DNA of 64,000 nt, taken from assembly GCF_028368975.1 (NCBI RefSeq), contig NZ_JAQNDM010000002.1, positions 4,272,425 to 4,336,424 of the forward strand. Reading direction: 5' to 3'. Shown piece by piece: positions 1 to 64,000 of the stretch (position 1 is its first letter; each line of letters begins with the position of its first letter). The notes under the pieces are model-generated. The model was not told where the DNA came from. It was given only the letters and a program-made list of their open reading frames with translations, and ran no database searches. Origin of the DNA: Stigmatella ashevillena (GTDB lineage: Bacteria; Myxococcota; Myxococcia; Myxococcales; Myxococcaceae). The translations under genes were made by a program, and so were the position numbers.

Positions 1-1331
1 AGCCCCCCGCCGGACACCACGCTCTCCACTTCGGGCGGGGGCGGGGGCGGGGGCGAGAGCCGCATTTCCACCGGCGGCAGGGGCCGCTCAGCGGTCGTCT
101 CCTCCAGGGAGACCGCCGGACGGGTGGACTCGTCCAGCACCACCCCAGGCCGGGTCTCCCCTTCGTCCACGGGAACGCCCTCGCGGCTCCGGGGCGTGGG
201 CTGGAACGAGAGCGGCTCGACGGGCCCATCCAAGCGGATCGTCCGGGGAGGCAGGGAGGGATTCGGCATCCGCGCCTGGCCCGGCTCCGCGGGAATGGCG
301 GGGCGCACCGCGGGCTCGGCCATCCGGGGCACGTCCTTGAGTTGCGCCAGCAGCTTGCGCTCGCCCTGGTACTCCACGGCGAACAGCTCCCGCATGAAGC
401 GGCTGACCGTCTCCGGGCCCGCGGCCGGATCAATCTCCTGCAGGCAGCTCGTCAGCCTGCCGCGAAACTCTTCGGCCGATTGGAAGCGCTGGGCCGGATC
501 CACCGCCAGCGCCTTCATCACCACCTGCGCCACCTGCGGGGGCGTCATCGGCTCCACCTCGCTCAGCGGAGCGATGCGAGGCTGGGCCACCGCGGTCATC
601 AGCTCGCCCGGGGAGACGTTGTCGAAAGGGTTCTTGCCGGAGATGAGCTCGTAGAGGCACAGCCCCACCGCGTACAAGTCACTGCGTCGGTCCACCTGCT
701 GGTGCCGCGCCTGCTCCGGCGACATATAAAGGAACTTGCCCAGGATGATGCTCGGGTTGGTCTTCGCCGCCGACAGCCGGCTCTTGGCCAGACCGAAGTC
801 GATCACCTTCACCTCCCCTTCGTAGGAGATGAGGATGTTCTGCGGGGAGATGTCCCGGTGGACGAGGTGGATCTCCTTCTCGTCGTCATCCCGCTTGCGG
901 TGCGCATACGCCAGCGCATCCAGCACCCGGGTCATGACGTACAGCACGAAGGTCAGCGGCAGCGGGGACTGCCGGTCCCTCACCCGCCCGGCCACCTTGC
1001 GCAGGTCCTTGCCATCCACGTACTCGAGGGCCATGTACGCATCGCCCTCGTGCAGCCCCATGTCGAGCACCTGGGCGATGGAGCCGTGGCTGAGCTTCAC
1101 CAGGACCCGCGCCTCGCCCACGAAGCGCTCGACGAACTCCGTGTCCGCCGCGAGCTGGGGGAGGATGCGCTTGATGACGCAGAGCTTCTCGAAGCCCTGC
1201 GCCCCCTCCAGCCGCGCCAGGTAGATTTCTCCCATCCCGCCTGTCGCCAACTGCGACAGGAGGGTGTACCGGCCAAACGGCTGCGGACGGAAAGGGCGCA
1301 GCCGGGCTGAGGGCAAGGAGGACGAGTTCAT
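1..1331 (-). CDS. Serine/threonine protein kinase, C-terminus cut by window edge
   Basis: Eukaryote-like (Hanks/Pkn) protein kinase that would phosphorylate Ser/Thr on partner proteins. Reading leftward from ATG at 1331, the Gly-rich loop (GGMGEIYLA) lies near residue 32, the ATP-anchoring Lys in CVIKRI, the catalytic loop HRDISPQN and the DFG metal motif (IDFGLAK) follow in order, and MSPEQARH is the APE-like activation-segment end. The catalytic domain fills about residues 20-285. A Pro/Glu-rich linker follows; at the window edge a GC hexamer repeat (about 33-54) encodes a run of prolines, suggesting a disordered linker to a missing domain. The C-terminus is outside the window, so a membrane segment or sensor domain cannot be judged. 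The catalytic residues look intact. Such kinases are typical of myxobacteria. Confidence 0.93.
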   Translation of the reverse strand, partial: MNSSSLPSARLRPFRPQPFGRYTLLSQLATGGMGEIYLARLEGAQGFEKLCVIKRILPQLAADTEFVERFVGEARVLVKLSHGSIAQVLDMGLHEGDAYMALEYVDGKDLRKVAGRVRDRQSPLPLTFVLYVMTRVLDALAYAHRKRDDDEKEIHLVHRDISPQNILISYEGEVKVIDFGLAKSRLSAAKTNPSIILGKFLYMSPEQARHQQVDRRSDLYAVGLCLYELISGKNPFDNVSPGELMTAVAQPRIAPLSEVEPMTPPQVAQVVMKALAVDPAQRFQSAEEFRGRLTSCLQEIDPAAGPETVSRFMRELFAVEYQGERKLLAQLKDVPRMAEPAVRPAIPAEPGQARMPNPSLPPRTIRLDGPVEPLSFQPTPRSREGVPVDEGETRPGVVLDESTRPAVSLEETTAERPLPPVEMRLSPPPPPPPEVESVVSGGG

Positions 1332-1432
1332 GCGGTGTGGAGACCCACGGGGACCGCATTCAAGCCGGTTCGGCGCCTGCTCTCAACCCGTCAACCGGCC
1401 GCGCCCCCCCAGGAAGGGCCTTCCCCGCCTGA

Positions 1433-3118
1433 TTATTTGACCCCCGGACTGGTGATTTGGGCGAGGTCCTCCTCCAGAACCTCGAAAGCCGCCGTCCGGT
1501 CCCTCGGAGGGCGGATGATGCGCTCCCCCAGGGGGACGACGTCGAACCGGGCTCCGATGGACGCCAGGGTCTTGCCCGTGATGAGCACCTGCCCGGCCGA
1601 GGCGGTAGCAGCCAACCACCGGGCCACCGGCATCCCCTCGCCCACCGAGGTGAAGTCCAGGCGGGCGTGCTCCCCCACCATGCCCACCAGCGCCTTGGTG
1701 GTATGCAGACCGATGCGCAGCGCACACCGCTCCTCCGCGGGACGGCGGGACATGGCCCGCTCCCAGTCCATGCGCAGCGCCAGACTGGCCCTCACCGCCC
1801 GGACCGCATCGTCCGGCTTGGTGTAGGGCGCTCCGAAGAGGGCCCGCAGGGACTCGCCCAGGAACGTCTCCACCGACCCATCGAAGCTGAAGATGAGCCC
1901 GCTCATCTTGCCGTGGAATTCCGAGAGAACAGCGCTTGCGCGCAAAGGGCCCAGCTTGGCGGAGAGCGCGGCGAAGCCCACCATCTCCACATAGAGGACG
2001 GTAAGGGTGCGCTCTTCCAGCCCGGGCAGGCGGCCCCCGCTCCGCAGGGCCTCCACGGCGCGGCGCTCGGCGACCTCGGGTGAGTGGAAGCGGTCCAAGG
2101 TGCGGCGAAGAGGGGAACCTCCTCCTACCACCCCCTCCTTGGGACTGAAGCGCTGCACGCCGCTGGCCACCAGGTGGGCCACGGCGGAGCATGCGTCGAG
2201 CATGACTTCCAGCGTGGTCTCCCCGCTGGCGGGCGTGTTGACGTAGAGGACGCCCGCGAAGGGCGGCTCCCGGCCGATGGGGATGCAGAGCACCCGGTCC
2301 ACCCCATAGAGGATGACGCTCTCGCGGCTGGCGAAGCGCCGATCGTCGCGCACATCCCCTACGGCCAGGGCGCGGCCCTGACGCACGGCCTCCTCGACGA
2401 TGGCATCCGAGACAGGCACCTCACCGGCGGTCAGCTTGCCACGGTGGCGCACCGCGGCGGGGACGAGGGGGCCGCTGGGGTGGCGCAGCAACACCACGGC
2501 GGTGGTGGCCTCGGTGCGCTCGAGCACCCGGTCCATGACGTTGTCGAGGAAGGAGGCGAGCGTATCGGCGGTGGCCAGGGCCTCGGCGGCGCGGAAGAGC
2601 AGCACGAGGGTCTCGTAGGAGACGCGCGGGGCCGCGGTGCCAATGGGGCTGGCCTGGGGGTTCTCCTCGAAGGGAAAGGGGGTGAAGTTGTCGAGCGCGC
2701 GCAGCACGTCCAAGTCCTTCACGTTCTTGGCGAGGATGACGGACGGAGACACATCCTCCCCGTGGCCGAAGCGCCGCACCCCACCGGCCCCCAGATCGAT
2801 CATCTCCGTGGCGGCGCTCTCCACGGTGTGCGGCTGCCGGATGGAGAGGGTGTTCTCGCCCAGGGTGACGGTGTCGCCTGGGCTCAGGGGCTTGCTGCCC
2901 TGCAAGGGGGCGCCGTTGACGCGGCTGCCGTTGCGGCTGCCCATGTCCTCGACGCGAAGCGCGTCACCTTCCACGTGCAGGCGCGCATGCCGCCGGGAGA
3001 CGAGATCCCCCCCCAGCACGATGTCGTTCTCATCCGCGCGGCCAAGACAGGTGATGCCCTCCGGCAAGTCGTAGGGGGTGTCGAAATAACCGGGGCCGTT
3101 GATGATGATCTGCCACAT
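1433..3118 (-). CDS. FHA-GAF-class III nucleotide cyclase-like protein with altered metal-binding residues
   Basis: Three-domain signalling protein of 561 residues. An N-terminal FHA domain (about 24-95; GRADEND, SRRHARL, GSRNGSRVNG) should bind phosphothreonine. A GAF sensor domain spans about 165-325. A class III adenylate/guanylate cyclase-like domain spans about 370-550. In cyclases two aspartates bind the catalytic metals. Here the first motif reads YVEMVGF and the second LGESLRALFG, so Glu stands at both expected Asp positions, and the usual GDxVNxAxR segment reads GEGMPVARW, losing the Asn. It may therefore be a weak or inactive cyclase acting as a signalling scaffold. It lies upstream of, and on the same strand as, the kinase, which could phosphorylate the FHA partner. 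Family assignment is confident; catalytic activity is doubtful. Confidence 0.88.
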   Translation of the reverse strand: MWQIIINGPGYFDTPYDLPEGITCLGRADENDIVLGGDLVSRRHARLHVEGDALRVEDMGSRNGSRVNGAPLQGSKPLSPGDTVTLGENTLSIRQPHTVESAATEMIDLGAGGVRRFGHGEDVSPSVILAKNVKDLDVLRALDNFTPFPFEENPQASPIGTAAPRVSYETLVLLFRAAEALATADTLASFLDNVMDRVLERTEATTAVVLLRHPSGPLVPAAVRHRGKLTAGEVPVSDAIVEEAVRQGRALAVGDVRDDRRFASRESVILYGVDRVLCIPIGREPPFAGVLYVNTPASGETTLEVMLDACSAVAHLVASGVQRFSPKEGVVGGGSPLRRTLDRFHSPEVAERRAVEALRSGGRLPGLEERTLTVLYVEMVGFAALSAKLGPLRASAVLSEFHGKMSGLIFSFDGSVETFLGESLRALFGAPYTKPDDAVRAVRASLALRMDWERAMSRRPAEERCALRIGLHTTKALVGMVGEHARLDFTSVGEGMPVARWLAATASAGQVLITGKTLASIGARFDVVPLGERIIRPPRDRTAAFEVLEEDLAQITSPGVK

Positions 3119-3360
3119 CGTTCCCGGGAGCCTACACGACCCAGCCAGTCTCCAAGAACGCCAGGCCAGGGCTTGGGTGACGATTTTGAGGAGGGGGCCC
3201 TCCCGGCGGAAGATGGCGCTTTCTCACCGCATCACCCTCCTACCGTCCCTCTGAAGTTCAGAGGATTCGGCCGGGAACTTCTGGGCACGCTCGTCTCCGA
3301 CATCGTGCTCCATTCCGGAGATCCGCTCTTCCTCGTCCTTCCCCGACTCGGAATCATTCC

Positions 3361-4296
3361 ATGAGCGCCCATTACCCACGCATTCGTCTTCACTCAGAAG
3401 ACGGAGTCCTCCTCCTGCGCGAGGGTTTGAGTCTCTGCTTCTACATCCATCAGCACCACTCTCAGGTGAAGGACCTCGTGCTTCGCGCACTCGAAACCTA
3501 CCGGGAAGCAGTAGGCCCCCAGGCACTCGGACTGTATGCCGCCGAAGAGACCTGGGAGCCCCTCGACCATGCAGGTTGGGAGCGTGTCCGGGAAAAGCTG
3601 CTTGCCCCCTGGGGAGCACACCTGACGCTGAGGGATCCACTAGAGAGTGACGCAGGGTACCACTTCGAATACTGCGGCAGACCCGTAGGCGAACCTGGGG
3701 TGCGCAGGTTTCCTGGAACGGTTTGCGCAATGGAGTTCTGGCTACCCACCGAGTTTCTGGAGCAACGCGGTCCCGAGCGCGTGCAAGCCCTCGCCCTGGA
3801 ACTGGCAGGCCCGCTTCCCTTCTGTTCGGGTCATGCTGGCCTCGCCTTCCATGGCGAACTGACGTTGCTCGGAGTATCCGAAGCGATCAGGAAGTATGGC
3901 TTCCTCTACCCTGGACTCGACATCGTCCGATTGGAGCGGCTTGCCAGCCAGCTCGGCACAAAAGTGCGCTCCGCGCACTGGATGACTTTTTTGGGTCAAC
4001 CTGTGCTCGGCGCATTGGACGGTGCCGATACCTTGCGCTCTCGCCTCTCCTCTCCCGGTACACAGGTTCACGCGCTGGATCCTGAGCGAGCCGTCGTCAT
4101 CCTGGGCACATGGCCTGAAGCAGGAGACTCCGGCCACGGGCTCTTCCTGCCTGCATACCGCGAGTTGGCACACGTGCTCGAACCTTGGACCTTCTTCGAG
4201 GAGCATGGCTTTTCACTCGGCTTTTCCTCCTTGGATAGGCGCAGATGGGAGCGCCGCTTCCTCGACCCCCCTTCCACTCAGTCCGACGAAGGATAG
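3361..4296 (+). CDS. DUF3396/TsiV-type immunity-like protein
   Basis: 311-residue protein without signal peptide. Its layout matches the DUF3396 (TsiV, type VI immunity) family common in proteobacteria: a central CAMEFWLP segment, then FCSGHAGLAF and RYPG-like FLYPGLD, and a late WMTFLGQPVL. Such proteins neutralise contact-delivered toxins in the cytoplasm. No complete toxin gene is adjacent; the ATG overlaps the stop of an open frame (TGA at 3362-3364) whose last ~35 codons look protein-like, which could be a toxin remnant. The codon third positions are less GC-rich than in neighbouring genes, consistent with horizontal transfer. The ribosome-binding site is weak. The family call is good; the immunity role is inferred. 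Confidence 0.75.
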   Translation: MSAHYPRIRLHSEDGVLLLREGLSLCFYIHQHHSQVKDLVLRALETYREAVGPQALGLYAAEETWEPLDHAGWERVREKLLAPWGAHLTLRDPLESDAGYHFEYCGRPVGEPGVRRFPGTVCAMEFWLPTEFLEQRGPERVQALALELAGPLPFCSGHAGLAFHGELTLLGVSEAIRKYGFLYPGLDIVRLERLASQLGTKVRSAHWMTFLGQPVLGALDGADTLRSRLSSPGTQVHALDPERAVVILGTWPEAGDSGHGLFLPAYRELAHVLEPWTFFEEHGFSLGFSSLDRRRWERRFLDPPSTQSDEG

Positions 4297-4381
4297 TCAG
4301 GAGGGGAAGAACAGCCGCAAGCGCAGGCGGCATCGCCGCGAGGCGAGAATCTAGGCACACTGTCCCCTCGGAGGACACAGG

Positions 4382-5023
4382 ATGGCCGGACAATCGCTGG
4401 CGACGAAGATGTTGGAAGGTGCGTTCGACTGGGTGAAACGGCTGCCCTCGGCCCTGTCGAAGGACGTGGCGATCGACGTGGGACAGAAACGGGTGCGGCT
4501 GTCTCACGCGCGCGTGGAAGCCCTCACACGACAGGCCTTGCGCAACGTGAAGGCGATGGAGCTGCGCGCCTGGGAGTCCAAGCCAGAGGTCTACGACTTG
4601 CGCTTGGCGGTGAGCGGCTGGCGGCTCCGGGTGGAAGCCACGCCGGAACGCCTGGAGCTGTCCTCTGGACGCTACAAGCTGTGGCTGCGAACGCCGGGCC
4701 GCGTCGAGTTGGAGGAGTCCCTCACGGCGTCCGCGCTGATGGGCGTGTTGCGCGCGGGCGCGGGGAAGGCGGCGGTCCAGGTGCTGGCGGAGAAGCTGCT
4801 GCCGCCCGGCCTGAGATGGAATGGGCAGGTGCTGGAGGTGGAGGGAAAGCTCCCCGCCGACGGCGTGGTGCCCGCACGGCTCTTCGAGTCCTCCTCGCTG
4901 GCGCTGTCCGCCGAGCACTCCGCAGAGGGGCTGTGGCTCTCGGCCGAAGCCTGGCCCGGGCTGATGGACTTGTTACAGGCCGTGTTCGGCGCGGACCTGC
5001 CGCGCAGGCCCCCGGGCGCCTGA
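4382..5023 (+). CDS. Conserved hypothetical protein
   Basis: 213 residues, no signal peptide and no membrane segment. Start ATG 4382 is supported by GGAGG seven bases upstream. The sequence alternates amphipathic helix (residues 5-60) with short beta-like stretches (LRLAVSGWRLRVEATPERL, LEVEGKLPADG), a pattern seen in lipid-binding DUF2993/LmeA-like folds, but the match is too weak to name. It ends three bases before the convergent L,D-transpeptidase gene. Function not recognised. Confidence 0.7.
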   Translation: MAGQSLATKMLEGAFDWVKRLPSALSKDVAIDVGQKRVRLSHARVEALTRQALRNVKAMELRAWESKPEVYDLRLAVSGWRLRVEATPERLELSSGRYKLWLRTPGRVELEESLTASALMGVLRAGAGKAAVQVLAEKLLPPGLRWNGQVLEVEGKLPADGVVPARLFESSSLALSAEHSAEGLWLSAEAWPGLMDLLQAVFGADLPRRPPGA

Positions 5024-5026
5024 GCC

Positions 5027-6580
5027 TCACGGCAAGGGGGCCGTGGACACGGCAACAGGCAGGGGCACCTCCCCCTCCGCTTCCAAGCCATGACGGACCC
5101 GGATCCGGGAGCCCAACACATCCGCGGTGCCGTAGGCCATGGACCAGCCCAGGGGCACCTCGGGACCTGACCAACGGTAGAGCGCCCGCGCATCCCTCGG
5201 CGAGAGGTTGATGCACCCGTGGCTCACCGGCTCTCCCCACCGGTCGTGCCAGTACGCCGTGTGCAGGGCGAAGTTTCCCTCGAAGAACATCGTCCAGGGC
5301 ACGGTCGCCACCCGGTAGCGGCTGCGCCCCTCGGCGCCCGTCATGTCCGCCTCGGCCGACTTGAGCCAGATGCGGAAGATGCCCGTCGGCGTCTCATGGA
5401 GAGGCTTCCCCGAGGAGATGAGGGTCGCATGCACGGGCGTCACCCCCTCGTAGGCCACCAGCACCTGCTCCTTGAGATCGACGTCCAACCACCGCTCCCC
5501 GGGCAACAGGTCCGGCAGCGCGGGCGCCGCGCGAAGCGGGTGCAGGTCCACGGCTGTCACCCACTGCTCCGGCGCGATGCGCGCCCACTGTCCATCCTCG
5601 GAGAACGCCTGGAGTGCCACCACCGTGCGAGGCGCGAGCACCCCCACCCGGCCGGATGCTGCATCGGGCCCCGTGCGCACCTCGACCGGCTCACGCGGAG
5701 TGGCACGGGACTGAGCCCACGCCACGAGGGGGGAGAGTGCCTCCAGCGCCGCCCGGTCGAGCCCCACGAACTCCGAGGGGGTGTAAAGCCGCAAGAAGCG
5801 CGCATCGATGTACTTGCCGTCCGAGGTGCGCCAGAAGTGACGGCGGCCCCGCCGGACCTCGGACACGAGCTTGACCGTCACCGAGCCCTTCACGCGGCGG
5901 CCCCGGGGACGGCGGCGGATCTCGGCCAGACTCTCGTAGACGCGTGCCCGGCGGCTCACGTGCGCGTAGACGCCTGGCGTCAACTCCTCGGGCAAGAGCA
6001 AGGGAAGCTCCCGGGTGCGAGGCTCGCGCCAGTTCGACTCCAGGTAGCGCTCGCAGATCCACCCGCGCGGTTCGATCTCCACCCACGCGGTGCACCCAGG
6101 CCCCTTCACCGCCTGCTTCCAGCGCACCCGCATGTCCTGGGCGAGCGTGCCCAGGGAAGCCGCCTCCTGCCGGGGTTCGGCGCGCACGGCGATGGAGCGC
6201 TTCGCGCGCAGAGAGCGCGTGTCCAGCTTGAAGAGGTTCTCTCCCGGCGCTGGCTCCTCTTCGAAGTCATTGCGCAGATCGAGCCCCAGTTCGATCTCTG
6301 GCCCGGGTTCCAGCTCCAGTTCCTCAGACTCGGACTCCTCCTCTTCAGGCCCCTCGTCGAATTCCTCGGCAAAGGCTCCGAGATCCGCTTCCAGCACCGG
6401 GGGATCGGCCAGGACCGGAAGGGGGACCGCGACTTCAGGCACGGAAACCCCCACCGGCTGCGGCGGGGGGGACTCAGCCAGCAAGGCCCCCGCATCCACG
6501 GCCTCGGCGCGAGCGGCGCCCGCGCGGGGCTCAACGGAAGGGGTGCACGCCAGCCAGAGGAGCGGAAGCCACCGTCGCAT
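5027..6580 (-). CDS. L,D-transpeptidase (YkuD domain) lipoprotein
   Basis: 517 residues. L,D-transpeptidases crosslink peptidoglycan stems (3-3 links) or attach proteins to the wall. The N-terminus MRRWLPLLWLAC is a short lipoprotein signal with Cys12 as acyl anchor. A long Glu/Pro-rich acidic linker (about 50-95) follows, then SH3-like segments (about 125-190 and 290-335) and the YkuD catalytic domain (about 345-500). The active-site motif SHGCINLSPRDA, with nucleophile Cys near residue 456 and its His, is intact, as is the upstream HTAYWHDRWG segment. Start ATG 6580 has GAGGGGGT just upstream. It is likely anchored in the outer or inner membrane facing the periplasm. Confidence 0.9.
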   Translation of the reverse strand: MRRWLPLLWLACTPSVEPRAGAARAEAVDAGALLAESPPPQPVGVSVPEVAVPLPVLADPPVLEADLGAFAEEFDEGPEEEESESEELELEPGPEIELGLDLRNDFEEEPAPGENLFKLDTRSLRAKRSIAVRAEPRQEAASLGTLAQDMRVRWKQAVKGPGCTAWVEIEPRGWICERYLESNWREPRTRELPLLLPEELTPGVYAHVSRRARVYESLAEIRRRPRGRRVKGSVTVKLVSEVRRGRRHFWRTSDGKYIDARFLRLYTPSEFVGLDRAALEALSPLVAWAQSRATPREPVEVRTGPDAASGRVGVLAPRTVVALQAFSEDGQWARIAPEQWVTAVDLHPLRAAPALPDLLPGERWLDVDLKEQVLVAYEGVTPVHATLISSGKPLHETPTGIFRIWLKSAEADMTGAEGRSRYRVATVPWTMFFEGNFALHTAYWHDRWGEPVSHGCINLSPRDARALYRWSGPEVPLGWSMAYGTADVLGSRIRVRHGLEAEGEVPLPVAVSTAPLP

Positions 6581-6718
6581 ACCCCCTCAGGCTAGAGGGA
6601 CACACGATCCGGCTCAACGGAGGAAAGGTGGTTGCCCCCCTGGGAAGCCAAGCCGTGCGGCACGAATGGCGGTTGCCGCTCCCGGTGAAATTTCGAGCGT
6701 TGGAGAGGTAGCTGCACC

Positions 6719-8236
6719 TCACCCTTCCGAAGCAAGGGTCTCGAGCAGTGTCCAGACAGCGCGCACGTGCCGCTCCTCGGTGCGCACGGAGCCGATGGCC
6801 AGACGCAGCACGAAGCGCGCGGGCGAGCCGTCCACCCCAGACAACACCGTGTGGGTGAGGAAGGCCTTGCCGCTCGCATTGAGCCGCTCCAGCAAACTCC
6901 GGTTGCGCGCATCCGTGTCCGCGGGCGCCTCGCCTGGCAGCGGCTTGAGCCGGAAGCACACCAGGGACAGCGAGCGCGGCACGGCCAGCTCGAAGCGCGC
7001 ATCGGCCTCCACCCAGCCGGCGAACAACTCCGCCTGCCGCACGTGCTCGCGCAGGTAGGCGCGCAGGCCACGAGCCCCGTAGTGGCGCAGCACGAGCCAC
7101 AGCTTCAACGCCCGGAAGCGGCGGCCCAGGGGCACCTGCCAGTCGCGGTAGTCCACCACCTGACCGCTCGCGCTCGCCGCATTGCGCAGGTACTCGGGCA
7201 TCACGCTCAGCGCGTTGAGCAGCGCCTGGCGCTCGCGCGTGTAGAAGGCATTGCAGTCAAAGTTGGTGAGCAGCCACTTGTGCGGATTGAAGGCGAAGGA
7301 GTCCACGCCCTCCAGCCCCTCGCCCAGGGCGCGGAACTCGGGACACACGAGCGCCGAGCCCGCCCACGCCGCATCCACGTGCACCCACCCGCCGGCGGCG
7401 GTGAAACCCGTTCGCCCGAGCACCTCGACCACCGCGGGCACCGGATCCATGGCACCCGAGGAGGTGGTCCCCAGCGACGCACACACGAAGAAGGGCTGGC
7501 GGCCCGCGGCCAGATCCTCGCGCACCGCCCGCTCCAGCTCATCCGGGCGCAGGGCATAACCGGCATCTGTGCCGAGCTGACGCAGGTGCACGCTGTCCGC
7601 CACGTCCTTGGCCACGCCGGTGATGAGGGCCGCCTTGAGCACCGAGGAGTGCGTCTGCGTGGAGGTATAGGCCACCCACTCCGCCTCCCTGCCGAGCGCC
7701 CGCCGCACCCGCTCGCGCGCCGCCACCAGGGCCACCAGCACCGCCTCGCTGGCGGTGCCCTGGATGACCCCCCCGCCCGTGCCCGAGTCCGATCGGAAGG
7801 AAGCCGGCAGGCCCATCAACTCGGCCAGCCAGTCGAGCACGCGCGTTTCCAACTCGGTGGCAGCGGGGCTCGTGGACCAGAGCATGCCCTGAACGCCCAG
7901 GCCCGCCGACAGCAGCTCGCCGAGCACCGCGGGCCCCGTGGCATTGGAGGGGAAGTAGGCGAAGAACGAGGGCGACTGCCAGTGGGTCACCCCCGGCAGC
8001 ACCACCTCCTCCAGATCGCGGAAGACGGCCTCCCAGCCCCCTTCACCGTCCAGCCCCTCTTCGGGAGGGTGCGCGGGCAGCTTCGCCAGCACCTCCCCGG
8101 GGGCCACCGCCGCGCGCACCGGGAAGGACTCCAGCCGGGCCCAGTAGTCCGCCACCCAGTCCACCATCCGGTACCCCAGCCGCCGGAACTCCTCCGCGCT
8201 CAAGTGGGACACCTCCCCGTCACGCTTCTCATCCAT
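6719..8236 (-). CDS. PLP-dependent aromatic-L-amino-acid decarboxylase family
   Basis: 505-residue group II decarboxylase that would convert an aromatic (or related) L-amino acid to its amine plus CO2. Family hallmarks in order: YRMVDWVADYW, GVTHWQSPSFFAYFP, STSPAATELE, the PLP-ring Asp in HVDAAWAGSAL, and the Schiff-base Lys in NPHKWLL. The length is normal for DOPA/tyrosine/tryptophan decarboxylases, and the substrate-side SPAATELE segment resembles aromatic rather than glutamate decarboxylases. Start ATG 8236 is chosen over an upstream GTG because GAGGAG lies seven bases before it. It is divergent from the Ebony-like synthetase with only 32 bases between starts, so the pair is probably co-expressed: this enzyme supplies an amine, the other conjugates it. 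The exact amino-acid substrate cannot be read from sequence. Confidence 0.92.
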   Translation of the reverse strand: MDEKRDGEVSHLSAEEFRRLGYRMVDWVADYWARLESFPVRAAVAPGEVLAKLPAHPPEEGLDGEGGWEAVFRDLEEVVLPGVTHWQSPSFFAYFPSNATGPAVLGELLSAGLGVQGMLWSTSPAATELETRVLDWLAELMGLPASFRSDSGTGGGVIQGTASEAVLVALVAARERVRRALGREAEWVAYTSTQTHSSVLKAALITGVAKDVADSVHLRQLGTDAGYALRPDELERAVREDLAAGRQPFFVCASLGTTSSGAMDPVPAVVEVLGRTGFTAAGGWVHVDAAWAGSALVCPEFRALGEGLEGVDSFAFNPHKWLLTNFDCNAFYTRERQALLNALSVMPEYLRNAASASGQVVDYRDWQVPLGRRFRALKLWLVLRHYGARGLRAYLREHVRQAELFAGWVEADARFELAVPRSLSLVCFRLKPLPGEAPADTDARNRSLLERLNASGKAFLTHTVLSGVDGSPARFVLRLAIGSVRTEERHVRAVWTLLETLASEG

Positions 8237-8268
8237 GCCTTGACTCCTCGAACGATCCAGGATGCAAG

Positions 8269-10746
8269 TTGGCACGTATGTGGAGCATGTTGCAGGGTCC
8301 TCTTCATCCCCTCGTGGCGAACTGGACCCTGGACGGGGCCTTCACCCAGATGCTGGCGGCCCGCCCCGAGCTCCGGGACAAACCGGCGCTCCTGACGGAC
8401 GAGGGAAACGTCAGCTTCCGTGAATTGAGCACCCGGGCCCACCTCCTCTCGCGAGCACTGCGGCCCCAGTTGCACGCGAAGTCCTCCTCCCTGCCCCAGG
8501 CGATCCCCCTGGTGGGCGTGTGCCTCTCACGAGGACCCGCGCTGGCCGAGGTCCTGCTCGCCGTGCTTCAGGCGGGCGGAGCGTATCTGCCCCTGGACCC
8601 CCGCTATCCCACCGCACGGCTGGCCCACCTCGTCGCGGACGCCGCTCCCGCGCTCATCGTGGCCGAACCCGAGCACGAGGAACTCGTGCGGCAACTCGCC
8701 CCCCAGCGTCCTTACTGGGTGATGGACCCGCGGACGGCAATGGACAGGAAGGAAGATCCGCTCGCCCCTGCCGAGCCTCCCTCCCCGTCCGCAGGCGAGC
8801 GCCCCTTCGCGGTGCTCTACACCTCGGGGAGCACTGGCCAGCCTCGCGGCGTGTGCTTGCCGCACCGGGCGGCGCAAAACCGGTTCCAATGGATGTGGCG
8901 GACGGTCCCCTTTTCCGAGGGCGAGGTGTGCTGTTGGAAGACGCCCCTGGGCTTCGTCGACTCCATCTGGGAACTGTTTGGTGCGCTCCTCCAGGGAATC
9001 CCCGTGGCGGTGGCGCCCGAGGGGCTTGAGAAGCAACCCGAGCGGTTGCTCGCCTTCGCCGTGCGCCACGGCGTGAGCCGATTGATCGTCGTCCCCTCCC
9101 TCCTGCGGCTCCTCCTGCCGCACCTGTCGCCCCTGCCGGGCACGTCCAGTCTGCCCGCGCCGGCCCTGCGCCTCTGGACCTGTAGTGGAGAGCCCCTGCC
9201 GCCTTCTCTCGCCGAGACGTTCCTCACGCAGCGGCCGGGCAGCGTGCTGCTGAACCTCTATGGCAGCACCGAGGTCATGGGCGACGTCACGGCACACGTG
9301 GTTCGTGCGGGAGAAGACCCCCTCCCCATCGGACGGCCCGTGGACAACACCACCCTCGAATTGCTCGATGACACGGGAGCGCCCGTGAAGGTGGGCGAGA
9401 GGGGCACCCTCCACGTGCGAGGCGCGAACCTGGCGCTCGGCCCTGTCGGTTCCGCAAGCGCCTCCACGGCTTGGACAGAGAAGGGACAGCGCTACTGCAC
9501 CGGGGATCTCGCCCGGATGGTGCGCGCACCCATCGACGGAGACTGGACGCTGCTTCACGAGGGCCGCCGGGATCGTCAGATCAAGCTGTTCGGCAACCGC
9601 TTCGACCTCGCCGAACTCGAACGCGCACTCCTGAAGTGCGAGGGTGTCATGGCCGCCGTGGCGCTGGTGCATGAGGACCCGGAGGGCCCCACCCTGCTCG
9701 GATTCGTCCAGCCGCACGAGCCGGGGGCAGTCACCCAGGAGGCCTTGCGAGCCGCGTGCGCGGAGGCACTGCCCCCCTATGCACGGCCCGCGCTCCACCT
9801 CCTCGCTCACTGGCCGCTGCTGCCCAATGGCAAACTCGATCGCCAGCAGTTGCTCGCGCTGGGAATGGGCCGCGCATCGCCCGGCAAGGACCCGTTCAAG
9901 GCGGCATGGCGCGCGGTGCTTCCTCAATCGCCAGAGGAGGAGGAGACCGACTTCTTCCAGGCGGGAGGCACCTCCGTGCTCGCCGTGGACCTGCTGAGGA
10001 GACTGCGAGCGGCCGGGGTGACGGTGTCCCTGGAGCGGTTCTATGCGGCGCCCTCGCTCGGTGCGCTGCGGCGGGGAAAAGGCAGGAAAGCCACCTCCTG
10101 CGACTTCACGGTGCGTGCCTTGGCGTCGGCGCGGGGCGCACGCGGCACGGCATCATTGAATCTGCTCGCGGACCGCTTCGATGAAACCGACCCGCTCAAG
10201 CACGCGCTTGGGGCCACGCGAGCGGATCTGCATGCGATGTTCACCAGCTACCTCGAGGCCTGCGGTCCTGAAGGTCTGTCCTTCGAGGCCGTTGACGGAC
10301 ATGGCAAGCAAGTGGGGTGCGTGGTGGCCGGGGATCTGTTCCGGGTGCATGCCCACGCACGGGAAGGCCGCTTCGTGGTGGCGCAGGCCCTGGAGCCCTT
10401 GGACGCTGCCCTGAGCGCGGTCTCGGATCCGTGGTGCCACCGGCCGCCCGAACCGGGCCCGGGCGAGTGGGTCTACGTGTTGTTTCTCGCGGCCACGGGA
10501 CAGCGCGAGGTGGCGCGGCTCACACGTGAACTCGAAACCGCGGTGATCGATTCGGCGCGCGCGCGCGGGTACCGGGGCCTCGTCACGGTCAACTCACATG
10601 CCTTGACCCAACAGGTGTGCGAGGAACTGGGCTACCGCACCGAGGCGCGGCTGGACGTACGCGAATTTCTTCACGAGGGCACACGGCCCTTCGCTCGAGT
10701 CCCTGCGGACGGCGCGGAGCTGCACTTGCACGTCCTGCGGCTGTGA
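8269..10746 (+). CDS. Ebony-like A-T-acyltransferase nonribosomal peptide synthetase, predicted beta-alanyl-amine synthetase
   Basis: 825 residues: adenylation domain (about 25-545), thiolation domain (about 555-610) and a C-terminal domain of about 210 residues, with no condensation or thioesterase domain. A-domain cores include LYTSGSTGQPRG, NLYGSTE, YCTGDLAR and LPNGKLDR; the phosphopantetheine site is GGTSVLAV (Ser569). In the A4 core, FVDSIWE has Val where alpha-amino-acid domains carry Asp235 and Asp one position later. My manual ten-residue code is VDWITSLGDK, close to the beta-alanine code VDWVISLADK. The C-terminal part has a GNAT-like end (VNSHALTQQ, LGYR) as in Drosophila Ebony, which joins beta-alanine to dopamine. 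Predicted role: load beta-alanine and transfer it to an amine made by the divergent decarboxylase. Start may be TTG 8269 (AGGA six bases upstream) or ATG 8278. Confidence 0.9.
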   Translation: MARMWSMLQGPLHPLVANWTLDGAFTQMLAARPELRDKPALLTDEGNVSFRELSTRAHLLSRALRPQLHAKSSSLPQAIPLVGVCLSRGPALAEVLLAVLQAGGAYLPLDPRYPTARLAHLVADAAPALIVAEPEHEELVRQLAPQRPYWVMDPRTAMDRKEDPLAPAEPPSPSAGERPFAVLYTSGSTGQPRGVCLPHRAAQNRFQWMWRTVPFSEGEVCCWKTPLGFVDSIWELFGALLQGIPVAVAPEGLEKQPERLLAFAVRHGVSRLIVVPSLLRLLLPHLSPLPGTSSLPAPALRLWTCSGEPLPPSLAETFLTQRPGSVLLNLYGSTEVMGDVTAHVVRAGEDPLPIGRPVDNTTLELLDDTGAPVKVGERGTLHVRGANLALGPVGSASASTAWTEKGQRYCTGDLARMVRAPIDGDWTLLHEGRRDRQIKLFGNRFDLAELERALLKCEGVMAAVALVHEDPEGPTLLGFVQPHEPGAVTQEALRAACAEALPPYARPALHLLAHWPLLPNGKLDRQQLLALGMGRASPGKDPFKAAWRAVLPQSPEEEETDFFQAGGTSVLAVDLLRRLRAAGVTVSLERFYAAPSLGALRRGKGRKATSCDFTVRALASARGARGTASLNLLADRFDETDPLKHALGATRADLHAMFTSYLEACGPEGLSFEAVDGHGKQVGCVVAGDLFRVHAHAREGRFVVAQALEPLDAALSAVSDPWCHRPPEPGPGEWVYVLFLAATGQREVARLTRELETAVIDSARARGYRGLVTVNSHALTQQVCEELGYRTEARLDVREFLHEGTRPFARVPADGAELHLHVLRL

Positions 10747-10765
10747 CCGCGTCTGTCCTCCGCCA

Positions 10766-11515
10766 TCAGCTCACACCCAGGCCACCATCGATCCCGACGA
10801 TCTGGCCGGTCAGCCAGGTCACGGCGGGATCGGCGAGCGTGACGATCCATTGCGCGACCTCCTCAGGCGTGCCCATACGGCCAAGCGGAACGGTCTGGAG
10901 GATCTGCTCCTTGGCGGCCTCGAACATCTCCCTGGGCATCGGGATCTTGGCGATGCCGGGCGTCAGGGTAGGCCCCGGCGAGATGGCGTTCACACGCACA
11001 CCGTACCGGGCGAGTTCGAGCGCCCAGGCACGCGTCAGAGATTCAACGGCACCTTTCGTCGCGGCGTAGATCGACTGGTCGGGCATCGCCTTATGGGCGG
11101 AGGTGCTGCTGACATTGACGATCGTGCCCCGGCTGTCTTTGAGCGCGGTGAGCGCAGCCTGGGTCAGAAAGACCGTGCCGAAGACGTTGATCTCGAACTG
11201 ACGGCGCATCATCTCCTCGCTCGAGGCTTCGAGCGACGCGAACGTGTAGATGCCTGCGTTGTTGACCAATCCGTCGAGCCGCCCGGCCTCGGAGAGGACG
11301 GCAGCCATTGCGGTATCGACCTCGGAGCGCCTCGTCACATCCGCGCTGAGCCAGTGAACCGCCGGGTGGCGCTCTCGGGCGGAGGCGAGCGTGGAGGCGC
11401 TGCTGGTGAGCCCATACACGACCGCGCCCCGCTGCTGCAGAGAGACGGCCGCGGCCTCACCAATCCCAGAGCTGGCGCCACTGACGAGAAAGACGCTTCC
11501 ATCGAATGACTTCAT
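10766..11515 (-). CDS. Short-chain dehydrogenase/reductase (SDR)
   Basis: 249-residue classical SDR using NAD(P)H. The Rossmann cofactor motif is SGASSGIG (residues about 12-19), NNAG stabilises the fold, the catalytic Ser is in NVSST, and the YAATK motif carries catalytic Tyr and Lys. The C-terminus ends in TGQIVGIDGG, usual for the family. ATG 11515 is preferred to a GTG six codons upstream because the SDR N-terminus then has normal length. It is divergent from a LysR regulator, the usual arrangement for regulator-controlled SDRs, and convergent with the Ebony-like gene 19 bases away. Substrate unknown. Confidence 0.93.
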   Translation of the reverse strand: MKSFDGSVFLVSGASSGIGEAAAVSLQQRGAVVYGLTSSASTLASARERHPAVHWLSADVTRRSEVDTAMAAVLSEAGRLDGLVNNAGIYTFASLEASSEEMMRRQFEINVFGTVFLTQAALTALKDSRGTIVNVSSTSAHKAMPDQSIYAATKGAVESLTRAWALELARYGVRVNAISPGPTLTPGIAKIPMPREMFEAAKEQILQTVPLGRMGTPEEVAQWIVTLADPAVTWLTGQIVGIDGGLGVS

Positions 11516-11609
11516 GCCCAACACAATGCCCACCGCGCTGCCGCCGCAGTAGGCGGGAGGAGCGAGAGTGAGTTTTGCAGTTTGCGTAACAATCCTTCAG
11601 TCTCGGCCC

Positions 11610-12509
11610 ATGGATCTTCTCGTGAGGATGGCGACATTCGTCCGCGTGATTGAAGCAGGGAGCCTGTCGGCGGCGGCCAAGCAGCTCCGGCTCTCGACGG
11701 CGGCGGTCAGCCGACACATCACGGCGCTCGAGCAGGAAGTCGCGACGCCGCTCCTGGCACGGACCACGCGTCGGATGACCGTGACCGCGGCGGGTCAGCA
11801 ATACTACGAGCGATGCCTGCGCGTCCTGCGCGAGGTCGACGAGGCCCAGTCAATCGGCCGGGGCGACAACCTCGAGGGATTGCTCCGGGTCAGCCTGCCC
11901 GTCACCGTGGGCTTTCTGGCAGGGGCGTCGCTCTTGCGCTCCCTGGTAAAGAAGCATCCAGGGCTCCGGCTCGACGTGCGGCTCGAGGACCGGTTGATTG
12001 ATCTCGTGCTCGAGGACGTCGACGTCGCGATCCGAGTCGCGGCCAAGCCTCCGCTCTCGACGGAGCTCGTGGCGCGACGTCTCTCCAGTTGGCACCGCGT
12101 CGTCGTCGCGTCGCCTCGCTACGTCCGGCACCACGGCGAGCCGAAGACACCGGCCGCGCTCGCGGCCCACGAGTCCATCTCACCCGTCCGGGACGCGGCG
12201 GCCGAGACATGGACGCTCGTGAATGGGGAGGCCACCGCCCGCGTCCGGATGAAGGTGCGCTGCTCGTGCAATGCGGGCCACTTGCTCCGTGAGCTTGCCC
12301 TCGATGGCCTCGGTGTCGCGTTGCTTCCGCACTGGTTCGTCGCCGCTGATCTCCAGGGCAAGAGGTTGCGGCAGCTCCTGCCGGGATGGCAGTCGGAGCC
12401 GGTCGAGGTGTACGCCCTCTACCGCGCTTCCCACCGCCACGAGCCGCGGGTCCGGCTCCTGGTCGAACATCTGCGCGCTGCGTACGCCGAGAGCGAGCAG
12501 AGCGCCTGA
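11610..12509 (+). CDS. LysR-family transcriptional regulator
   Basis: 299 residues. The N-terminal winged helix-turn-helix (about 3-60; SLSAAAKQLRLSTAAVSRHI) is typical of LysR regulators, and the C-terminal effector-binding domain (about 90-290) includes GLGVALLPHWF. ATG 11610 (MDLLVRMATF) fits the family start; the open frame upstream has only a GTG. It is divergent from the SDR gene with about 94 bases between starts, so it probably autoregulates and controls that gene through sites in the gap. Effector unknown. Confidence 0.93.
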   Translation: MDLLVRMATFVRVIEAGSLSAAAKQLRLSTAAVSRHITALEQEVATPLLARTTRRMTVTAAGQQYYERCLRVLREVDEAQSIGRGDNLEGLLRVSLPVTVGFLAGASLLRSLVKKHPGLRLDVRLEDRLIDLVLEDVDVAIRVAAKPPLSTELVARRLSSWHRVVVASPRYVRHHGEPKTPAALAAHESISPVRDAAAETWTLVNGEATARVRMKVRCSCNAGHLLRELALDGLGVALLPHWFVAADLQGKRLRQLLPGWQSEPVEVYALYRASHRHEPRVRLLVEHLRAAYAESEQSA

Positions 12510-12531
12510 CAGGAAGGGGCCACCGTGGGGT

Positions 12532-14136
12532 TCAATCCCAACGGTCCAGGGTGTAGGTCGCCACGGCCTCCTGGCTCGTGACGCGCAGCACCACCTCCCA
12601 GGAGGCGTTCGCGCCGGGCGTGAACATCATCCCGCTGGCGAGCGGCTGCCCCTCGGAGATCTCCAGCTTGCGGCTCTGAGAGAACGCCTCGAGGGTCGCG
12701 CGCACCCCGTGCAATTCTCCGCGCAGGAACTCGGGGAACAACGACAGGCCGCTGTTGCGGCTGTCCCGCGCGCCCTCGAGGATGAAGAACACCCCCTGGC
12801 CGATGTGCGCGAAGCGATCGCTGAACCAGGTGTTGGGCTTCATCGTCACGCCGAGCACCTCCACGTCACCGGGGCTCAGGCCCCAGCTGCCGGCGGTGCT
12901 CCCGTGGGGATAGAAGTACCAGGAGACCGGATTGCGCCGCTCCAGGCTGTCCCATTGGAGCAGGGGCGGCGCGTCGGGATGAACGGCCGTCACCATCGCC
13001 GAGAACGCCGCGCTGCTGGAGGGAACCCGCAGCTGTATCCGCTCGGCCGTGGGGAGGACCGTGTCGCGAAACTTCACCCACGTCAGGGTCTTGTTGGGCA
13101 GGTGGACCTCCTGGCTCCGCGCCTCCTTGGTCCGCAGATAGCCAAAGACGCCCCGGGCTTGCGCGGGCTTGTCCTCCGTGGGCTTCCAGGTGAACGAGAC
13201 ATCCGCGAGCGTGGCGAACCGGCGCTCCAACGCAGGCGCGAGCCCCAGCTTCGCAATCGCCGCCTCAGCCTGCTGGACGTTCCCGGCGGACGGCGCCGCC
13301 TGCGGACGCTGGTATTGGAGCGGATGCATCTTGGCGTCGAACTTCGACTGGACCACCTCGAACGGGAGCCCTGCCGCGAGGTCCTCCAGCAGCGTGCCGA
13401 CCATCGAAGCGCGCGGCGTGCAGAAGCCCGCCGGGGCCGAGGCCACCGCCTTCCAGATCAAGTTGTGGCCATGGGGCTGCTTGCGCTCGCCCTGCCGGGC
13501 GAGGAGCCACTCCACCACGCCGATGAACTTCTCGGAGCGCGTGAGGGCATCCGCCCGAAGGACGGTCTGGGCCTGCTTCAGCAGGTCGGCGTGGAACTCG
13601 CCGAGCGCCACGTTCAGGCAGCGATAATGCTCCCGCAGCTCGGCCATCCGCTGGTGGGCATCGAGCAGGCTCGGCTGGAAGACGTGGGCTTGGGGCACCC
13701 GCACGGCCAGGTGCTCCCAGGCGCCCGTCACCGGGGTACCCCAGACGGCCTGGGACGACAGGAACACGCCGTTGACGCGCGCCTTCTCGACCAAGGTCCG
13801 CAGTTGCTTCACGGCGGCGAACGTCATGGAGGTCGCCAGGTGCTCGTTCCAGAAAGGACTGCGCTGGATGCCCTGGTCGTCGAGGGTCACCAGAGCTCCA
13901 AAGCGCTCGACGAACTTGCGGCAGGCGCTGCAGGTGTAGTGCTGGCGCGCCTCCTCGGGGAGGGCGGCGAGATAGGCCTCCCAGAGTCCGGTGGCCTCCG
14001 TGGTGAACATCCGATGGCCGGTGACGTGCCCCTCGAAGGCTGTTTGGAGACGGCCCAGGAAGCCGGGATAGTCGCTCTCTCCACGGGAGCCCTCCGGCTG
14101 AGACGACGGACGGGCCTTGAGGTCATCACTGCTCAT
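12532..14136 (-). CDS. Conserved protein of unknown function with CxxC segment
   Basis: 534 residues, no signal peptide or membrane segment. ATG 14136 (MSSDDLKARP) is preferred to a longer frame because an AAGG sits seven bases upstream. A segment near residue 60 (HYTCSACRKFVERFG) has a CxxC pair that could bind metal. Later landmarks are HPLQYQRPQAAPSAGN, LERRFATL and TWVKFRDTVLP. I associate this combination loosely with uncharacterised proteins seen in phage and actinobacterial genomes, but cannot verify that here. Its 3' end lies 22 bases from the convergent LysR gene. Function not assigned. Confidence 0.75.
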   Translation of the reverse strand: MSSDDLKARPSSQPEGSRGESDYPGFLGRLQTAFEGHVTGHRMFTTEATGLWEAYLAALPEEARQHYTCSACRKFVERFGALVTLDDQGIQRSPFWNEHLATSMTFAAVKQLRTLVEKARVNGVFLSSQAVWGTPVTGAWEHLAVRVPQAHVFQPSLLDAHQRMAELREHYRCLNVALGEFHADLLKQAQTVLRADALTRSEKFIGVVEWLLARQGERKQPHGHNLIWKAVASAPAGFCTPRASMVGTLLEDLAAGLPFEVVQSKFDAKMHPLQYQRPQAAPSAGNVQQAEAAIAKLGLAPALERRFATLADVSFTWKPTEDKPAQARGVFGYLRTKEARSQEVHLPNKTLTWVKFRDTVLPTAERIQLRVPSSSAAFSAMVTAVHPDAPPLLQWDSLERRNPVSWYFYPHGSTAGSWGLSPGDVEVLGVTMKPNTWFSDRFAHIGQGVFFILEGARDSRNSGLSLFPEFLRGELHGVRATLEAFSQSRKLEISEGQPLASGMMFTPGANASWEVVLRVTSQEAVATYTLDRWD

Positions 14137-14274
14137 ATGGGTGCCTTGCTCCTGATAGGCGGTCGGATACCGCGACGACGAGGCAGCCAAGGTCTCCCTG
14201 ACAGCGTACCCACGATACTGCCAGTGACGGCGGCCCATCGCTGTTCCTTCGAATCAGGTCGCGTTGAACGGGGC

Positions 14275-17200
14275 TCACGGCAACGCCTTGACCTGGATCA
14301 AGAGGGTATCGATGCCCACGTTGCCAGAGTCGTCCCGGGCCTCGAGCTGAAGGGTGTGGAGGCCCGCGGGCAGGCGGACGGTGACCACCTGCCCCGATAC
14401 GGACGGGCAGCTCGTCCCCGCCTCCGAGGTCGCGCCCGTGGGCAGCCGCCAAGTGAACGTGGTGCTCTGATCCGACAGGTTCCTCGATGCGGAGGCATCG
14501 AGGGTCACCAGCGCGCCGGCGCCCTTGGCCGTCTCGGTGAGGCAACGATCCGCGCCCGACTGAGCCACCACCTTGCCCCGGAAGTCGGCCACCGGCAGCT
14601 TGACTCGCACGGGGTTCTCCCAAACGTAGGCCAGGGGCTGGGCCGTCCGCGTGAAGCCCGACAGCGCCAGACTGCCGTTGATGCTGTAAGCGCGCCTTCC
14701 ATCCGTGTGCTTGTACTCGTAGAGCGCGAGGGTCTTGGGCGGAAGCGGGCTCGTGGTGGGCGGGAGCGCGTAGAAGAGCACCTCGGCCGGGGTGCCACCC
14801 GCAACGAGACGGCGCTCGGTGCCACACTCCGCGCCCACCCATCCCACGGGCACGGTTCCAGGCGCCTGCCGGTCCGGCGCGAGGAAGGGCGCGGCCAGGG
14901 GCGCGGTTCCGGGCACCACCCCCTGCTTGGTCACGAAGTTGCCGGGAAGCGCCGTCCCCAAATCATAGACAGGCACCGGCAAGGCAAGCCGCGAGTCATC
15001 GGCGTTCAGGCGGTACATGATCTGGTTGTAGTTGTACCGGGGGGTGATGACTGCGGGGCTGTCATAGGTGTTGGTGTGGGTCGCCTCCAAGAACATCGTG
15101 CGGCCCCCGTCCGGTGAGAAGTAGGGGTGCACGTAGGAGTTGTAGAACGTGTAGCGGTCGTGGGTGATGAGCTTCCGGGCATTCACCCAGGGGCCCATGG
15201 GGGTGTCGCCCTCGGCGTACCAGATTTCTCCCAGCGTGGACGTGCTGCCGCCCATCTGCTGGGCGATCTTCACGAACCGGCCCCGGTACTCGTTCCAGGT
15301 GATGGAGTCCCCCACCAGCCACAAGCCCGCGCCCGTGGCCGCGTCCCGCGGGTGCCCTTCGAGCGACTGGCCCTTGTCGAGGCCTGCGGCCAGGACCTGC
15401 TCCTCGCGCGTCTTGTCCACGCCGCCCCCCTTCTTCCACCCATAGACGAGCGTGCCATCGGAAGCCTTCTCGAGCTGGCCCGAGCCATCCGTCTTCTGCG
15501 CGGTGAAGACCTCGTAAGTGGACCTGTCGAGCAGCGACTCCGCCGTGGCGGGAATGCGCAGCACCGACCCGAAATGGGCATGCTCGCGCTGCGGCCCCCG
15601 GAACGTGAAGGCCTGGCCTCCATTGGGGAAGTTGGCCGCGTCGGTGAGCGGATAGTTGGTAATGACGGGCTCGAACAGTTGGGACGCGTCGTTGAAGCGC
15701 AGCAGGCCCCTGCCGCCGGAGCTGCTGTCCGACTGGGCCTTCGTGTAGGACGCGAACAGGGTCTCCTGTCCGCTCGCGTTGGGCACCGAGACGAGCGCGC
15801 CCACCCAGGTGGGCATGCCCGTGGGGGCGAACTCCTGGACGATGCTCTTGGAGAAACCATCCGCGTCCACGTAGTACGTCTGATTGACGCCCAGGTTTGG
15901 GTTCAGCCCGCCCGAGGCGGGCAGTTCGGAGAGCGCCGCCGACGTGCGGAAGTTGCCCAGGGGATAGGCCACGCGGTCCGTGTCTCCCCAGGTCCAGAAG
16001 ATCTTGCCCTTGTAGACAGTGGAGATGACCGAGTCCTGGCCAAAAACCTTGGCGTTGAGCACCGGCTGGCGCAGCGGCGTCTTGAGCCCCAGGAGAATGC
16101 TGTCGCGGTAGATGCCGCCTCCCGTTACCCGGTAGAGGCGCTCGGCGATGTTGAGCCGCTCCACGGGGACCTGCACCGTCTGCCCCCACTGCGCGGTGAC
16201 GCGGACCTTGCCCGTGGGCACCGCATAACCATGGCTGGTCACCGTGAAGTCCACCGCGCCCAGGTGGTCTGGATCGCAGTAGGCGATGATGCCTTGGCTG
16301 TCGGTGACATACGCATCGCCCCAGGGCGGGGTGAGGGTCACCAGCGGAACCCCCCGGTTGTTCGTGGGGTCATACACGCGCAGGGTGAGGCAACGGTCGG
16401 GCCCCGGCACGGTGCCTTGCGCCAACCGGGTCTGCAGATTCCCCTGGGGTTTGGCCGGAGGAGTACCCACCTTGGTCAGGGTCACCTCCGCCGAGCCTCC
16501 CTCGAGCGGGCGGAGCGCCTTGCCGCGATTGCCAAAAAAGTCCGCGGGGACTTCGTAGCCCTCGCGCTCCAGTCCGAACCAGACCTCCTGCTGATCCATG
16601 ACCCCCGGCTCGTAGAACGCCACGACGCCGTTGTCGTCCGAGGTGTGGACGACCTTGTTCACGGTCTTGAGCCGGGCCCCCGCGATGGGTGTCCGGGTGG
16701 CGGCGTCGAGGACGGTGATCTTGAAGAAGCGATGGGTCTGACCCGAAAGGGCGGGATCCTTCGCGGGCATGCCCACGCCGGGATCCGTGGGCGTGGGCGT
16801 CACGGGAGGGGCCTGACACACGCCCGTACCCCCATCGGTCCACTCCTGGCCGCGCTGCAAGTCACACGTCCAGAGGTGCACCACGGTGCCCGCGACGCCC
16901 TTGCTTCCCTCCACATGGAGGCACTTGTTGTGCTGAGCCCAGACCCACCGCTTGCCCTGGCGCACCCACTGCTGGTTGATATTGCCTGCCATGCACTCCC
17001 AGAGCTGAATCCGGGTGCCGTTGGCGTCCACGCCCCCGTTCACGTCCAGGCAGCGGTTGCCCACGCGCAGGGTTCCGTTCGCATAGGTCCACGCCTGGGT
17101 CGCCCCCCCATGGCAAGCGGCGATCGTGGCCTCCAGGCCGTTGTAGGACGAGGCAGGCCCTGCTTCCAGGCAGAGCGCTGTGTTGACCGCGGGCCGCAAG

Positions 17201-17340
17201 GCCGCAGGCGCCAACGCTTCGATGAGCGTCCCCGTTTCGGAGGACGGTTCCTCCCCGGGAGGGGCGCAATGAAGGGCCATCAGACACAACGCCGACAGGC
17301 CGACGCCGCGCCAGGAGCGAAACACGAGATGGCTGGACAT
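14275..17340 (-). CDS. Ricin-lectin lipoprotein with beta-propeller-like (DUF4185/GH43-like) domain
   Basis: 1021 residues, exported. ATG 17340 has GAGG six bases upstream; the N-terminus carries a lipoprotein signal ending LMALHC. Residues about 45-185 form a ricin-type beta-trefoil with QxW repeats (TQAWTY, INQQW, GQEW) that usually binds carbohydrate. Then come two carboxypeptidase-regulatory-like Ig segments (about 205-390), a long domain (about 395-830) with WTWGDTDRV, GEIWYAEGD and FYNSYVHPYF resembling secreted five-bladed-propeller proteins of the DUF4185/GH43 type, and a C-terminal Ig/PKD-like domain. Probably a surface sugar-binding or sugar-hydrolysing protein; no catalytic triad could be assigned. 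An upstream TGGCAT...TTTTC element only partly resembles a sigma-54 promoter. Confidence 0.8.
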   Translation of the reverse strand: MSSHLVFRSWRGVGLSALCLMALHCAPPGEEPSSETGTLIEALAPAALRPAVNTALCLEAGPASSYNGLEATIAACHGGATQAWTYANGTLRVGNRCLDVNGGVDANGTRIQLWECMAGNINQQWVRQGKRWVWAQHNKCLHVEGSKGVAGTVVHLWTCDLQRGQEWTDGGTGVCQAPPVTPTPTDPGVGMPAKDPALSGQTHRFFKITVLDAATRTPIAGARLKTVNKVVHTSDDNGVVAFYEPGVMDQQEVWFGLEREGYEVPADFFGNRGKALRPLEGGSAEVTLTKVGTPPAKPQGNLQTRLAQGTVPGPDRCLTLRVYDPTNNRGVPLVTLTPPWGDAYVTDSQGIIAYCDPDHLGAVDFTVTSHGYAVPTGKVRVTAQWGQTVQVPVERLNIAERLYRVTGGGIYRDSILLGLKTPLRQPVLNAKVFGQDSVISTVYKGKIFWTWGDTDRVAYPLGNFRTSAALSELPASGGLNPNLGVNQTYYVDADGFSKSIVQEFAPTGMPTWVGALVSVPNASGQETLFASYTKAQSDSSSGGRGLLRFNDASQLFEPVITNYPLTDAANFPNGGQAFTFRGPQREHAHFGSVLRIPATAESLLDRSTYEVFTAQKTDGSGQLEKASDGTLVYGWKKGGGVDKTREEQVLAAGLDKGQSLEGHPRDAATGAGLWLVGDSITWNEYRGRFVKIAQQMGGSTSTLGEIWYAEGDTPMGPWVNARKLITHDRYTFYNSYVHPYFSPDGGRTMFLEATHTNTYDSPAVITPRYNYNQIMYRLNADDSRLALPVPVYDLGTALPGNFVTKQGVVPGTAPLAAPFLAPDRQAPGTVPVGWVGAECGTERRLVAGGTPAEVLFYALPPTTSPLPPKTLALYEYKHTDGRRAYSINGSLALSGFTRTAQPLAYVWENPVRVKLPVADFRGKVVAQSGADRCLTETAKGAGALVTLDASASRNLSDQSTTFTWRLPTGATSEAGTSCPSVSGQVVTVRLPAGLHTLQLEARDDSGNVGIDTLLIQVKALP

Positions 17341-17501
17341 CAAGAACCTCGGAGCAGAGAAAACACCCATGCCAAGCGGGATAAACCGCCTTAAGCAGTT
17401 TTTCCAGCTTTAACTGACATGGGTGGGGGTAATGTCTGCTCGTCGATGCTCAAGGTGCCAGAGGGCTCATGGCGTTTTGACGCTCCCTGCTCCACTCTCC
17501 G

Positions 17502-18212
17502 TCATTGGAATACGGTGGCCGTGGATGGGCTGTTGCAGAGGGTCTCGCCATAAGGCCCCACAATGGTGACACGGCGTTCGTAGCTGCCTGAAAGACCGGG
17601 GGAATTGACGATGGAGAAGTTTCCCGACGTCACGTAATAGGGCGAGCCGAACTCGTCCGGCACACCATTCCTCGTGCCATACAAATAGCTGATGGAGCCA
17701 GCGGGGATGTAGCCCCAAGAGGACAACGCCAAGGTCACGGTTGCGCCTGCTGGGACACTCGAGCTGCTGAACGCCAACGAGCAGCAGCTCCTGACGGAAC
17801 CGAATGTGCCGTTGCACGGGATCGTCGAATACAGAGGAGTGGTATTGAGCGGCTGACGCGCCCCGGTCTGATTATTCACCGCGATGGCATACAGGGGTAC
17901 GCCACCCAAAGTTCCCCATGCGACCGTGCTCCATCCGACCAAGGCGTTCCCCCCACACACCTGGGCTACATCTTGCCGGACGGAGGTGCCCACACCGGGC
18001 TGGGCCAAAACTCGGCCGGCTCCGTCCTCGATGACAATCGAAATCAGCTGCTGTGTCTGGGCTGGATTCGATGTCGAACAGGCCCACCCCTCGTAACTAG
18101 CAACAAACCCATTGTCTGTGGCCCGATCGAACCCTCCGATGGCGAACTGCGCGTGGGCGGAGGTAGATGCGGCAAGGCCTACCGCGAAAACCAGCACTGC
18201 GCGTTTCATCAT
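17502..18212 (-). CDS. Small exported protein of unknown function
   Basis: 236 residues. ATG 18212 is chosen because GGAAAG precedes it by five bases and a clean signal peptide follows (MMKRAVLVF to SAHAQ). The mature part is rich in Ser, Gly, Thr and aromatic residues, with about six cysteines, including a CC pair, spread along the chain, a beta-rich composition typical of secreted proteins. It reads leftward toward the ricin-lectin gene with 161 bases between. Family not recognised. Confidence 0.75.
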   Translation of the reverse strand: MMKRAVLVFAVGLAASTSAHAQFAIGGFDRATDNGFVASYEGWACSTSNPAQTQQLISIVIEDGAGRVLAQPGVGTSVRQDVAQVCGGNALVGWSTVAWGTLGGVPLYAIAVNNQTGARQPLNTTPLYSTIPCNGTFGSVRSCCSLAFSSSSVPAGATVTLALSSWGYIPAGSISYLYGTRNGVPDEFGSPYYVTSGNFSIVNSPGLSGSYERRVTIVGPYGETLCNSPSTATVFQ

Positions 18213-18492
18213 ATCGTCTTTCCCAATCAAGTCACCCTCCGTGCAGATGGAAATAATCAAAGATTCTACGCGATGAACGTGATGAACGGCCGGGCAACCA
18301 CAGAGCAGTCCCAGCAGTACGGCATCTGGAAGGTCACTCAGATGGGCGCCGATGCACAGCGCACCGAGACGTGGGCGGCGTGGACTCGACGCCTCTTGCC
18401 TTGAGCCGGACGAAGCGCCGGGGGGCTCGCCCGCCCCCGGCAGGAATGCTGTGCTCTCTTTCTCAAGACTCACGGAGCGCCTCGTTCCATGA

Positions 18493-18693
18493 TCGAGCAC
18501 ACGGGTATTAAACGGCTCCCCGGGACTGCGTCCGACTTCGACAGGCTACCCGCCTGGGTATTACGCGGCCTTCGTGCTCAATCCAGACGGCAACACCATG
18601 GAGGCCGTCTACAGACTCGCCGAGCGCGCTTTCGTGTCCCTAGGCCGCCTGAGTCAGGGCCTGTCTGCCGCCCTGCTCAAGCGCCCCGCGTGA
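18493..18693 (+). pseudogene. C-terminal remnant of a glyoxalase/VOC-fold protein
   Basis: An open segment without start reads GYPPGYYAAFVLNPDGNTMEAV, the usual C-terminal strand of vicinal-oxygen-chelate (glyoxalase/bleomycin-resistance) proteins, including the metal-ligand Glu. Only about 40 codons are recognisable; the N-terminal part is missing upstream, where stops occur. It sits in the gene-poor gap 18213-18701 that otherwise holds only the promoter of the small exported protein. Probably a decayed gene. Confidence 0.45.
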
Positions 18694-18701
18694 CTGGACA
18701 C

Positions 18702-21131
18702 CTACCAGGGACAGTCCACGACTTCGACGGTGCGGGTCACGGGGCTCGCGCTGTGGCCCGCGCTGTCCGTGACCCTGTACCGCAGTGTGTACACGCCCTC
18801 CACCCAGGCATTCACCTCTCCGGTGTGCGTCACCTGGGGGCGGACGTCCCCGTAGCACGCGTCCGTGGCGTCCACGCCTGGATCCACCCAGCTGCTTCCA
18901 CAGGTGTGCGTCACGTGGGCGGGGCCGCGGAGCGTGAGCGAGGGGGGCGTCCGGTCCTTCACGGACACGGTGCGCAGCGCGCCCTCCATGTCACCCGAGC
19001 TGTCCCAGACCAAGTACTGCACGGAGTACGTCCCCTCCGCGCCCGGGTGAGGGCCCGGCCCATAGGGGTCCTGCCCCGAGTTGTACCGGTGTACCTCCAG
19101 TGTGCCGCCGCACCCATCGGTGGCGATGGCGCCCGGGTCCACATAGGTCTCCAGGCCGCACTCCAGCGTCACGTGGGCAGGGCCCTGGAGCTCGAGGGTG
19201 GGAGCGCACGAGTCCCCCACCGTGACGGGGAAGTTCACGGTGCTCTCATGGCCGTAGGAGTTCTCCGCGCTGCATGTCACCCCCGTCGTGCCGAAGGGGA
19301 AGAACGCACCGCTCTCGGGAGCGCACGAGACGGGCACGGCGCCATCAGCGGCATCGGAGGCGGAGACCGTGTAGGTGACAAAGGCTCCGGCGGAGCTCGT
19401 GGCTTCCACGGTCAGGCGGGAGGGGGCGGTGATGACGGGCGGCGGGACGGCGCTGCAATCCAGCAGCAGCCTCAAGCCGGTGACAGGAGGCGGCACGGGT
19501 AAGATGTCCGTCTCGACGTACGGCTGGTCCAGGTTCACCGCGTCCGTGCAACCGGGCTTTTCCGCGCGAACGATGTAGAAGCCCGGCAAGGTGTCCCATC
19601 CAAAGTATCCCGTCACATCGGAGAACATGGGGTTCACCCGGTTGGACGGCGACATGATGGCGCTGCCGTCGGGCACCACCTCGAAGGGGCCCTGAGGACG
19701 CTCGGAACGGTAGAGCGTGACGAGGGATCGCCGGAGCGGCCGACCGTTCTGGGCATTGAGGACGTTGCCGCTCGGGTCGATGTACAGGTTCATGAGGACT
19801 TGCCCGGACGGGCAGTTCCCGCGGCCATCGACCGTAAAGGTCACTTGGATCCACCCGTGAGCGGGGTAGAACTGGTCCAGGCTGTACGAGAAGGTGCCAG
19901 AGTGCTCCGAGTCCTCCACCATGGGCCCGTCCTCGACGATGGATGTCCCTGTTCCATCCACGTTGGAGGAGATGTCGATGGTGACCTCCGCGTTCGCACA
20001 GGCCTCGTAGAAGAAGGTGATGGGTTCTTTCCAGTAGACGATGGGAGCACCGGAGGGCGTCGAGTTCCTTTGAGGACTGATCTGGACGTTGCCTGGCCGG
20101 GGATGAGGCACATCCAAGGCTTGGAAGGGGACCTGGACGGCGCCGCTGGGAATGGGAAAGACCGTGGCGGGACTGGGCGGTGTCCATGACAGGCCCTGCG
20201 GTACACCCGCCGTGACGACATAAGGAGTGGATTCAATCTCCGCATCCGGCAGGGTGATGCTGTAGACCCCCGCGCTGTTGGTCGTGGCGTAGTAGCAGTG
20301 CGTTTGATTCATGCTGCACAGGCTCACCGGCGTGCCCGGGAGGGGGTGTCCAAAGGGGTCCACCATGCTGCCAGACACCACGGCCACCGACGGAGGCAAA
20401 CCATCACGGACCTCGAAGACGTAGCGGCCCTGAACCAGCGACTGATGAGCGCTGTTCTTCAGGGAGTTGGCATGGCCATCGGCGAGCTGGCCTGGGAAGG
20501 CCCCCGAACCTGGCACGGCAACGGGATTGCCCGGGGAGTAACCCACCCAGGTGGGCCGGGGCGTCGTGTCCGAGGCCTCCCATTGAATTTGATCATAGTT
20601 CATCACGATGTCGAAGTTGCCGGTTCCCGTGTCGGAGCGGTCCACCAGGATGAGCTGGATCTTATTGAGTTGAGTGACGTCTTGATCATAGTGCCCGATG
20701 CCATTCGCCCCGCCCCAGTTGACGTAGAAGGCCCTGTGGCCTCCGTAGTTGGGACAGGTGCCGTAAGTCACCGGGTCCGAAGCGGGATTGCGTGTATCGA
20801 GATCCGCCAGGAATGGGGCGATCAAGACATGCTGCGTCGTGGGCAGATCCACCTGCCACCAGAGGGGCGGTGGCAAGCCGAAGGAGAGGAAGCCGTTGGT
20901 GGAGACGTAGGTCTGTGAATAGAAGCCGTCTCCCAGGCGGAGGGTGAAGCCCAGCGGCACATCGCTCACCCATTCGTCATCATCGCGGGGGGCTGCGGTC
21001 TGGCTGCAGGAATTGTCATGCCACAGGGCCGCATGGGCGTTCTGGGCCGGAAGCAGCAGCCCCATCCATGCGAGCAAGGCCAGGGTGACGGACAGACGCC
21101 GCGAATCACCGGATTGGAAAGAAAGGAGCAT
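18702..21131 (-). CDS. Exported nidogen-like protein with HYR/DUF5011 Ig repeats
   Basis: 809 residues. A signal peptide ends at about residue 35 (AQNAHA). Residues about 40-245 match a nidogen-like (NIDO) extracellular domain (TYVSTNGFLSFG, APFLADLDTR, AFYVNWGG). A carboxypeptidase-regulatory-like segment follows (SGSMVDPFGHPLPGTPV), then further Ig-like regions, a HYR repeat (about 575-660) and two DUF5011-type repeats (YVDPGAIATDGCGG, WVDPGVDATDACYG). These are adhesion or surface-display modules. It is divergent from the giant RCC1 lipoprotein, which carries the same DUF5011 repeats, so the two may act together at the cell surface. No catalytic residues seen. Confidence 0.85.
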   Translation of the reverse strand: MLLSFQSGDSRRLSVTLALLAWMGLLLPAQNAHAALWHDNSCSQTAAPRDDDEWVSDVPLGFTLRLGDGFYSQTYVSTNGFLSFGLPPPLWWQVDLPTTQHVLIAPFLADLDTRNPASDPVTYGTCPNYGGHRAFYVNWGGANGIGHYDQDVTQLNKIQLILVDRSDTGTGNFDIVMNYDQIQWEASDTTPRPTWVGYSPGNPVAVPGSGAFPGQLADGHANSLKNSAHQSLVQGRYVFEVRDGLPPSVAVVSGSMVDPFGHPLPGTPVSLCSMNQTHCYYATTNSAGVYSITLPDAEIESTPYVVTAGVPQGLSWTPPSPATVFPIPSGAVQVPFQALDVPHPRPGNVQISPQRNSTPSGAPIVYWKEPITFFYEACANAEVTIDISSNVDGTGTSIVEDGPMVEDSEHSGTFSYSLDQFYPAHGWIQVTFTVDGRGNCPSGQVLMNLYIDPSGNVLNAQNGRPLRRSLVTLYRSERPQGPFEVVPDGSAIMSPSNRVNPMFSDVTGYFGWDTLPGFYIVRAEKPGCTDAVNLDQPYVETDILPVPPPVTGLRLLLDCSAVPPPVITAPSRLTVEATSSAGAFVTYTVSASDAADGAVPVSCAPESGAFFPFGTTGVTCSAENSYGHESTVNFPVTVGDSCAPTLELQGPAHVTLECGLETYVDPGAIATDGCGGTLEVHRYNSGQDPYGPGPHPGAEGTYSVQYLVWDSSGDMEGALRTVSVKDRTPPSLTLRGPAHVTHTCGSSWVDPGVDATDACYGDVRPQVTHTGEVNAWVEGVYTLRYRVTDSAGHSASPVTRTVEVVDCPW

Positions 21132-21295
21132 AGGGTCTCACGAAGCTTCCAAACAGATGCAACTTGGAGTGTTGGCTGGTGATACACCATTGGTGAATAC
21201 TTGAATAGGCCTGACCGCGTGGGAAGTGCACGGCTTCGAGGCACAACATGTCTGTGACAAGCGCTCTGCCTGTTCCCGGTGTTCATGAAAAACTC

Positions 21296-21333
21296 GCATA
21301 ACATCACTTCTTGGCGAAACATTCGTGTTATGC
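21296..21333. promoter_or_regulatory. Inverted repeat upstream of the RCC1 lipoprotein gene
   Basis: Arms GCATAACA (21296-21303) and TGTTATGC (21326-21333) are perfectly complementary and separated by 22 bases, in the relatively AT-rich divergent gap between the nidogen-like and RCC1 genes. It could be a bipartite operator or an RNA hairpin in the leader of the right-hand gene. A second short palindrome, CACCATTGGTG, lies near 21186. Confidence 0.4.
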
Positions 21334-21370
21334 CGGTTTGCCGTTTCTCGATTGTTTTAAAGGGGCCCCT

Positions 21371-24300
21371 ATGCGGTGGGATGCAATGCGTAACATCTGG
21401 GCACTGGCCGTTGCGCTGGCAATCATTTCCTGTAGGGAAGAGTATGGCGGACCTTCCTCCGGAGGGGCGGCCCAATCCCTGGACACACAGGCCCTGGTGT
21501 CAGAGGCGCCTCACCCCCCTGGCAAGGCCGCGTCCACCGGAAAGGTGTTGATTCTCGGCTCAAGCGTGACCGGCGGCCAGGCCAGCCGCGAGGCTCAAGC
21601 TGCGGCTCGCCTGGGTTATCCGGCGACGGTGGTTACCCCCGAGCAATGGCGCGCGATGACACTGGAGCAATTCCAGGCGTACCGAGGCATCCTGATCGGC
21701 GATGGCGCATGCGAGAGGGGCCTGAGCGCGGTTCAAGCCGCGATCGATACCCGCCATGTGTGGGGCGGCGCCATCGATGGCAATGTTGTCATCACCGGCT
21801 CGGACGCAGCGAACAATGGGACACCGCAGATCATCGAGAACGCGGTCTCATACATCGTCGAGCAGGTGGACAAGACCGGCATGTACATCTCGTTGGGCTG
21901 TGCCTACCAGAACGCGCCCCCAGAAACGCCCGTGCCCTTGCTGGAGCCTTTTGGTCCGTTCACGGTGGCTGGCACCGGCTGCTTCCCTGACGGGGGCCAT
22001 ATCTTCCTGATGCAGTCGGCGTACTACCTGACAGAGGGCCTTTTCCTGAATGATGAGGCCTTGGCGGGTGACAAGGGGTGTGTGACCCGGGCGGTGTTCA
22101 GCAGCTACCCGCAGAACACCTTCGCACCCGTGGCCCTGGCGCTGGATGGGACAGGGACGCTGCCCGAGGCAAGCCCGTACCTTGAGTATTTTGAGATGCA
22201 TGAGGGGAGCCCCAAGGTCTACACCGGAACGCCTTACATGGTGACGCGCGGCTCCATGGCGTACAGCTTGGGCTGCGGCATGGGGTCTGCCGGGTGGGTG
22301 TGCGATCAATACGTCTGGGGGAATGGAAGACCCGCGGAGCCAGGGACTCCGCCTGAGGAGACCTGCTCGTTCTCCTGTCAGAACAACTGGTGTGGTGACG
22401 GCCATGTGGACGCGGCACAGGGAGAGGAGTGTGACGAGGGGAGCCTCAATGGGCGCGCCGCCGATGCCAGCGCTCCTCCTGGGACGTGCAGCTCATTCTG
22501 CAAGCGGATGCCAGGTGCCACCGGTGTTCCGCCCACCGCCTTGTGCAGGAACCTCAAGCTGAGCGTGGCTCAGACGTGCGGTGTGGAGGGTTGGGTCGAT
22601 AATGGATCCAGCGATCCGGATGGCGATCTGGTGGGGTGCCAGCAGGTCCCCGCCGGTCCGTATGGGCCCGGGACCACTGATGTCACCCTGACGTGTACCG
22701 ATTCCAAGGGCAACACGGGTTCGTGCTCCGCTGCCATCATGGTGCTCGACCAGAACAAGCCGGTGCTCACCCTGGTGGGTGGCCACGAGAATGTGGAGTG
22801 CGCTCAGGGCTCCTACAGCGATCAGGGCGCCACTGCGGCGGATGTCTGCGAAGGCGACCTGACCGGCCAGATCGCCGTGAGGGGCACGGTGCATCTGGAT
22901 GTCGTGGGCCAGTATGCGCTGACCTACGATGTGAAGGACGCCTCAGGCAATGCGGCCAACCCGGTCAGCCGCATCGTCACGGTCAGCGACTCGATCGAAC
23001 CGACCGTCACCGTCATGGGCGCGCTGGCGCAGCAGATCGAATGCGGCAGCGGTCCGTTCAACGACCCGGGCGCCACGGCCCATGATGCCTGCGAGGGCGT
23101 GGTGCCCGCGCTGCCGAGCACCACGGTGGACCCTGGCGTGCCGGGCGTGGTGACCATCGCCTACAGCGCCACGGACTCCTCGGGCAACAGAGCCACCTCG
23201 CCGGTGGCCCGCACGGTGGCCGTGAACGACAACGAGCCTCCCCTCCTGGTGCTGAGGGGGAGTGCCACCACCGCGCTCGAGTGCGGCACGCCCTACGCCG
23301 ACCCCGGTGCCACCGCCAACGACATGTGCTTCGGCAATCTCACGAGCAGTATCACCAAGACCGGCGCCATCAACGACAAGCAGGTCGGGGCCCAGGTGCT
23401 CACCTACGAGGTGAGCGATTCGGCTGGGCATCGCGCGTCTCCAGTCACCCGCAGGGTGACTGTGGACGACACGGTGGCCCCGGTCATCACGCTCGTGGGC
23501 GAAGCCAATCCCGTCATCGCGTGTGGCGCTGCCTATATCGATCCTGGCGCCAGAGCCACCGATGCCTGCGATGGGGAGTTGACAAGCCACATCGTGGCCA
23601 CGCGCGCACAGGTGCCAGGGCAATCCAGGCGATTCACCATCACCTATAGCGTGAAGGATCTCCGGGGCAACGTGGCCCCTTCCGTGACACGCACGGTCAC
23701 CCTGGTGGGCGACTCGCACCTCTGTCCTCCGGAGTGGATCTGGCGCAGGGGCACCCTCTCCGCTGAGCAGGTGTCCGCGGCGGCGGCCTCCTTTGGAACG
23801 GTCTACCTCGCGGGCCACTCCCTCGGGCAAATGGGAGAGGAGCCCTCCGCGGGGGGCCAGGACGTCTTCGTGGCGAGGCTGTCCGAGGAGGGCGCCCAGA
23901 AGTGGTTGAAGCGGCTGGGCTCCGCCTCCAGTGACACGGCGGCGGGCGTGGCCGTGGACGACCGCAACTCCCAAGACGTCTCCCTCTATGTGACGGGCTA
24001 CACGGGCGGAGCCCTGGAGGGGAATGCGAACGCGGGCGGGCAGGACGTGTTCCTCGCGCGGTACAACGCGGCGGGCACCCGGCTGTGGGTGCGCCAATGG
24101 GGGACCCCTGCGGGAGACTTCGCTCAGGCCGTTGCCACCGCGCCCGATGGCAGCATCTACGTCGCCGGGTATACGTCTGCCGGGCTCGATGGCAACGCTC
24201 CCAGTGGAGGGCAGGATCTCTTCCTCGTGAAGTACGACGCCGCGGGCAACCGCCTGTGGACGCGACAGCGGGGTTCCCCGAAGAATGATCAGGCGAAGGG

Positions 24301-27124
24301 CGTCGCAGTGGCGGCCGATGGCTCGGTGTATGTGACGGGCTATACCTTTGGCGGCCTGGATGGCGCCGCCAATCCCAGCGCCACCACCTCGGACTTGTTC
24401 CTGGTGAAGTATGACGCCGCCGGGCGATGGCAGTGGACGAGGCAGCGGGGCACGGCTGGCACGGAGGTGGCGCAGGCCGTGGCGACCTCTCGCCGCGTCA
24501 ACGGCGAGGTGGAGGTTTATGTCGCGGGCCGGACCTCGGGCGCCTCGGGGATGGGCTTGGATGGCAATCCCCTGCTGGGCAATTACGACATCGTGCTCCT
24601 CAAGTACGATGCGGCGGGCCAGTGGAAGTGGACCCGGCAGACGGGCACCCCCGCCGAGGACTCGGCGTCGGCCGTCACCTCGGATGGCGGGGGAAATGTC
24701 TATGTGACGGGGTCGGTTCCCGCGGACCTGGTGACGGGCGCCGCGCTGGACGGCAACGATCTCATCCTGCTCAAGTACAGCGCGGAGGGAGCCCTCCTCT
24801 CGCGGCGTCAGTTGGGCTCGGCCCCGGGGGCTTCCAGCAGTGATTGGGGCCAGGCCGTGGCCGTGGACCGGGGCCGGGCCGTGTACGTGGCCGGGTATAT
24901 GGAAGGAGAGCTGGCCGGGACGGTGGCCACGGGCGGCAAGGATGCCGTGGTGATGAAGTACCTCGACGGGTGTGAGACGAACACTCCAGGTGCCTGCTTC
25001 GTGGGTTATGGCTGGGGACGTCCGGGCTGGCTGCTTCCCGCCGCGGGCAGCTACCACTCCTTCGCCCTGCGAGGGGATGGCACGGTCAAGGCGTGGGGCG
25101 CCAATTCCACCGGACAGCTCGGCGATGGCACCACCGTCCAGAGGCTCTCTCCGGGCCTCGTGGCGGGCCTCTCCAACGTCGCTGCCCTCACGGGAGGCGA
25201 TTCACACTCGCTGGCGCTGAGCGCCGAGGGCACCCTGTACGCTTGGGGGCTCAACAGCGCGGGCCAGCTCGGCGATGGCACCACCACCCAGCGGACCGCT
25301 CCGGTCCCCGTGCCTGGGCTCTCCCATGTGGTGGCCTCGGCCGGAGGGCGCAACCACTCGCTGGCGCTCCTCGATGACGGAACGGTCCGCGCCTGGGGCC
25401 AGAACACCACGGGCCAGCTCGGCGATGGCACCACCACCCAGCGGCTCTCTCCCGTTCCCGTCTTGGCCCTCTCCAACGTGAAGGCGGTCGCGGCGGGGCG
25501 CGGCCACTCGCTGGCGCTGATGGCGGACGGCACCGTGCGCGCCTGGGGCCAGAACACCTATGGCCAGCTGGGCGATGGCGCCACCACCCAGCGGACCACT
25601 CCGGTCGTCGTGACGGGCATCACCCAGGCGGTGGCCATCGCCGCCGGCGAGTACTTCTCGCTGGCGCTGATGGCGGACGGCACCGTGCGAGCCTGGGGCC
25701 AGAATACCTATGGCCAGTTGGGGGATGGCACCACCACCCAGCGCCTCTCCCCCGTGGAGATCTCATCGCTCGCGGATGTGATGGGGCTGACAGCGGGGTA
25801 CTCGCATGGGCTGGCATTGCTCAAGGATGGAACCGTGCGAGCGTGGGGGCTCAACACCTCGGGCCAGCTTGGCAATGGAACCTTGGACAACTCGCTCGTG
25901 CCCGTGGCAGTGAGTGGCCTCACGGGGGCCACCGCTATTGCCGGTGGCCTCTCGCACTCCCTGGCGGTGCTGGCCGATGGCACCCTGCGCACCTGGGGCT
26001 ACAACTATTATGGCCAGCTCGGCAACGGCATTTCCGCCCTGTGGGCCTCCCCCGTGGAGACTGCCCTTCCCTCGGGGGTGGCGGAGCTGTCCGCGGGCGC
26101 CTGGCACTCCCTGGCGCTGCGTGGAAATGGGACCGTGCTGGCCTGGGGACAAAACGTTCGTGGCCAGCTCGGCGATGGAACCGTGTCCCCGGACAGGGTG
26201 GCGCCCGTGGCCGTGGTGGGGCTCTCTGGGGTGACCGAGGCCGTGGCGGGCGGAGACCACTCGCTGGCGCTCCGCCAGGATGGCACGGTGTGGGCCTGGG
26301 GATTGAACACCTCGGGGCAGCTCGGGGATGGAACCCCCGAGGCTCAGCGCCTCGTTCCGGTGCGGGTGGAAGGGCTCTCCACGGTGGCCGCCATCGCCGC
26401 GGGCGAGAACCACTCGCTGGCGCTGATGGCGGACGGCACCGTGCAGGCATGGGGCCAGAACACCTACGGCCAGCTGGGCCATGGCACCACCACGGACAGC
26501 CGCATCCCCTCCGCCGTGTTGAACCTCTCCGGGGTCATCGCCGTGGCCGCCGGGCAATCTCACTCGCTGGCGTTGCTCGCGGATGGGACGGTGCGGGCCT
26601 GGGGCAACAACACCGCGGGACAGTTGGGGGATGGCAGCCGGACCCACCGCAACATCCCCGTGGCCGTCTCCGCGCTCTCCGGAGTCATTGCAATGGAGGC
26701 GGGGGACACCCATTCGCTGGCGCTGATGGCGGACGGCACCGTGCGCGCCTGGGGCCAGAACACCTACGGCCAGTTGGGGGATGGCACCACCACCCAGCGG
26801 CTCACCCCGGTGGCCGTGGCGGGCCTCTCCCGCGTGGTGTCGCTGGGCACCGGGCAATACCACTCCCTGGCGCTGCGGGAGGATGGCGTGCTGTGGGCCT
26901 GGGGACGCAGCAACGCGGGCCAGCTCGGGGATGGTACGCTCACCAACCGCCTGAGCCCCGTCCAGGTGCCCGGGATCGCCAACGCCGTCACATTCGCGGG
27001 CGGCGCGCAGCATTCCCTGGCACTGCAAGCCAATGGCACCGTGATGGGGTGGGGTTACAACCTCTTCGGCCAACTCGGAAACACCGAGCGAGGCTATGAA
27101 CCACACCCTGTCTTGATTCCCTGA
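21371..27124 (+). CDS. Giant lipoprotein with DUF5011, SBBP and RCC1 repeats
   Basis: 1917 residues. ATG 21371 has AAAGGGG five bases upstream; the signal ends in a lipobox (AIISC). The N-terminal domain (to about residue 300) has a GATase/flavodoxin-like start (VLILGSSVTGG). A myxobacterial Cys-rich repeat follows (CGDGHVDAAQGEECDEG), then four DUF5011 Ig-like repeats (coding 22770-23705; e.g. YADPGATANDMC), several SBBP seven-bladed-propeller repeats (23740-24970; SIYVAGYTSAGLDGN) and fourteen RCC1-type units (25040-27110) sharing WGQNTYGQLGDG. The RCC1 part should fold as about two propellers. In bacteria these are binding scaffolds rather than Ran exchange factors. Probably surface-exposed and adhesive; ligand unknown. 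Confidence 0.88.
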   Translation: MRWDAMRNIWALAVALAIISCREEYGGPSSGGAAQSLDTQALVSEAPHPPGKAASTGKVLILGSSVTGGQASREAQAAARLGYPATVVTPEQWRAMTLEQFQAYRGILIGDGACERGLSAVQAAIDTRHVWGGAIDGNVVITGSDAANNGTPQIIENAVSYIVEQVDKTGMYISLGCAYQNAPPETPVPLLEPFGPFTVAGTGCFPDGGHIFLMQSAYYLTEGLFLNDEALAGDKGCVTRAVFSSYPQNTFAPVALALDGTGTLPEASPYLEYFEMHEGSPKVYTGTPYMVTRGSMAYSLGCGMGSAGWVCDQYVWGNGRPAEPGTPPEETCSFSCQNNWCGDGHVDAAQGEECDEGSLNGRAADASAPPGTCSSFCKRMPGATGVPPTALCRNLKLSVAQTCGVEGWVDNGSSDPDGDLVGCQQVPAGPYGPGTTDVTLTCTDSKGNTGSCSAAIMVLDQNKPVLTLVGGHENVECAQGSYSDQGATAADVCEGDLTGQIAVRGTVHLDVVGQYALTYDVKDASGNAANPVSRIVTVSDSIEPTVTVMGALAQQIECGSGPFNDPGATAHDACEGVVPALPSTTVDPGVPGVVTIAYSATDSSGNRATSPVARTVAVNDNEPPLLVLRGSATTALECGTPYADPGATANDMCFGNLTSSITKTGAINDKQVGAQVLTYEVSDSAGHRASPVTRRVTVDDTVAPVITLVGEANPVIACGAAYIDPGARATDACDGELTSHIVATRAQVPGQSRRFTITYSVKDLRGNVAPSVTRTVTLVGDSHLCPPEWIWRRGTLSAEQVSAAAASFGTVYLAGHSLGQMGEEPSAGGQDVFVARLSEEGAQKWLKRLGSASSDTAAGVAVDDRNSQDVSLYVTGYTGGALEGNANAGGQDVFLARYNAAGTRLWVRQWGTPAGDFAQAVATAPDGSIYVAGYTSAGLDGNAPSGGQDLFLVKYDAAGNRLWTRQRGSPKNDQAKGVAVAADGSVYVTGYTFGGLDGAANPSATTSDLFLVKYDAAGRWQWTRQRGTAGTEVAQAVATSRRVNGEVEVYVAGRTSGASGMGLDGNPLLGNYDIVLLKYDAAGQWKWTRQTGTPAEDSASAVTSDGGGNVYVTGSVPADLVTGAALDGNDLILLKYSAEGALLSRRQLGSAPGASSSDWGQAVAVDRGRAVYVAGYMEGELAGTVATGGKDAVVMKYLDGCETNTPGACFVGYGWGRPGWLLPAAGSYHSFALRGDGTVKAWGANSTGQLGDGTTVQRLSPGLVAGLSNVAALTGGDSHSLALSAEGTLYAWGLNSAGQLGDGTTTQRTAPVPVPGLSHVVASAGGRNHSLALLDDGTVRAWGQNTTGQLGDGTTTQRLSPVPVLALSNVKAVAAGRGHSLALMADGTVRAWGQNTYGQLGDGATTQRTTPVVVTGITQAVAIAAGEYFSLALMADGTVRAWGQNTYGQLGDGTTTQRLSPVEISSLADVMGLTAGYSHGLALLKDGTVRAWGLNTSGQLGNGTLDNSLVPVAVSGLTGATAIAGGLSHSLAVLADGTLRTWGYNYYGQLGNGISALWASPVETALPSGVAELSAGAWHSLALRGNGTVLAWGQNVRGQLGDGTVSPDRVAPVAVVGLSGVTEAVAGGDHSLALRQDGTVWAWGLNTSGQLGDGTPEAQRLVPVRVEGLSTVAAIAAGENHSLALMADGTVQAWGQNTYGQLGHGTTTDSRIPSAVLNLSGVIAVAAGQSHSLALLADGTVRAWGNNTAGQLGDGSRTHRNIPVAVSALSGVIAMEAGDTHSLALMADGTVRAWGQNTYGQLGDGTTTQRLTPVAVAGLSRVVSLGTGQYHSLALREDGVLWAWGRSNAGQLGDGTLTNRLSPVQVPGIANAVTFAGGAQHSLALQANGTVMGWGYNLFGQLGNTERGYEPHPVLIP
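25040..27110 (+). repeat. Fourteen tandem RCC1-coding repeats, some nearly identical in DNA
   Basis: Units of about 150 bp (50 codons), each carrying a GQLG(D/N/H)G-like signature; the last is degenerate (GQLGNTERG). Some units are nearly identical at nucleotide level: about 53 bases from 25508 recur without change from about 26713, and further close copies begin near 25660 and 26410. Such identity among otherwise diverged units points to recent duplication or gene conversion and allows copy-number change by recombination. Confidence 0.85.
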
Positions 27125-27179
27125 GCAGCATGAAAGCGAAATACGGGCAAGGGACTGAAGATGTTTTGATTTCAAGGCA

Positions 27180-27214
27180 TCTCAGGGGCTGAGGCGTGTT
27201 TCTCAGGGGCTGAG
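27180..27214. promoter_or_regulatory. Two tandem dyads upstream of the unknown three-gene operon
   Basis: The 14-mer TCTCAGGGGCTGAG occurs at 27180-27193 and again at 27201-27214. Each copy contains the dyad CTCAG-ggg-CTGAG, and the copies start exactly 21 bases apart, two helical turns, so two dimeric regulators could bind on one DNA face. They lie between the stop of the RCC1 gene and the first gene of the operon at 27383. Alternatively each could form a short hairpin in the upstream transcript. Confidence 0.5.
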
Positions 27215-27382
27215 CGAAATGTCAGACCGGTGACACATAGTGAACCCTGTCGCACGCAAGGAAGGCCTTGCTTGAACGAAAGGCTTTCTTTGTCCCCGAA
27301 GTGCGGGGAGCCAGGGTTTGACCCCGCGCGGTTCTGGCTGGACGACGCTCACATCGCAGCACCTGGAATCGAGAGCACAGCC

Positions 27383-28432
27383 ATGAGTCAGAAGAGCAAG
27401 AATCGCGCGAATGGGAAGAACGCCAAGCTGGGAGCCTCCTTCGAGCAGGAGTTGGGGCCCCTGGTGAAGGCCATCGACGAGGCCGTCCTGGGCATCCCGG
27501 ATGAGCAGCAGCGTCAGGAAGTGCGCCAACTGGTGGGCGAGGCCGTGCACGGGGCGTTGCGCCAGCTCGCCGTGCGCTCGGGGGCCCGCGGGCCGGTGAC
27601 GAGCCTCGCGGCCCCCGTGGACGAGGCCGTGAATGCCATCAAGCAGGTGCAGAGCCTGGGCTTCGTGGAGTTCACCACCGGGCTCATCAACGGCACGTTC
27701 GACGCCATCATCGCGGCGACCCTCAAACAGATGGATGCCTACGCCCAGCTGGTGGCGGATCTGGCCAAGACGCTCACCGAGTTCAAGGCAGAGAATGTCA
27801 CGGAGGGGCAGATCACCGCCCACCTGGCCATCAACTACCCGGATGGGGTGGGTGGCACCAGCGTGAGTCCGTCCTACACCTTCACGCCGACCGCAGCGGA
27901 CCCGGCGACGGGCATCCCCGCGAAGACCGCCAACCAGAAGCTGCTCGAGGTGGCCAAGGCGCTCGAGGTGGCGACGGCGGGCAACAAGACGCCGCTCAAG
28001 TTCACGGGCCTCACCGGGGACAAGTTCACCGAGGCGCAGGTCAACCAGGCCCGCTCCGCCGTGGGCGAGATGCTGGCGATCAGCATGATCGAGCACCTGC
28101 GGGCCATGGCGCGCGAGGGCATGGCGCGCATCGTCATCACGGACGGCGAGTTGCTGTCGAAGCTCACCTTCAATGTCACCGCGACGGCCGAACAGACGGT
28201 GCAGAAGAACCAGTATCAGCAGACCCAGTACGGTGGCAGCGTGAGGGCCCATGTCGGGTTCCGGGTCTGGGGCGCCAGCGCCTCGGCGTATTACAACACC
28301 CTCAACATCTCCACCGTGAATGAGACGTCTCACGACAAGGTGACGATGAATGCCGAGATCATCGGCATGGTGAAGCTGCGCTTCAAGACGGAGACCTTCG
28401 CGCCGATCGCCACCGACGGCCCGATCGAGTAA
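27383..28432 (+). CDS. Unknown protein, first gene of a three-gene operon
   Basis: 349 residues, no signal peptide, no membrane segment. ATG 27383 is the first Met that gives a coherent hydrophilic start (MSQKSKNRANGK). The N-terminal half is helical, with an amphipathic stretch near residues 85-140 (FVEFTTGLINGTFDAII); the C-terminal third is beta-like and rich in Gln, Thr and Tyr (about 260-345). It distantly recalls DUF2589-type proteins, but I cannot confirm that. About 70 bases separate it from the next gene, which is coupled to the third. Expected to be cytoplasmic. Function unknown. Confidence 0.75.
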   Translation: MSQKSKNRANGKNAKLGASFEQELGPLVKAIDEAVLGIPDEQQRQEVRQLVGEAVHGALRQLAVRSGARGPVTSLAAPVDEAVNAIKQVQSLGFVEFTTGLINGTFDAIIAATLKQMDAYAQLVADLAKTLTEFKAENVTEGQITAHLAINYPDGVGGTSVSPSYTFTPTAADPATGIPAKTANQKLLEVAKALEVATAGNKTPLKFTGLTGDKFTEAQVNQARSAVGEMLAISMIEHLRAMAREGMARIVITDGELLSKLTFNVTATAEQTVQKNQYQQTQYGGSVRAHVGFRVWGASASAYYNTLNISTVNETSHDKVTMNAEIIGMVKLRFKTETFAPIATDGPIE

Positions 28433-28500
28433 TTCCTTTCCTTTGACGGGCGGCTGGCGGTGCTCTCTCACCGCCGGCCGCCCAGCCTGTGGACCGCGCC

Positions 28501-28806
28501 ATGGCCAACATTACCTTGAGTGATTTGCTTTCCTTGCTCTTCACGGACCTTGCCGCCACCGCCGAGCGGGCCGAGGAGGGCTCTGGGCTGAAGATTCAGG
28601 TGACCGACCTTGATTTGAACATCCCCGCCTATTTGAGATTGCAAGAGGCGGGCGCGGACCCCGAGCAAAACCCTCCCCGCTTTCTCCTCACGCTGCCCTC
28701 CACGCGCGATTCGATTCCCACCGGCGGCTTGGGCCGGATCGCCCTCACCATCGGCGTCCAGTCCGTGGGCTCCCCCGAACAGCCTGCTCCCCCCGAGGAT
28801 CCATGA
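28501..28806 (+). CDS. Small unknown protein of the three-gene operon
   Basis: 101 residues. ATG 28501 (MANITLSDLL) is preferred over a GTG four codons upstream. An N-terminal helix (about 3-22) is followed by alternating beta strands (LKIQVTDLDLNIPAYL, RFLLTLPS, LGRIALTIG). This strand pattern resembles the start of the next protein (about residues 38-75), so the two may share a small domain. The stop overlaps the next start as ATGA, indicating translational coupling and likely a physical complex. Function unknown. Confidence 0.65.
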   Translation: MANITLSDLLSLLFTDLAATAERAEEGSGLKIQVTDLDLNIPAYLRLQEAGADPEQNPPRFLLTLPSTRDSIPTGGLGRIALTIGVQSVGSPEQPAPPEDP

Positions 28807-30677
28807 ACTCCGAAGACACGGAAGACAATGCCGAGTGGCAGTTGGCGGACCTCGTGGATGCCATGTCCGCGGAGGTGGACCGGGCGGAGGACACGCTGGC
28901 CCTCAAGTCGTACTCACGGAAAATCTCCTTGGCCATCAAGAGCGTCGCCCTCGATGTCGAGGTGACGATGCGAAGGACCGAGGACGGGCTCGTCTACTTC
29001 CGCTCCGTGCCGCCGGGGACGGAGACCCGTACGCTGTTGAAGCTGGACTTCGCGCAGGTGCTGGAGAGCCAGCTCGCGGGGCTTCGCCGACCGCTGGACG
29101 ACACCACCACGTCCGCGCCCCTGAGCACGCTGCCGGGCATCACTCCCGCGGAGATCCGCGCGCTCAACTCCATCGCCGTCTACTCGGTGGATGACTTGCT
29201 CCGGTACACACGCACCACCTCCATGCTCGCCGAGGTGAGCCGCATCACCGGCCTGGCCGAGACGCGGCTGCGCGCTTGGCGGGGCGACCCCTATGTGCTG
29301 GAGGTCAAACCGGCCCTGGGCCTGCCGGGCGGCAGCGTCGTCATCGAAGGCGGCAATTTCGGCTTGGTGAAGCCCGCCAACGCCCTGGTGATGTTCCACG
29401 GCAAGGAGGCCACGATTCTCCAGTGGAGCAGCACGCGCCTGACGGTGGCGGTACCCGCGGACATCTCGGGCGCGGGGCTGGTCTTCGTGGTCCTCGGCGC
29501 CCGGCCCACCAACGTCGTCTCCTGGGTGGCGTCCGTCATGGACCTGCGTGTGGAGGGGCTGGAGATGGAGCCCGTGGCCGGGGAGCCCTTCGCCTTGGAG
29601 GCCGTGCTGTTCAACCGGGGCGCGGGGGCCTCGCCCGTGTTCTCCGTGCAGTGGAGTGTGGACGGGGTGCCCGAGCCCCTCCAGGTGCATGGGGTGCTCT
29701 TGCCGGGCCAGCGCTCCGCGGAGAGCGTCTGCCGCCGCGAGCTGGCCCTGGGGGTGGGCACGCACACGGTGCAGCTCCTCGTGGATCCCGAAGGCAAGCT
29801 GCCCGTGGCGGACCGCGCGGGGCTCAGCTTCAGCCGCACCTTCGAGGTGCATGCGCTGAAGACCCTGGTCCTGGGCAGCTTCCACCCGCTGAGCACGTTG
29901 GATCCGCTGCGCGCGGGCCCCCAGGGGTCATCGAGCGTGCTGGGGCTCCTGTTCCGCGGCCTGGGGCGCAGGGATGGCGTGAAGAAACAGTGGGTGCCCG
30001 AACTGGCCGAGTCCTGGACGGCGCCAGTGCCCGTGCAGGTCAATGGCGCCTCGCTGTACGCGGTGACCGTGACGCTGCGCGCGGACCTGCGGTTCCACGA
30101 TGGGACGGCGCTGCGCGGGGAGGATGTCCGCTACACCTTCCAGAAGCTGAAGGAGGAGGGCTCGCCGTGGCGGGAACTGGCGCTGCGCGTCCGGGACGTC
30201 ACCCCGCAGGGCCAGACGCTCACCTTCCTGCTGGAGGCGCCCGAAGCGCTGGAGCCACTCATGACCGTGGGCATCGTGCCTCAAGGGGCGCACGCGAAGG
30301 ATCCCGTAGGCTTTGGCCAGCGGCCCCTGGGAACGGGGCCGTTCCGGGTGCGGTCCTTCTCCGGGGAGACGCTGGAGTTGCAGGCCTTCGGCCGCTACTT
30401 CCGGGGCGCGCCCCGGGTGGACCGGCTGAGGGTGGTGACGGTGCCGGACCTGGACCGCCTGGGCGAGCGCGTGGAGCAGCAAGAGTTCCAGGCGACCGTC
30501 ATGCCCTACGACGAGGGCTGGTACCAGCGGCTGATGGATCTCGGCGAGTGGCGGTTGACCCCGGACCTGTCCGCCAGTCCGCCGGTGCTGCACGTGCAAG
30601 TTCCCTCGCTGCGGGAGCGCGAGGTGTTGGCGCCAGACAGCACGGCCGGCGCACACCTCTGGTACCTCCTGGACTGA
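28803..30677 (+). CDS. HhH-IPT/TIG-CARDB-solute-binding-protein fusion, apparently cytoplasmic
   Basis: 624 residues with an unusual domain chain. Residues 10-95 resemble a Trypco2-like small domain (weak). About 105-160 form a helix-hairpin-helix-like segment (LPGITPAEIRALNSIAVYSVDDLL). About 165-240 is an IPT/TIG Ig fold (GGSVVIEGGNFG). About 248-345 is CARDB-like (AVLFNRGAGASPVFSVQWSVDG). About 350-590 matches the first part of a family 5 peptide/nickel-binding protein (SBP_bac_5: PELAESWT, LRFHDGTALRGEDVRYTF, GTGPFRVRSF), but the usual C-terminal lobe region is shortened. There is no signal peptide although SBP_bac_5, CARDB and TIG domains are normally extracytoplasmic. Possibly secreted by another route or used as an intracellular ligand sensor. 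The start overlaps the previous stop (ATGA). Confidence 0.8.
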   Translation: MNSEDTEDNAEWQLADLVDAMSAEVDRAEDTLALKSYSRKISLAIKSVALDVEVTMRRTEDGLVYFRSVPPGTETRTLLKLDFAQVLESQLAGLRRPLDDTTTSAPLSTLPGITPAEIRALNSIAVYSVDDLLRYTRTTSMLAEVSRITGLAETRLRAWRGDPYVLEVKPALGLPGGSVVIEGGNFGLVKPANALVMFHGKEATILQWSSTRLTVAVPADISGAGLVFVVLGARPTNVVSWVASVMDLRVEGLEMEPVAGEPFALEAVLFNRGAGASPVFSVQWSVDGVPEPLQVHGVLLPGQRSAESVCRRELALGVGTHTVQLLVDPEGKLPVADRAGLSFSRTFEVHALKTLVLGSFHPLSTLDPLRAGPQGSSSVLGLLFRGLGRRDGVKKQWVPELAESWTAPVPVQVNGASLYAVTVTLRADLRFHDGTALRGEDVRYTFQKLKEEGSPWRELALRVRDVTPQGQTLTFLLEAPEALEPLMTVGIVPQGAHAKDPVGFGQRPLGTGPFRVRSFSGETLELQAFGRYFRGAPRVDRLRVVTVPDLDRLGERVEQQEFQATVMPYDEGWYQRLMDLGEWRLTPDLSASPPVLHVQVPSLREREVLAPDSTAGAHLWYLLD

Positions 30678-30714
30678 GTTTTCCCCTCTCTCCCTGGGAA
30701 GCGCTCAGGGGAGC

Positions 30715-30765
30715 GGTGGGGCCCCGGTGCCGCGCGGGGCTTCCGGGGCCCCACCGTGCTGTTTT
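30715..30765 (+). terminator. GC-rich hairpin and T-run after the three-gene operon
   Basis: Perfect 13-bp arms GGTGGGGCCCCGG (30715-30727) and CCGGGGCCCCACC (30743-30755) enclose a 15-base loop and are followed by GTGCTGTTTT. It begins 38 bases after the fusion-gene stop, as expected for an intrinsic terminator; the U-tract is short and offset, so efficiency is uncertain. Confidence 0.7.
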
Positions 30766-31636
30766 CGAAATGTTTGCTGCTTGGTGCCCAAACAGTGGCA
30801 CCCATTCTCACCGCGCGCGCGGCGGGGGCCTGCGTTACAGGGGTTCTCCCCGTATCTGCCCTTCGCTTGCCTCGCATCTCTTCGTTCCGCGCCTTCGAGC
30901 CCCCCGACTGCTTCGGACTATAGGCGGAATGGGGGCCCTGTTGAGAGGCGGTGATGGGGCTTGAGGCGAAGTCACCGTCCACTCCGGTACCGTGCGGAGC
31001 GCGGACACCTTCCGGCTCCCCCAGGCCGTGACGGAGCCGGGGCGGCTCATGTCGGCGGAGGGGGAGGCGTCCTATGACGCGACGCCTCTCACGCTGAAGA
31101 AGAACCAGCGAGGGCTGGTCCTGGTGATTTTCCGGGGCATGTGCTCCACGTGCCCCCGGGCCTTCCCGGTCTGGATATGGGCCGCTACTACGCGGCCTTC
31201 ACCGTCTCGGTCCGATTCACAATCATCGAGTGACCTACAGGAGTTTCCTCTCCCACTGGGACGACGGATTCCTCCATCGAATTTGAAGTATAGGGACGCG
31301 GGGCGCGCCTTCTCACGCCGCTGCAATTCACGTCGTTCTGGCCAGGCCGCAAGCCATTTTTCATCAAGCTCCCGAGCGACTTCGACTCGGCGCGCTTCGC
31401 GAGTCAGCAGAACGAAACCCGCCCCTTTGCGCGTGCGTTGTAGACGAAACTGTCGCAACTCGCCGCCCACGCTAGAGCGGCTAGACGACAATCTGGTCCA
31501 GCAAGGCGCGCATGTTGGCCCGTAAGAACTGGTCTTGACCCTTCCGGTTGAGGTACACCGCCGCGGGAGGAGCCTGAGTCACTCAGAGTACGTGTGTATA
31601 AAAGAGGACGCTTGAGCACAGGGATTTGGAGGAATC
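30766..31636. other. Gene-poor stretch with decayed coding fragments
   Basis: About 870 bases with no complete gene. Two stretches read like protein but lack starts or are interrupted. On the plus strand 30965-31135 encodes EVTVHSGTVRSADTFRLPQ and onward to LVLVIFRG, like the end of a secreted enzyme, before the frame turns unlike protein. Plus strand 31294-31443 encodes a segment beginning LLTPLQFTSFWPGRKPF and ending RPFARAL after an in-frame TAG. Neither could be assigned to a family. The last 70 bases should contain the promoter of the next gene. Confidence 0.4.
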
Positions 31637-32050
31637 ATGAAAACAGTTATCTTCGCCGGTGAAAACAGCGCTGGGTGGTCTCAAATCGCAGCGAGTTTCT
31701 TCAATGTGATGGCAGATCCGGAAAAGGCGCGGGCGATCTCGGCTGGGACGAGTCCTGCGTCGCTCTATCACCCAAGAGTCGTGGAAGTGATGAACGACAT
31801 CACCATCGACGTGGCGAAGGAGAAGACGGAGGTCCTCGCGCCCGAACTTGCCAAGGGGGCAGAGTGGATCATCACCCTCGCGGGCTCGAAGGTGGGTGTG
31901 AACATTCAGGGTCCAAAGCGGGAGGAATGGCCGCCGCTCGACTCTCCCGAGAGCAAGAAGGGCTTTGCGGAAGTGGAGCCTATCCGCGACGTGATTGCGG
32001 CACTCGTCTCGGGCTTCGTGGAGCGTGAGGGTTGGTCCCGCCCCAGTTAG
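31637..32050 (+). CDS. Low-molecular-weight phosphatase/arsenate-reductase-like protein lacking the catalytic Cys
   Basis: 137 residues with the LMWPTP/ArsC fold layout: an N-terminal strand and P-loop region (VIFAGENSAGWSQIAASFF), ISAGTSPAS, VVEVMNDITIDV, and EWIITL before the late strand. Active enzymes carry C-x5-R in the P-loop (V-C-x-x-N-S-x-R-S); here the expected Cys and Arg are absent while NSA and SQ remain. It is therefore probably a non-catalytic relative, perhaps a ligand- or partner-binding protein. GGAGG four bases before ATG 31637 gives a strong start. It stands alone between gene remnants. Confidence 0.78.
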   Translation: MKTVIFAGENSAGWSQIAASFFNVMADPEKARAISAGTSPASLYHPRVVEVMNDITIDVAKEKTEVLAPELAKGAEWIITLAGSKVGVNIQGPKREEWPPLDSPESKKGFAEVEPIRDVIAALVSGFVEREGWSRPS

Positions 32051-32094
32051 CGGCCAGGGTCTCAGGCCATTCACGGGGGCACGGCGCAGCCCCG

Positions 32095-32324
32095 TCAGGA
32101 TTTCTTCCTGCGAAGGACCTCCGCTGGCAGGTTGCGGCGGACTGGATCCAGGACGGCCGCCAAGACAATCACCAGGGGCGTTGACAACATCACCAAGCCC
32201 AGAATGAAGAGCATCCGAAACAGACGAATGGCAGACTTGAAAATGGCACACGCCCCAAGGCGAGCGTGAAGCACGTCAGCCCGAGCTTGAGCCAGCGGGC
32301 GATGCGGTGCAGAGATCCAGGCAT
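32095..32324 (-). pseudogene. Frameshifted small membrane protein
   Basis: From ATG 32324 the frame reads MPGSLHRIARWLKLGLTCF and then LALG before losing coding character. From a C-run on the plus strand (32253-32256) the neighbouring frame continues as ACAIFKSAIRLFRMLFILG through a hydrophobic segment and ends EVLRRKKS at 32095. Adding one base to the run would join both parts into about 75 residues with a membrane segment. Either a real frameshift mutation or a sequencing error in the homopolymer. Function unknown. Confidence 0.5.
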
Positions 32325-32418
32325 GCCACCAGCCTAACCCCCCCGCTGGCCGGGGCAGCCCTGCCACCGACTGGAGCGGCGGCGCGAAGGCACCGCGCCG
32401 CTGTCTCCTCCCGAGGCA

Positions 32419-34665
32419 CTACTTGAGGAAGGCGCGAACCTTGCCTTCGTCTTCCTCTCCCTCGGGGCCCACCTTCACGCTCTTGCCCTTGGAAATCACC
32501 ACCACCACCCGGTCTCCCAAGGCAAACGCGGCCTTCAACTCCGGGCGGGCCTGGAGCAGCGCGAAGTAGCCCTTCGAGAGGAATTTGATCTGAAGCGGCT
32601 TGCCCGGGTTGGCCAGCACCTCGGAGTCGATCCAGCCTCCATCCCGGTAGAGGAATGTCCTGCCCGCGGCCACCCGCACCGGCTCGCTCGCCGAGGGCCC
32701 TCGCTCCTCTTCCTTCATCTTCTTCATCTCACGCGAGACGGCCACGGCGCCCTTCCCCTCCGCCCTCGCCAGCGACTCGGCCGGCGCGGCGGCGGGAGCC
32801 GGAACGCTGCCTCCGCCCCTCGGCGGCGGCGGAGGCGCGAAGGCAGAGCCCAGGGAATCCGAGCCATCGGCCTCGGGGCGCATGACGGGCGACGGCCGGG
32901 CCACCATCGGCGGCGTGTCCTCGACCACCAGGTAGCTCGTATACGGCGTGACGATGCCGAACTTCTTGGCCAGCGAAATCACCTCGTCGCGCAGCTCGGG
33001 GCGCTCGCCGCGCAGGCGGATCTCCTCCAGCAGGAAGCCCACCTTGCGGATGGCCCACAGCCGGGGGATGAACCCGTCTCGCGTGGCTTCCTTGGGCGCG
33101 GTGGTGCCGTAGTCGAAGGTGCGCTTCTCGCCGTTCACATAGCCCGTCAACACCGCCTTCGCGTCTCCGGACTTGCGGTAGCGGCCCATCACCACCAACT
33201 GCGTCCCCTTGAAGAGGTCCGGCAGCTTGCGCGGATACAGGTCGTACGCGTCGATGGACGACAGGTCGAGCGACAGGTCCGAGAGCACCGGGTTGCTCAC
33301 CTTGTCGTAGAAGCTCGAGATCTTCGTCTCGAACTCCTTGCCGTCCCGGACGAAGTCTGAAGTGCCCGCGCCATCGACGGAGAGCCGGTCCAGCAGCCGC
33401 GCATTGAGGTCCTCGCCCACGCCGAAGGTGAACAGGCGCGTCTTCGCCTTGCGCCCGTCCTTCGCGTGCTGGGCGATCGCGCTCTCATCCGTCTCGCCGA
33501 TGGTGGGCTGGCCATCCGTGATGAACAGGAGCAGGTGGGGCGCCGGAGACTTGCCATCATTGTCCTGGAGCCCACGCACCAGCGCCTCGTCGATGGCCGT
33601 GCCCCCGATGGCCTCCAACTGCTCCACGAAAGAGACCGCCTTCTGGATGTTCTCCGGGTTGGCGGCCTTCAGCGCCGGGAACAGCGCCTCCACGTCCGTG
33701 GAGAACCGCACCACGTTGAAGGTGTCCTGCGGGTTGAGCCGGGTGACGCAGTACTTGAGCGCGTCCTTGGCGATCTGCATCCGGCTGCCCTGCATCGAGC
33801 CCGAGGTGTCGATGACGAAGGTGACGCGCTTGGCGGAGATCTCGCTGGCGCTCACCTCCGTCTTCGGGGCGATGAGCGCGATGAAGTAGCCGGGCTCGTC
33901 CGCCTGCTTGTACGTGAGCAGCGACAGCCCCACCGCCTTGTCCGAGACGGAGAAGTAGAGGTCCAGGTCCTTGGAGAGGTCCGCGCCGTTCACCTGCTCC
34001 AGCCCCACCACCGCTTCCGCCTCGCCCCTGCGGGACACATCCATCGGGTGCGTGGGGGAGTAGATGCTCTTCAGCGGCACCTTCGAGGACACCTTGGCGC
34101 TGAAGGTGAAGTCGTTCTTCGCCGAGCCTCCCACCTGCCGCCAGTCCGCAGGCTGCCCTTTGGCCGTCGCCCCCAGCGGGTAATGGTAGTGGTACAGGCC
34201 GGCGGAGTAGTTCAGCACCTGGCTGAAGGCCAGCTCGACCTTCTGCTCGCCCCGCGCGGGGACCGGGAAGACGCGAACCCGGAACACGTCCGAGTCCACG
34301 TACTCCAGCAGCCCGGGGTCCGCCAGGCGCCGGACGATGCCCTCATAGATGTTGGTGGCCTTGTCGCGCTCGAGCAACTCGCCCTTCGTCTTCTGGCCGT
34401 TGATCCACAGGTAGAACTCGGAGAGCGCGGCGCCCTTGGGCAGCGGGAAGATGTAGTGGGCTTCGAGCTGGGTGGGGCCCTCATTCAGGAACGTCTGCTC
34501 CACCCGGGTGACGGCCGTACCGTCCTGGATGTCCACCTTGACCCGCTGGCTCTTGATGGCCAGCGGCCGGGCGTTCGGAGGTGTGGGCAGCAGCAAGCCC
34601 TGGGCCGAGGCCAACACCGGCATCAGCAGGGCGCTCATCAGCAGCAATCGGAGGGCGGTATGCAC
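32419..34665 (-). CDS. VIT and von Willebrand factor A domain protein, exported
   Basis: 748 residues. GTG 34665 is preferred because AGGAG lies ten bases upstream and it gives a compact signal peptide ending VLASAQ; ATG 34734 is possible but would add 23 residues before it. A VIT domain (about 25-155) precedes a vWA domain (about 270-440) with an intact MIDAS: DTSGS, the Thr in GGTAIDEAL, and ITDGQPT. A Pro/Gly-rich linker and a Lys/Glu-rich helix lead to a C-terminal domain ending KVRAFLK. Bacterial VIT-vWA proteins resemble inter-alpha-trypsin inhibitor heavy chains and act in envelope protein contacts. It is the last gene on the strand of the B12 locus, 76 bases after the permease; whether it belongs to that operon is uncertain. 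Confidence 0.9.
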   Translation of the reverse strand: MHTALRLLLMSALLMPVLASAQGLLLPTPPNARPLAIKSQRVKVDIQDGTAVTRVEQTFLNEGPTQLEAHYIFPLPKGAALSEFYLWINGQKTKGELLERDKATNIYEGIVRRLADPGLLEYVDSDVFRVRVFPVPARGEQKVELAFSQVLNYSAGLYHYHYPLGATAKGQPADWRQVGGSAKNDFTFSAKVSSKVPLKSIYSPTHPMDVSRRGEAEAVVGLEQVNGADLSKDLDLYFSVSDKAVGLSLLTYKQADEPGYFIALIAPKTEVSASEISAKRVTFVIDTSGSMQGSRMQIAKDALKYCVTRLNPQDTFNVVRFSTDVEALFPALKAANPENIQKAVSFVEQLEAIGGTAIDEALVRGLQDNDGKSPAPHLLLFITDGQPTIGETDESAIAQHAKDGRKAKTRLFTFGVGEDLNARLLDRLSVDGAGTSDFVRDGKEFETKISSFYDKVSNPVLSDLSLDLSSIDAYDLYPRKLPDLFKGTQLVVMGRYRKSGDAKAVLTGYVNGEKRTFDYGTTAPKEATRDGFIPRLWAIRKVGFLLEEIRLRGERPELRDEVISLAKKFGIVTPYTSYLVVEDTPPMVARPSPVMRPEADGSDSLGSAFAPPPPPRGGGSVPAPAAAPAESLARAEGKGAVAVSREMKKMKEEERGPSASEPVRVAAGRTFLYRDGGWIDSEVLANPGKPLQIKFLSKGYFALLQARPELKAAFALGDRVVVVISKGKSVKVGPEGEEDEGKVRAFLK

Positions 34666-34741
34666 GGCGTTTCGTCTCCTCTGGAACCCGAGGACTTCTT
34701 GAACGCACGAGACTTCGGCGCGGTCTGCGCACATTAGCCCC

Positions 34742-35830
34742 TCAGGGCTGGGTTCCGGGACTCCCTCGCCGGGAAAGCAGGCCGATGAAGAGCGGGCCTC
34801 CGAGCAGCGCGGTGATGACGCCTACGGGCGGCTCGGCCCCGAACAGGGCAAAGGACAGCCGCGCCAGCAGGTCCGCCAGCACCAGGAACGCCGCCCCGCC
34901 CAAGGCCGAGAGCGGAATCAGCAGGCGCTGGTCCGGTCCAAAGGCCAGCCGCAGCAGGTGTGGGACGATGAGGCCCACGAAGCCAATGAGGCCCGTCAAG
35001 GCCACCGCCCCCGCGACGCTGGCGCTGGTGGCCAGCAAGAGCAGCCGCCGGGTGCGCGCCACGGGGACCCCCAGCGTCCGGGCGTCCTCGTCTCCCAGCG
35101 TCATCAAGTTGAGCTGTCCCGACAGTGCCAGCATCACGGCGAGGGCGCCCCCCTGGAGCAGCGCGGCGAGCCCCAGCGTGGCTCCGCGCTCGTACCCCAG
35201 CGTGCCGGCGAGCCAATAGAGGATCTCCCCCAGCCGGTCCGGCGCCGACAGCGTCTTGACGAGCGTGATGACCGCGGAGGCGAACGCGTTGAAGACCACC
35301 CCCGTGAGCAAGGCCGCATAGGGCGCCCGCGCGGAGTGGCCCCGGCTGGCGGCGAGGACGAAGAGGACCGAGCCCCCTGCTCCGAGAAATGCGAGGAGCG
35401 CGGGCCCGGAGAGCCGCTCCAGGCCGCCGGCCAGGCCAGGGGCCACCTGCCCCACGGTGGCCAGGCCCAGCGCCAGCGCCAGGGTCGCCCCTAGGGCCGC
35501 CCCTCCGGACACGCCCAGCACGAAGGGGTCCGCGAGCGGGTTGCGCAGCAGCCCCTGGAGCGTCGCCCCGGATGCCGCGAGCCCCGCGCCCACGATGACG
35601 CCCAGCAGGGCCCGGGGCAGGCGCAGCGACCAGAAGATGACGGCATCCGAGGACGTCGCGTCTCCCAGCGCGGTCATCAGGGAGATGGGCTGCTCGCCAA
35701 AGCGCACGGCGAGCGCGAACGCGCCGAGCGTCAACCCCAGGAACGCGGCGCACAGGCCGAGCACGCGGGAGGCTTGCAACCTCCGTCCCGCTCCCACCGT
35801 GGCATGGGGCCGCGCGTCCCCGGGGCTCAC
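34742..35830 (-). CDS. btuC: BtuC/FecCD-family ABC transporter permease, predicted cobalamin
   Basis: 362-residue inner-membrane permease with about ten hydrophobic segments. Signature region LLRNPLADPFVLGVSGGAALG and the TGLIGFVGLIVPHLLR gate/coupling segment are typical of BtuC/FhuB/FecCD proteins, which form homodimers for vitamin B12 or siderophore import. GTG 35830 lies one base after the stop of the preceding small gene (TGACGTG), so translation is coupled. Assignment to cobalamin rests on the riboswitch and BtuF-like gene upstream. No ATPase subunit gene is in the locus. Confidence 0.9.
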   Translation of the reverse strand: MSPGDARPHATVGAGRRLQASRVLGLCAAFLGLTLGAFALAVRFGEQPISLMTALGDATSSDAVIFWSLRLPRALLGVIVGAGLAASGATLQGLLRNPLADPFVLGVSGGAALGATLALALGLATVGQVAPGLAGGLERLSGPALLAFLGAGGSVLFVLAASRGHSARAPYAALLTGVVFNAFASAVITLVKTLSAPDRLGEILYWLAGTLGYERGATLGLAALLQGGALAVMLALSGQLNLMTLGDEDARTLGVPVARTRRLLLLATSASVAGAVALTGLIGFVGLIVPHLLRLAFGPDQRLLIPLSALGGAAFLVLADLLARLSFALFGAEPPVGVITALLGGPLFIGLLSRRGSPGTQP

Positions 35831-35831
35831 G

Positions 35832-36089
35832 TCATCTCCGGGTACGCATGAGCACGTAGCGCTTGGTGGTGCCGTCCACCTCCACGGTGGCCGCCACCTT
35901 CCAGCCTTCGGCTCCCAGCTTGCGCAGGTTCATGAGGTCCTCTTCGGGCCCCTCGCGCTTGAGGGACTCGTACTCCACGGGCTCGGAGAACAGCGCCTGC
36001 GCCTGCGCCACCCGGGGCAACAGAAAGGTCGAGAGGGCACCGGTGACCAGACCCGCCAGGAGAAGGAGCGACGCGGAACGACGATCCAT
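35832..36089 (-). CDS. Small exported DUF4177-like protein within the B12 uptake locus
   Basis: 85 residues. A signal or anchor segment (ASLLLLAGLVTGALSTFLL, ending RVAQAQA) precedes a domain of about 50 residues (YESLKREGPEEDLMNLRKLGAEGWK) that resembles DUF4177, a family with a conserved GWE/GWK turn. Probably periplasmic. It sits between the BtuF-like and BtuC-like genes and is one base from the permease start, so it is likely co-expressed with the transporter, but no role is established. Confidence 0.7.
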   Translation of the reverse strand: MDRRSASLLLLAGLVTGALSTFLLPRVAQAQALFSEPVEYESLKREGPEEDLMNLRKLGAEGWKVAATVEVDGTTKRYVLMRTRR

Positions 36090-36157
36090 GGAGGCACTCC
36101 ACTGAGGACAACGCTCGCCCTAGCATCTAATGCCTGTCTTCCAGCGCCGGAAGCGCC

Positions 36158-37021
36158 TCACCGCGCTTGAACCTCGGGATGCACCAGACCGAACAGCTCC
36201 TCCAGCCCTTTCCCCAATGAAGGACCCGGTTGTAGGAGCGCCAACGAAGGCACCTCCACCCAGCGCGCCGAGGACACCCCGGGCAACGCCCGGAGCTTGT
36301 CCTTGCCCACATCCACGTCGGCCGCGTCCACCACCACCTCGGGCCGGGCGCGCACCACGCGCTCCACGGAGTAGACGGGATAGGCGGAGCCCGCGTCGGC
36401 CGCGACATTGAGCGCGCCCACATCGCGCAGCAGCTCGTTCGCGAAGGAGCCGGGCCCGGCGACGACGAGCGGCTCGAAGCCGTAGACGAGCAGCACCCGG
36501 GGGGTGGGCAACGACTTCGCCGCCTCGCGGATGCGGGCCCGCGTGGCCTCGAACCGGGACACGAGCGCTTCGGCCTCCTTTGCCTGGCCCAGCGCCTGGC
36601 CCACCGCGCGCAGCGCCGAGAGCGTGTCCGCCACGGAGTGCAGCGGCAACAGGAGCACGGGCACGCCCAGCTCCGCCATCCGCTCCACGGGACGCTGGTT
36701 GCCCGGCCCTGGCTGCACCAGGACGAGGTCCGGCTTGAGGGCGATGACGGCCTCCACGGACGGGTCCACGAAGCCGCCCACGCGGGGCAGCGCCGCCACG
36801 GCCTTGTCCTCATCGAAGCGGGAGACGCCCACGAGCGTGCTCCCCGCCCCCAGGGCCAGCACCATCTCCGTCAGCGAAGGCGCGAGCGTCACCACCCGCC
36901 GCGCCTTGGCTTCCCGTTTCGGCCCCAGGAAGCGGGGCCCGGAAGGCGTTTCGGCCGCTTTCCCCACGCTGGAGAAGCCCAGCACGGCGAGCAGGAGCAG
37001 CGGGAGCCAGGGGTTCCTCAT
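36158..37021 (-). CDS. btuF: BtuF-like periplasmic cobalamin-binding protein
   Basis: 287 residues. ATG 37021 has AGGAG seven bases upstream and a signal peptide (MRNPWLPLLLLAVLG to SVGKA). The mature protein is a class III helical-backbone binding protein: RVVTLAPSLTEMVLALGAG, GVSRFDED, GGFVDPSVEAVIALKPDLVL and the long central helix region (SALRAVGQALGQ). This matches BtuF/FhuD proteins that deliver B12 or siderophores to a BtuC-type permease. It follows the propeller lipoprotein by ten bases under the same cobalamin riboswitch, supporting B12. Confidence 0.9.
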   Translation of the reverse strand: MRNPWLPLLLLAVLGFSSVGKAAETPSGPRFLGPKREAKARRVVTLAPSLTEMVLALGAGSTLVGVSRFDEDKAVAALPRVGGFVDPSVEAVIALKPDLVLVQPGPGNQRPVERMAELGVPVLLLPLHSVADTLSALRAVGQALGQAKEAEALVSRFEATRARIREAAKSLPTPRVLLVYGFEPLVVAGPGSFANELLRDVGALNVAADAGSAYPVYSVERVVRARPEVVVDAADVDVGKDKLRALPGVSSARWVEVPSLALLQPGPSLGKGLEELFGLVHPEVQAR

Positions 37022-37031
37022 GGGACATCTC

Positions 37032-38627
37032 CTACGGCAGGGCGACGACATCTCCCACCAGGGAGAAGCCATTGCTCGGACAGGCAAGAAGGGAGGATTG
37101 GGAGCGAGGGCCGCGCCGCTCGATGAGCTGGTTCCCCACGGCTTCGATGACGAAGATGCGGCCCGCGTTGTTGTCCCCCAGGTAGGCGCGGTTGCCCACC
37201 ACGGCGAAGCGGCCGGCCGAGGACAACGGACAGTCCGTGGCTCCCGGCGGACACGCGAGCGGATAGGTCGAGGACACCGCATCCTGCGCATCGAGCAGCA
37301 CCAGCCCCGTCTTGTCCACGGCCGTGAGGTTGAAGTGGATGTCGTAGAGGGCCTCGCCCCCACAACTCACCAACAGCCGCTCGCCCAGGGGCGCCAGCCA
37401 CCCCGCGTTCAGGCACCCCTCCCCCAGTGACACGGGGGACACCTCGCGTGTCTGGGGATTCACCTTGGCCAGGGAGCCGGGCCCTCCGGGGCGATACGTG
37501 GCCGGGTCCAGGTTGTTGAGCGCGATGTAGAGGCTGCCCCGGTGGACCACGATGCCCGTGGGCGTGGAGGCCGCGGTGCCGCCGGGGAAGGACGCCGCGG
37601 GAAGCACCACGGGGCTTGGATCCAGCACGGGCGCGAGCGGGTTCGCCACGCTCACCCGCGCCACCTTGCCGCCCGCCGAGACATCCCCGCCCAAGTTGCC
37701 ATACAGCGTCACCCAGAGGTCCGTGCCGAGCTTCGCCATCGCATAGGGGTTGGTGTTGGCCCCGAAGTCCACGCTGGCCACGGGTGCCAGCCCCAGACCA
37801 TTGGGAAAGCGCGTTCCCTCCCGGGGCTGCTCGGTGGGCTCCGCCCGGCGCCGCAGCACCAGCAACGTGTTGCTCGTGGAATTGAGAATGTAGACATAGG
37901 GCTCGTCGACGAGCACTTGATTGGGTGCATTGCCCGTCTCGGGGGCCTCGGCCAGCGTGCCGTAGTCCGACAGCCGGGCCTCCCGCACCCGCTTCGCGGC
38001 GTCGAGCACCAGCAGCACATCCTGCATGCGCGTCACGGTCTGGGGGCGCTCTCCGATGGCGACATTGGGCCCCTTGAGGTCCGTGCCCGCCTGGAGGCCC
38101 ACCACCTGGCCACTGTTGAAGCAGGCGGCGACGACATCATAGGTGCACACGCCCGCGCGGCAGCTCTTCACGCCCCCGCAGGAGGTGTCGCATCCGCCGC
38201 AGTGATAGGGATCCGTCTGGAGATCGACACACCCGTCCCCGCAGCGCGTGGAGGTGTCCCGGGTGCAGGCCGCCTGACAAAGGCCTGCCTCACACACCTG
38301 GCCCGCGGCACAGGCCACCCCGCAGCCCCCACAGTGTTCCGCGTCCGAGGCGGTGAGGACACATTGCCCGCCACACGCGAGGGCCCCAGGTCCACACTGG
38401 CAGGCCGATTCCGCGCACACGCCTGCCCTTCCACACGTGACGCCACAGGCGCCGCAGTGGTTGGCCTCGCTGGTGAGGTCCACGCACTCCGAGCCGCACA
38501 GCGAGAGCCCCTCGCCGCACTCCGCTCCCTGATCCGGGCAGCCCGCCAGCACCAGCGCGAGCGCCGCCACTCCCAGCAGGGGCCACGGTCCCGTCCTTCT
38601 TCGCTCCATTCCTTCAGGGCTGTTCAT
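37032..38627 (-). CDS. Stig1-like Cys-repeat and beta-propeller lipoprotein of the B12 locus (candidate BtuG analogue)
   Basis: 531 residues. Lipoprotein signal ending ALVLAGC. Residues about 32-165 hold four Stig1-like Cys repeats (pattern C..CVDL...HCGxCGxxC). The rest (about 175-530) has repeating beta segments: VLLVLDAAKRV, PYVYILNSTSNTLLVLR, TDLWVTLYGN, GSLYIALNN and NRAYLGDNNAGRIFVIE, typical of a beta-propeller. ATG 38627 overlaps the stop of the btuB-like gene (ATGA), so the two are made together; an inner ATG at 38609 is also possible. In Bacteroidetes the propeller lipoprotein BtuG captures B12 on top of BtuB; position and architecture suggest an analogous surface role here. Confidence 0.82.
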   Translation of the reverse strand: MNSPEGMERRRTGPWPLLGVAALALVLAGCPDQGAECGEGLSLCGSECVDLTSEANHCGACGVTCGRAGVCAESACQCGPGALACGGQCVLTASDAEHCGGCGVACAAGQVCEAGLCQAACTRDTSTRCGDGCVDLQTDPYHCGGCDTSCGGVKSCRAGVCTYDVVAACFNSGQVVGLQAGTDLKGPNVAIGERPQTVTRMQDVLLVLDAAKRVREARLSDYGTLAEAPETGNAPNQVLVDEPYVYILNSTSNTLLVLRRRAEPTEQPREGTRFPNGLGLAPVASVDFGANTNPYAMAKLGTDLWVTLYGNLGGDVSAGGKVARVSVANPLAPVLDPSPVVLPAASFPGGTAASTPTGIVVHRGSLYIALNNLDPATYRPGGPGSLAKVNPQTREVSPVSLGEGCLNAGWLAPLGERLLVSCGGEALYDIHFNLTAVDKTGLVLLDAQDAVSSTYPLACPPGATDCPLSSAGRFAVVGNRAYLGDNNAGRIFVIEAVGNQLIERRGPRSQSSLLACPSNGFSLVGDVVALP

Positions 38628-40639
38628 CGTGTGTTCGTCCTTGCCCCCTTCGAGGAGGCGCGCGAGGGACCGCCAAAAGATGCCGCCACCGTCACGGCAG
38701 CGAAGCGCCCGGGCAGAGGATAGCCGTCGAGATCCTCGGCCTGGGCATCGAGGAGGTTCTTGAGCTCCAGCGAAACGGTCAGCTCGGGGAAACGGCCGAA
38801 GGTGCTGGAGAGGCCCGCGTGGAGGAAGGTCCGCCCTGGCAGCACTGCCTCCTCCGTGCGGTTGATGAACTGCGAGGCCTGCGTGGCCACCTCCACGCGC
38901 CCGGTGAGCCACCGCGGGCCTCCCGAGGCCCGGGCGCTCAACTTGTGGCGCGGCCGGTAGGGCAACTCCTTGAGGTAATAGCGCGGATCATCCCGGAGAT
39001 TGCGCGACACGAGCAGGGTGTAGCTGAACGCCCCGGCCACCCACGGGAAGGGGCGCCATTCGCCCTCCGCCTCCAGCCCCACCGCGCGCGCGGAGGCGAA
39101 GTTGTATGGCTTCGCGGAGAAGGGGGGATAGAGCTCGTAGGCGATGAGATCCTCATAGAGGCTGTAGAAGCCTCCCACCGAGGCCAGCGACCGCTCCGTG
39201 CGGTGGACCACCGCCGCGTCCGTGGACAGCACCCGCTCGGGCCGCAGGGACGGGTTGGGCAACAGCAACCCCTGGCGCACGTAGAGTTCCTGGAAAGAGG
39301 GGGCTCGATGGGCCTGGCCCACGTTGGCGCGCAGCTCGAAGCCCTCGGGCAACCTCACGGTGGCGCCCACTTTCGGGGACAGCAGCGTGTACGGCCCCGC
39401 GCGCTCCACCCGCATCGAGGGTGCGAGGCTCAGGCGCTCTCCCGCCAGGGAAATCTCATCCATCACCATGGCGCTGGCACGCCACCAGCCCGGCCGGGAA
39501 TCTCCCTCCGGGGCGCCTTCCGCCCGAGTGACGTCCTCGGCGGACACGGACAGCAACGCCGAGACGCCATGCCGCTCGCCCAGCAGCGTGCGTGCCTCCA
39601 CTTCTCCGCCACCCAGCCGCAGCACCTGACGGCCCTGCGTCACCAGGGGCCCTCCGGACAGTTCGATGCGGTCGCCTCGAAACCAGGTCCGCACCGAGCC
39701 CCGCACCGGGCCTCGCTCCCCCGACAACCGCAGGCTGGCCGCCACCCGGCCCCCGCCTTGTCTCGCGTCCGGCAACGGGTTCTGCGCGGTGCCGGCCAGT
39801 CCCCGGTCATCGGCGGACAGCTCCGCCATGGCATCCAGCTCCCAGGCCTCCCCCAGCCCGTGCCGCACCCGGAGCAGTCCGCCCGCGCCCTTCGCGTCGT
39901 TGTTGGCGCGACGCCGCTCGACGAGCGCATCTCCCGGCAGCGCGGGGCTCGCATCGAAGCGGAAGGGAAAGTCTCCCGTGGAGCGGCCCCCATGGAGCAG
40001 CAGCAAGGCCTCGCCCTCCAGCACCGGTCCGGTCGCCGACACCCACCCGCGCACGGTGTTCCAGCTTCCATAGGTAGCCTCCCCCGCCACCTGCGCCTCG
40101 GCGCCCGGCCTCCGGGTGACGACGTTCACCACGCCGCCCAAACCCCCCGAGCCATAGCGGGCGCCCGCCCCGCCGCGCAGCACCTCGAAGCGCTCCACCA
40201 CCGCCAGCGGCACGCGGGACAGGTCCGCGATGCCTCCCGCACCATTTAAAGGAATGCCATCCAGCAGCACGAGCGTCCCATTGGAGGAGGCGCCGCGCAC
40301 CACCAGGCTCTTGCTCTGGCCGTAGCCGCCGCTGTCCTGCACCGCCACGCCCGGCGCGGTGGAGAGCACCTCGGCGGTGTCCCGGGCCGCCCCGCCAAAG
40401 TCAGCGGTCTGGATGACGGTGAGCGCCCCGCTCGGGTCTCTCTGCTGGGCCGAGTCCGACGGCTCCGTCTCAGGAGAAGCCTGGACCTCCACGGTGGGCA
40501 CGGAGAAGACCGGCACCCCGGGCGCGTCCGCGGACGCCTCCGCGGAGCCGGGAGGCCCGGCCGCTTCCTGGGCCCTCACGGACCCGCTGATGCTGAACGC
40601 CAGGCACACTCCCAGCCCGGCGCGCGCTGGCCACCCCAT
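38624..40639 (-). CDS. btuB: TonB-dependent outer-membrane receptor, predicted cobalamin (BtuB-like)
   Basis: 671 residues. Signal peptide to about residue 23 (SVRAQ). A TonB-box-like segment (PTVEVQAS) lies near residue 50, followed by the plug domain (VLSTAPGVAVQDSGGYG, LVVRGASSNGTLVLLDGIPLN, VERFEVLRGGAGARYGSGGLGGVVNVVT) and a barrel of alternating strands. The beta-signal-like end (FAAVTVAASF) is followed by a basic tail of about 16 residues, slightly longer than usual. ATG 40639. A cobalamin riboswitch immediately upstream identifies the likely substrate as vitamin B12 or another corrinoid. Confidence 0.92.
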   Translation of the reverse strand: MGWPARAGLGVCLAFSISGSVRAQEAAGPPGSAEASADAPGVPVFSVPTVEVQASPETEPSDSAQQRDPSGALTVIQTADFGGAARDTAEVLSTAPGVAVQDSGGYGQSKSLVVRGASSNGTLVLLDGIPLNGAGGIADLSRVPLAVVERFEVLRGGAGARYGSGGLGGVVNVVTRRPGAEAQVAGEATYGSWNTVRGWVSATGPVLEGEALLLLHGGRSTGDFPFRFDASPALPGDALVERRRANNDAKGAGGLLRVRHGLGEAWELDAMAELSADDRGLAGTAQNPLPDARQGGGRVAASLRLSGERGPVRGSVRTWFRGDRIELSGGPLVTQGRQVLRLGGGEVEARTLLGERHGVSALLSVSAEDVTRAEGAPEGDSRPGWWRASAMVMDEISLAGERLSLAPSMRVERAGPYTLLSPKVGATVRLPEGFELRANVGQAHRAPSFQELYVRQGLLLPNPSLRPERVLSTDAAVVHRTERSLASVGGFYSLYEDLIAYELYPPFSAKPYNFASARAVGLEAEGEWRPFPWVAGAFSYTLLVSRNLRDDPRYYLKELPYRPRHKLSARASGGPRWLTGRVEVATQASQFINRTEEAVLPGRTFLHAGLSSTFGRFPELTVSLELKNLLDAQAEDLDGYPLPGRFAAVTVAASFGGPSRASSKGARTNTR

Positions 40640-40710
40640 GCTCCGCCTTCCACTCTCTCTCTCGAAGAGAGAAGGCCCACCGGAGCCCTGATGGGGGCGC
40701 CCGGACCCCT

Positions 40711-40815
40711 GGGCAGGTCTCCTGGCTCATGGGCGTGGCTGCCCACTCACAGTGGCGGGACCGCGCCGGTCTTCCACCGGCTTCCCTCTTGCGCGCCCGA
40801 TGTGGGCACCCAAGG
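40711..40815 (-). promoter_or_regulatory. Cobalamin (AdoCbl) riboswitch
   Basis: Reading leftward, the conserved elements appear in order: GGTGCCC, AAGAGGGAAGCCGGTG, GGCGCGGTCCCGCCACTGTG (the B12 box) and CAGGAGACCTGCC. This is the canonical cobalamin riboswitch core. It ends about 70 bases before the btuB-like ATG at 40639, so bound cobalamin should reduce expression of the receptor and probably of the downstream uptake genes. Confidence 0.95.
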
Positions 40816-40834
40816 GCGCGGCCTTTGTAGGGGC

Positions 40835-41341
40835 TCACCCCACGTGCGTCAAGCGCAGCGGCGGGGGCGACAGGCGTGTGCGGACGTACTGCTCGAAGGC
40901 GGAGGCTTGGAGAAAGCTCATTTCCACCCCTCCGAAGCGCAGCAAGGAGCAGTCGAACAAGGGCATGGGCCGGCCCGGAACGATGAGCACGCCGCCCACG
41001 AAGGTGCCGTTGTGACTCCCGGCATCCACCACATGCCACATGCCCGTGTGCGGCTCCCGGCGGAAGAAGGCATGGGTGCGCGAGACGGTGGCCTCCTCGA
41101 GCACCACGTCACTGTCGAGGCTGCGGCCGAGCTTCAGCTCTTCCTGCTGGGGAAGGCGCTTGCGCAGCTCAAGCACATGCCACTCCAGCGGCCCCTGCCG
41201 GGAAGATGCCCGGGCCGGGGTAACTGGAAAGGGGCTCACCTGGGAGTCCCGCGGCTGGACGGGGGACTCCCACACCAGCACGGGCCACGAGACGGACCGC
41301 AACACCACCTCTCGATCGGCAAGCAGTTGCGAGGCCAACAT
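40835..41341 (-). CDS. FHA-domain protein
   Basis: 168 residues or a little more. The C-terminal FHA domain (about 68-145) has all core motifs: LGRSLDSDVVL, SRTHAFF, and DAGSHNGTFV, so it should bind phosphothreonine peptides. The N-terminal 60 residues (VVLRSVSWPVLVWE) have no known domain. ATG 41341 lacks a clear ribosome-binding site; TTG 41356 with GAAGGG upstream is an alternative. It lies upstream of, and reads toward, the B12 riboswitch. It could serve Ser/Thr kinase signalling. Confidence 0.82.
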   Translation of the reverse strand: MLASQLLADREVVLRSVSWPVLVWESPVQPRDSQVSPFPVTPARASSRQGPLEWHVLELRKRLPQQEELKLGRSLDSDVVLEEATVSRTHAFFRREPHTGMWHVVDAGSHNGTFVGGVLIVPGRPMPLFDCSLLRFGGVEMSFLQASAFEQYVRTRLSPPPLRLTHVG

Positions 41342-41667
41342 GGAGAATCGGAGTGCCAAGACACACCCTTCGGCGAAATCGAGGGCGGAAGCTGTACACG
41401 TACCCTGGGTGCGTCCAGCCCCCCTTCGCCTGAAAGGGCCCGGGCGCGCTCTGGCTGGAGACACAGGTGCGAGAAGGTACGTTCTGACAGGCCCCCGTCC
41501 CGTTTCGTGGACGCAGGCCTCGCAACGGGACGGTGCTGCTCCGCGCGCCCCGAGAGAGCCCCGCTTGGCATGAAGGCTGCTCAAGACACCCATGGCCTCA
41601 GGCGGCCGAAGCCGGTGAGGCGGCCGTGCCATGGGTGGCACGGGGGGCGTGAAGGAGTGGGCGGACG
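41342..41667. other. Divergent promoter region
   Basis: About 325 bases between the FHA gene (leftward) and the small gene at 41668 (rightward). It should contain promoters for both. I see no further gene and no convincing sigma-70 or sigma-54 consensus; a GGGTGGCACGGGGGGCG stretch near 41631 is G-rich but not a clear site. Confidence 0.4.
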
Positions 41668-41919
41668 ATGCTGACAGCAGGGAAGCGATTGGCGGTGTTC
41701 TCCATCCGTGAAGGCAAGGGCGGGAGCATCTGGGTGCGCGCGGGAAGCGCCTTCGTGAACAAGGATGGCTCGCTGAACGTGCTGTTGGACGTCCTTCCCT
41801 TGGACGGGAAGCTGCACGTGCGCGAGGCCGCGGAGCGGCGCGACGGGGCGCAGCCGCCGGGGGGACGCTATGTGGCCGGGGCGGGGCTCGAACCCGAGTT
41901 GGTGGAGAGCCACTCATGA
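41668..41919 (+). CDS. Small hypothetical protein coupled to the ComEA-like gene
   Basis: 83 residues, soluble. ATG 41668 is preceded by GGAG about ten bases upstream. The first 55 residues form a compact strand-rich unit (LAVFSIREGKGGSIWVRAG, LNVLLDVLPLDGKLHV) seen in many small myxobacterial proteins of unknown role. Its stop overlaps the next start (ATGA), so the two genes are translated together. Confidence 0.7.
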   Translation: MLTAGKRLAVFSIREGKGGSIWVRAGSAFVNKDGSLNVLLDVLPLDGKLHVREAAERRDGAQPPGGRYVAGAGLEPELVESHS

Positions 41920-42275
41920 GGGGGCCCTCACGGCGGCTGGCGTGGACAATGGTGCTCGCACTGGGACTGCTCGGCTCCGGAACCGCGGCGGCCCGCGAGA
42001 AGACGCGCACGCAGTACACGGGCGTGGTGAACCTCAACGAGGCGACAGAGGAGGAACTGGACCGGCTGCCCGGGGTGGGAAGCAAGGCCGCGCAGCGCAT
42101 CCTCGCGCAGCGGGCCAAACGCCGCTTCCAACGCCCTGAGGAACTGGTGAAGGTGAAGGGCTTTGGAAAGAAGAAGTTCCAGAAGCTCAAGCCGTTCCTG
42201 ACGGTCACAGGCCCCTCCACGCTCACCCGAGCGACGGCCCGCGCCGAGGCCTCCCCCCAGAAGCCAGCGAAGTAA
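41916..42275 (+). CDS. ComEA-like exported helix-hairpin-helix protein
   Basis: 119 residues. Signal peptide of about 26 residues (LALGLLGSGTAAA), then a double helix-hairpin-helix unit (VNLNEATEEELDRLPGVGS and LVKVKGFGKKKFQKLKPFL), the ComEA signature for non-specific double-stranded DNA binding outside the cytoplasmic membrane, as in DNA uptake. A Thr/Ala/Lys-rich tail follows. No other competence gene lies nearby, so a role in DNA uptake is inferred from the domain alone. Confidence 0.85.
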   Translation: MRGPSRRLAWTMVLALGLLGSGTAAAREKTRTQYTGVVNLNEATEEELDRLPGVGSKAAQRILAQRAKRRFQRPEELVKVKGFGKKKFQKLKPFLTVTGPSTLTRATARAEASPQKPAK

Positions 42276-42291
42276 GCCCCCTCTTTTTCCT

Positions 42292-42330
42292 CCTCAAGCC
42301 TCATAACGCATTGCGTCATGAGACTTGAGG
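42292..42330. promoter_or_regulatory. Near-perfect 39-bp palindrome between comEA-like and MarR genes
   Basis: Centred on 42311, arms CCTCAAG/CTTGAGG, CTCAT/ATGAG and ACGCA/TGCGT pair with only two mismatched positions (42299/42323 and 42305/42317). It begins 17 bases after the ComEA-like stop and lies about 145 bases before the MarR start. It may be an operator bound by the MarR protein or, less likely given the lack of a following T-run, a terminator. Confidence 0.6.
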
Positions 42331-42474
42331 GGGAAGCATGGCACCCTCCAAGAGCCTTCCCAACCAGCTGGGTGACAGGCCACCAAGCTTGTACCAGCCG
42401 GACAGGTAGTGGATCTTCGATCCATGGACGGGCGCCTGAGCTACATGTCTGCAACGGGCGACACGGAGGCTTAG

Positions 42475-43050
42475 TTGAAGGAAACTGAGGGCATGAAGGA
42501 GCTGAACGAGAGCAGCGAGCCGGAACCGGCCTCACGGGCCAAGATCCAGGGGCCCCCACTGGGGGAGGTGCTCGAATTCATGCGCCTGTTGTGGGCCGTG
42601 GATCACGGTCTGCAGTCGACCTCCAAGCGGATGGAATCCAACCTGGGCGTCACCGGCCCGCAGCGGCTGGTGCTCCGGTTGGTGGGGCGCTTCCCGGGCA
42701 TCACCGCTGGCGCGCTGGCGCAGATTCTCCACGTGCACCCCAGCACCCTCACCGGCGTGCTCAAGCGCTTGGAGAAGCGCGGCTTGCTGGAGCGCAAGTC
42801 CGACCCGCTCGACGGGCGCAAGGCGCTCTTCGCCCTCACCGAGACGGGCCGGACGCTGGATGTGCCCGCCACGGGAACGGTGGAGGCGGCCGTGCAGCGG
42901 GTCCTGTCACGCATGTCGCGCGCGCGCATCCTCCATACCCAGGATGTCCTGACCGCGCTCGCCGAGGAACTCGGCGGCATCTCCGCGGAGGGCGGGACCG
43001 AGAACCCCGCTTCGGACCCTTCGGCGCCCGATGAAACGGCTGCCGACTGA
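42475..43050 (+). CDS. MarR-family transcriptional regulator
   Basis: 191 residues. The winged helix-turn-helix (about 60-125; PGITAGALAQILHVHPSTLTGVLKRLEKRGLLER, DGRKALFALTETG) is characteristic of MarR. N- and C-terminal tails are acidic and likely flexible. TTG 42475 has GGAGG five bases upstream; ATG 42493 has GAGG too close, so TTG is kept. No effector gene is adjacent; the upstream palindrome is a possible autoregulatory site. Confidence 0.88.
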   Translation: MKETEGMKELNESSEPEPASRAKIQGPPLGEVLEFMRLLWAVDHGLQSTSKRMESNLGVTGPQRLVLRLVGRFPGITAGALAQILHVHPSTLTGVLKRLEKRGLLERKSDPLDGRKALFALTETGRTLDVPATGTVEAAVQRVLSRMSRARILHTQDVLTALAEELGGISAEGGTENPASDPSAPDETAAD

Positions 43051-43204
43051 ACAGCCTGCTGGGCAGGCGGTCCCTACCGGACAGAAAACGCGCGCCCGGC
43101 AGTGGGGATCGCCGCAGGGGGCCACCCGCCCGGGGGCGCTTGAGAGAGACTTGGGAAATAGGCGGCCTCCCCACGGGTTGCCTCGCCACTGAGCGGACGA
43201 GACA

Positions 43205-46200
43205 TTGAACCTGGAAACCCCGCAGAGCCCAGGCCCGGACCTTCCCCCTTCTCCCCCTTTCCCACCCCCGCAGCCTCCCGCTTCGCAGCGGAGGACGTGG
43301 CGCGGACGTGAGGTGGTGGCCCTGCTGGCCGCGGTCCGCGGCCACCAGCGCCGCCAGCTCTGGCTCGAAGGCGCCCTGCTGGGAGCGGGGGCCCTCCTCG
43401 TGCTCGCAATGGTGGGAGGTTTCCTGGGCGGAGGGGTGCCCCTCCTCGGCCGGTGGGTGCTGTTCCTGGCCCCCGCCGTGGCCGTGGGCATTGCGTGTGC
43501 CTGGAGCCTCCTCTTCGCCCGGAAGCTGGTGGGGGATGACCTCCGGACCGCCCGGCTGGTCGGCCTCCGGCTCCCAGAGCTGTCCCTGGACGTCCTCGCC
43601 GCCGTGGAGCTGCGCCGCGAAGACGGTGAGCTCCAGCACTCCGAGGTGCTCGCGAACGCCTTCCTCTTGCAGATGGACATGAGGGCGCGCCGGGTGAACC
43701 CGGCCAGCGTCGTGGACGGCACCCGGGTGAAGCGCATGGCGCAGGGGCTGGGCGCCCTGGCCTTGGCGACGGTGCTGCTGCTCCTTCTGGCGGGAGGACG
43801 CTGGCGCGCGGGCGTGACGAAGGCCTGGGAGGCGGGCCGGGAGACGGCGGCCTCCGCCCAGTTGGAGCCCATCACGGGGGACATCGAGCTGACATACCGC
43901 TATCCCTCCTATACCGGGCTGGCGCCGCGCACCGTGGCCGGGACCAACGGCGATGTGAGCGCGCCCTCCGGCACCGAGGTGCTGCTCAAGACGCGCTCGG
44001 ACCGGGAGGTGGAGCGCGCGGAGCTGAGCATCAACGGGGAGACCTTGCCCCTGAAGGTGGCGGACAGCCGGGAGCTGACGGGCTCCTTCGTGGCGAAGAA
44101 GAGCGGCACCTACCACTTCATCTTCTATGGCTCGCGCGCCAAGCCCCTGGCCGTGGGGCCGGACATCCCCCTCACCGTCGAGGCGGACGCGGCCCCCCAG
44201 GTGACGCTGCTCACCCCCGCCTCGGAGTTGGAGGTGGATCCAGACCAGGACGTGGCCCTCAAGTACGAAGCCTCGGATGACTACGGCCTGGGCGAGCTGT
44301 CGCTCGTCTACCGCACGCCCGGCTCGGCGCAGGAGCAGCGCGTTCCGCTGAAGCGCGAGGATGGCCGCCGCAGCCGCGGCCTCCATACGTGGAAGCTGAA
44401 CACGATCCAGGCAAACCCAGGCGACCGCATCACCTATTACATCGAGGCGAAGGACAACGACACGGTGGAGGGCCCCAAGCGCGGGGTCAGCCGCACGCTG
44501 GCGCTGCGCATCTACAGCGCCGCCGAGCACCGCCGCGCCGCGCTGGAGAAGATCGAAGCGCTCTGGGGGCGGCTGGTGGATCACCTCGCGGAGCGGCTGG
44601 AGAGCCCGGACCGGGCCAAGGACAAGACGCTGGAGCGCATCGCCGCAGGCCAGCCGGTGGACGCCAGTGGGCAGCAGCTCGTCGGGGACATGCGGACCCT
44701 GGCCCAGGAGCTCTCGCGCGAGCGCGACGTTCCCGTGGAGCTCGTCTCGGCGCTGACCAACGTCTCGGACAGCATGGCGCGCCGACTCACCACCACCCAG
44801 GACCTGCGCCGCATCTACCTGCGCACCCAGAAGATGCGCGGTGAGGACTGGGGCACGGGCGCGCGGCTGACCGGGGCGGTGAACGAAGAAATCACCGAGA
44901 CGGAGAAGAACATCCTCTATCTGGAGTCCCTGCTGGACCGGCAGAAGCTGGAGGCCCTGCGCGAGCTGGCCGAGGAGCTGAACCGGGAGCGAAGGGATCT
45001 GGCGCAGCTCCTGGAGGAGTACAAGAAGAGCCCCAGCGACGAGGCTCGCCAGCAGGTGATGCAGCAGATCCAGCAGATGCGCGAGCGCATCCAGGAGCTG
45101 GTGCGGCGCATGGCCGAGCTGCGCAAGAGCATCCGCGACGAGCACCTCAACGCCGAGGCGCTCGAGGAGATGATGAAGGACCAGGACGTCTCGAGCGCGC
45201 TGGACGACGTGGAGCGGCTCATGCGCGAGGGCAAGGTGGACGAGGCGATGGCCAAGCTCCAGGAGCTCTCCATGCAGATGGACCAGATGATGGAGTCGCT
45301 CAACAACGCCCAGCAGGAGTTCGGCGGCGAGCAGTACCCGGAGCTGACGGAGAAGTTCGGCAAGTTCATGGAGGATCTGCAGCAGACGGTGCAGGAGCAG
45401 CAGCAGGTCTCCGAGGCCACCAAGGCCCTGCGCGACAAGGCCCGCCAGCAGAACCGGGAGCGCATCTCCGAGCGCGGCAAGGGGATGAAGGACGAGCTGA
45501 TGCGCCAGGTGGAGCAGGTGCAGAAGAGCTACGCGGAGCTCGGGCCGGAGCAACTCGACAGCCGCGCCGCGGCGCCCATGGCGGAGGCCCAGTCGCAACT
45601 GGAGAACCTGAAGAACGCGCTGAAACAGGAGGACTTCGACCTGGCCTCGGAGGCCGCCCAGCGCGCCGAGGAGATGGCCCAGCAGTTGGCCGCCCTGGGC
45701 GAGCGCCAGCGCCAGCTCGACGAGATGTTCGGCAACCCCCCCGACGCGCGCGAGCAGTCCGCACAGATGGCGCAGCGGCTCCAGCGCGATGCGAACCGCG
45801 TCCAGGAGGTGAACCAGCAGCTCCAGTCGCTCTTCCCCCAGCCGGGCTCCCAGATGAGCGCCCAGGACCGCCAGCAACTCCAGCAGCTCTCCGAGCAGCA
45901 GCAGTCCCTGGAGCAGCGCGCCCAGGGCCTGCGCCAGCAGATGGAGGAGATGGAGCAGACAGCGCCCCTCTTCGGCAAGGAGGCGGGAGAGCAGATGGAG
46001 GGCATCGGCCAGCGCATGGGCGAGGCCGCCCAGCGGATGCAGGGGCAGGACCCGGGCCGGGGCTACGGCGAGCAGCAGTCGGCGCTGGATGGGCTGCGGC
46101 GCTTCCAGAAGCAGATGCGCGAGAGCCAGCAAGGGGGCGGCAAAGGCGGCTTGCCCCTGCCCATGGGAGCGGGAGGCCGGGGCCGCGAGGGCAACGGGAA

Positions 46201-46351
46201 TGACCCGCGCGACAAGGTGGAGCTGCCCGACGAGGACGCCTTCCAGGCGCCCAAGGAGTTCCGCAAGGACCTGCTGGACGCGATGAAACAGGGAGCCCCG
46301 GAGCGTTACCGGGAGCAGGTGAAGCGCTACTACGAGGAGTTGGTGAAGTGA
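43205..46351 (+). CDS. DUF4175-family membrane protein with long coiled coil
   Basis: 1048 residues. Residues about 50-115 hold two membrane segments (GALLVLAMVGGFLGGGVPLL, VLFLAPAVAVGIACAW) and about 180-200 a third. An Ig-like extracytoplasmic region follows (about 215-440; GDIELTYRYPSYTGL). Residues about 450-960 are long Gln/Glu/Arg-rich coiled coils, then a Gly-rich hinge and a C-terminal helical domain ending ERYREQVKRYYEELVK. This is the DUF4175 layout of envelope proteins of unknown mechanism. The start is TTG 43205. The stop overlaps the GTG of the peptidase gene (GTGA), so the two are coupled. Confidence 0.88.
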   Translation: MNLETPQSPGPDLPPSPPFPPPQPPASQRRTWRGREVVALLAAVRGHQRRQLWLEGALLGAGALLVLAMVGGFLGGGVPLLGRWVLFLAPAVAVGIACAWSLLFARKLVGDDLRTARLVGLRLPELSLDVLAAVELRREDGELQHSEVLANAFLLQMDMRARRVNPASVVDGTRVKRMAQGLGALALATVLLLLLAGGRWRAGVTKAWEAGRETAASAQLEPITGDIELTYRYPSYTGLAPRTVAGTNGDVSAPSGTEVLLKTRSDREVERAELSINGETLPLKVADSRELTGSFVAKKSGTYHFIFYGSRAKPLAVGPDIPLTVEADAAPQVTLLTPASELEVDPDQDVALKYEASDDYGLGELSLVYRTPGSAQEQRVPLKREDGRRSRGLHTWKLNTIQANPGDRITYYIEAKDNDTVEGPKRGVSRTLALRIYSAAEHRRAALEKIEALWGRLVDHLAERLESPDRAKDKTLERIAAGQPVDASGQQLVGDMRTLAQELSRERDVPVELVSALTNVSDSMARRLTTTQDLRRIYLRTQKMRGEDWGTGARLTGAVNEEITETEKNILYLESLLDRQKLEALRELAEELNRERRDLAQLLEEYKKSPSDEARQQVMQQIQQMRERIQELVRRMAELRKSIRDEHLNAEALEEMMKDQDVSSALDDVERLMREGKVDEAMAKLQELSMQMDQMMESLNNAQQEFGGEQYPELTEKFGKFMEDLQQTVQEQQQVSEATKALRDKARQQNRERISERGKGMKDELMRQVEQVQKSYAELGPEQLDSRAAAPMAEAQSQLENLKNALKQEDFDLASEAAQRAEEMAQQLAALGERQRQLDEMFGNPPDAREQSAQMAQRLQRDANRVQEVNQQLQSLFPQPGSQMSAQDRQQLQQLSEQQQSLEQRAQGLRQQMEEMEQTAPLFGKEAGEQMEGIGQRMGEAAQRMQGQDPGRGYGEQQSALDGLRRFQKQMRESQQGGGKGGLPLPMGAGGRGREGNGNDPRDKVELPDEDAFQAPKEFRKDLLDAMKQGAPERYREQVKRYYEELVK

Positions 46352-48132
46352 GCCGGAACCAGGATGCTTCCGCGCGCGGCGCGCGCCACCGGAGCGGGCG
46401 GACCGCCGGACTCGGGGCCCTTCTGGCCCTGCTGGCCCTGCTTCTGGCCACGCCTCCGGCCCACGCGGACGATGACCTCAAGAGCGAGGTCAAAGCGCGC
46501 CTGACGAAGATCGAAGAGGCGCTGGATGGCTGGGACGTGGTGGGGGCCCGAAAAGAGCTGACGGAGCTGGAGGAGCTGGTCCCGGCGGACATCGAGCCGT
46601 TGAAGTACTTCCAGGGGCGCATCGCCTTCGAGGAAGGGCTCTACACCGAGGCGGTGGAGCTGCTCCAGGCTTCCCGGGTGGAGGACAAGCCCGGCAGCTA
46701 CCTGCGGTTGGCGAAGGACACGCAGCGGATCTTCAAGAACCACCAGCGCGCCGAGAGCGACCACTTCGTCCTCTTCTACCCCAAGGGCAAGGAGGAGATC
46801 CTCGTGCCCTACGCGTTGGAGACGCTCGAGGCCACCTACCGGGCCATGGTGGAGGACCTGGGGTGGACGCCTCCCAGCAAGGTGCGCGTGGAATTGGTGA
46901 ACAACGCCCGCGAGCTGTCCAAGGTCAGCACCCTCACCTACGAGCAGATCCAGACGACGGGCACCATCGCCATCTGCAAGTTCAGCAAGCTCATGCTGAC
47001 AAGCCCCAAGGCCGTCGCGCGCGGCTACGACTGGCAGGACACGCTGGCGCACGAGTACATCCACTTGGTGGTGAGCCAGATGAGCCACAACACGGTCCCC
47101 ATCTGGCTGCACGAGGGGCTGGCCAAGTTCATGGAGTCGCGCTGGCGCGGCAAGGCTGGCATGGCCATGACGCCCTCCACGCTGGCGCTGCTGGGTCGGC
47201 GGGTGAAGGCCGACACGCTGGTACCCTTCGAGAAGATGCACCCGTCCATCGCCATGCTGCCCACGGCGGAGGACGCGGCCACGGCGTTCGCCGAGGTCTA
47301 TTACGCCATCGACTACGTCCACCAGACGAAGGGCACCGCGGGGCTGCGGACCATCATCCAGGAGCTCCGCAAGGGGCAACAGGACCGCAAGGCGGTGGAG
47401 GTCGCCATGGGGGTGCCGTTCGCCCTCTTCGAGAAGTCTTGGCTGGCGCACATCAAGAAGCAGCCGTTCCCCAAGGAGCTGCTGCCGCGCGAGGAGGTGG
47501 TGCTCAAGGAGCACGCCAAGGACAAGGACAAGGAGGATCCGAAGAAGGGCAAGGAGATCTCCTTCGGCGACTTCGTCGAGGTGACGGAAATCCCCGCGCG
47601 CAAGTTCGCCCACTTGGGCGAGCTGCTGCGCGAGCGCAACCGGATCCTGGCCGCCTCGGAGGAGTACGCCAAGGCGCATGACATCGTCGGGGACAAGTAC
47701 GAGTCGGTGTCCAACAAGTACGCGCTGGCGCTGCTGCACCTCAAGCGGCTGGAGGAGGCGGAGCAGGTGCTGCGCGGCTCGCTGCGCGTTCACCCCGGCT
47801 CGCCCCAGACGAATGTGCACCTGGGCCGCATCCTGCTGTTCCGCAAGGACTACCCGAAGGCGAAGGCGGCCTACCAGGAGGCGCTGTCCACCAACCCGTT
47901 CGATCCCGAGGTCCACGTGGCCCTCACCCGCATCCATCAGGCCCTCGGCGAGACGGTGCTGGAGGCCCGCACGCGCGCGGCCAGCGCGCTGCTCCTCAAC
48001 AAGCACCCAGACCAGGTGGACACCCTCGTCCAGGCCTTCCTGCGCGAGCACGGCCAGCTGTCCGAGATGGACGTCTCCGGCGAACCCGCCGAAGCGCCTG
48101 CCTCCAAGCCCTCGCCGGATGGCGGGCCCTGA
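46348..48132 (+). CDS. Exported gluzincin (peptidase MA-like) with TPR repeats
   Basis: 594 residues. Signal peptide ends near residue 40 (TPPAHAD). A helical/TPR-like region (about 42-125) precedes a metalloprotease domain with HEYIH at 235-239 and a downstream HEGLAKFMES carrying the third zinc ligand Glu, the gluzincin/peptidase MA arrangement. A Lys/Glu-rich linker (about 390-405) leads to TPR repeats (about 420-550). Predicted periplasmic zinc peptidase. GTG start overlaps the DUF4175 stop, and the next gene begins three bases after its stop, so the three probably form one operon; the DUF4175 protein is a candidate partner or substrate. Confidence 0.88.
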   Translation: MSRNQDASARGARHRSGRTAGLGALLALLALLLATPPAHADDDLKSEVKARLTKIEEALDGWDVVGARKELTELEELVPADIEPLKYFQGRIAFEEGLYTEAVELLQASRVEDKPGSYLRLAKDTQRIFKNHQRAESDHFVLFYPKGKEEILVPYALETLEATYRAMVEDLGWTPPSKVRVELVNNARELSKVSTLTYEQIQTTGTIAICKFSKLMLTSPKAVARGYDWQDTLAHEYIHLVVSQMSHNTVPIWLHEGLAKFMESRWRGKAGMAMTPSTLALLGRRVKADTLVPFEKMHPSIAMLPTAEDAATAFAEVYYAIDYVHQTKGTAGLRTIIQELRKGQQDRKAVEVAMGVPFALFEKSWLAHIKKQPFPKELLPREEVVLKEHAKDKDKEDPKKGKEISFGDFVEVTEIPARKFAHLGELLRERNRILAASEEYAKAHDIVGDKYESVSNKYALALLHLKRLEEAEQVLRGSLRVHPGSPQTNVHLGRILLFRKDYPKAKAAYQEALSTNPFDPEVHVALTRIHQALGETVLEARTRAASALLLNKHPDQVDTLVQAFLREHGQLSEMDVSGEPAEAPASKPSPDGGP

Positions 48133-48134
48133 GC

Positions 48135-49316
48135 ATGCCCATGGCCAAGGCGCGGCCTCCCCAGGACGCACTCCCCGCCCGCCTCGAGGCGCTGCTCGAT
48201 GGCCTGACGGACCGCCACCTGTCGGACCGGATGGAGCACGTCTACCGCGCGGCGGCGCTGGCCATCGACCGGCTGGGCCACCTCAACATCGTCAAGTACG
48301 AGCCCACCAGCGTGGAGCCGGACGGCGCGGACCTCTCCCTCTGGGAGACCATGGCGCCCGCCATCGGGGAGACGCTCATGGGCGTCAACCACCTCATCTC
48401 CGTCATCCGCGAGAAGTTCCCCGCGGACGAGCGCGCGGTGGATGCCGACAAGGGCTGGCGGCCCCCTCCGGCCAGCACCGACGAGCGGCTCGCCCAGGAA
48501 GTGGAGAGCCTGCTCCAGGCCAGCGCGGTGCGACTGGCGCGCCGCGTGGCGGATCTCGGCGAGCGCGTCCGCCGCCCCGAGGTGGTGAGTGACCGGTGGG
48601 GGTTGATGACGGAGCTACAGACCTTCCGCTTGGATTTCCGCTCGCGCATTGGAGACCTCGTCTATCTGACGGCGGCGGCCTTCGAGGACGTGCGGCGCGA
48701 GGACGTGGTGCCTGGCCACACGCACCAGGTGAACGCGGCGGTGGCGCTGCGCGGGGCCACGATGGACTTGCGCCGCTCGCTTCAGGGCAGGCTCGAGCGC
48801 GTGGCGAAGGCACCTCCAGAAGGGCTGCCAACCCTCGCGCGCCAGTTGGAAGACAGCCTGGGGGCCTTTTCGACCATGCCCGCCTCGCTCACCCTGCGCA
48901 CGCGGGACAAGCAGCAGGTGGTGGAGCTGCGCGCCCAGCTCCGGGAAGCGGGAAGCCACCCCCTGCTGGAGGCCGAGGCACTGCCCCGGTTGATCCACCC
49001 CCTGCTAGCGATGCTGGAGCGGGTGGCCGAGGAGCTCACCACCCAGTTGCTCACCGCGCATGACCGGGCCGTCTGGGCCTCGTGTGGCGCACGCCTGGAG
49101 CAGGTCTCCATGCACTTGGCCCTGGGCTCCCCGGGGGCCGAGCGCGTGCTCGTGGAGGCATTGGAGCGCGCGGGGGCCCTCTACGGGCGCTCGGCCGCCT
49201 TCGACACCTTCCTGCGCAAGCACCGCCGGGCCACGGGAGAGGGGCTGGAAGACACGGTGCTGCGGGAGACGCTGGAGATGTTCCGCGAGCGCCTCACCGC
49301 CCTGCCGTTTCACTGA
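48135..49316 (+). CDS. Conserved hypothetical helical protein
   Basis: 393 residues, mostly alpha-helical, no signal peptide and no membrane segment. Starts three bases after the peptidase stop, so it belongs to the DUF4175-peptidase operon. It has repeated amphipathic helices rich in Arg and Leu (RLEALLDGLTDRHLSDRM, RLARRVADLGERVRRPE, LRRSLQGRLERVAK). No catalytic motif was found. Probably a cytoplasmic partner of the operon. Confidence 0.75.
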   Translation: MPMAKARPPQDALPARLEALLDGLTDRHLSDRMEHVYRAAALAIDRLGHLNIVKYEPTSVEPDGADLSLWETMAPAIGETLMGVNHLISVIREKFPADERAVDADKGWRPPPASTDERLAQEVESLLQASAVRLARRVADLGERVRRPEVVSDRWGLMTELQTFRLDFRSRIGDLVYLTAAAFEDVRREDVVPGHTHQVNAAVALRGATMDLRRSLQGRLERVAKAPPEGLPTLARQLEDSLGAFSTMPASLTLRTRDKQQVVELRAQLREAGSHPLLEAEALPRLIHPLLAMLERVAEELTTQLLTAHDRAVWASCGARLEQVSMHLALGSPGAERVLVEALERAGALYGRSAAFDTFLRKHRRATGEGLEDTVLRETLEMFRERLTALPFH

Positions 49317-49332
49317 GCCCCACGCCGGGCTC

Positions 49333-49611
49333 CTATTCCTTCTTGGGCCCCTCGGGCAGCGCGGGAGCCTCCTGCTTCGGGGGCAGCACGCGCAGCTTCT
49401 CGTAGCGCCGGGCCAGCGACTCCACCGTCAGCTCCTCCTGCCACTGCTTCGGGTTGGTATTCCACCCGAAGTCGTCGGGAACCTTGCCTCCGCCCTGGCT
49501 CTTGTAGCCGATCATGTCCGGGAACTGCTTCGACCAACGGCCTCCGGGATCCGGCTCCCGGGTGACGGGCTCCCGGCTGGGGATGACAAAGGGCTTGGGT
49601 TGATTGCTCAT
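49333..49611 (-). CDS. Small hydrophilic hypothetical protein
   Basis: 92 residues. ATG 49611 is preceded by GGAG at six bases. Rich in Pro, Lys and Glu, without signal or membrane segment; motifs include DPGGRWSKQFPDMIGYKSQ and a short predicted helix near the C-terminus. Convergent with the preceding operon (16-base gap). Family not recognised. Confidence 0.65.
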   Translation of the reverse strand: MSNQPKPFVIPSREPVTREPDPGGRWSKQFPDMIGYKSQGGGKVPDDFGWNTNPKQWQEELTVESLARRYEKLRVLPPKQEAPALPEGPKKE

Positions 49612-49675
49612 GGGCTTCTCCCTGCGAACTGTCCTCCTCAGCCTCTCCGAATCCCCCGCCCCTGAATAGCGGAAA

Positions 49676-49918
49676 CTACCCGAGGGACCGGGCCGAGAGC
49701 GTTCCCCGCCGGGCCTTCTTCCGACGCCGGAAGACATGGTCGGAAGAGGGAGGCAGCACGCTGGGCCCCAGCGAGAACACGGCCGCGAAGTAGCGCGCCT
49801 GCCCCTCGCTGCCGTAGCGGTAGCGCAGCTCCGCCCCGCCCTTCAGCATCACATCCACCGCCCACCCCTCTCCGTCCCGGAGGAGCGCCACCCGCTCGAT
49901 GTCCACCATATGTCCCAT
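49676..49918 (-). CDS. Small hypothetical protein
   Basis: 80 residues from ATG 49918 (MGHMVDIERV); an upstream GTG would add 16 residues. A beta-meander unit (ERVALLRDGEGWAVDVMLKGG, ELRYRYGSEGQARYFAAVF) is followed by a basic tail (FRRRKKARRG). Compact strand-rich proteins of this type are frequent in myxobacteria; function unknown. Confidence 0.6.
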   Translation of the reverse strand: MGHMVDIERVALLRDGEGWAVDVMLKGGAELRYRYGSEGQARYFAAVFSLGPSVLPPSSDHVFRRRKKARRGTLSARSLG

Positions 49919-50118
49919 CCCCGCCTTGGGGGCTCCCCCATGGAAGACGCGTGCCAGCGCGCGCACGTCCTTTCAACGGCTTGGCGTGTGGACCGGTGAG
50001 CACTGGCGCTGGACAGGTAAGAATTTCCAGGGGCGCTCGCCTGGCCGTCCGCCCTTGTCCTGGGGGGCCGGGAAACTGTTCGGCTTGTGAACGGCGGATC
50101 CTGCGTTACGTCAAGGGC

Positions 50119-50331
50119 ATGACTTCCATTCCAGACTTCAACGGCGAAGGGCGCTTCGCCGAGTTCACCCTGTCCGAAGGTTGCCTGCTGTGTGGCGGCG
50201 AGGTGAGCATCCGGGCCACCCCGTCGGGCGCGCACAGCTACTGCCCCACGTGCCACTGGCTGTCCCGGCCCCGCATGAAGGTGCGTGGCCAGGGACTGGA
50301 GCTGTCGTACTCCACCTCGGCCAACGCGTAG
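50119..50331 (+). CDS. Small zinc-ribbon-like protein
   Basis: 70 residues. Two CxxC pairs (CLLCGGE and CPTCHW) separated by about 18 residues form a likely zinc ribbon, followed by a basic stretch (RPRMKVRGQG). ATG 50119 is preceded by AAGGG. Probably a small regulatory or nucleic-acid-binding protein; ligand unproven. Confidence 0.7.
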   Translation: MTSIPDFNGEGRFAEFTLSEGCLLCGGEVSIRATPSGAHSYCPTCHWLSRPRMKVRGQGLELSYSTSANA

Positions 50332-50355
50332 TTCCCCGGGCGCCCCGGGGCCCTC

Positions 50356-51264
50356 TCACCGCGCCAACCAGAGCCACAGCGGCGCGGTGGCGAAGCTCAA
50401 GGGGATGCCTAACCCCACCATGAGCACGGCCAGTTCCACATCCAACTCGTGCTCGGAGGCGAGGATGGCGCCGCTGACCATGGGCGCCATCGCGTTCTGA
50501 AGCAGCGCGGCCTCCCGGACGACGGGCGCCATGCCCGGCACCAACCACAGCCCCAGCATCACCAGGGCAGGCGCCAACGCCAGCTTGTAGCTCAGCCCCA
50601 GCGCCAATCCCCCCAGCCGGGAGCGGATGCCCCGGAGCTGGAGCTGGAAGCCCACTGAGAAGAGCGTCAGCGGGGTGAGCGGCATGCTCAGCCGCTCCAG
50701 CAACGCCTCCGCCCAACCGGGAAACGCCCAGGGGCGCAGCACCAGCGCGAGGACGAGCGCCAGAAACGGGGGGAAGCTGGCCACCTTGCGCAGGAGGGTG
50801 GCCGGGCTCGGAGGCGTCTCGCCCGAGGAGGCGCGGACGGCGATGAACGTGGCCAGCGTGGCGAGCAGAAGAAACGAGCCGAGCTGATCCACCACCACGG
50901 CCACGGCGAGCCCCTCCCGGCCCAGCAGCGCCTCGGCCATGGGCAGCCCGACGAAGGCGGTGTTGCTCAAGCCCGCGGTGAGCACGAGCGCGGCGATGGA
51001 GGTCCGCCCCAGCCCCAGGCGTGGACCGAGCCCCTGGCAGAGGCCCCAGGCGCCCAGGAAGACGAACCACGGGGTGACCGCGGCCACCAGCAGCTCGGGG
51101 CGGAACGCCAGCCGGTGCACCACGCCCAGCACCAGGGCCGGCAGGGAGACGTGAAGAACGAAGGTGTTGAGCACCGCGGACGTCTGCGGAGGAAAGCGGC
51201 CACTGCGCCGAGCGAGCGCGCCCAGCACCAGGCACACCCCCAGCAAGGAGAGGACGGTCACCAT
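50356..51264 (-). CDS. AEC-family transporter
   Basis: 302 residues with about ten hydrophobic segments in two halves joined by a polar loop (ASSGETPPSPATLLRK). Typical auxin-efflux-carrier motifs include NTFVLHVSLPALVL in helix 2, SNTAFVGLPM in helix 4 and the second-half NAMAPMVSGAILA. Such proteins move organic acids or amino-acid-like solutes across the inner membrane. Convergent with the zinc-ribbon gene (24 bases). Confidence 0.88.
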   Translation of the reverse strand: MVTVLSLLGVCLVLGALARRSGRFPPQTSAVLNTFVLHVSLPALVLGVVHRLAFRPELLVAAVTPWFVFLGAWGLCQGLGPRLGLGRTSIAALVLTAGLSNTAFVGLPMAEALLGREGLAVAVVVDQLGSFLLLATLATFIAVRASSGETPPSPATLLRKVASFPPFLALVLALVLRPWAFPGWAEALLERLSMPLTPLTLFSVGFQLQLRGIRSRLGGLALGLSYKLALAPALVMLGLWLVPGMAPVVREAALLQNAMAPMVSGAILASEHELDVELAVLMVGLGIPLSFATAPLWLWLAR

Positions 51265-51453
51265 GGCGTCCCGCCCTCGCCGCCCTGCGCCCCTTCCCAG
51301 GGGACGGCAAGAGCGCAGGCTTTCGGCGGGACTTCAATCCTAGGAGCTGAAAGGACGGCGCGCACACGCGCGTTGTGCTGCATCTGGCCCGGAACATCCA
51401 GCCCCATATCACCGGCCCCGTGCAAGACGTGGAGTCCGGTGAGCCGCTGGCGC

Positions 51454-52734
51454 ATGCTGCGCGCCACCATGGCCTCGAGCTCCCTCCGTACCCGCGTTGT
51501 CGAGCAGGTACGCGCCGCCGCGGGCGGTCTCCCCGCGACGTTCTGGTTTCTCTGGGTGGGCTCTTTGATGAACCGCATGGGCAGCTTCGTGACGCCCCTG
51601 TTGGCCATCTACCTGACGCGCGAGCGCAACTTCACCATAGAGGAGGCGGGCATCGTCGCCTCGCTGCACGGGGCCGGGGCGGTGCTGTCCGGGCCCCTGG
51701 GCGGGGCGATCGCCGACCGGTTCGGCCGCCGGACGGCATTGCTCCTGGGCCTGTGGCTGGGAAGCGCGGGGATGCTCTTCCTGGGCTTCTCGGAGGAGCC
51801 CCTGTGGATCCGCATCGCCGCCTTCACGCTGGGCATCCTCGGGGAGTTGTACCGCCCCGTGGTCTCCGCCACCATCGCGGACGTGGTGCGGCCGGAGGAC
51901 CGGGCGCGGGCCTACAGCCTGCTCTACTGGGTGGTGAACATCGGGTTCGCCATTGCCCTGCCGCTCGCGGGTTGGGCCTCCCAGGCGGGCTTCCGCCTGC
52001 TGTTCATCGCGGATGCGGCCACCACCTTCCTGTACGGCTGCCTCGTCTGGTGGCGGGTGCCGGAGACCCACCGGCCGAGGGGCCCGTCTCGCTCAGCGCT
52101 GCCCGCCCTGGGCCCCCTGATCGCCCCCTTGAGGGACAGGGCCTTCCTGGGCTTTGGCCTTCCCACGCTCTTGATGGCGTGCATCTTCTTCCAGAGCGCG
52201 GTGGCGCTCTCGCTGGACCTGAGAGACCGAGGGCTCAGCACCGCCGAGTTTGGCTGGGTGATGGCCGTCAACGGCGTGCTCATCGTGCTGCTCCAGCCCT
52301 TCGCAGGCCCCTTCCTCTCCCGGTGGCGCCGCTCGGCCGTGCTCGCGGGCGCCTCGCTGCTCACGGGCCTGGGCTTTGGACTTCACGCGCTGTCCTCCAC
52401 CTTGGCCCTGGCCGCGCTCGCCGTGGCGGTGTGGACCCTGGGGGAGATCCTCAATGGCGCGGTGTCGCTCTCGGTGGTGGCTGACCTGGCACCTGCCGAG
52501 CTGCGGGGCAGCTACCAGGGGGCGTACCACATGCTCTGGGGATTGGCCGCCTGCATCGCCCCCGCCGTGGGCAGCTGGGTGCTGGAGCACCGGGGACGGG
52601 ACACGCTCTGGATCGGCTGCCTGCTGCTGGGCCTGCTCTCGGCGGGCTGGCATCTGACCGTGGCCAATGCCCGGCGCCGTCACATGGCTGCCCTGCGGTT
52701 GACCTCCACGAGCGTGAGTGCCAACGAGGACTGA
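51454..52734 (+). CDS. MFS transporter
   Basis: 426 residues with twelve hydrophobic segments. The loop 2-3 signature (GGAIADRFGRR) and NRMGSFVTPLLAIYLTRE are typical of the drug/H+ antiporter-like major facilitator group. ATG 51454 or 51469 are both possible; neither has a strong ribosome-binding site. The gene ends immediately next to the convergent 35-residue ORF. Substrate unknown. Confidence 0.9.
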   Translation: MLRATMASSSLRTRVVEQVRAAAGGLPATFWFLWVGSLMNRMGSFVTPLLAIYLTRERNFTIEEAGIVASLHGAGAVLSGPLGGAIADRFGRRTALLLGLWLGSAGMLFLGFSEEPLWIRIAAFTLGILGELYRPVVSATIADVVRPEDRARAYSLLYWVVNIGFAIALPLAGWASQAGFRLLFIADAATTFLYGCLVWWRVPETHRPRGPSRSALPALGPLIAPLRDRAFLGFGLPTLLMACIFFQSAVALSLDLRDRGLSTAEFGWVMAVNGVLIVLLQPFAGPFLSRWRRSAVLAGASLLTGLGFGLHALSSTLALAALAVAVWTLGEILNGAVSLSVVADLAPAELRGSYQGAYHMLWGLAACIAPAVGSWVLEHRGRDTLWIGCLLLGLLSAGWHLTVANARRRHMAALRLTSTSVSANED

Positions 52735-52842
52735 TCAGAAAGGAACAACGAACACGGTCAGCAAGGCGAGGTATGCGGCGATGACGAAGAACATCGCGGT
52801 GTAGTTGGGATCGCTGTCGTGTTCCAGGTAGCTGAAGTTCAT
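52735..52842 (-). CDS. 35-residue single-membrane-segment protein
   Basis: Short ORF from ATG 52842: MNFSYLEHDSDPNYTAM, then a hydrophobic run (FFVIAAYLALLTVFVV) and PF stop. GGAGG lies five bases before the ATG, an almost ideal ribosome-binding site. The hydrophilic N-terminus with a single C-terminal membrane segment resembles small accessory subunits of membrane complexes, but no family is recognised. Its stop codon abuts the convergent MFS stop. Confidence 0.6.
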   Translation of the reverse strand: MNFSYLEHDSDPNYTAMFFVIAAYLALLTVFVVPF

Positions 52843-52907
52843 GACGCCCTCCTTCAAGGCCTTCCTTTCTCTCTACGGCGTCCGCCTCCAACGATTGCAC
52901 GGGCCGC

Positions 52908-53765
52908 TCAGTGCAGCCCCTTGACCGCCCCCAGGAGGATCCTCCTCCGGGAAGGCCCTTCCAGCAGCCGCGCCCCTCCTTCCGCCAGGGCACGCAGGAT
53001 GGCCCCGAGCCAGCGCACGCACTCCTGCCAGCCCAGCGCGATGGGCCTCCGCTCCAGAAAGAGATCCTGGGCGTTTTCGATGCCCTCCTGGAGAGAGCTG
53101 CCCGGAGGCAGCGGCAGCTCGACATACAGTGACTCGGCGAAGTGCTCGTCGACGGGGGCGTGGATCCACACGGACCACTGATGTACCGGCGGGAGCGACT
53201 CGATGACGTACAGCTCGGTGACGGCGTGCGCGCGAAACCCCCGTTGGGTCAACGTGAGCCCCGCCTCTGGAGGCACCATCAACATCAGGGAGGGCACCGG
53301 AAGCCGGGGCGTCCGCCAGGGCTGGGACAGCGTCTCCGGCTGGCGCACGAGCTGTGCCAGGGAGGGCGTCACCGCATAGGCATGACGCCCGCCCAGGTCA
53401 TGGGCCACGAGTTGCCAGTGGCGCAGGGCATTCCAGGAGAACGCTTCGAGCGCGCCCGCATACAACCCCGGAGGGAACGTCCCATGCCGCTGGAGGACCT
53501 GGGCGAAGCTGTTCGTCTTCAGGGCGACGAACTCCGGATCCGTGGAGATGGCGCGGAAGCGCGTGAAGCCCGCGCGCCGGGCGATGTACTCGATGAGCAA
53601 GTAGGGAACGTGACCGAGCACGTGCCGGCCCTTCTCCCAGGCCAGCCGGCCCTCGTTCAGGTCTTCCACCAAGGCGCCAATGCCCCGGGGCAGCCCCAGG
53701 GCCTGGAGGTAGCGCCGGCCGATCTCCAGGTACTCCTGCTCGAAGACGACGAAGCGCTCGAACAT
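52908..53765 (-). CDS. Conserved hypothetical protein
   Basis: 285 residues, soluble, no signal peptide. ATG 53765 (MFERFVVFEQEYLEIGRRYL) looks like a natural start; GTG 53807 with AGGG three bases upstream would add 14 residues. Mixed alpha/beta composition with conserved-looking aromatic runs (QWSVWIHAP, LGWQECVRWLGAILRAL). It is downstream in orientation from nothing obvious and precedes the small membrane ORF on the same strand. Function unknown. Confidence 0.7.
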   Translation of the reverse strand: MFERFVVFEQEYLEIGRRYLQALGLPRGIGALVEDLNEGRLAWEKGRHVLGHVPYLLIEYIARRAGFTRFRAISTDPEFVALKTNSFAQVLQRHGTFPPGLYAGALEAFSWNALRHWQLVAHDLGGRHAYAVTPSLAQLVRQPETLSQPWRTPRLPVPSLMLMVPPEAGLTLTQRGFRAHAVTELYVIESLPPVHQWSVWIHAPVDEHFAESLYVELPLPPGSSLQEGIENAQDLFLERRPIALGWQECVRWLGAILRALAEGGARLLEGPSRRRILLGAVKGLH

Positions 53766-53905
53766 GGTGTCATCGGGCGAAACAGGTCGTGTCACGTAGG
53801 GCCTCACGGGCCCTACTTAACGCGTTGGGTGCCAAAACGTGAGAAGATTCCCTTCCTGCCCCCTGGGGAGGGGAGGGAACCGGGGCGTGCTTGCCGGAAA
53901 AAGGC

Positions 53906-55717
53906 CTACTTGCCGAAGAGAGACTCGGGGCGCTGCAGGCCGCGCGCCTGGGCCAGCGGCTGGAGAATGTCCGCCGGGGGGGCGTCCGCGGTGAGCAGCA
54001 GCACCCTCACCGCCGTCTCCACCACATCCTCCGCACCGGGGCGCACCATGCCGCGCCGCGCGTCCTCCACCCGCTTCTGCCGGTAGACATCGAAGCGCTC
54101 GCGCACCTTCTTGGACAGGTCCTCCATGGCCTTGTCCCCCACCTCCACGCGCAGCTCCAGCTCATCGCGCAGTTGCACGGGGTCGGCCAGCACGCCATAG
54201 CGGTCGTAGCCCTTGTGGCTCAGGTCTTCGTGCGTCACGTCATAGTCCTGGGTCACGGGCGCCTGGACCGCCTGGGGCGCCGTCAGGTCACGCAGAACCG
54301 AGGTGACGGTGGCCTTCACCGTCAGCCGGTGCAGCTCCACATCGAAGACGAAGTCCGAATACATCGGCTCCTCCACGGTGATGGGCTCGCGGAAGACGGC
54401 ATCCCGGCCACGCTGCACCTCGCGCCGCTGCGACTCCGACTTCTCCAGCGCCACTTGCAGCCCCAGTTCCAGCGTCTTCACGGCGGTGGAGCTCTGCGTG
54501 AGCAGCGACTCCTCCTGCTTGCACGCGCCCCGCGCACACTCCGCCGGGTTGCACTCGTCCGGCACCTGACCCGGCTTGTCCAGCTCGCTGGCCGCCTTGC
54601 CACAGTCCTGGATGGCCTCCAGGCACACCTGGCGCTCGCGCTCGCGGCAGCGCTCGGCGGCCTGGCGCATCGTGGTCAACTCCGCCTGGTGGCGCAGGTA
54701 CTCCCGCAGCACCCCGGTCTGCTTGCGCTCGACTTCCTCCAGCGTCCGCTCGGTCTGGAGCAGCTTCTCCTCGAACTGCTTGCGCCGCGGATTGGGCACG
54801 GAGCGGTTGCCGGCCAGGTAGCGCTGAGTGCGCTGCGACTGCTCCACGGCCTTGAGCGGCAGCACGCGCTCCAGCACCACGTTCAGCTTGACGCCCACCG
54901 TGGACTCGGGCGCCTCCGTCACCACGCGGATGGGCACCTGCTTGGGCAACATCGCCGCCAGCCGTCCCCCCGCGAGCCGCTGCGCCACATCCGGCGACTC
55001 CGCCTTGTCCACCACCGGGGGCGTCACCACCAGGTAGGCCACCTCGTCGCGCAGCTTCTGGCGCACGGCCTCCGCCCGCTCCCGGGCCGCCGTGGCGCCC
55101 ACCCGCTCCTGGTCCGCGCGCAGGTACCCCAGCAGCGCGTTGCCCAGCTTGCCGCCCTCCTCCAGTTGCTGCGCCGTCCGGAACCAGCGCCTCGCCCACG
55201 CCACCTGCACCGCGTCCACCCCCTTGCGCGCCGCGGGGTGCTCCGGCGCGACGGAGAGCACCGCGTCGAACTCCGCGCGGGCCTCTTGCAGCCGCTCCTC
55301 CTGGAGGGCCTTCTGCCCCACCGCCACCCGCGCCTCCAACGTCTGGTTCAACAGCGCACGCGCCGGCTCGTTCTCCGAGTCCAGCTCCAGGGCCCGCACC
55401 AGCAGGGATTGCGCCTGGGGGAGGTTGCCGGTGGCATGCACCCGCTCCGCTTCCTCGTACACCTCCTGGCTCCACCCCTTGCGCATGGCGCGCAGCTTCA
55501 CCGTCACCTCGGAGGAACCCGGATCCGCCGCGAGCGCGCGCTGGTAGGCGGCCTCCGCCTCCGTCCACTTGCGCTGGGAGGTCTTCTCGTCGCCCTCCCG
55601 CACGGCGCGGCTGTAGGCGGTGCAGCCGCTCACGAAGAGCAACGTGCACAAGGCCAGCGCGGAGAACCATCGCGAGGGAGCAGGAGAAGCCGGACGAAGT
55701 CGAGCGAGCGCGAACAC
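53906..55717 (-). CDS. TPR-containing lipoprotein
   Basis: 603 residues. GTG 55717 gives a lipoprotein signal (MFALARLRP to LCTLLFVSGC). Tetratricopeptide-like repeats occupy about 32-200 (WTEAEAAYQRALAADPGSS, ARAEFDAVLSVAPEHPAARK). A middle coiled-coil region (about 300-385) and a Cys-rich patch (about 365-405; CRERERQVCLEAIQDC, CNPAECARGACKQ) precede a C-terminal strand-helix domain. Likely an envelope scaffold. The longest frame has an upstream GTG at 55777, but the signal peptide then sits too far in. Confidence 0.82.
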   Translation of the reverse strand: MFALARLRPASPAPSRWFSALALCTLLFVSGCTAYSRAVREGDEKTSQRKWTEAEAAYQRALAADPGSSEVTVKLRAMRKGWSQEVYEEAERVHATGNLPQAQSLLVRALELDSENEPARALLNQTLEARVAVGQKALQEERLQEARAEFDAVLSVAPEHPAARKGVDAVQVAWARRWFRTAQQLEEGGKLGNALLGYLRADQERVGATAARERAEAVRQKLRDEVAYLVVTPPVVDKAESPDVAQRLAGGRLAAMLPKQVPIRVVTEAPESTVGVKLNVVLERVLPLKAVEQSQRTQRYLAGNRSVPNPRRKQFEEKLLQTERTLEEVERKQTGVLREYLRHQAELTTMRQAAERCRERERQVCLEAIQDCGKAASELDKPGQVPDECNPAECARGACKQEESLLTQSSTAVKTLELGLQVALEKSESQRREVQRGRDAVFREPITVEEPMYSDFVFDVELHRLTVKATVTSVLRDLTAPQAVQAPVTQDYDVTHEDLSHKGYDRYGVLADPVQLRDELELRVEVGDKAMEDLSKKVRERFDVYRQKRVEDARRGMVRPGAEDVVETAVRVLLLTADAPPADILQPLAQARGLQRPESLFGK

Positions 55718-56207
55718 GGGCCCATCTTCATGGGAAAGTGCCTCCCGGGTGAAGAATTGTCCGCCCTGCCCGCCCACCGTCCAGGTTGGGCCGTGCCGGG
55801 GTGGAGGGCCCTCAGCGGGGGGTGAGTGTGAATTTCTCCGCCCAGGGCCGGCTCGGAAGAGGCCTCGGAGCCGCTTCCTGCCCGGGGGCGAGGGCCCCGC
55901 GCGGAGGATTGGGCGCCCGAGACATGACCCGCAACGTAGATATTGCGATCATGATGTCACCCGACTACTACAGCATGCTGGCGGTGCGCAGCGTCCTCCC
56001 TGAGAGGTTCGACGGTCCAGTGACAACCCGTCCATGTGAGCACGTGCCTGGAGAGCCACTTGGAGCACCGGAAGGTGACTCGCATGAGCGTGTCCCTGGA
56101 CGCCCCAGCATCCTCGGTGCCCGCGGTCGGTGCCCCTCGCTCCGCTCCCCTCGCTTCGCTCCTATCGACGCCTCGCCCTCCATCTTGACCCGTCTTCGGA
56201 GAACCTC
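55718..56207. other. Intergenic region upstream of the DsbA-like gene
   Basis: About 490 bases without a convincing gene. A plus-strand ATG at 55924 opens MTRNVDIAIMMSPDYYSML and runs about 120 codons, but its later part is Pro/Arg-rich and overlaps the next gene in another frame, so I do not call it. The region should hold the promoters of both flanking genes. Confidence 0.4.
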
Positions 56208-56819
56208 ATGTCCCTGCGCATCCGCCTGTACTCGGATTTCGTCTGTCCCTTCTGCTTCATCGCAGAGCAGAGCGTCCTCCTGCGGTTGAGGCAGGAGTAT
56301 GCGGTGGACGTGGAGTGGCGGGGCTTCGAGCTGCACCCGGAGACGCCCCCCGGGGGCACGACGATGGAGCGGCTCTTTCCGGGCCGCTCCCAGGCCATGC
56401 GCGCGCAGGTCGAAGGCTTCGCCGAGGGCTTCGGCTTCAAGAACATGCAGGTGCCCGAGCGGATCAACAACACGCGCCGGGCACTCGCCGTGGCCGAGTG
56501 GGCGCGGGACCAGGGGCGCCTGGAGGCGTTCCACCAGGTCGCCACCGACGCCTACTGGCGGCACAACGCGGACCTGGAGGATCCGGCCGCCGTGGCCCGG
56601 CTGGCCGCGCAGGCGGGCCTGTCGCCCGAGGAGGCTCGCCAGGCGATGGACGCCCCCGAGTATCTGGCGCGCGTGGATGCGCTGCGCGTGGAGGCGACCG
56701 CCGCGGGCGTGAAGAGCATCCCCACCTTCTTCATCGGCGACGCCCGGGTGGTGGGCTGCCAGCCGTACGAAGTGCTCGCCGCGGCCGTGCTGCGGGCAGG
56801 CGCGACGCCCCGGACTTGA
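56208..56819 (+). CDS. DsbA/FrnE-family thiol oxidoreductase
   Basis: 203 residues, cytoplasmic. ATG 56208 has GGAG near six bases upstream. Thioredoxin-like DsbA fold with CPFC active site at about residues 13-16 (YSDFVCPFCFIAE) and cis-Pro in SIPTFFIGD, typical of FrnE/2-hydroxychromene isomerase-like proteins that catalyse disulfide or thiol exchange. Helical insertion rich in Ala/Glu lies between. Role unspecified. Confidence 0.92.
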   Translation: MSLRIRLYSDFVCPFCFIAEQSVLLRLRQEYAVDVEWRGFELHPETPPGGTTMERLFPGRSQAMRAQVEGFAEGFGFKNMQVPERINNTRRALAVAEWARDQGRLEAFHQVATDAYWRHNADLEDPAAVARLAAQAGLSPEEARQAMDAPEYLARVDALRVEATAAGVKSIPTFFIGDARVVGCQPYEVLAAAVLRAGATPRT

Positions 56820-56973
56820 GCCGACGGCAGGACGGCACCGCCATCATTAAATGAGGGGGGCTGTGCGGCGTCCCCGGCTGGGAGCGGCGGGTTTCCTCCC
56901 GGGAATGGGGTCCCCCCACAGCATGTAGTCGGTACTCAACGGGGGAACCCACCACAGCCCGGACTCACGAGAT

Positions 56974-57210
56974 ATGCCCTGCGCCCAGCCGCGACCCACC
57001 GCATTTCACCAGCCCTTGCACTCGGATCGCATCCGCATCGAAGAGCACCGCAACGTCTACTGCCGCCACTACAGCGCCTGTGTGGACGTCGCCGTGCGCA
57101 AGGACTGGGAGAGCTTCACCTGCGCCCGCTGCCCGCTCATGCAGGCCGACAAGGCCCCGGGGGCGGACGCTTACGCGTTCAACCAACCCTCGGACACCGG
57201 CCGCCCCTGA
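56974..57210 (+). CDS. Small Cys-rich protein
   Basis: 78 residues. Cysteines in YCRHYSAC and FTCARCPL suggest a metal site. The ribosome-binding site is weak. It is soluble and lacks a signal peptide. No family recognised; similar small Cys proteins are common in myxobacteria. Confidence 0.6.
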   Translation: MPCAQPRPTAFHQPLHSDRIRIEEHRNVYCRHYSACVDVAVRKDWESFTCARCPLMQADKAPGADAYAFNQPSDTGRP

Positions 57211-57396
57211 AGCCCACCAAGCAAGCTGCCATCCCCCCCTGTTTTAGAACTTGCCCTCAAGGGCAATGGACCGGCTGGCACGTGTGTGCCGCAATACACT
57301 CGCGTCCTCCCGTGGGGAGGCGACTTGTAGTCACAAGTAGGTGGGCACAATTTTAATCGTGGCTGGCCCGATGGGGGGGTCCAGGAGGGAGGCGGG

Positions 57397-58188
57397 ATGC
57401 TGCGTGAGGTGTTGCTGTCCGACGTGGATGTGGAGGCGCTGAGGGCCGGCAAGCACTGGGCCCTGCTGGCGGCCCGGTTTCCGGCCGTGGCCGTGCAGAC
57501 ACTGGCCTCGGGCGAAGGGGCGCAGGTGCTGCGTCTGGAGGTGGAGGAATGGCGGGCCCCGGGATTCGATCCCTGCACGTGGGACCCGCGGGTCTTCACC
57601 GCGGCGGGCACGGAGCGATTGGCCCTGCACCTGGTGGGAACGGAGGATGAGGAGCTCGCGCGCAGCGCGCTGGAGATCCTCACCCGCTACCAAGGGCTCG
57701 TGGGCCAACGCAACGCGGACTCTTCCAGCTCCCTGTTTGATCACCTCCTGGACCGGCATCGCGGCCAGTATGCGCTGAGCGAGGCCTCGGCGCGCGCGCG
57801 CTACCAGCACGCGCTGGATACATGGCAATGGGTGGTGTGGCTGGAGCCCCAGGCGGATCTGGCCACCCAGCTCGCGGCGCTCTTTCATGACCTGGCCGAA
57901 CCGGCGGCGCCGCACCCGCACGGGCACACCCTGGAAAGAATACATGCGCTCCTGGCGGAGGCCGAAGTGGACGCGGCCACGTGCGAGCGCGTCCTGGAAC
58001 TTCTGAGCCCCCGGGGGCCCTCCACCCTGCCGGGTAGGCGGGCGCTCCTGGAGAAGGCGGACGCCCTGTCCTTCCTGTCGCTCAACTCCGATGGCTTCCG
58101 GCAGCACTTCAGCCCTGAGCACCGGTGCTGGCGGGGGGAACTGGCCTGGCTTCTCGGAACGCATCCCCTGCCACCCTTCGCCTCATGA
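57397..58188 (+). CDS. HD-domain-like hydrolase coupled to an FRG protein
   Basis: 263 residues, soluble. A helical domain (about 100-235) contains FDHLLDRHRGQY, a possible His, then LFHDLAEP, the HD pair, and a later Asp in EKADALSF, compatible with an HD phosphohydrolase, though not all metal ligands can be aligned. Start ATG 57397 has a GGAGG-rich leader. Its stop overlaps the next start (ATGA), so it is translated with the FRG gene. Confidence 0.65.
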   Translation: MLREVLLSDVDVEALRAGKHWALLAARFPAVAVQTLASGEGAQVLRLEVEEWRAPGFDPCTWDPRVFTAAGTERLALHLVGTEDEELARSALEILTRYQGLVGQRNADSSSSLFDHLLDRHRGQYALSEASARARYQHALDTWQWVVWLEPQADLATQLAALFHDLAEPAAPHPHGHTLERIHALLAEAEVDAATCERVLELLSPRGPSTLPGRRALLEKADALSFLSLNSDGFRQHFSPEHRCWRGELAWLLGTHPLPPFAS

Positions 58189-58976
58189 AGGAGCACCGCG
58201 TCGAGACCTGGACGGAGCTCCAGGAGGCGCTGTTCGCCGAGGCGTGGAATGAGTCGATTGGACGCTTCCGCTCCAGCTTCGTCTTTCGCGGCGTCCCGGA
58301 CACACAGCATGAGCTGTCCCCCTCGCTGAACCGGAACCAGGGGGCCTTCGCGGACCACGAGAAGGGGTTGCTGCGCGCCTTCCGCAAATACGCCCGCGGC
58401 CACTTCGCTCCGGCGTGTGAGACCGTCTGGGATTGGCTCGCGCTGGCCCAACACCACGGACTGCCCACGCGCCTGCTGGATTGGACGTTCAGTCCCTACG
58501 TCGCGCTTCACTTCGTGACGGAGGCGCCGGAGTTCTACGGCCAGGATGGGGTGGTGTGGTGTGTGGATTACCACGAGACGAACAAGCTGCTGCCGGACAC
58601 CCTCCAGGCGCAGCTGCGCACCGAAGGCGCGGATGTCTTCACCGCGGACATGCTCGCGGACGGGGCCGGTGATTTGGCGGCCTTCGACCGCCTGGCCAGC
58701 CACCCGTTCGTCCTCTTCTTCGAGCCCCCTTCGCTGGATGCCCGCATCGTGAACCAGTTCGCCCTCTTCTCGGTGATGAACGGCCCCCAGCTCTGCCTGG
58801 ACACATTCCTGGAGAAGCAGGAGCGGGGCGTCCGGCGGCTCATCATCCCGGCCGCCCTCAAGCAGGAGGTCCGGGATAAATTGGATCAGGTCAACGTCAC
58901 CGAGCGCGTGCTCATGCCAGGACTGGACGGCCTGTGCCGCTGGCTGCGCCGCTACTACAGCCCGCGCCCCCGCTAA
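58185..58976 (+). CDS. FRG-domain protein
   Basis: 263 residues from ATG 58185. Carries the FRG signature: a Phe-Arg-Gly core (SSFVFRGVPD), then LALAQHHGLPTRLLDWT, the usual second landmark, and FALFSVMNG later. FRG proteins are widespread and several occur in toxin or phage-defence settings; the biochemical activity is mostly unknown. It is coupled to the HD-like gene upstream, so the two may form an effector pair. No immunity or phage gene is adjacent. Confidence 0.85.
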   Translation: MKEHRVETWTELQEALFAEAWNESIGRFRSSFVFRGVPDTQHELSPSLNRNQGAFADHEKGLLRAFRKYARGHFAPACETVWDWLALAQHHGLPTRLLDWTFSPYVALHFVTEAPEFYGQDGVVWCVDYHETNKLLPDTLQAQLRTEGADVFTADMLADGAGDLAAFDRLASHPFVLFFEPPSLDARIVNQFALFSVMNGPQLCLDTFLEKQERGVRRLIIPAALKQEVRDKLDQVNVTERVLMPGLDGLCRWLRRYYSPRPR

Positions 58977-59006
58977 CGGAGGCTCTGGAGACCCAGCGTC
59001 CGGGGC

Positions 59007-60071
59007 TCACTTCGACGCACGGCTCGAGCGGCGCGCACGGGGGCTGCGGAGCCGCGCGGCGATCACGTCCTTCGAGTAGCCCGTCCACGTGCTCAGCAAA
59101 GCCACCTTCGCGGCGTTCCCGTCGACCGTGGTGACAACCCCGTTGGAACAACCGCTGTTCGTCTGAATCGCACCGGAGGCGTCTTGCTCCTCGTTCAGCG
59201 TGAGGTTCACGCTGAGGGTCTCCTGCGCTATCGTCACAATCTGGTTGTGGGTGTCCGTCAGCGCAATGGCCGCGAGCGGATCCCAGAGATAGTACCCGTT
59301 CACAGACTGGGCGGGCTGCGCGATGGTCTCAAGCTGCGTGGACAAACCCGCGAAGATGAAGGCCGCGACGGCGTTCTGAATGGCGTTGCCCTGAGGACTG
59401 GCCACCATGCCCATGAGTGTCTCGTAGAAATCCAGATCGAGCTGTGCCTGGTTCGAAGCATCGAGCGGAATGAGCGTCACCGGGACCTCGGATTGCAGAA
59501 CGGTGTTGGCCCCCAACGGGTCGATGAAGATGTTCCACTCGGCGACGGTGTTGTTGTAGTCAGGGTTGAACGCGTTGACGTTCCCAGGCGCCGTGATGGC
59601 CCCTCCCATCATGAAGATGCGCGAGATGTATTGAGGCCAACTGACATGGTTGTACGTCTGGAACAGCGTCCCCAGGTTGGTGCCCCCTCCAATGGAAAGA
59701 AGGGTGACGGGGGAGCCGTACTGCGTGAGGGTGTCGTGGAGAAACTGCACCGCGGAGCCGGGGGGCTGGGCGGAAGCAGCGCTCTGCGCGAGCGGGATGT
59801 AATAGAGGTTGTCCACCACCGTGCGCCACGAACTGGGAAACACGTTGCTGAAGGACAAGGGGGCACTCGTCCCAGGGGCGACGGGGATGCCCGTCTGATT
59901 CGCGAGGTTGAGCAGGTTGAGCACGTTCTGCGTGCCAGCGCTCAAGTGTGCCGCGCCAACGCCTGTGGTGGTGATGCCGATCACCTCGACCGCTGGATTG
60001 AGCAGCAGGTAGAGGATGGCCATGTAGTCGTCCAGCGCAACGTCGGTATCGATGATGACAGGGATGGTCAT
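59007..60071 (-). CDS. Inosine-uridine-type nucleoside hydrolase
   Basis: 354 residues. The Ca2+-binding N-terminal motif DTDVALDD (DxDxxxDD) lies at about residues 8-15, with ITTTGVGAAH and a NxxxDPxA-like region (YYLWDPLAAIALTD) further on, as in nucleoside hydrolases that cleave ribonucleosides to base and ribose. A basic tail ends the protein. No signal peptide. Start ATG 60071 overlaps the stop of the neighbouring membrane gene (ATGA), suggesting coupling. Confidence 0.88.
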   Translation of the reverse strand: MTIPVIIDTDVALDDYMAILYLLLNPAVEVIGITTTGVGAAHLSAGTQNVLNLLNLANQTGIPVAPGTSAPLSFSNVFPSSWRTVVDNLYYIPLAQSAASAQPPGSAVQFLHDTLTQYGSPVTLLSIGGGTNLGTLFQTYNHVSWPQYISRIFMMGGAITAPGNVNAFNPDYNNTVAEWNIFIDPLGANTVLQSEVPVTLIPLDASNQAQLDLDFYETLMGMVASPQGNAIQNAVAAFIFAGLSTQLETIAQPAQSVNGYYLWDPLAAIALTDTHNQIVTIAQETLSVNLTLNEEQDASGAIQTNSGCSNGVVTTVDGNAAKVALLSTWTGYSKDVIAARLRSPRARRSSRASK

Positions 60072-60595
60072 GGAGAAAAGGTCCGCCTCTGGCGAGGCCA
60101 GAGGGCATAGCCCCAAAAGGGCACGAAGAAGAGTATCTCCACCAGCACCACGTACACGCCGCGTGCCGAGAGCATGCCCACTCCAATAGGGGCCACGGGG
60201 ATGGGCCTCCAGGGCAGGAAGTACCGGGCAGCGGTGAAGGGCCACAACAGCGCGGCGCCCAGCCCGCCCGTCGTCATCGCGTCCAGTACGCCATGGCTGC
60301 CCACGGCGGCGAAGGTGAGCAGCCCCGCCTTGAGCGCGGGCCCTCGCGCCACCCGCATCCCCGCCGCTACCGCGAGCGCCACCAGCGCGGCGATCACGAA
60401 CGAGTGCGAGGCGCCCCGGTGCCCCCAAGGCGCCGCGTAGGGAATCCTCAGCACGAAGGCGATGACGTCCGCGTCCGGCAGCATCGCCAGCGCGGCCAAT
60501 GCCAGCATCGCCGCCGCCCGCTTGCCGGGTGAAGCATTCCTCGCGCCCACACGTCCCAGCGCCAGTCCCACCGCGATGTGTCCGAAGCTCGCCAC
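60068..60595 (-). CDS. YdjM/DUF457-like membrane-bound metal-dependent hydrolase
   Basis: 175 residues with four to five hydrophobic segments. GHIAVGLALG, ML(P)DADV and WGHRGASHSFV match the membrane-bound metal-dependent hydrolase family (YdjM/LexA-binding, DUF457), whose His/Asp ligands these are. Start GTG 60595 has GAGGG three bases upstream. It overlaps the nucleoside hydrolase start, so both are probably co-expressed; a joint role is unknown. Confidence 0.85.
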   Translation of the reverse strand: MASFGHIAVGLALGRVGARNASPGKRAAAMLALAALAMLPDADVIAFVLRIPYAAPWGHRGASHSFVIAALVALAVAAGMRVARGPALKAGLLTFAAVGSHGVLDAMTTGGLGAALLWPFTAARYFLPWRPIPVAPIGVGMLSARGVYVVLVEILFFVPFWGYALWPRQRRTFSP

Positions 60596-60635
60596 GTACC
60601 CTCTGACGTCAACCTAGCAGACGTCCATGTCTGCC

Positions 60636-61409
60636 CTAACGGCGGCGCTCCCACTGACCGCGGGCGGCCCACAGGGCTTCACACGCGGCCACCGCGCCCA
60701 CCTCCAGCCGGACCTCGACGAGCTCGGAGAGAGACGTGCGCCCTGGGTTGATCTCCACCGTGGGGTGCTGGCGCTGCGCGGCCTGCAATACCGGTGCGGT
60801 GATGTAGGGGAACAGGCTGGAGGTGCCGATGGTGAACACCAGATCAAAGCCCCGCGTCAGCTCTCGCTCCATGAGCGCCACCTTCGTGGGCGAGAGCAGC
60901 TCCTCGAAGAGTACGACGTTGGGGCGCACCACCGCGCCGCACCGGGGACACGACGGACAGGACGGCAGGTGCGAATAATCCGCGACACGCTCCGCGAAGT
61001 CGCACCGCGTGCAGCGCAGCTCATGGATGTCGCCGTGAATGTCGATGACGTTCTTCGAGCCCGCTGCCTTGTGGAAGCCATCCACGTTCTGGGTGAGCAC
61101 CCAGCAGCGTTCGAAGTAACCTTCGAGAAGCGCCAGGATTTCATGCGCGCGGTTGAAGACAGCCCCACGACAGGCACGCTCGATGTCATGGAGGTGTTTC
61201 CACGTCCGCTCCGGCTGGTGCCGGAACATGCTCTCCGAGAGCGCCACCTCGATGGGCACGCCTCCCTCGGTCGGCTTTCCGTCATAGAGCCCACCGATGC
61301 CGCGGTAGGTGGGAATGCCCGACTCCGCTGAGACTCCAGCGCCGGTGACGAACAGCACACTCCGGGCCCGAGACAGGTGCCCGATGACGCGCGCGAGGTC
61401 TTGTTCCAT
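60636..61409 (-). CDS. Sir2-family NAD-dependent protein deacylase
   Basis: 257 residues. Sirtuin motifs are intact: GAGVSAESGIPTYRG (NAD binding), TQNVDGFH, the catalytic His in HGDIHELRC, and four zinc Cys (CTRC and CPSCPRC). Ends with the usual NPG segment (VEINPGRTSL). Removes acyl groups from lysines using NAD+, producing O-acyl-ADP-ribose. Start ATG 61409. Confidence 0.93.
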   Translation of the reverse strand: MEQDLARVIGHLSRARSVLFVTGAGVSAESGIPTYRGIGGLYDGKPTEGGVPIEVALSESMFRHQPERTWKHLHDIERACRGAVFNRAHEILALLEGYFERCWVLTQNVDGFHKAAGSKNVIDIHGDIHELRCTRCDFAERVADYSHLPSCPSCPRCGAVVRPNVVLFEELLSPTKVALMERELTRGFDLVFTIGTSSLFPYITAPVLQAAQRQHPTVEINPGRTSLSELVEVRLEVGAVAACEALWAARGQWERRR

Positions 61410-61487
61410 GGGGCTCCAGGAGAGGGCCCTGCCCCGGTGATTGCCCGGGACAGGCGCGAACCGCGTGTGCGGCAGGGCTACGGAGCG

Positions 61488-61769
61488 CTACTCACAGGTC
61501 CAGGTGCCATTGATGCACCGACAGAAGAACCACTCGCAATAATTGGGCAGATAGCACCGGCGCGTGGCCGTGGTGGAGCAGGCCTTGCCTGCGACGTTGT
61601 CACAGAAGTTCGACGGCGGTCCAGGCTCGCAGGATACCTGCCATTGCGCCTCGACACTTCCGTCCGCGCTCGCTTCCACGCCGGGCGTGGGCTCCTGCTC
61701 TTCCGGAGCCACGCCACAGGCCGCCCAAGACATCGACAACGCCAGGAGGATGAATCTGGATCGCAGCAT
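61488..61769 (-). CDS. Small Cys-rich exported protein, probable lipoprotein
   Basis: 93 residues. ATG 61769 (GTG two codons upstream possible) follows GGGAG. Signal segment ends SWAAC with a plausible lipobox. A spacer of about 25 acidic residues leads to a Cys-rich domain with eight Cys (SCEPG, FCDNV, KACST, RCYLPNYCEWFFCRC, TWTCE), probably four disulfides. No family recognised; resembles small secreted ligands or inhibitors in style. Confidence 0.7.
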   Translation of the reverse strand: MLRSRFILLALSMSWAACGVAPEEQEPTPGVEASADGSVEAQWQVSCEPGPPSNFCDNVAGKACSTTATRRCYLPNYCEWFFCRCINGTWTCE

Positions 61770-62108
61770 CTTCACGGTCTCCCTGCTCTTTCTGTCTCGT
61801 CAGACAAGAAATGCTTGAATCAATTTACTGGGTCTTCACACAGGGAGCAATGAGACACCGCGGGCCCTCCCGGCGAACGGTTCCCGGAGATGAAGGACTT
61901 TCCACCACATCGTGCTTGAAAAGAAATCCCTGTGAACATGGTTTTTCATGTCAGACTTCAGCGCTAGAGTCTGCCCCGCGTCCCTGTCGTCGCGATGCTT
62001 GCCTCGGCTGCTGCAACCCCATGGGCTGTCTCTCAAGCTCTAGGAAGACAAGAAACATGGGTGGGTGCGACGTGATGGCTGACGCAACTTTTCTCAGACT
62101 CCGGGAGA
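61770..62108. other. Intergenic region before the PPC-repeat lipoprotein
   Basis: About 340 bases without a gene, comparatively AT-rich. It contains two copies of AGACAAGAAA (near 61803 and 62046) and should carry promoters for the divergent Cys-rich protein and the PPC lipoprotein. Confidence 0.4.
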
Positions 62109-64000
62109 ATGTCGTTGAAATCGATTTCAAAGACTCTTTTTGCCGCAGTGTGGGTGGTCTGTCATCTGGTTGCATGCGGCAGCGAGACACCCACCAGTAC
62201 AGAAGCGAAAGCCTCGCCCCGGCACATCGTTCAAGCCCTCGATGAGCCCTGTACCAACCCCATTCCCCTCGGCAACGCCACGCCGTTGAATGGTGTCGGC
62301 GGGCCGCTGAAGGGCTGGTCCTGCATCTACACCCTGACCTTGTCAGAGCCCGCCACCAGCCTCGAGTTCGTCACGAGCGGGGGCTCGGGAGATGGCGATC
62401 TGTACGTGAAGTATGGCTCCGCTCCCACCGATACCTCCTCGTCCTCGTATAACTGTAGGTCCATCGGGGGCACCACCGCCGAGCGCTGTGTCATTTCAAG
62501 CCCCCAGTTAGGCACGTACTACGTGCGCATGTATGGGCATACCGACTTCTCGGGCGTCACCTTGACAGGAACGTACACGCCTCTCGCCAAATCGGGCTGC
62601 GACAACATCGTCGCGCTCTCCAATGGCGTGCCCGTGGGAAACCTCAGCATGCCGTCAACGTACTGGTCTTGCTTCTACACGCTGGAGGTGCCGGCGGGGG
62701 CCAACGATCTCAAGTTCACCATGAGCGGTTCGGGAGACGGCGATCTGTATGTGAAGTTTGGGTCCGCGCCCACCCTCACCTCCTATGACTGCAGGTCTTC
62801 GGGCATGACCTCCACCGAGAGTTGCGTCATCCCGACGGCACAGGCGGGCACGTACCATGTGCGATTGTGGGGGGCCGGCGGCTACTCGGGCGCCAGCCTG
62901 ACGGGTTCGTACACACAGGAATGCACCAGCGTCACCTCTCTGACCCCAGGCACCGCCGCCGGCAACATCAACGGACCGGCGAACCGCTGGTCCTGCATCT
63001 ATGCCCTGGAGGTGCCGGCCAGAGCCACCGACCTCAAGTTCGTCACGAGCGGGGGCACGGGAAATGGGGATCTCTACGTGAGATACGGCGCGGTGCCGGA
63101 CAAGAACACATATGACTGCAAGTCCACGGGCACCACCTCCAGTGAGACCTGCACCCTTCCGGCCACGCGGGCGGGCACGTACTACGTGCGGATGACAGGC
63201 CCCACGGCCTTCTCGGGCATCAATCTGACGAGCACGTACACACTCGGCAAGCCCATGGGGTGCACCGGAACCAGCGTGCTCTCCAATGGTACGCCCGAGG
63301 GCTCCATCGGCGCGGCGGCCAATGATTGGTCCTGCCTCTACGCCCTGGAGGTGCCGCCAGGAGCCAGCAACCTCCGGTTCGTGACGAGCGGTGGCTCAGG
63401 CAATGGAGACATGTATGTGAAGCGAGGCGCTCCCCCGAGCGACACCTCCTATGACTGCAAGTCCACGGAGGCCACCACCAGTGAGAGTTGTGCCCTTGCG
63501 ACAGCGCAGGCGGGCACCTGGTACGTGCGCATGCATGGGCCCACCGCCTTCTCGGGCGTCAGTCTGACGGGCGCGTACAGCGCCGTGGGCCCAGCGAGCT
63601 GCACCAGCGTCATCCCGCTGTCCAATGGCTCATCCGCGGGCAGCGTCAGTGCGTCCGCGGCGAATTGGTCCTGCCACTACACCCTGGACGTGCCCGCGGG
63701 GGTCACTGACCTCAAGTTCGTCGCCAGCGGGGGCTCGGGAGATGGCGACCTGTACGTGAAGTTCGGCTCCGCACCGGATGCCAGCACGTATGACTGCAAA
63801 TCCGCGAGCACTTCCTCCACGGAGACCTGCAGCATCCTGTTGGCGCAGCCAGGCACCTACCACGTGCGGATGAATGGATACACCTCCTTCTCGGGCGTCA
63901 GCCTGACAGGCTCGTATACCTCCACGGTTCTTTCCAATAACACCCCCGTGAACGGTCTGGGGGTGACGTTGGTGGGCGCATGGTCCTCTGTCTACACGTT
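62109..64000 (+). CDS. Lipoprotein of tandem PPC-like repeats, cut by window edge
   Basis: At least 630 residues, continuing past 64000. ATG 62109 with a lipoprotein signal ending VCHLVAC. From about residue 45 come tandem repeats of about 110 residues, each with CxxxxxLxxG, a DLKFVTSGG-like strand, GDGDLYVKFGSAP, a SYDCKS-type Cys and the closing AGTYYVRM and FSGVSLTGSYT. This is the PPC (bacterial pre-peptidase C-terminal) fold, normally found singly after secreted proteases. Five full repeats and the start of a sixth are visible; whether a protease domain follows is unknown. Confidence 0.85.
   Translation, partial: MSLKSISKTLFAAVWVVCHLVACGSETPTSTEAKASPRHIVQALDEPCTNPIPLGNATPLNGVGGPLKGWSCIYTLTLSEPATSLEFVTSGGSGDGDLYVKYGSAPTDTSSSSYNCRSIGGTTAERCVISSPQLGTYYVRMYGHTDFSGVTLTGTYTPLAKSGCDNIVALSNGVPVGNLSMPSTYWSCFYTLEVPAGANDLKFTMSGSGDGDLYVKFGSAPTLTSYDCRSSGMTSTESCVIPTAQAGTYHVRLWGAGGYSGASLTGSYTQECTSVTSLTPGTAAGNINGPANRWSCIYALEVPARATDLKFVTSGGTGNGDLYVRYGAVPDKNTYDCKSTGTTSSETCTLPATRAGTYYVRMTGPTAFSGINLTSTYTLGKPMGCTGTSVLSNGTPEGSIGAAANDWSCLYALEVPPGASNLRFVTSGGSGNGDMYVKRGAPPSDTSYDCKSTEATTSESCALATAQAGTWYVRMHGPTAFSGVSLTGAYSAVGPASCTSVIPLSNGSSAGSVSASAANWSCHYTLDVPAGVTDLKFVASGGSGDGDLYVKFGSAPDASTYDCKSASTSSTETCSILLAQPGTYHVRMNGYTSFSGVSLTGSYTSTVLSNNTPVNGLGVTLVGAWSSVYT
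62250..63950 (+). repeat. Five-plus tandem PPC-like coding repeats
   Basis: Repeat period about 330 bp. Recurring elements GDGDLYVKFGS, YDCKS and AGTYxVRM recur about every 110 codons across 62250-63950; the sixth unit is cut by the window end. The repeats differ at DNA level more than the RCC1 units, so they look older. Confidence 0.75.

Follow-up and report, generated by a model that had tools for sequence, protein, structure and literature searches.

A BtuG-like propeller lipoprotein as the probable partner of a BtuB-like receptor in Stigmatella ashevillena and other Myxococcota

Does the lipoprotein encoded directly behind a BtuB-like receptor in Stigmatella ashevillena capture corrinoids for that receptor, as BtuG does in Bacteroides? 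The evidence from the locus, the predicted fold and the relatives makes it probable that the lipoprotein is a BtuG-like partner of BtuB for corrinoid capture, outside the phylum from which BtuG has been reported. The window, a stretch of 64,000 nucleotides (64 kb), holds an operon on its reverse strand in the order riboswitch, BtuB-like receptor, propeller lipoprotein, BtuF-like protein, 85-residue open reading frame and BtuC-like permease. The cobalamin riboswitch aptamer (RF00174, 40695..40828, reverse strand) scores 71.9 bits (gathering score 31.5), is the sole match above a gathering score within the 64 kb and lies about 55 nt ahead of the receptor start. The receptor (38624..40639, reverse strand) displays the Pfam Plug (4.3e-22) and barrel (7.2e-29) domains. 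Its best NCBIfam match is TonB-B12 (TIGR01779) with 132.1 bits, below the equivalog cut-off of 599.7, and "BtuB-like" is therefore the fitting name; it has the TIGR01779-type features of a TonB-dependent plug and barrel under a cobalamin riboswitch. The stop codon TGA of the receptor overlaps the ATG of the lipoprotein by 4 nt (ATGA, 38624..38627, reverse strand), as read from the sequence, and the start codon occupies the same -4 position in 42 of 60 loci fetched through the lipoprotein. The lipoprotein (37032..38627, reverse strand, 531 residues) most likely starts at ATG 38627 rather than at the mechanical open-frame start 38912. Long open frames such as that of 1214 residues in genome G090 were considered as natural fusions of both proteins; this was rejected because the two genes occupy different frames there. 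At locus L094 the two genes share one frame, with a stop codon between them. Downstream of the lipoprotein lie, all on the reverse strand, the BtuF-like periplasmic binding protein (36158..37021, Pfam Peripla_BP_2, 1.3e-30), the 85-residue protein with a hydrophobic segment at its N-terminus (35832..36089), for which NCBIfam gave no match, and the BtuC-like ABC permease (34742..35830, Pfam FecCD, 1.5e-76). A narrow two-motif scan detected no ABC ATPase (BtuD) adjoining BtuC at this locus and one in 4 of the 60 loci. The sequence-only reading had placed a cobalamin riboswitch ahead of a TonB receptor, the receptor stop over the lipoprotein start and a BtuF-like gene after it, and all three placements hold.

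The lipoprotein precursor begins with a lipoprotein signal peptide (38538..38627, reverse strand) ending in the lipobox LVLAG↓C, which gives a mature N-terminus of CPDQGAE; a regular expression locates a lipobox near the expected place in 50 of the 60 loci. Mature residues 1–125 form a Stig1-like Cys-rich stalk with 23 cysteines (38166..38540, reverse strand; Stig1 3.8e-13). Precursor residues 21–163 belong to NF041328 (C_rich_MXAN6577, the MXAN_6577-like cysteine-rich protein; 151.7 bits against a cut-off of 100), a model that spans the Cys-rich part alone and gives no function. Many genomes hold 10–36 NF041328 matches, far above their number of BtuB-like matches, and the Cys-rich part is therefore also found in other proteins. 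The family name suggests MXAN_6577 as the orthologue in Myxococcus xanthus DK1622. A literature search returned no paper on MXAN_6577, and the accessible main text of the Myxococcus xanthus lipoprotein (PMC3222651) and vesicle (PMC4158809) papers contained neither 6577 nor 6578. Mature residues 126–502 (37035..38165, reverse strand) form the predicted propeller. No propeller family of Pfam or NCBIfam is significant for the single sequence; the AlphaFold2 model displays a seven-bladed β-propeller with a pLDDT of 93.8 and a pTM of 0.92, the blades being assigned by hand from the strands. The earlier description of a Stig1/β-propeller lipoprotein, open to challenge by any other predicted fold, is thus borne out by lipobox, Stig1 match and model.

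The relatives were compared in an alignment, A1, of 52 sequences, comprising the S. ashevillena window and 51 of the 60 loci (absent are L042, which is the window itself, L051, L052, L056, L064, L069, L073, L076 and L088). A Cys-rich stalk of about 125 residues is found in most aligned relatives, stalk lengths being unusable for L092, L095 and L097, whose rows begin away from the lipobox. In some clades the stalk is missing and the propeller is circularly permuted. Four cysteines are invariant. The net charge of the mature chain is negative in 52 of 52, the S. ashevillena propeller being weakly negative (-4 of -15 for the whole). Conservation is higher in loops BC and DA (0.418) than in loops AB and CD (0.319; p 8.5e-5), a comparison in which 2 of the 28 strands (2D and 4D), missing from the strand list of the model, were placed by hand.

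The gene of the lipoprotein is nearly always paired with that of the receptor. In all 60 loci, S. ashevillena's own included, BtuB lies directly upstream on the same strand, a pairing far beyond chance. Conversely, 148 of the 150 BtuB matches listed, from 137 genomes of Myxococcales, have a propeller gene directly downstream: 130 have a lipoprotein profile match within 1.2 kb among the matches listed, 17 more revealed the lipoprotein once their loci were fetched, and one more has a relative that was found by reading and aligns at 40%. The remaining two lie at apparent contig breaks. This count used, besides the 150 BtuB matches, 135 listed lipoprotein matches judged to reach into the propeller; five listed propeller matches (G088, G084:C79, G135:C330, G127:C176:8-1285 and G023) lack a listed BtuB. 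The same pairing occurs at seven loci outside Myxococcales. The propeller profile A2 has no match in 28 of 195 genomes of the phylum, of which G008 and G039 do carry the gene. A riboswitch precedes BtuB in 47 of the 60 loci; a search of 13 further loci showed one in 11. No riboswitch is listed ahead of BtuB in the other 13 of the 60; L071, L078 and L087 have no upstream sequence, the 1.3 kb upstream in L095 is occupied by another propeller gene, and nine have more than 4 kb upstream. Four of these nine were searched again: two contain no cobalamin riboswitch anywhere in the locus, in the third it lies downstream of the lipoprotein gene and in the fourth about 2 kb upstream of BtuB.

The B12-synthesis gene cbiC is present in just 12 of 145 genomes of Myxococcales, so most species of the order are probably scavengers that take up corrinoids from outside. 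It was not found in the S. ashevillena genome, nor in 133 of the 145 overall, which agrees with a role in corrinoid capture. The course of events proposed for such a role is inferred, from regulation and lipidation through disulfides and exposure at the surface to the binding of corrinoids, the complex and the hand-over. Low cellular cobalamin would let the riboswitch permit expression of the operon, and the overlapping start would allow BtuB and lipoprotein to be made together. The lipid would anchor the lipoprotein in the outer membrane, the Cys-rich stalk, if present, serving as a spacer between membrane and propeller. The conserved face of the propeller may bind corrinoids, with the propeller acting as a lid on BtuB. 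B12 would then be handed to BtuB, passed with TonB energy to BtuF and delivered to BtuC and an ATPase not seen in the operon.

Whether this lid would share its ancestry with BtuG is a separate matter. A lipoprotein working like BtuG could have arisen independently, the common seven-bladed propeller having been recruited twice as a lid of BtuB; taken as a statement on origin, granted BtuG-like working and thus overlapping with the main reading, this has close to an even chance. Whole-chain likeness to BtuG is no higher than to other propellers: BtuG chains match the model with Z 28–30 (best 30.0), below 6-phosphogluconolactonase (33.9) and 1l0q (34.7). With the model of a stalkless relative, BtuG is missing among the 50 best VIA-align matches listed, although BtuG chains come 9th, 20th and 41st in the Foldseek list. 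The best sequence matches to BtuG span just 60–100 residues or so, and stalk and permutation differ. Full-length similarity was not found (the accessible part of PMC6143338 gives a BlastP criterion of 1e-10), the profile E-value being 1.9e-6 over about 87 residues, and a PDB search with the lipoprotein as a single sequence matched nothing at E up to 1. Against a separate origin, one invariant Cys pair aligns with a Cys pair in BtuG, the CP motif and register coinciding. The second cysteine precedes the residue counted as W194 of BtuG2, a pocket residue named in the accessible text of PMC10404256, and corresponds to F141 of the mature S. ashevillena lipoprotein; the residue following this common cysteine is Phe or Tyr in 46 of 52 stalked relatives, and in the stalkless ones Phe in only 5 of 18. 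When the PDB was searched with a focused profile of one blade, BtuG chains took 9 of the 12 highest rows, 8puj being counted for the stretch it matches and 8baz solely for its name and position. The top row is the archaeal repeat protein 1l0q, through summed repeats of which each alone is not significant, and the single-domain E-values of the BtuG chains are about 0.007, that of 8bai being 0.086. Judged by sequence, the one-blade search supports, and does not prove, common descent with BtuG, which the aligned Cys pair and its surroundings also suggest as possible. The earlier notion of a BtuG-like but analogous protein thus stands in its first half, which fold, lipobox, operon, riboswitch and order-wide pairing fit, while "analogous" may be too weak given the aligned cysteines.

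A different place in the cell is unlikely. The lipoprotein might face the periplasm and aid the hand-over of B12 from BtuB to BtuF instead of capture outside: in all 40 loci whose BtuF match exceeds 150 bits, BtuF follows the lipoprotein, and no export signal of the Bacteroidetes type was recognised by eye after the cysteine (CPDQGAE), where BtuG2 carries MKWD according to the accessible text of PMC6143338. Yet the pair of BtuB and lipoprotein also persists where no BtuF match of this strength is present, in 20 of the 60 loci, a few of which are truncated at contig ends, and in 35 loci the divergence of the lipoprotein tracks BtuB (r 0.966) much more than BtuF (0.805; BtuB with BtuF 0.857). 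Left out of this comparison, as of a 54-locus distance test, are L071, L081, L088, L092, L095 and L097, and in addition L087 and every locus lacking a BtuF match above 150 bits. The Cys-rich extension would also fit the outside, although the periplasm is oxidising as well. Least probable, at roughly one chance in ten, is a propeller that only travels with BtuB and acts as an enzyme or on a ligand that is no corrinoid, whether as a lactonase-like protein, a structural one or the receptor of a different cargo. In favour of this, lactonases outrank BtuG in structural match to the window model, and virginiamycin B lyase and YncE are top or high among those listed for the stalkless one; against it, the pairing with BtuB and cobalamin riboswitches is near-universal and sequence-profile searches place the best BtuG above lactonases and YncE, one of them having YncE level with weaker BtuG.

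With corrinoid capture as the preferred role, a wider proposal can be made, tentatively and as somewhat less than an even bet: BtuB with a propeller lid may be the standard B12 port of Myxococcales, reaching into other classes of Myxococcota, with a lid that shares ancestry with Bacteroides BtuG, was circularly permuted at least twice, acquired a Cys-rich stalk in some lineages and stayed bound to BtuB. If so, BtuBG would be an old and widespread outer-membrane module, not a gut adaptation. In Myxococcota, as the second such phylum, BtuB would have a propeller partner that is almost obligatory, which suggests a wider spread than assumed for propeller capture of a scarce vitamin, the lid being so far described in gut Bacteroides only. 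A likely function would be gained by well over a hundred genes, their sole curated match here being the Cys-rich part. The relatives would also form a natural series of circular permutations in one protein, and the myxobacterial propellers could yield new corrinoid-binding reagents; in the accessible text of PMC11287211, BtuG itself serves as a reagent.

Among known systems, BtuH and DUF4465 (BtuJ) are likewise accessory corrinoid-binding proteins of BtuB loci. The accessible text of PMC13398666 names Myxococcota among the clades with DUF4465, a jelly-roll fold; the lipoprotein has no Pfam DUF4465 match at E up to 1. The titles and abstracts listed, a coverage without most subscription papers and without preprints, revealed no propeller partner of BtuB outside Bacteroidetes, and PMC6143338, in its accessible part, reports BtuG in Bacteroidetes only, among 313 human gut strains surveyed by BlastP. 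The closest counterpart is BtuG1–3 of Bacteroides, the surface lipoprotein lid of BtuB. Both share the lipobox, the seven-bladed propeller, a negative charge (reported for BtuG2 as a negative net charge) and a gene adjoining btuB in cobalamin-riboswitch loci. In contrast to BtuG, the myxobacterial lipoprotein belongs to another phylum, carries a Cys-rich stalk and has relatives with other circular permutations.

The lipoprotein operon runs along the minus strand of the window. At its head is a cobalamin riboswitch that scores 71.9 bits (40828-40695, (-)); no other match in the window exceeds a gathering score. About 55 nt further on lies the gene of a BtuB-like TonB-dependent receptor (40639-38624, (-)), which comprises Plug and barrel domains and has TonB-B12 as its top NCBIfam match, with a score far under that model's cut-off. 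The receptor TGA shares bases with the lipoprotein ATG in an ATGA overlap. The lipoprotein (38627-37032, (-)) displays a clear lipobox, a Cys-rich Stig1 stalk matching NF041328 (151.7 bits, cut-off 100) and a C-terminal region for which the family search gave no significant match. BtuF is encoded downstream (37021-36158, (-)), so that the order of riboswitch, TonB receptor, overlapping Stig1 lipoprotein and BtuF proposed in the sequence-only reading holds in riboswitch, domain and lipobox searches. BtuC (35830-34742, (-)) is separated from BtuF by an 85-residue protein (35832-36089, (-)) with a hydrophobic segment at its N-terminus, which had no match in NCBIfam at 1e-10 and has relatives at loci L043, L044, L070, L075 and L076. 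A VIT/VWA-domain protein (32419-34734) starts about 7 nt past BtuC, and a relative of it also adjoins BtuC in L043 and L044. Elsewhere in the window, positions 21311-27124 contain a 1937-residue open frame in which RCC1-like repeats and, N-terminally, other repeated segments are seen by eye. Two further cobalamin riboswitches of the same genome (G000) lead other genes. The one at G000:C2:8407872 (85.5 bits) is followed by three long open frames of 445, 238 and 613 residues (L145:2544-6526), with no Pfam match at 1e-5 and no NCBIfam match at 1e-10, while past that at G000:C2:7684505 lie genes for an aminotransferase, an aldehyde dehydrogenase, a second aminotransferase and a CoA transferase (L143:849-6055).

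The lipoprotein is matched somewhere in 144 of the 145 genomes of the Myxococcales, partly via its Cys-rich part alone, and BtuB lies immediately 5' on the same strand in all 60 loci chosen by the lipoprotein, the window's locus included. The reverse test started from 150 BtuB rows among the matches listed (E up to 1e-60, 137 genomes), 130 of which have a listed lipoprotein profile row no more than 1.2 kb downstream. The loci of the other 20 were fetched, all but that of genome G135, and the propeller is present by profile in 17 further BtuB loci. The G008 lipoprotein can be aligned at 40% to the first sequence in the alignment of 18 stalkless relatives. BtuB of G135 has the Cys-rich part downstream, with a propeller match opening a different contig; on contig C40 of G127, 3,285 bases long, BtuB is close to the contig end. 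In total, 148 of the 150 BtuB rows among the matches listed have a propeller gene downstream; at E 1e-60, BtuB had no match in five of the 145 genomes. One BtuB gene of G127 has a propeller lipoprotein gene on either side (L095:56-4673). Outside the order, BtuB followed by a propeller was found at seven loci (L132-L136, L138 and L139, the last with a partial propeller match), four picked by propeller and three by BtuB in genomes already matching the propeller profile. Two more outside loci are cut by the contig end (L141) or give only a weak propeller match (L142). A BtuB search at 1e-20 gave no match in six of 13 genomes searched, and the propeller profile matches 167 of the 195 genomes of the phylum sample.

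A cobalamin riboswitch directly precedes BtuB in 47 of the 60 loci and in 11 of 13 additional loci, among them stalkless ones and ones from outside the order, and a start codon is present at the ATGA position in 42 of the 60. Nine loci with more than 4 kb of upstream sequence have no riboswitch directly before BtuB; the genomes of five of these hold a second, riboswitch-led pair, and therefore some copies are under other control. In genus g19, genomes G112, G110, G101, G096 and G098 carry, besides a riboswitch-led pair, the pairs L048, L049, L052, L054 and L057, which have neither a cobalamin riboswitch before BtuB nor BtuF downstream and possibly serve another corrinoid or obey another control. 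L075 and L076 (G059 and G063) display two same-strand riboswitches, one before BtuB and one just past the lipoprotein gene. The correlation of pairwise distances, computed for 35 loci that carry the complete set of three genes, is 0.966 between lipoprotein and BtuB, 0.857 between BtuB and BtuF and 0.805 between lipoprotein and BtuF. In three genomes whose two pairs were compared, the lipoproteins are 45-50% identical and the receptors 52%. Thus, regulation, distance correlations and within-genome identities point to BtuB, more than to BtuF, as the lipoprotein's putative partner.

The beta-propeller expected of the C-terminal region is borne out by an AlphaFold2 model built from the alignment of 52 stalked lipoproteins (pLDDT 93.8, pTM 0.92, 502 residues), where residues 126-502 form seven blades, hand-assigned from the strand list, with the C-terminal strand completing blade 1. 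Structure comparison places this model among propellers: the match to 1l0q, an archaeal repeat protein, has Z 34.7 (rmsd 1.8 over 280), that to 6-phosphogluconolactonase Z 33.9, and BtuG chains reach Z 28 to 30 (8bai, Z 30.0, rmsd 2.7 over 291). The predicted fold is thus that of BtuG yet not specific to BtuG. In propellers the B-C and D-A loops lie on one common face. Conservation is higher in these loops than in the A-B and C-D loops (0.418 vs 0.319, p 8.5e-5), the classes resting on the hand blade assignment and the shared face on general propeller architecture. A stalkless relative (L112, modelled from the 18-sequence alignment) also has a complete predicted propeller (pLDDT 94.5, pTM 0.92), and the propeller profile and the stalkless alignment match over 182 columns (E 4.9e-32). 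Stalk length, taken only from those rows of the 52-sequence alignment that start at the lipobox, ranges from 51 (L061) to 211 residues (L100), mostly 124-130. Since stalkless forms keep the propeller and the stalk varies, it is the propeller that stays constant, and the Cys-rich domain picked out in the sequence-only reading is an addition. The propeller is also permuted among relatives: profile halves are swapped, second before first, in loci of families f2, f4, f5 and f10 and of genus g44 of f8, and the profile breaks about one blade in at five f11 loci.

According to a passage of PMC3222651, Lys at +2 marks eight of the 12 M. xanthus lipoproteins putatively assigned to the inner membrane. 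Among loci with a recognised lipobox, the present family has Pro at this position in 41 of 50 and Lys in one; an outer-membrane location is therefore expected. CbiC, which catalyses one step of de novo corrin synthesis, is encoded in 12 of the 145 genomes and was not found in the window's own. For the majority of these bacteria, prey or neighbours are probably the source of the corrinoids they need, a setting where a high-affinity lid would pay off. The suggestion of a BtuG-type capture partner is well supported at the gene and fold level by pairing, riboswitches, lipobox and model, as is a BtuG-like BtuB partner throughout the order and in other Myxococcota classes. The lipoprotein probably works like BtuG.

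Similarity to BtuG emerges from profiles; the single lipoprotein sequence had no match in the PDB at E up to 1. The propeller profile places 1l0q first, BtuG chains 8ptf, 8ptd and 8blw at ranks 2-4 (1.9e-6 to 1.3e-5), and lactonases and YncE below. The stalkless alignment retrieves BtuG1, BtuG2 and BtuG3 chains, the best outranking YncE and the weaker ones equal to it. With a one-blade profile, BtuG provides nine of the top 12 rows, at a modest domain-level E of about 0.007, and with such modest values common descent of the two propellers is no more than suggested. Two Cys, invariant in all 52 stalked and all 18 stalkless sequences, align with two Cys of BtuG3, the second of which precedes a Trp. 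At the position of that Trp, 36 of the 52 stalked sequences have Phe and 10 have Tyr, and 5 of the 18 stalkless ones have Phe. The BtuG3 Trp is equated with BtuG2 position 194 by residue count, from a matched stretch that starts 33 positions later in the BtuG2 chain 8bmx; a passage of PMC10404256 lists Trp194 among the residues narrowing the pocket around the upper ligand. The same source attributes capture by BtuG2 to its net charge of -18. The mature chain is net negative in all 52 stalked sequences, and in the window protein most negative charge belongs to the stalk (-11, against -4 for the propeller). In contrast to BtuG, the myxobacterial lipoprotein shows no full-length sequence similarity and no recognised Bacteroidetes export signal, and it is therefore kept outside the BtuG family. 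The passage describing BtuG as found only in Bacteroidetes (PMC6143338) concerns a survey of 313 human gut strains, so the myxobacterial finding extends that survey and does not conflict with its data.
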